This document shows, one piece after another, positions 1 through 11,342 of a stretch of 11,342 nt of DNA. Below the pieces are notes generated by a model. The model was not told the origin of the DNA, did no database searches, and saw only the letters and a program-made list of their open reading frames with translations. The DNA comes from Chloroflexota bacterium (GTDB lineage: Bacteria; Chloroflexota; Anaerolineae; B4-G1; SLSP01): contig JAAZNO010000029.1 in NCBI GenBank assembly GCA_012798275.1, forward strand, positions 1-11,342, given 5' to 3'. Position numbers and translations under genes: made by a program. The stretch's first letter is position 1. The number at the start of each line of letters is the position of its first letter.

Positions 1-439
1 GCAATCGCACGATGCCTGCAGCATCCACTTCCAATTGCGGCACCGCTGCCCCCTGCGGCAAGGCCGCCAGCGCGACCTGAATGCCCGGCGTCTCAGCATC
101 AGCATCCACAACCTCCAGCTGCGGGACGCCGGTGTTGAGCTCCAAGCGCAATTCTCCCAGGGGCTCAGCGCTGAGGAACTGCACTTGCACAACTGCCGGC
201 GGCTGGCCGATTTCCACGACCGAAGGGGCGGTCACCACGATTTTGACGGGCGCCTCCGCAGCAAGAAAGAGAGCCTCCAGATCTTCTTCGAGAACCAATT
301 CTGCCATCGGTGTAGCGGTTTCTGTCGGCTGGGGCGTAGCGGCACTCTCCGGCTTCTGGGAAGTGCTGCAGCGGCCCAGGATGATCGCTCCCAGGAGCAG
401 CACCACAATGACGATCACGACTCTGCTCAATTTGAACAT
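1..439 (-). CDS. Exported cohesin-like domain protein, N-terminal part (cut by window edge)
   Basis: The reading frame is open from an ATG at 439-437 to the window edge, giving 146 codons with the C-terminus missing. A GAGGAGG ribosome site lies just upstream in the repeated leader at 440-489. The protein starts with a short basic stretch (MFKLSR), a hydrophobic segment at about residues 7-22 and then LGRC with Cys24. This resembles a lipobox, but Arg directly before the Cys is atypical, so it may be a lipoprotein or a membrane-anchored protein. A Thr/Pro-rich linker (about 25-45) follows. From about residue 55 the pattern VEIGQPPAVVQVQF...LELNTGVPQLEVVDAD...TPGIQV...AAGIV looks like a cohesin-type beta-sandwich, as found in exported proteins of Chloroflexota and clostridia. 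That domain call is by pattern only. Its role is unknown; extracellular protein or carbohydrate binding is an inference. Confidence 0.72.
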   Translation of the reverse strand, partial: MFKLSRVVIVIVVLLLGAIILGRCSTSQKPESAATPQPTETATPMAELVLEEDLEALFLAAEAPVKIVVTAPSVVEIGQPPAVVQVQFLSAEPLGELRLELNTGVPQLEVVDADAETPGIQVALAALPQGAAVPQLEVDAAGIVRL

Positions 440-489
440 GCTGCCCTCCTCGGAAAAATAGAGATCAGTGAACCGTGAGTAGAGAGTTG
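440..489 (-). repeat. Repeated leader, copy 1 (upstream of cohesin-like gene)
   Basis: Read on the minus strand this 5' region carries ACTCACG, GTTCACT and GATCTCT in 7-base steps, then ATTTTTCCGAGGAGG and the ATG at 439. The same order (heptads, ATTTTCCGAGGAG, start codon) precedes the CPBP protease gene at 4191 and several short ORFs here. It supplies the Shine-Dalgarno sequence of this gene. I see no convincing -35/-10 pair in it. Confidence 0.6.
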
Positions 490-500
490 TTGCAGCCCGC

Positions 501-547
501 CCCGGAATGAATTCCGGGTCTGACAGATCAAGTTCGCTGAAGCGAGC
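501..547. repeat. Two adjacent small hairpins (first part of a hairpin series)
   Basis: CCCGGAAT (501-508) pairs with ATTCCGGG (511-518) around GA. GTTCGCT (532-538) pairs with AGCGAGC (541-547) around GA, with one G-T pair. They are followed at 559-572 and 587-609 by two more hairpins of the same style. No T-tract follows any of them, so they are not ordinary intrinsic terminators. Confidence 0.6.
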
Positions 548-552
548 TCCCC

Positions 553-650
553 AAACAGCGCGCTTCAGCGCGGTTGGCTCGTGTCAGGCTGGGGATTCCA
601 TCCCCAGCCGACCCATGAACCGTCACAGCCTCTGCTCACAACTCACATTT
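553..650. repeat. Hairpin-rich direct repeat, copy 1
   Basis: This is an ungapped direct repeat of 767-864 (offset 214) with about 10 differences in 98 positions counted by eye. It contains CGCGC-TTCA-GCGCG (559-572) and a perfect 10-bp stem, GGCTGGGGAT paired with ATCCCCAGCC, around TCC (587-609). It then runs into the heptad-like stretch ending in CTCACAACTCACATTT. The stems are conserved exactly between copies, while most differences fall beyond the second stem. Confidence 0.75.
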
Positions 651-696
651 GCATCCGCGGGGGTGTGCCGCAGGGACATGTCAACTCCTCGGAAAA
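623..696 (-). repeat. Leader/small-ORF unit, copy A (embedded 18-codon ORF at 623-679)
   Basis: On the minus strand ATTTTCCGAGGAG is followed by TTGAC and an ATG at 679-677. A short frame (MSLRHTPADANVSCEQRL) stops at 623. The first 35 bases from the ATG match the short ORF at 3778 at 32 positions. After GCAAATGT the copy enters the GTGAGTTGTGAGCAG heptad region. A strong ribosome site and ATG are present, but the frame is tiny and differs after the shared part, so I annotate a repeat rather than a gene. Confidence 0.5.
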
Positions 697-701
697 TGGC
701 C

Positions 702-726
702 CCGAATGAACACGAATTTCACGAAT
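702..726. repeat. Phased ATTCGTG-type short repeat
   Basis: Read on the minus strand ATTCGTGAA, ATTCGTGTTC and ATTCGG follow each other at 9-10 base steps. The array lies just upstream of leader/small-ORF copy A. The near-helical spacing would suit a protein-binding array, but it may equally be a degenerate intergenic repeat. Confidence 0.4.
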
Positions 727-764
727 AAAATTAGAAATTCCTTGCCCCCGGGGCTGCTACGTCC

Positions 765-914
765 TCAAACACCGCGCTTCAGCGCGGTTGGCTCGTGCCA
801 GGCTGGGGATTCCATCCCCAGCCGACCCGTGAGCCGTCGCCATCGCTGCTCACGACTCACATTTTCATTCTTGGATGATGTGCACCAGCACATGGCGTCT
901 CCTCGGAAAATAAG
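765..914 (-). repeat. Leader/small-ORF unit, copy B (embedded 42-codon ORF at 765-893)
   Basis: On the minus strand CTTATTTTCCGAGGAG leads to an ATG at 893-891. The 21 bases 911-891 are identical to 4173-4193, the leader and start codon of the CPBP gene. The frame begins MCWCTSSKNENVSREQR and runs through the heptad hairpin and the hairpin repeat, ending ESPAWHEPTALKRGV before TGA at 765-767. Because its second half only translates the hairpin repeat, a conserved protein is doubtful. A longer in-frame start at 1061 would read through low-complexity octamers and is not credible. Confidence 0.5.
767..864. repeat. Hairpin-rich direct repeat, copy 2
   Basis: This is the second copy of 553-650. 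ACCGCGC (771-777) pairs with GCGCGGT (782-788) around TTCA. The 10-bp stem GGCTGGGGAT with ATCCCCAGCC spans 801-823. A third hairpin, CGTGAGC (828-834) with GCTCACG (848-854), belongs to the heptad region. The first two hairpins of the series (501-547) are not recognisable before this copy. Confidence 0.75.
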
Positions 915-923
915 ACACAGCCC

Positions 924-955
924 CACGTGCCCACGTTCACACCTTCGCACATTCA
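924..955. repeat. Degenerate octamer array 1
   Basis: Four 8-base steps are visible: CACGTGCC, CACGTTCA, CACCTTCG, CACATTCA. The array runs roughly opposite in sense to the one at 1021-1060. The 65 bases between them (956-1020) hold nothing I can name. Confidence 0.45.
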
Positions 956-1020
956 TTGATGTCTGATTATCATACCCAGGGTGGCGTAAAAGACAAGCAG
1001 CTCGGTCAAAGAGGACTCCA

Positions 1021-1060
1021 CGTGAGCACGTGAGCACGTCAACACATGAACACGCGCCCA
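1021..1060. repeat. Degenerate octamer array 2
   Basis: Five 8-base steps are visible: CGTGAGCA, CGTGAGCA, CGTCAACA, CATGAACA, CGCGCCCA. The first two are identical. The array ends 7 bases beyond the 3' end of rsmA. No terminator hairpin with a T-tract is visible after rsmA. Confidence 0.5.
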
Positions 1061-1067
1061 TGACGTC

Positions 1068-1946
1068 TCAGGCGGGATTCAACAGCGGGGCGAGGGCGCG
1101 CGCGACACGTCCCCACATCTCGAGGGACAGCGTCTCCGCGCGGAGGGTGGGATCTACATCCACGGCGGCCAGGGCCACCGAAACGGCTGCAGGTGACAGC
1201 GCCAGCGTCGCGGCGAGGCTGTTATGCAGCTGCTTGCGCTTCTGCGCGAAACCGGCGCGCACGACCTGGAAGAATAGCGGCACAGCACAATCCGTCACGG
1301 GCGGTGTTTCATAAAGGTCCAGGCGGACGACGGCAGAATCCACTGCCGGCGCCGGGAAAAAAGCGCCGCGCTTGAGCGAGAAGAGGATGCGCGGTTTGCC
1401 GTAGAACTGGATACTCACGCCGAGCAGGCTCAGCTCGCCCGGCGCGGCCACCATGCGCTCTGCCACCTCGCGCTGGACGGTCACCACGAGGCGAGCCGGG
1501 CGCACCGTCGCTTCCAGCAAATGCCGGATCACGGCAGCGGTGATGTAATAGGGCAGATTCGCCACGACGAGGTAATGCTCCAGGCGCGGACCCCACAGCG
1601 CGGGCGCCGCGCCAGGTGCCGCGACTCCCAACAACGCCGCCGGATCGAGGGCCAGCATGTCGCCATGAACCAGCTCGACGGTAGGCGCGGTGCCCAACAC
1701 GTCCCGCAGCACGTCCAACAGCTGCCCGTCCGTCTCCACCGCGATGACCCGACCAGCATGCGCCGCCAGCGCCGCAGTCAAGGTTCCCACGCCAGCTCCG
1801 ACCTCCAGGACGGTGTCCTCGGGACCCACCTCAGCCCCGGCAACAATGCGCTCCGGGACCTGCGGCGCGATGAGGAAGTTCTGCCCCAGGGATCGGCGGG
1901 GCCGCAGGCCGTAACGTTCCAACAGCTCGCGGGGATTTTCTGCCAT
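1068..1946 (-). CDS. rsmA: 16S rRNA (adenine1518-N6/adenine1519-N6)-dimethyltransferase RsmA (KsgA)
   Basis: This enzyme dimethylates two adjacent adenines in the 3'-terminal helix of 16S rRNA, using S-adenosylmethionine, during late small-subunit assembly. The 292-residue protein shows LGQNFL at 20-25, the SAM-binding VLEVGAGVGTLT at 46-57, the acidic ribose-contact residue E71, GD at 95-96, and the catalytic NLPYYI at 130-135. The C-terminal part has FFPAPAVDSAVV, FAQKRKQL and RAETLSLEMW, all typical of the family. Length is close to normal (about 270-290). I chose the ATG at 1946 because it puts LGQNFL at the usual distance; an upstream ATG at 2015 adds 23 residues lying inside the previous gene. 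The start overlaps the stop of the YabE-type gene as TGATG, so translational coupling is likely. Substrate and identity are firm by family. Confidence 0.97.
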   Translation of the reverse strand: MAENPRELLERYGLRPRRSLGQNFLIAPQVPERIVAGAEVGPEDTVLEVGAGVGTLTAALAAHAGRVIAVETDGQLLDVLRDVLGTAPTVELVHGDMLALDPAALLGVAAPGAAPALWGPRLEHYLVVANLPYYITAAVIRHLLEATVRPARLVVTVQREVAERMVAAPGELSLLGVSIQFYGKPRILFSLKRGAFFPAPAVDSAVVRLDLYETPPVTDCAVPLFFQVVRAGFAQKRKQLHNSLAATLALSPAAVSVALAAVDVDPTLRAETLSLEMWGRVARALAPLLNPA

Positions 1947-3343
1947 CAGGGATTGAGGTAGTTGATGGTAGGGGGCACCGGCGTCAGCAGGTAAACATCC
2001 ACAAAGGAGTACCACAGCTTGAGATTTTCGTCGGCGTAGCCCAGGTCAATGCGCTTGCCCTTGATGGCGCCGCCGGTATCCGCCGCCAGCCCAATCCCAT
2101 AGCCGGGAACATAGACCTGCGTGCCCAGGCGGATGAATCGGGGATCCACCGCCACAATGCCGTTGCCCATTCTGGCGCCGGTGGCCGTGTAGCCGTAGTG
2201 CGGATTGCTGGGCGAGACGCCGGCCGTGCTGGCGCTATACGAGGTCGCCAACATGCGGAACTTGCGCCAGTACTCGACAGGCCCCGAGGGAGTGTCCAGC
2301 TGTCGCACCACCACTTGGGTGCCATAGCCCATCACGCGAGGGGTCGGCGCGAGGACGACGCTTTCGCCTTCCACCCGGCGGTCAACGACCTCACCGTTCT
2401 CATAGCGGACCCGTCGCCGGCGCTCCAAAACGCCCGGCGCCCCTTCCTGAAGCAGCCCCTGGGTGTCCAGTTCCATATTTTCATCGGGGCGCCACACGGT
2501 CTCAAAGGGGATGGGACTTTGCTCGACGACGACCGTCTCCGTGACGCGGATGACACGAACCTCCTCGCCGTCTCCCAGCGTGGCATCCAGGGAAGGCACC
2601 GTATAATCCTGCCCGTTCAGCAGGACGCCCAGATCCGCAAGCACCTCCCCTACCCGATGGCGATGGGTGCGGGTGCGCAGGACGTGCCCATCCACATAAA
2701 TGGAGACCGGCACCGAACGTTCCACGCGGATGTGCATACCGCTCTGGACCGGCGTCTCGGCGGCGGGGAAGATGCGATCGGCGCGGTAAAGCAACATACC
2801 GCTTTCCAAGAGCGCCTCTCCCACCGTCTCCGCGTGCGTGTAGAAAGGCGTGCGCACAGCCCCCGTCTCCAGGACCACGGGCACGGCACGTTGCACTTCA
2901 ATGCGGAATTGCGTGTCGGCGGGATCGCTGGCGAGGGGCGCCCGCACGCTGAAGGTGTCCTGCGCGCTCAAGACGATGTCCTCCTGCGCCAGCACATCGG
3001 CGGGCGTGACCTCGTGCACGTAGCGGAGACGCTCCACCCCATCCGCGACAATCACGACGGGACGGGCGTGCTGGATCGTAATCGTCATCGCGGCCTCAAC
3101 TGGGGCGTCCAGGGCCGGCGTCAGGCGATCCTCAGCGCGCAGCGCGATCCCCAAATCGGAGAGCAGCAAGGCCACGGTGGGTTGATGGGTACGAATCTGC
3201 CGCGCCTGCCCATCTACGGAGAGTGTGACCGGGGTAAGCGTGACCTCATACGTCGCAGCGAGCGCGGTCAGCGCCAGCAGCGCGAGTAACAGCGCCACGC
3301 CGCGCTCCACCGGCCCGGTACGGGAAGAGGAGTGATCCTCCAT
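1946..3343 (-). CDS. YabE-type cell-wall protein: four DUF348 repeats, G5 domain, 3D domain
   Basis: This is an exported, membrane-anchored protein of 465 residues. A hydrophobic segment at about 15-31 (VALLLALLALTALAA) is followed by four ubiquitin-like DUF348 repeats (about 38-93, 94-153, 154-210, 211-267). A G5 domain (about 268-345) comes next, and then a C-terminal 3D domain (about 360-455) with its conserved aspartates in AVDPRF, ADTGGAIKG and RIDLG. YabE and RpfB share this plan; the 3D barrel resembles MltA lytic transglycosylases, so peptidoglycan remodelling is the likely role. The ATG at 3343-3341 is preferred because the signal segment then sits near the N-terminus. A GTG at 3394 would add 17 residues. 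A GGAGG lies 14 bases upstream, which is long. The gene may be transcribed with ffs 90 bases upstream. In Bacillus yabE also lies close to rsmA, with rnmV between; rnmV is absent here. Confidence 0.9.
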   Translation of the reverse strand: MEDHSSSRTGPVERGVALLLALLALTALAATYEVTLTPVTLSVDGQARQIRTHQPTVALLLSDLGIALRAEDRLTPALDAPVEAAMTITIQHARPVVIVADGVERLRYVHEVTPADVLAQEDIVLSAQDTFSVRAPLASDPADTQFRIEVQRAVPVVLETGAVRTPFYTHAETVGEALLESGMLLYRADRIFPAAETPVQSGMHIRVERSVPVSIYVDGHVLRTRTHRHRVGEVLADLGVLLNGQDYTVPSLDATLGDGEEVRVIRVTETVVVEQSPIPFETVWRPDENMELDTQGLLQEGAPGVLERRRRVRYENGEVVDRRVEGESVVLAPTPRVMGYGTQVVVRQLDTPSGPVEYWRKFRMLATSYSASTAGVSPSNPHYGYTATGARMGNGIVAVDPRFIRLGTQVYVPGYGIGLAADTGGAIKGKRIDLGYADENLKLWYSFVDVYLLTPVPPTINYLNP

Positions 3344-3433
3344 CAGTTTTGCGTCACCCTCCACAACGACAGCGGCGGCGAGACAGTGTGCCACTATCCC
3401 ACCGCCGGCGACCTCTCCGCACGATACCCGAAA

Positions 3434-3547
3434 GGCGACGAGGACCAGCGTGCCGCGACACCCGGAGACCAGACCTTACCGTTGCTGCCTTCCGGCCCTG
3501 GCGGGGTTCGGAAGGTTCCGCCGCGCAGCCACCAATCCTCGGCGCCC
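3434..3547 (-). ncRNA. ffs: Signal recognition particle RNA, small bacterial type (4.5S)
   Basis: This RNA pairs with the Ffh protein to target nascent membrane proteins. The minus strand contains the hallmark GNAR-loop region GGGCC-GGAA-GGCAGCAACGG (around 3485-3505) with CCGAACCCCGCC on its 5' side. The basal helix closes well: CGAGGATTGG (3541-3532) pairs with CTGGTCCTCG (3448-3439) at all ten positions including G-T pairs. It is extended by GGCG (3546-3543) with CGCC (3437-3434). The size, about 110 nt, fits the short form without an Alu domain. Exact ends are uncertain; the promoter suggests a primary 5' end near 3580, with about 30 bases possibly removed by processing. Confidence 0.93.
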
Positions 3548-3586
3548 GTCGAGCATCGTAGCGGGACTAAAGCGCTCATCGCATTC

Positions 3587-3614
3587 ATCCTAATAGAAAG
3601 CCGGAGATTGTCAA
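3587..3614 (-). promoter_or_regulatory. Promoter for ffs
   Basis: On the minus strand TTGACA (3614-3609, perfect -35) is followed after 16 bases by TAGGAT (3592-3587, 4 of 6 to the -10 consensus). Initiation would be near 3580. It lies back to back with the promoter at 3678-3706. Confidence 0.75.
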
Positions 3615-3677
3615 GCGGGGAGGTCATCCTTCGATCGATTCGGGTCATGGCGTTGGCGTATTTCCCGCCCAGAAAAC

Positions 3678-3706
3678 TTGACTCTCAAACAATTGGGTTC
3701 TATAAT
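3678..3706 (+). promoter_or_regulatory. Near-consensus sigma-70-type promoter facing the small ORF and CPBP gene
   Basis: TTGACT (3678-3683), a 17-base spacer and a perfect TATAAT (3701-3706) make this the best promoter in the window. Initiation is expected near 3713, giving a leader of about 65 bases before the ATG at 3778. The next substantial gene (4191) is nearly 480 bases away, across an insertion. Confidence 0.85.
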
Positions 3707-3727
3707 GGGCAGTGGAATCGGTTCATC

Positions 3728-3777
3728 CTACTCACGGAGCGTTAAGCGACCGTTCAGTTTTCCGCAGAGGAGTTAAC
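3728..3777 (+). repeat. Repeated leader, copy 2 (diverged)
   Basis: CTACTCACGGAG is followed, after a segment unlike the other copies, by TTTTCCGCAGAGGAG and five bases to the ATG at 3778. It matches the leader at 440-489 at both ends. The ribosome site AGAGGAG at 3766-3772 is strong. Confidence 0.5.
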
Positions 3778-3882
3778 ATGTTCCTGCGGCACGCCACCGC
3801 GGATGCAAATGTAATGTGCGGTAATTGTTCAGTCTGGCCTCAGGTAGCCCGACGGCGATGGATAAACCTTTGTGAGCTGTAG
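3778..3882 (+). CDS. Short ORF, 34 codons, in leader/small-ORF unit copy C (probably interrupted)
   Basis: An ATG lies 5 bases after AGAGGAG and about 65 bases downstream of a near-consensus promoter, so this frame is probably transcribed and could be translated. The peptide begins MFLRHATADANV and ends INLCEL; it has two Cys in CGNC and a later Cys. The first 35 bases match the short ORF at 679 (minus) at 32 positions. From about codon 15 the frame runs into the 304-bp insertion, so its C-terminal half is probably not original. I recognise no family. It may be a leader peptide, a remnant, or simply a repeat that happens to contain a start signal. Confidence 0.3.
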   Translation: MFLRHATADANVMCGNCSVWPQVARRRWINLCEL

Positions 3883-3900
3883 CTTTTGCCCCTCCCCCAG

Positions 3901-3938
3901 CCCCCTCCCCAACGGCGCCTGCGCCGTTGGGGAGGGGG
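3901..3938. repeat. Perfect 18-bp hairpin a
   Basis: The left arm CCCCCTCCCCAACGGCGC (3901-3918) is fully complementary to 3921-3938, with only CT between them (an effective 4-base loop). It is followed on the plus strand by an A-rich linker. It has no T-tract on either strand and so is not a normal terminator. Confidence 0.85.
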
Positions 3939-3988
3939 AGAAAAAATAAGGGGTTTTGCAGGCGGGCTACGCCCGCCTGCAAAACCCC
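3939..3988 (-). terminator. Perfect 18-bp hairpin b, terminator-like on the minus strand
   Basis: GGGGTTTTGCAGGCGGGC (3950-3967) is fully complementary to 3971-3988 around TAC. On the minus strand the stem is followed by TTATTTTTTC (3949-3940), the form of an intrinsic terminator. No minus-strand gene lies upstream, so it would act only on antisense or element-derived transcripts. Confidence 0.6.
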
Positions 3989-4035
3989 ACAAAAAAAATT
4001 CCCCTTCCCCCCGCGCAAGGCGCGGGGGGAAGGGG
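3989..4035 (-). terminator. Perfect 16-bp hairpin c, terminator-like on the minus strand
   Basis: CCCCTTCCCCCCGCGC (4001-4016) is fully complementary to 4020-4035 around AAG. On the minus strand the stem is followed by AATTTTTTTT (4000-3991), a textbook U-tract. With hairpin b it forms a double terminator facing away from the CPBP gene. Confidence 0.65.
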
Positions 4036-4125
4036 CCAGGGAATAGGGGGCAAGAATTGATTCTCAATCTTCAGCAGTCGCCATGAAACCTTGCATTTTT
4101 TAGCCAATGGCTGAACAGTTACCAT

Positions 4126-4185
4126 GTGAATCGTGACTACGACAGCTCTCGACTCACGACTCACTGCTCTCTATTTTCCGAGGAG
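4126..4185 (+). repeat. Repeated leader, copy 3 (upstream of CPBP gene)
   Basis: GTGAATCGTGA (4126-4136) can pair with TCACGACTCAC (4154-4164) with one mismatch. CTCGACTCACGACTCACTG shows 7-base periodicity, and CTATTTTCCGAGGAG ends in the ribosome site of the gene at 4191. Without gaps, 46 of 60 positions match 5518-5577. Its last part is identical to the leader at 911-894 on the minus strand. Confidence 0.65.
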
Positions 4186-4190
4186 ACGCC

Positions 4191-5045
4191 ATGAAGTCTT
4201 CGATCTTATCTTTGCTGAAACGACACGCGCTCGTTACATTCTTTGCCCTGGTGTTCCTCATCAGCTGGATCCCCTGGTACACCGGCGGAAGCGGCTTTAT
4301 CGTCTACGGCCCGTCGCTGGCCTGCTTGATCATGGTCGCAGTCGTGGACGGCAAGAAAGGCCTCCTTGACTTGCTTCAACGGGCGGTACGCTGGCGGGTA
4401 GGCCTCGTCTGGTGGGTCGTCACTCTATTTCTGCCGGCCCTCTTTTGCCTTGCCGGCATAGGCGTCCATCTTCTCGCCGGCGGGGATCTGCCGGCATTTA
4501 CATTTTTCAGGCAGGAATGGTACCTGGCGCCCGTCTTCTTTGTCCTCATGTTGGTGGATGGTCCATTGGAAGAGTTTGGCTGGCGCGGATTTGCCCTGCC
4601 AAAACTCCAGGAGAAATGGAGCCCTTTGATTGCCAGCTTCATCATCGGCGCCCTCTGGGGCATATGGCACCTGCCGGAGTTCCTGCGGCCGGGTTCCCCT
4701 CAGTACCCGATGGGAATAGGGTTTCTGCCCCTGTTTGTGGCTGTTGAGATCACCAACTCAATATTGATGACGTGGCTGTACAACAAGACCCAAGGGAGCC
4801 TGTTGCTCGGCGGCTTCATGGCTCATAACGCTCTCAACTTCTGGCCTAATGTGCTGCTAACTGAAATTACGATGACGGGAATCCTTCGCGGCGAGGCGTT
4901 CCCAGCGCCTGATATGAGGCTTTTCATATTGGAAGGGGTGGTCGCTACACTGGTAGCGATTCTCCTCGCGATCGTGACCAAAGGCCGGCTCGGACTTCCC
5001 TCTTGCCAAGTGTCCCAAATTGCATATAATAGTACTCAGGCATGA
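4191..5045 (+). CDS. CPBP-family intramembrane metalloprotease (CAAX/Abi type)
   Basis: This is a polytopic membrane protein of 284 residues with about seven to eight hydrophobic segments. It carries the three family motifs: EEFGWRGF at 127-134 (the EExxxR signature, E127, E128, R132), WGIWHLPEF with H160, and MAHNALNF with H212 and N216. These residues form the metal site of type II CAAX prenyl proteases and related bacterial CPBP proteins. Bacterial members cleave or protect against peptides in some systems, but substrate and role here are unknown. The ATG follows GAGGAG by 5 bases inside a repeated leader. Transcription may come from the promoter at 3678 across the insertion. Base composition looks less GC-rich than mutS2 or rsmA, which with flanking repeats hints at transfer, not proof. 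fmdB follows 21 bases downstream. Confidence 0.92.
   Translation: MKSSILSLLKRHALVTFFALVFLISWIPWYTGGSGFIVYGPSLACLIMVAVVDGKKGLLDLLQRAVRWRVGLVWWVVTLFLPALFCLAGIGVHLLAGGDLPAFTFFRQEWYLAPVFFVLMLVDGPLEEFGWRGFALPKLQEKWSPLIASFIIGALWGIWHLPEFLRPGSPQYPMGIGFLPLFVAVEITNSILMTWLYNKTQGSLLLGGFMAHNALNFWPNVLLTEITMTGILRGEAFPAPDMRLFILEGVVATLVAILLAIVTKGRLGLPSCQVSQIAYNSTQA
5003..5030 (+). promoter_or_regulatory. Promoter for fmdB-like gene, inside the CPBP gene end
   Basis: TTGCCA (5003-5008, 5 of 6), a 16-base spacer and a perfect TATAAT (5025-5030) predict a start near 5037, about 30 bases before the ATG at 5067. It would let this gene be expressed apart from the CPBP gene. Confidence 0.7.
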
Positions 5046-5066
5046 GGTTGTAGCAGGAGGTGTCGT

Positions 5067-5378
5067 ATGCCTTTGTATGAATACTTGTGTAAGTCATGTG
5101 GATTGCGCTTTGAGAGGCGGCAGCAATTCTCCGAGCCGCCGGTGAAAACCTGCCCGGAGTGTGAGGGAGAGGTCGTGCGCCTGATCCAACCTGCCGGCAT
5201 TATCTTCAAGGGTTCAGGCTTCTACGTCACCGACAACCGCTCGAAATCCCCGACGGCGACGCCCGGCTCGCGCAAAGAGGGAGTCAAGGCCGCCGAGTCC
5301 CATGAGCACGAAAGCGCGGAGACCCCCAAAGCGTCCGGTGCCGACGCCGACAGCACGCCCAAGAAAGTCGGGGACTGA
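5067..5378 (+). CDS. FmdB-family zinc-ribbon protein
   Basis: This is a small protein of 103 residues. The N-terminal half is a typical FmdB/CxxC_CxxC regulatory-type zinc ribbon: MPLYEYLC with C8 and C11, then C29 and C32 in CPEC, followed by IIFKGSGFYVTDNR, the standard end of the domain. The C-terminal half (about 60-103) is a polar low-complexity tail rich in Ser, Glu, Lys and Ala, variable in the family. The name comes from a putative regulator of formamidase, but the general function is unknown; zinc binding is the only secure inference. A strong AGGAGGT (5055-5061) sets the start. The gene has its own promoter upstream and a terminator 28 bases downstream. Confidence 0.92.
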   Translation: MPLYEYLCKSCGLRFERRQQFSEPPVKTCPECEGEVVRLIQPAGIIFKGSGFYVTDNRSKSPTATPGSRKEGVKAAESHEHESAETPKASGADADSTPKKVGD

Positions 5379-5406
5379 AACGACAGTCGGCTTGAATATT
5401 CCACGA

Positions 5407-5443
5407 AATAGCGTGCGGGCCCTCACCCGCACGCTATTCTTTT
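5407..5443 (+). terminator. Intrinsic terminator after fmdB-like gene
   Basis: AATAGCGTGCGGG (5407-5419) pairs perfectly with CCCGCACGCTATT (5426-5438) around CCCTCA, followed by CTTTT. On the minus strand the hairpin is followed only by a short T run, so it could weakly serve mutS2 too. Confidence 0.85.
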
Positions 5444-5514
5444 GGACGCCAACGCCGCCTCTCTCTGGAGATGCCCGGCGCTGGCGCGCACGCCCCGCAA
5501 GCATAAGCATGCAG

Positions 5515-5577
5515 GCCGTGAGCCAAGACTCCGACGGCTCTCTGCTCACGGCTCACTGACTTCTATTTTCGGCGGAG
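5515..5577 (+). repeat. Repeated leader, copy 4 (orphan, between fmdB and mutS2)
   Basis: GCCGTGAGC (5515-5523) pairs perfectly with GCTCACGGC (5544-5552). CTCTCTGCTCACGGCTCACTG shows the heptad pattern, and TTCTATTTTCGGCGGAG ends the copy at 5577. It matches 4126-4185 at 46 of 60 positions, yet no ATG or gene follows on this strand, since the mutS2 3' end begins at 5584. Confidence 0.6.
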
Positions 5578-5583
5578 CGGAAT

Positions 5584-8019
5584 TCACGCCTTGAGCAGCT
5601 GCGCGAGGGTGACCCCGTCACCGCCGTCGCGCTCGGTCGCCGATTCGTAGCTCACCACCAGCGGATGCTCGCCTAACATGCGGCGCACCTCTCGGCGCAG
5701 GGTGCCCGTCCCCTTCCCATGGACGATGCGCACCCATGGCAACCGCGCTCGCACCGCCTGATCAAGATAGCGATCCAGCCGCAGCAGGGCCTCTTCCGCC
5801 GTCAATCCCCGCAGATCGAGTTGCAGCCCCGGCGAGGGCCCCGCCTCTGGCACGCTGATGGAGACCTCCGGCGCCGGGGGCTTTTCGCGGCGCACCAGGG
5901 TCAGCGAGCCGAAGGGTACCCGTGTCCGCACGGGGCCGGCCTGCACGAGTGCCTCATCCCCGTCAACGCGCACCAGCACCCCTTCCAGGCCCAACGTCGC
6001 CAGACGCACGGTGTCGCCAGGACGCGGTGGCCCGACGGGGACAGCGGCTTCCGCCATCGGCTCGAGCGCCGCCTCCAGTGCCGCATCGCCCAGCGACTCC
6101 TGGACGAGGTCTGACGTCCGACCGGCGACCTCTGCCAGATCCGCCGTCGCCCCGGCAACGACCTGCGCCAGGGTATCCCGCGTCACGCGCGAAGGCTCTA
6201 CGCGCAGCCGTCGCCGCACCTCCTCGAGCTCCTGCCGTACCGCCTCGACCTCGGCGTCGGCAAGATCCCGGGCCTCTTGCAGGATGACGTGCCGTTCCTC
6301 CTCGATGCCGGCGAGCCGCTTGCGGAGATTCGTGCCCAGCACCTGCGCCTCATGACGTGCCTGCCGGGCGGCATCCCGCGCGCGGACCGCTTCGAGGCGC
6401 AGCGTGTGCAGATCCTCCAACATGTCCTCGACGCGCAGTTCCTCACCGGAGAGCATCCCCTGCGCCAGTTTGATGACGTCCTCCGGCATGCCCAGCCGCC
6501 GCGCGATGGCGAAGGCATTGGAGCGTCCCGGCAGCCCCAGGATGAGCCGGTAAGTCGGGGCGAGGGTCTCGGTGTCGAATTCCATCGAAGCGTTCTGCAC
6601 CCCCGGCGTGTTGTGCGCGTACAGCTTCAACTCGGGGTAGTGCGTCGCCACAAACGCCATCCCCCGGCGCTTGCGGATGTGCTCCAGCAGCGCCCGCGCC
6701 AGCGCCGAACCCTCCGCCGGGTCCGTGCCGGCGCCGAGCTCGTCCAGCAAGACCAGAGCGCGGTAATCTATCCGCTCAAGGAAAGAAGCGATGTTCGCCA
6801 GATGCGAGGAGAAGGTCGAGAGGCTCTGTTCGATGGATTGCTCGTCCCCGATGTCGGCGTAGACCGCCTCAAAATATGAGAGGGCCGAACCGGCGTCGGC
6901 GGGAAGGTGCATTCCAGATTGCGCCATCAGCACCAACAACCCCGCCGTTTTGAGCGAAACCGTCTTGCCGCCCGTATTCGGCCCGGTGACGATGAGGATG
7001 TGCGTCTCCGGGTTGAGCACGATGTCCACCGGCACGACCTTCTGCGGATCGAGCAGGGGATGCCGCGCCCCTTCAAGCCGCAGGACCGCGCCGGCGCTGT
7101 AATTATCCCCGGTCACTTCGGGCGAGGGATGCGGCAGGGGTAGCAGCTCCGGCTGCGTGGCCTGGAGCTCCTCGGCGTAGCGCGCCAGCGCCAGCGCCAG
7201 GTCGAGCTCCGCCAGGGCCGCGATCAAAGCATCGAGCGCCATACCGGCGTCCGCCACCTCACGGCTCAACGCGGCGAGAATGCGGTAGACCTCCTCCTCC
7301 TCGGCCAGAGTGAGCTCCCGCAGGGCGTTGTTGAGTTCCACCACCGCCAGCGGCTCCATGAACAAGGTCATGCCGGTTGCCGAGCGATCGTGCACCACGC
7401 CGGGGACCTGTCCCTTGAAGTTGGCCTGGACCGGAATGACAAAACGTCCCTCGCGGCGGGTGATCACCGTATCCTGCAGATAGCGCGCGATTTCCGGCGA
7501 GGTCACCATCCGCCGCAAGCGTTCCTGGATGCGCTCCTGCGTCACCCGCAGGTCATGGCGGATGCGCGCCAGCTCCGGCGAAGCGGTATCGCGGACCTCG
7601 CCGCGCTCGTCGAGGACCCGGTTGATGGCCGTGACCAGCTGCGGCTGCGGCGTGATCCGCCAGGCAATATCCGCCAGGTGGGGAAACTGCGACTCCAGGC
7701 GGGTGAGCACCCGATAGACCCGCTCCGCGCCGAGCAGGGTGTCCCGCACCTGCAGCATCTCGCGCGGCATGATCAGCACCTCGTGGCGCGCCTGCTCCAC
7801 CCAGGGGCGAATATCGGTGATGCCGCCCAGGGCGAAATCCGGACGCGCCACAAACAGCGCGCGCGCTTCGGCGGTGAGCGTCAGCCGTTCCCGCGCCTCG
7901 CGGTAATCCGGCGCCGGTGTCAGCGCCAACGCCAGTTCGGCGCCAGCAGAGAAGTCGGTGTACTTCGCCAGCCGCGCCAGGATTTTCGGAAATTCAAGGG
8001 TTTCCCAATGTCGGTTCAT
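5584..8019 (-). CDS. mutS2: Endonuclease MutS2
   Basis: MutS2 is a MutS paralogue that acts on branched DNA to limit recombination, and in some bacteria splits collided ribosomes; it does not do mismatch recognition. The 811-residue protein lacks the MutS mismatch-binding domain and shows the core domain, then Walker A GPNTGGKT at 346-353, Walker B LLDE with D426 and E427, and GAGTDPAEGSAL. A long charged coiled-coil region (about 510-620) follows, and a C-terminal Smr nuclease domain (about 730-811) with LDLRG at 734-738 and HGKGTG from H767. Length is normal. The ATG at 8019 fits the family N-terminus (MNRHWETLEFPKIL), though the ribosome site is weak, so coupling to the CvpA-like gene 40 bases upstream is plausible. 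CvpA next to mutS2 is also seen in Bacillus. The 3' end converges on fmdB. Confidence 0.97.
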   Translation of the reverse strand: MNRHWETLEFPKILARLAKYTDFSAGAELALALTPAPDYREARERLTLTAEARALFVARPDFALGGITDIRPWVEQARHEVLIMPREMLQVRDTLLGAERVYRVLTRLESQFPHLADIAWRITPQPQLVTAINRVLDERGEVRDTASPELARIRHDLRVTQERIQERLRRMVTSPEIARYLQDTVITRREGRFVIPVQANFKGQVPGVVHDRSATGMTLFMEPLAVVELNNALRELTLAEEEEVYRILAALSREVADAGMALDALIAALAELDLALALARYAEELQATQPELLPLPHPSPEVTGDNYSAGAVLRLEGARHPLLDPQKVVPVDIVLNPETHILIVTGPNTGGKTVSLKTAGLLVLMAQSGMHLPADAGSALSYFEAVYADIGDEQSIEQSLSTFSSHLANIASFLERIDYRALVLLDELGAGTDPAEGSALARALLEHIRKRRGMAFVATHYPELKLYAHNTPGVQNASMEFDTETLAPTYRLILGLPGRSNAFAIARRLGMPEDVIKLAQGMLSGEELRVEDMLEDLHTLRLEAVRARDAARQARHEAQVLGTNLRKRLAGIEEERHVILQEARDLADAEVEAVRQELEEVRRRLRVEPSRVTRDTLAQVVAGATADLAEVAGRTSDLVQESLGDAALEAALEPMAEAAVPVGPPRPGDTVRLATLGLEGVLVRVDGDEALVQAGPVRTRVPFGSLTLVRREKPPAPEVSISVPEAGPSPGLQLDLRGLTAEEALLRLDRYLDQAVRARLPWVRIVHGKGTGTLRREVRRMLGEHPLVVSYESATERDGGDGVTLAQLLKA

Positions 8020-8059
8020 GGCAGCAGGTCATTGCATCCGGCCATTACAAAGGAGGAGC

Positions 8060-8620
8060 TCAGGGCGTCAGCACGCGAGGATACCCCATCAAGGCAAACG
8101 GGAACAGCAGGGTCCGCAGCGCCTGCAAAGCCGGTTTGAGCCACGGCGCAAGCAGGCTGGCGTCGTAGGCACGGCGCAGGAACAGCCAGGTCGCATACGG
8201 CTGCCACGAGGTAAGCACCACCAGCCGCCAGAGGTTGCTGAACACCGCCATCAACGCCACTCCCAGGACCAGCCCCAAAATCCCGCCGAACACGCCATCA
8301 AGAATTCCCAGCCCCTTCAACCCGGGATTGGGGAAGGCGTAGCGATTGCCTACCTCCAACGCGACAAAACAGCCTATGCCCAAAGCGGCAAACAGACCCA
8401 CTTCGATCAGACGAATGGAGATCGGCTGCCCCCACAGCGACTGCACGATCTGTGTGCCCACGCCGTAAGCCTCGCTCAAGAAGGAAGTCGCCATCCCCGC
8501 CACCAGCAAGGTGAAATACAGGCCCACCAGGCTCAACAAAGTGCCCAGCAGCTGACGGTACGTGCCCCACAGCACTCCCGCTGCGCCCAGGAACACCAAC
8601 AGCACATCCAGCAGGCTCAT
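8060..8620 (-). CDS. CvpA-family membrane protein, second of two tandem copies
   Basis: This is a small polytopic membrane protein of 186 residues with four clear hydrophobic stretches (about 3-20, 24-45, 72-92, 104-128). LGILDGVFGGILGLVLG (about 101-117) is the CvpA signature, and the start MSLLDVLLVFLGAAG is typical. CvpA was named for colicin V production, but the family is widespread and its biochemical role is unsettled; no bacteriocin genes are seen here. The ATG at 8620 is chosen because AGGAGGA sits 6 bases upstream; an earlier ATG at 8689 would add 23 basic residues overlapping the previous gene. It resembles its neighbour at 8652 in layout, in the LDxxxGG motif and in the end (FPFALMGYPRVLTP against YPFFYATGFPPVLQP), which suggests an old tandem duplication. 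It lies between that copy and mutS2 and is probably co-transcribed with both. Confidence 0.85.
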   Translation of the reverse strand: MSLLDVLLVFLGAAGVLWGTYRQLLGTLLSLVGLYFTLLVAGMATSFLSEAYGVGTQIVQSLWGQPISIRLIEVGLFAALGIGCFVALEVGNRYAFPNPGLKGLGILDGVFGGILGLVLGVALMAVFSNLWRLVVLTSWQPYATWLFLRRAYDASLLAPWLKPALQALRTLLFPFALMGYPRVLTP

Positions 8621-8651
8621 GCTCTTCCTCCTACACGTCACGCCCCGCGAC

Positions 8652-9188
8652 TTAGCGTGGCTGTAACACGGGCGGAAAACCCGTCGCATAGAAGAAGGGA
8701 TAGAAAGCCTGCGCGTAGAGCTGCGTGAGCTGGCGGATCAGCCCTCCCAGCTGGATACTGCCGCGCAGGTTGAGCAATTGGACATACGACGGAAACGGGT
8801 CCCAATACTCGGAGACCATCACCCCAAAACCGTTGTAGAGGATCACCAGCAGAATCGCGGCCACCAACACGCCCACGACGCCCCCCAGCAGGTGATCCAA
8901 AAATCCCAGCTTGGGCAGGGAAGTGTCCCGATAAGCCGCCCGGCTCACGAAATAAAAGACCAGGAAGATCAAAAAGAACAGCAGGATGAAGACCAGGCCC
9001 TCGAACCAGGGCTTCTCATGGCCGATGGCCTTCAGACGGAACGCCGCCTGCCGGTACAACAAAGCGCTGAACAGCGTGCCGACATACGCCCCGATGGCCA
9101 TGAACACTGTGCGCACGAAGCGTTGATAGAGTGAAATCGCCACGCACGCGCCGGCAATCAAAAGCAGCAACCAATCCAGGGGTCCCAT
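8652..9188 (-). CDS. CvpA-family membrane protein, first of two tandem copies
   Basis: This is a polytopic membrane protein of 178 residues. Hydrophobic segments are at about 3-20, 26-45, 64-86 and 100-122, with LGFLDHLLGGVVGVLVA (about 96-112) as the CvpA signature. The C-terminal amphipathic region ends in YPFFYATGFPPVLQPR. The ATG at 9188 has AAGGAGG 5 bases upstream and gives the normal family start (MGPLDWLLLL); an in-frame ATG at 9335 would add 49 residues reading through the 5' untranslated region. The gene is the first full-size member of a likely operon with the second CvpA-like gene (31 bases on) and mutS2, and has a good promoter at 9316-9345. The function of the family remains poorly defined. 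Confidence 0.85.
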   Translation of the reverse strand: MGPLDWLLLLIAGACVAISLYQRFVRTVFMAIGAYVGTLFSALLYRQAAFRLKAIGHEKPWFEGLVFILLFFLIFLVFYFVSRAAYRDTSLPKLGFLDHLLGGVVGVLVAAILLVILYNGFGVMVSEYWDPFPSYVQLLNLRGSIQLGGLIRQLTQLYAQAFYPFFYATGFPPVLQPR

Positions 9189-9199
9189 CTTTGCCTCCT

Positions 9200-9244
9200 T
9201 CAGCCAGGACACACGATAGAAACAGAACCTTTGCGCAGTTTCAT
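9200..9244 (-). other. Possible 14-codon upstream ORF before the CvpA-like operon
   Basis: On the minus strand GAGGAG, about eight bases and ATG (9244-9242) open the frame MKLRKGSVSIVCPG, which stops at 9200-9202, 11 bases before the CvpA-like start. The stop overlaps the start of that gene's AAGGAGG site, so translation of the short frame could affect it. No attenuator hairpin or run of one regulatory codon is visible. Confidence 0.3.
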
Positions 9245-9315
9245 GGTGATGCTCCTCGCCTCGCTGTTTGGCTGGCGCACGTGGCAGCGCTTCACGCGCT
9301 CCGAGCGACACTGAA

Positions 9316-9345
9316 ATTATACCACAACGCCTCACTCACTCTCAT
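9316..9345 (-). promoter_or_regulatory. Promoter for cvpA-like/cvpA-like/mutS2 operon
   Basis: On the minus strand a perfect TATAAT (9321-9316) is preceded by TGG, giving an extended -10 (TGnTATAAT). ATGAGA (9345-9340) stands 18 bases upstream as a partial -35. It overlaps the end of the preceding dehydrogenase-type gene. The leader to 9188 is about 120 bases. Confidence 0.7.
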
Positions 9346-10657
9346 AAAAAATGCGGTAGATCACGCCGCCCTGATCCTCACTCACATACAGGCTACCATC
9401 ACTGCCAGTGATCACATCTGCTGGACGTCCCCAATTCGTGCCATCGGCGCGCAACCAGCCGCTCACAAAATCCTGTACTGGCCCTGGAGCGCCGTCTTCA
9501 GCCAGAGGAATGTGAACGAGCTTGTACCCCGTCGGCTCGCTGCGGTTCCAGGAGCCCCGGAAGACCACAAACAGGTCGCCCCAGTAAGCCTCCGGGAACC
9601 GGGCGCCCGTGTAAAAGGTCAAGCCGATAGGAGCAGAGTGCGCCTGCAATTCTATCACCGGCTTCAAAACACCCTCACACGCCCCCGGCGCGCCCAAATC
9701 CGGATCTACAATGCGCCCGGCATGACAATATGGCCAGCCAGCGTCATCGCCCTCCTGAACGTGATAGATCGTCTCAGGTGGCAGATCATCGCCCAATCCA
9801 TCACGCCCGTTGTTCGTGACCCACAACTCCGAGGTCCCCGGACGAATGGCCAGGCCGACGGCATTGCGCAGCCCGCGAGCCCACACCCGCCCATTACTGC
9901 CATCGGGATCATAACGCATGATAGTCGCCCGCCGGGAATCCTGTTCGCGGCACACATTACACGACGAGCCAATGGAAACATACAACGTCTCGAAGTCGGG
10001 GCTGAAAAGCACGGTGCGGGTACTATGCCCCTGGCGATCCGGCAATCCCGAAATCACCACTTCGCGGCGTTGAAAGGCTCCCGCCGCGTTCGGCTCAAAA
10101 AACCGCACAACCTGGCGCACGTCACCGACATAGAGCGCCCCATCAGGGAAGAAGGCAGCGCTACTGGGCGCCTCAAGCCCGCCCTCGGCAAGGACAACGA
10201 CATTGTCGGCGACGCCATCAACATCGTCGTCGGGTAGGCGCACAACACGCTGCCGCCCCCGTTCGACGACAACTAAAGCGCCGTCTGGATCGAGTGTCAT
10301 CATGCGGGGATTGGCCAGGCCGGTGGCGAAAACCGAAATCCCAAAGCCATCGGGCAGCTGCAAGGGCTCCGCCGGCGGAATCACGCGCGTCGGCAGGGGA
10401 GCAGGCGTCGCCACAGGGGTAGCAGCTGGCGTGACAGGGATCACGGTAGCAGCGACCGCCGGCGCGACCGTCGTGGCTGTCGCAGGGACAGGCGTTGGCG
10501 CAGGCGCCAATGGCTCTGTCGTCGGCGTGGGCAGATCCGCCAATGGACGTTGAACCGACACCCCCTGCGTCAGCTTCCAGCCCACAACACCCCCGATGAG
10601 CACTAATAGCGCCAGGGCAGCAGCGCCCCAGCGCCACAACTGCACGTTCGATTTCAC
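9332..10657 (-). CDS. Membrane-anchored PQQ-dependent sugar (sorbosone) dehydrogenase-type beta-propeller
   Basis: The protein has 441 residues. Residues about 9-27 are a membrane anchor or uncleaved signal, followed by a Pro/Thr/Ala linker (about 42-92) and a six-bladed propeller domain (about 95-441). Family features include LPDGFGISVFATGLANPRMM, ERGRQRVVRL, GLRNAVGLA (the RNxxG block), WVTNNGRDGLGDD, a GWPYCH motif, HSAPIGLTFY and SWNRSEPTGYK. Soluble quinoprotein glucose and sorbosone dehydrogenases have this fold and oxidise sugars outside the cell with PQQ and calcium, but many relatives have unknown substrates, and no PQQ synthesis genes are in view. The start is a GTG at 10657-10655 with AAGGAGGG a few bases upstream. 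It sits between topA and the CvpA operon with no obvious functional link. Confidence 0.87.
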   Translation of the reverse strand: MKSNVQLWRWGAAALALLVLIGGVVGWKLTQGVSVQRPLADLPTPTTEPLAPAPTPVPATATTVAPAVAATVIPVTPAATPVATPAPLPTRVIPPAEPLQLPDGFGISVFATGLANPRMMTLDPDGALVVVERGRQRVVRLPDDDVDGVADNVVVLAEGGLEAPSSAAFFPDGALYVGDVRQVVRFFEPNAAGAFQRREVVISGLPDRQGHSTRTVLFSPDFETLYVSIGSSCNVCREQDSRRATIMRYDPDGSNGRVWARGLRNAVGLAIRPGTSELWVTNNGRDGLGDDLPPETIYHVQEGDDAGWPYCHAGRIVDPDLGAPGACEGVLKPVIELQAHSAPIGLTFYTGARFPEAYWGDLFVVFRGSWNRSEPTGYKLVHIPLAEDGAPGPVQDFVSGWLRADGTNWGRPADVITGSDGSLYVSEDQGGVIYRIFYESE

Positions 10658-10704
10658 GGCTCCCTCCTTTCAGAGACATGGTAAAGCAGCCCCAGCCGCG
10701 ACAC

Positions 10705-10743
10705 AAAACATCCGCGCCCATACCTCGGCGGAAATGGGCGCGG
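10705..10743 (-). terminator. Probable terminator after topA
   Basis: CCGCGCCCAT (10712-10721) pairs perfectly with ATGGGCGCGG (10734-10743) around a 12-base loop. On the minus strand the stem is followed by GTTTTG (TTTT at 10708-10705). The T-tract is short and set a few bases off, so termination may be partial, leaving some read-through into the dehydrogenase-type gene. Confidence 0.6.
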
Positions 10744-10766
10744 GCCAAAGCATCCTTACCTCCCCC

Positions 10767-11342
10767 TCAAACCGCGGCCGGCTCCGGCGTTTCGACCGTC
10801 TCCAGCGGCGTCACGGCCTGACACTGCTGACACTGCGCCGCGTCCTTCCGCACCTCCAGCAGCAAACCGCCACACACCGGGCAGGGCTGCGCCAAAGGCC
10901 GTTTCCAGGACATGAAATCGCACTTGGGCCACGTCGAGCAACCGTAGAAGATGCGCCCCTTCTTGGTGTGCTTGAGCACCACATCGCCGACGTGACATTG
11001 CGGACAGGTCACGCCGATTTTCTCCAGCCACGGCTCCGTGTACCGGCACGCAGGGAACGCCGAGCAGCCGATGAACTTCCCGTAGCGTCCCCAACGAATG
11101 ATGAGCGGCGCGCCGCACTCCGGGCAATTCCGCCCCACGGGCTCCACCGCTTCCACCTTTTCGATGGCCATATCCGCCTGCTGCAACGTGCGTTCGAACG
11201 GCCCATAAAAATCGCGCAGCAGCTCCACCCAATCCAGCTGTCCCTCGGCTACGGCATCGAGACGCTCTTCCATCGCGGCGGTGAAATCCACGCTGATGAG
11301 ATCGGGGAAATGGCTTACCAACAGATCGTTGACCAACACTCC
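10767..11342 (-). CDS. topA: DNA topoisomerase I, C-terminal part (cut by window edge)
   Basis: The 191 codons visible form the end of type IA topoisomerase I, which relaxes negative supercoils. The first part, SHFPDLISVDFTAAMEERLD then AEGQLDWVELLRDFYGPF, is the conserved segment closing the catalytic core. Three zinc ribbons follow, each with four cysteines: CPECGAPL to CSAFPAC, CPQCHVGD to CSTWPKC, and CPVCGGLL to CQQC. These C-terminal fingers bind single-stranded DNA and contact RNA polymerase in the E. coli enzyme. The catalytic tyrosine and Toprim domain lie outside the window. The tail ends in a short acidic/Pro stretch (ETVETPEPAAV). Confidence 0.95.
   Translation of the reverse strand, partial: GVLVNDLLVSHFPDLISVDFTAAMEERLDAVAEGQLDWVELLRDFYGPFERTLQQADMAIEKVEAVEPVGRNCPECGAPLIIRWGRYGKFIGCSAFPACRYTEPWLEKIGVTCPQCHVGDVVLKHTKKGRIFYGCSTWPKCDFMSWKRPLAQPCPVCGGLLLEVRKDAAQCQQCQAVTPLETVETPEPAAV

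What the first reader, a model, noticed from the sequence alone, without database searches (positions are those of the whole stretch)
3728..4193. Dispersed leader/small-ORF unit with a strong promoter, split by an insertion
Three places (696-612 minus, 914-826 minus, 3757-4164 plus) share the same order: TTTTCCG(A)GGAG, about five bases, ATG, roughly 30 bases, AAATGTGAGTCGTGA, then a hairpin made of inverted heptads. Copies A and C match at 32 of 35 bases from the ATG, and both encode a peptide containing ADANV. A repeat that carries its own ribosome site, start codon and short frame, and in one case sits under a TTGACT-N17-TATAAT promoter, is unlike a plain REP or MITE. It could be a family of regulatory leaders, a small-peptide gene family, or a mobile expression cassette.
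Basis: partly seen in the sequence, partly recalled or inferred. Interest (0 to 1): 0.7.

Follow-up and report, generated by a model that had tools for sequence, protein, structure and literature searches.

The report
Mobile leader cassettes carrying ribosome-binding sites
An uncultured bacterium carries around a hundred copies of a short, mobile-looking DNA cassette that usually sits at the ribosome-binding site of an ordinary gene, brings a replacement site with it, and is often exchanged for a different cassette in its sister species.

Summary
The window is a contig of a draft genome close to a public Anaerolineae MAG. A, B and C/D belong to a dispersed family: at least 123 model matches in this genome, 94 in its sister species, 0-1 in three congeners. 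A unit runs from just 3' of a flank usually ending in AG to ...TATTTTCCGAGGAG: a ~40-nt left cap (ATG five bases behind the old SD...GAAAATG), a body of heptads, and a right cap that is itself a Shine-Dalgarno. Right ends not followed by another cap meet a gene start in 40 of 49 T1 and 27 of 32 T2 units; random positions do so at 21%. Relatives show empty sites at the native SD. Between the sister species the SD-ATG spacer is kept while the body upstream changes. The window's C/D is one unit split by a nested 300-bp MITE-like element. The mini-ORF shows little coding constraint. Best explanation: non-autonomous mobile leader cassettes that insert 3' of GGAG and hand the gene a new SD, then exchange caps and bodies. 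The mobilising enzyme is unknown; no Y1 transposase was found in either genome.

The parts
3678..3706 (+). sigma-70-type promoter-like site TTGACT-N17-TATAAT upstream of unit C/D; outside the repeat
3762..3772 (+). left flank CCGCAGAGGAG: SD-like sequence 3' of which the unit begins
3773..3812 (+). type-1 (T1) left cap: 5-nt spacer, ATG at 3778, ...GCGGATGCAAATGT (copy C of the finding)
3813..3820 (+). AATGTGCG: remnant of a T2 cap / left target copy of the nested element
3821..4122 (+). nested MITE-like element, ends GTAATTGTTCAG...CTGAACAGTTAC, GC-rich hairpins; splits the unit
4126..4164 (+). heptad body, imperfect palindrome GTGAATCGTGA...CTCGACTCACGACTCAC
   Evidence: the 60-nt right part folds at z -1.20 only
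4165..4185 (+). right cap TGCTCTCTATTTTCCGAGGAG, placed as Shine-Dalgarno of the CPBP gene
4191..5045 (+). downstream gene: CPBP/Rce1-like membrane protease (PF02517)
899..912 (-). right cap (TATTTTCCGAGGAG) of an ACGTG-type module upstream of copy B
860..898 (-). copy B: type-2 (T2) left cap ACGCCATGTGCTGGTGCACATCATCCAAGAATGAAAATG
685..698 (-). right cap (CATTTTCCGAGGAG) of unit B, followed directly by the left cap of A
646..684 (-). copy A: T1 left cap, ATG at 679
446..495 (-). end of unit A's body and right cap ...CTCACGGTTCACTGATCTCTATTTTTCCGAGGAG, placed as SD of the lipoprotein-like gene starting at 439 (minus)
5467..5577 (+). GGAG flank (5467-5470) and degenerate T2 + heptad unit in the convergent fmdB/mutS2 gap; not in front of a gene

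Best explanation
A family of short, non-autonomous mobile leader cassettes. A unit inserts immediately 3' of a (G)GAG-like sequence, most often the Shine-Dalgarno of a gene. Its left cap then places an ATG five bases behind the old SD, and its right end (TATTTTCCGAGGAG) gives the gene a new SD at about the original distance from the start codon, so the insertion is tolerated. Units insert into one another's SDs and form chains, carry passengers such as a nested MITE, gain and lose heptads in 7-nt steps, and exchange caps and bodies by recombination. Shown: dispersal, unit ends, placement, empty sites, turnover, mosaicism, 7-nt length steps. Inferred: that copying is transposition, that the new SD works, that exchange is by recombination. 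Unknown: the enzyme.
For: Matches: at least 123 in G000 and 94 in G001, 1 marginal in G002, 0 in G003 and G004 (150 candidates scored per genome, so more may exist; but a unit split by an insert, as in the window, counts twice). Right ends: of 64 T1 left caps in fetched G000/G001 loci, the first right cap (up to 3 mismatches) meets a gene start in 40, another module in 7, neither in 6; 8 run into a contig end, 3 have none within 480 nt. With next-cap and contig-end cases set aside: 40 of 49 T1 and 27 of 32 T2, against 161 of 585 for AGGAG outside caps and 757 of 3600 random positions; with ATG only at 4-11 nt, 31 of 49 and 21 of 32 against 48 of 585 and 136 of 3600. Flanks: of 32 T1 units whose left flank is not another right cap, 17 end in GAG and 24 in AG; of 22 T2 units, 12 and 14. 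Empty sites: ROK-like gene AAAAGGAG|GAATTATC-ATG in G001 against AAGGAG|unit|GAATTATT-ATG in G000; RidA-like CAGGAG|GCTATGAG in G001; MoaD-like ACAGAG|AATGGGAG in G001; AOR-like and g14 genes empty in G002-G004. Turnover: 27 orthologous leaders, last 14 nt 82% identical, -60 to -23 38%, CDS 96%; -60 to -23 in leaders with a cap mean 33%, median 29% (n=18), without a cap and non-coding mean 70%, median 89% (n=9). Same gene, different cap (methylmalonyl-CoA-mutase-like: T2 in G000, T1 in G001) or same cap, different body (L070/L201). Composite: 25 of 27 MITE left junctions lie at the same place inside T1/T2 units (my count). Length steps: 30 of 42 T1 and 12 of 16 T2 right-end distances of 75-135 nt share one residue modulo 7. 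Same right cap before gene starts in other genera: 17 of 21 sites in G010 and 26 of 30 in G012, random 16% and 20%.
Against: No mobiliser found: PF01797 has no match in G000 or G001, and elsewhere in the family it does not track the units. Left and right ends are not inverted repeats of each other. A target duplication cannot be told from the unit's own GAGGAG end. g14's left flank lacks a full SD. The window copy at 5467-5577 and others are not at gene starts; in a small sample of contigs only 2 of 7 caps were. In one search the share of caps before an ORF of 80 aa or more (75 of 143, next-cap sites included) was no higher than for the reversed motif (6 of 12); one search is the better control. 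No covariation supports the left-cap hairpin. All data are draft MAGs.
Confidence: 0.62

Rival explanations
1. Leader shuffling without transposition: the units spread among gene leaders only by gene conversion or template switching between short shared caps (GAAAATG and TATTTTC.GAGGAG).
For: Cap and body exchange at orthologous genes; the T1-AATGT-T2 junction shared by several long copies; no mobiliser found.
Against: Units occur at native SDs that lack both caps in the sister species or congeners (ROK-, RidA-, MoaD- and AOR-like genes), where there is little homology to recombine with; one orphan unit in a gene-free gap.
Confidence: 0.22
2. A family of cis-regulatory leaders (attenuator, riboswitch or leader-peptide control) kept by selection.
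For: Placement before start codons; some units fold better than shuffles as single-stranded DNA (z -4.51, -3.99, -2.73, -2.57 and -0.30 for 5 full units); ATG spaced from an SD.
Against: No Rfam match at gathering score in the window except SRP RNA; unrelated downstream genes; bodies differ between many orthologues; RNAalifold finds none of 18 pairs with changes on both sides and left-cap stems pair no better than shuffled.
Confidence: 0.08
3. A small-peptide gene family (MFLRHTTADENVSCEL-like).
For: ATG and SD spacing; 19 of 41 G000 T1 copies share a 16-codon frame; mild excess of synonymous changes in all four sets, strongest in G000 T2 (40 of 127 against 27.5 expected).
Against: No codon-position bias in T1; ATG missing in 10 of 41 T1 and 12 of 31 T2 copies of G000; left caps of other genera have other sequences.
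Confidence: 0.05
4. An assembly or binning artefact.
For: Contigs are short and several copies lie near contig ends; N-gaps produced false duplications in G001.
Against: Many copies lie inside contigs next to intact genes; a second MAG (G001, identical to JAGPHL01 in the three records compared) has the same family.
Confidence: 0.03

Closest known systems
MITEs and enterobacterial RU/ERIC repeats (PMC2759123, abstract and outline seen)
   Same: Small mobile intergenic repeats of 103-168 bp that contain reading frames.
   Different: The unit here has no terminal inverted repeats, ends in an SD and lies directly against start codons.
Pneumococcal BOX/RUP/SPRITE (PMC3049150, passages seen)
   Same: Small repeats that cluster and insert in one another; large BOX elements can encode ORFs.
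   Different: No SD-to-SD organisation in the passages I saw.
REP/BIME/REPIN with RAYT (PMC3733652 and PMC3116915, search listing only)
   Same: High-copy palindromic intergenic repeats.
   Different: Longer, modular, SD-proximal; no Y1 transposase found in G000 or G001.
IS200/IS605-type non-autonomous elements (recalled)
   Same: Insertion just 3' of a short target, asymmetric ends, right end resembling the target.
   Different: No Y1 transposase found; hairpin requirement not supported by covariation.
Small variable segments of bacterial species (PMC2884548, passages seen)
   Same: Segments of 20-500 bp, often upstream of genes, that differ between strains.
   Different: Here one defined family with fixed ends at the SD.

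Membership tests
MITE (DDE-mobilised) | terminal inverted repeats | tested here: not met
   By reading the ends: T1 starts TTGACATG, T2 ACGCCATG; the right end reversed starts CTCCTCGG. Only an internal GAAAAT/ATTTTC pair.
MITE (DDE-mobilised) | target-site duplication | tested here: inconclusive
   GAG on both sides, but GAGGAG may belong to the unit.
MITE (DDE-mobilised) | autonomous element with the same ends | not tested
   Only the Y1 family was searched for.
IS200/IS605-derived element | insertion 3' of a fixed short target | tested here: inconclusive
   Flank ends in GAG at 17 of 32 (T1) and 12 of 22 (T2) unique flanks, in AG at 24 and 14: a preference, not a fixed target.
IS200/IS605-derived element | Y1 transposase in the genome | tested here: not met
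   No PF01797 match in G000 or G001; MAGs 89 and 93% complete.
IS200/IS605-derived element | conserved subterminal hairpins | tested here: inconclusive
   Left-cap hairpins fold but show no covariation.
REP/REPIN | GTAG/CGTC-tagged 20-40 bp palindrome | tested here: not met
   By reading: short units are mostly about 100-130 nt with GAG/GAGGAG ends; definition from a search listing.
Known RNA leader (Rfam) | covariance-model match | tested here: not met
   Window only, gathering score: SRP RNA at 3440-3537 is the one match.
Small-protein gene family | purifying selection on codons | tested here: inconclusive
   No codon-position bias in T1 and frequent loss of ATG, but a mild synonymous excess, strongest in T2.

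The most novel reading that the evidence does not exclude
A class of mobile element adapted to the Shine-Dalgarno: it uses GGAG as target, turns the host SD into the SD of its own mini-ORF, and restores translation of the gene with the SD at its right end. Together with rapid body exchange this rewrites translation leaders of about a hundred genes between sister species, in several genera of one Anaerolineae family.
Probability: 0.35. Interest if true: 0.8.

Novelty: new variant of a known kind. Interest (0 to 1): 0.6.

Why it matters
Small bacterial repeats are mostly seen as passengers between genes. Here a repeat family is placed so as to supply the ribosome-binding site of many ordinary genes and differs between sister species, so it would be a direct source of expression divergence and a natural set of swap experiments. 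It would also show how a mobile element can sit at translation starts without harm. Six completed searches of the open-access library listed no paper whose title or abstract start describes SD-targeted, SD-restoring repeats (some searches listed 20 of 60, 20 of 128 and 10 of 14 papers); most subscription journals are not in it.

Tried and rejected
Left-cap hairpin as a conserved structure: paired fraction 0.792 against 0.786 shuffled for T1 (60 distinct sequences) and 0.789 against 0.783 for T2 (49), so no support. A pairing constraint between GAAAAT and ATTTTC: by eye, variants on one side were not matched on the other; dropped, not counted. Y1 transposase as mobiliser: no match in G000, G001, G003, G005, G008, G011; matches in G002, G004, G007, G010, G012, G013, G016, G017, G018, G021, G022; in the eleven of sixteen fetched Y1 loci that I scanned, only L347 (G010) held a right cap, about 1 kb from the gene, and none had a flanking pair of caps. 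N-terminal gene duplications suggested (C28, C287) are N-gap assembly artefacts. A sample of contigs gave 4 caps in 95 kb of G000, 3 in 120 kb of G001 and 0 in 198 kb of G002; 2 of these 7 preceded a gene start; the gene caller was crude, so I use it for density only. Viral contigs: one 18-base match, with no unit around it; plasmids and phages: no match. Selection on the mini-peptide: see the rival; not supported, not excluded.

Rows dropped before counts: 53 G000 genes were tried and 27 kept (a G001 orthologue of at least 85% identity with 60 nt of N-free upstream was required). In one search, only loci already fetched were used, so controls are few (9). In one search, cases followed by a next left cap, cases at a contig end and cases without a right cap were set aside (49 of 64 T1 and 32 of 52 T2 kept). 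Copies are related by descent, so P values overstate. Loci were mostly fetched because they hold units, so shares are of units, not of genes.

Full report
WHAT THE WINDOW IS. The window is contig C332 of an unnamed 3.06-Mb, 724-contig draft genome (G000). Its sister G001 appears to be the public MAG Gw_SlDig_bin_283 (JAGPHL01, 'Anaerolineae bacterium'): the three records L058-L060 match G001 loci at 100% and G000 loci at about 93-96% over longer stretches. Genes identified by Pfam in the window are RsmA/KsgA, a G5/3D-domain protein, a CPBP-family membrane protease, an FmdB-like zinc ribbon, MutS2, a CvpA-like protein and a glucose/sorbosone dehydrogenase; Rfam gives SRP RNA. Names of genes outside the window (ROK, RidA, MoaD, AOR, methylmalonyl-CoA mutase, gyrA, argS, RNase J and so on) and 'lipoprotein' are my recognition of the translations, not tested by a call.

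THE OBSERVATION. The family is genome-wide. The motif TTTTCCGAGGAG-N3-13-ATG has 45 matches at 40 distinct sites in G000 against 1 for the reversed pattern. The C core alone has 30 BLAST places. A covariance model built from 15 short copies has 123 matches in G000 and 94 in G001, 1 weak match in G002 and none in G003 and G004. Only 150 candidates per genome were scored, so more may exist; on the other hand a split unit counts twice. In 60 genomes searched with a consensus, only G000 and G001 match.

ANATOMY. A unit begins just 3' of a flank that usually ends in AG, most often GAG. The T1 left cap reads TTGACATGTTCCTGCGGCACACCACCGCGGATGAAAATG; a second cap, T2, reads ACGCCATGTGCTGGCGCACATCATCCAAGCACGAAAATG. 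Then comes a body of heptads, often an imperfect palindrome (GTGAGYY...RGCTCAC). The right cap is CTCTATTTTCCGAGGAG. Five full units fold as single-stranded DNA with z from -4.51 to -0.30; the window's 60-nt right part has z -1.20. Right-end distances of 75-135 nt fall on one residue modulo 7 in 30 of 42 T1 and 12 of 16 T2 units. Other body types (ACGTGGGC, TTCGCTGA, TTACGCA and others) end in the same or a similar right cap.

PLACEMENT. Of 64 T1 left caps in fetched G000 and G001 loci, the first right cap is followed by a gene start in 40, by another left cap or module in 7, by neither in 6, by a contig end in 4; 4 run into a contig end before a right cap and 3 have none within 480 nt. For 52 T2 caps the numbers are 27, 7, 5, 3, 6 and 4. 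With next left caps and contig ends set aside, 40 of 49 T1 and 27 of 32 T2 right ends meet a start codon 3-18 nt downstream that opens a long frame, against 161 of 585 AGGAG outside caps and 757 of 3600 random positions in the same loci; for ATG alone at 4-11 nt it is 31 of 49 and 21 of 32 against 48 of 585 and 136 of 3600. An earlier, looser count gave 75 of 143 cap-like sites before a frame of at least 80 aa and 6 of 12 for the reversed motif; many of those 143 are followed by another left cap. In the whole genome, 28 of 42 exact TATTTTCNGAGGAG sites have an ATG 4-9 nt downstream (my counts; about nine of these ATGs look like those of a following cap), where about 4 would be expected from base frequencies. 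There are exceptions: the window's own unit at 5467-5577 lies after a GGAG between two convergent genes, which suggests that GGAG is the target and gene starts are where insertion is tolerated.

EMPTY SITES. Congeners and the sister species show leaders without a unit. ROK-like gene: G001 ...AAAAGGAG|GAATTATC-ATG; G000 ...AAGGAG|unit|GAATTATT-ATG. RidA-like: G001 ...CAGGAG|GCTATGAG-ATG; G000 ...GAGGAG|GCTAGAG-ATG. MoaD-like: G001 ...CCAGAAGAGAGTACAGAG|AATGGGAG, G000 ...CCAGGAGTGTAGAG|unit...TTTTCTGAGGAG|GATGGGAG. AOR-like and g14 genes are without a unit in G002-G004. Against the sister species the sequence between SD and ATG is nearly preserved; against congeners less so (AOR-like: AACACT against ACCCCCT). 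The MoaD-like case suggests that the right GAGGAG comes with the unit, though a GAG duplication fits equally well. g14's left flank (AATGAG) lacks the full native SD.

TURNOVER AND MOSAICISM. For 27 orthologous G000/G001 leaders, the first 60 nt of the gene are 96% identical, the last 14 nt before it 82%, and -60 to -23 only 38%; 6 pairs have the same body type, 11 different types and 10 have one or both leaders unclassified or empty (types by a simple motif count). Among fetched loci, leaders without a cap and with non-coding upstream DNA have mean 70%, median 89% at -60 to -23 (n=9, three of them low), against mean 33%, median 29% with a cap (n=18). At the methylmalonyl-CoA-mutase-like gene the left cap is T2 in G000 and T1 in G001. 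At a TPR-like gene (L070/L201) the two genomes share a T1 cap with the same private changes but have different bodies. An element with ends GTAAYTGTTCAG...CTGAACAGTTAC lies at the same place inside T1/T2 units at 25 of 27 left junctions (counted from the listing; one is from L059, a JAGPHL01 record), so whole composites seem to have been multiplied. A non-nested copy (L287) has CCTTGCAT on both sides, an apparent 8-bp duplication; GTAA ends with 8-bp duplications recall the IS66 group (recalled, not tested).

SPREAD IN THE FAMILY. TATTTTCCGAGGAG with at most 1 mismatch occurs 73 times in G000, 75 in G001, 54 in G012 and 34 in G010, two other genera, and 0-5 times in the other 21 of 25 genomes; the reversed control has 0-3 per genome. 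The motif TATTTTCNGAGGAG-N4-9-ATG is found 28, 30, 35, 22 and 13 times in G000, G001, G012, G010 and G017, and 0-4 times in the other 19 of 24 family genomes, with 0 for the reversed control in all 24 (a few matches overlap). In G010 17 of 21 and in G012 26 of 30 sampled sites precede a gene start, against 16% and 20% of random positions (with a slightly stricter rule: 17 of 22 and 25 of 30). Their left caps have other sequences but many also lead to ATGAAAAT (by eye). The spread is patchy: three congeners of the window's genome have 0-1.

MECHANISM. I take the units to be non-autonomous mobile leader cassettes that tolerate insertion at SDs because they bring an SD. The mini-ORF behind the old SD shows no codon-position bias in T1 and often lacks ATG, but synonymous changes are mildly in excess in all four sets, most in G000 T2, so weak constraint cannot be excluded. 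The mobiliser is unknown: no Y1 transposase (PF01797) in G000 or G001, and no correlation elsewhere; other transposase families were not searched. Spread by recombination alone is the main rival; both probably act, since cap and body exchange is seen.

NOVELTY. As small dispersed repeats they are of a known kind. The SD-to-SD organisation is what I did not find described in the papers listed by my searches. Of the papers cited, I saw passages of PMC3049150 and PMC2884548, the abstract and outline of PMC2759123, and PMC3733652 and PMC3116915 only in search listings.

Noticed in passing
3620-5045: The CPBP gene with its promoter and leader is absent from the orthologous place in G004, where SRP RNA is followed at once by the fmdB promoter, and in G002, where about 230 other bases lie between; the last ~16 codons of the CPBP frame lie in the region conserved with those genomes.
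   Followed up: partly
3821-4122: MITE-like element with GC-rich hairpins and GTAA ends; many matches in G001 and an apparent 8-bp duplication at a non-nested copy (L287). Possibly IS66-like (recalled).
   Followed up: partly
about 496-614 and 715-828: A further repeat (GGCTGGGGATGGAATCCCCAGCC, CAACCGCGCTGAAGCGCG hairpin...TTCGTGTTCATTCGGGGCC) is nested in the bodies of units A and B and recurs in other loci.
   Followed up: no
L250-L279 (G012): In another genus the same right cap ends bodies of CACGAAGGACACAAAG and CACGCAAAGACGC...TTTGCGTGA type: other wording, same place before start codons.
   Followed up: partly
L227, L229 (G001): N-runs in G001 scaffolds separate near-identical gene starts and mimic tandem duplication.
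   Followed up: yes
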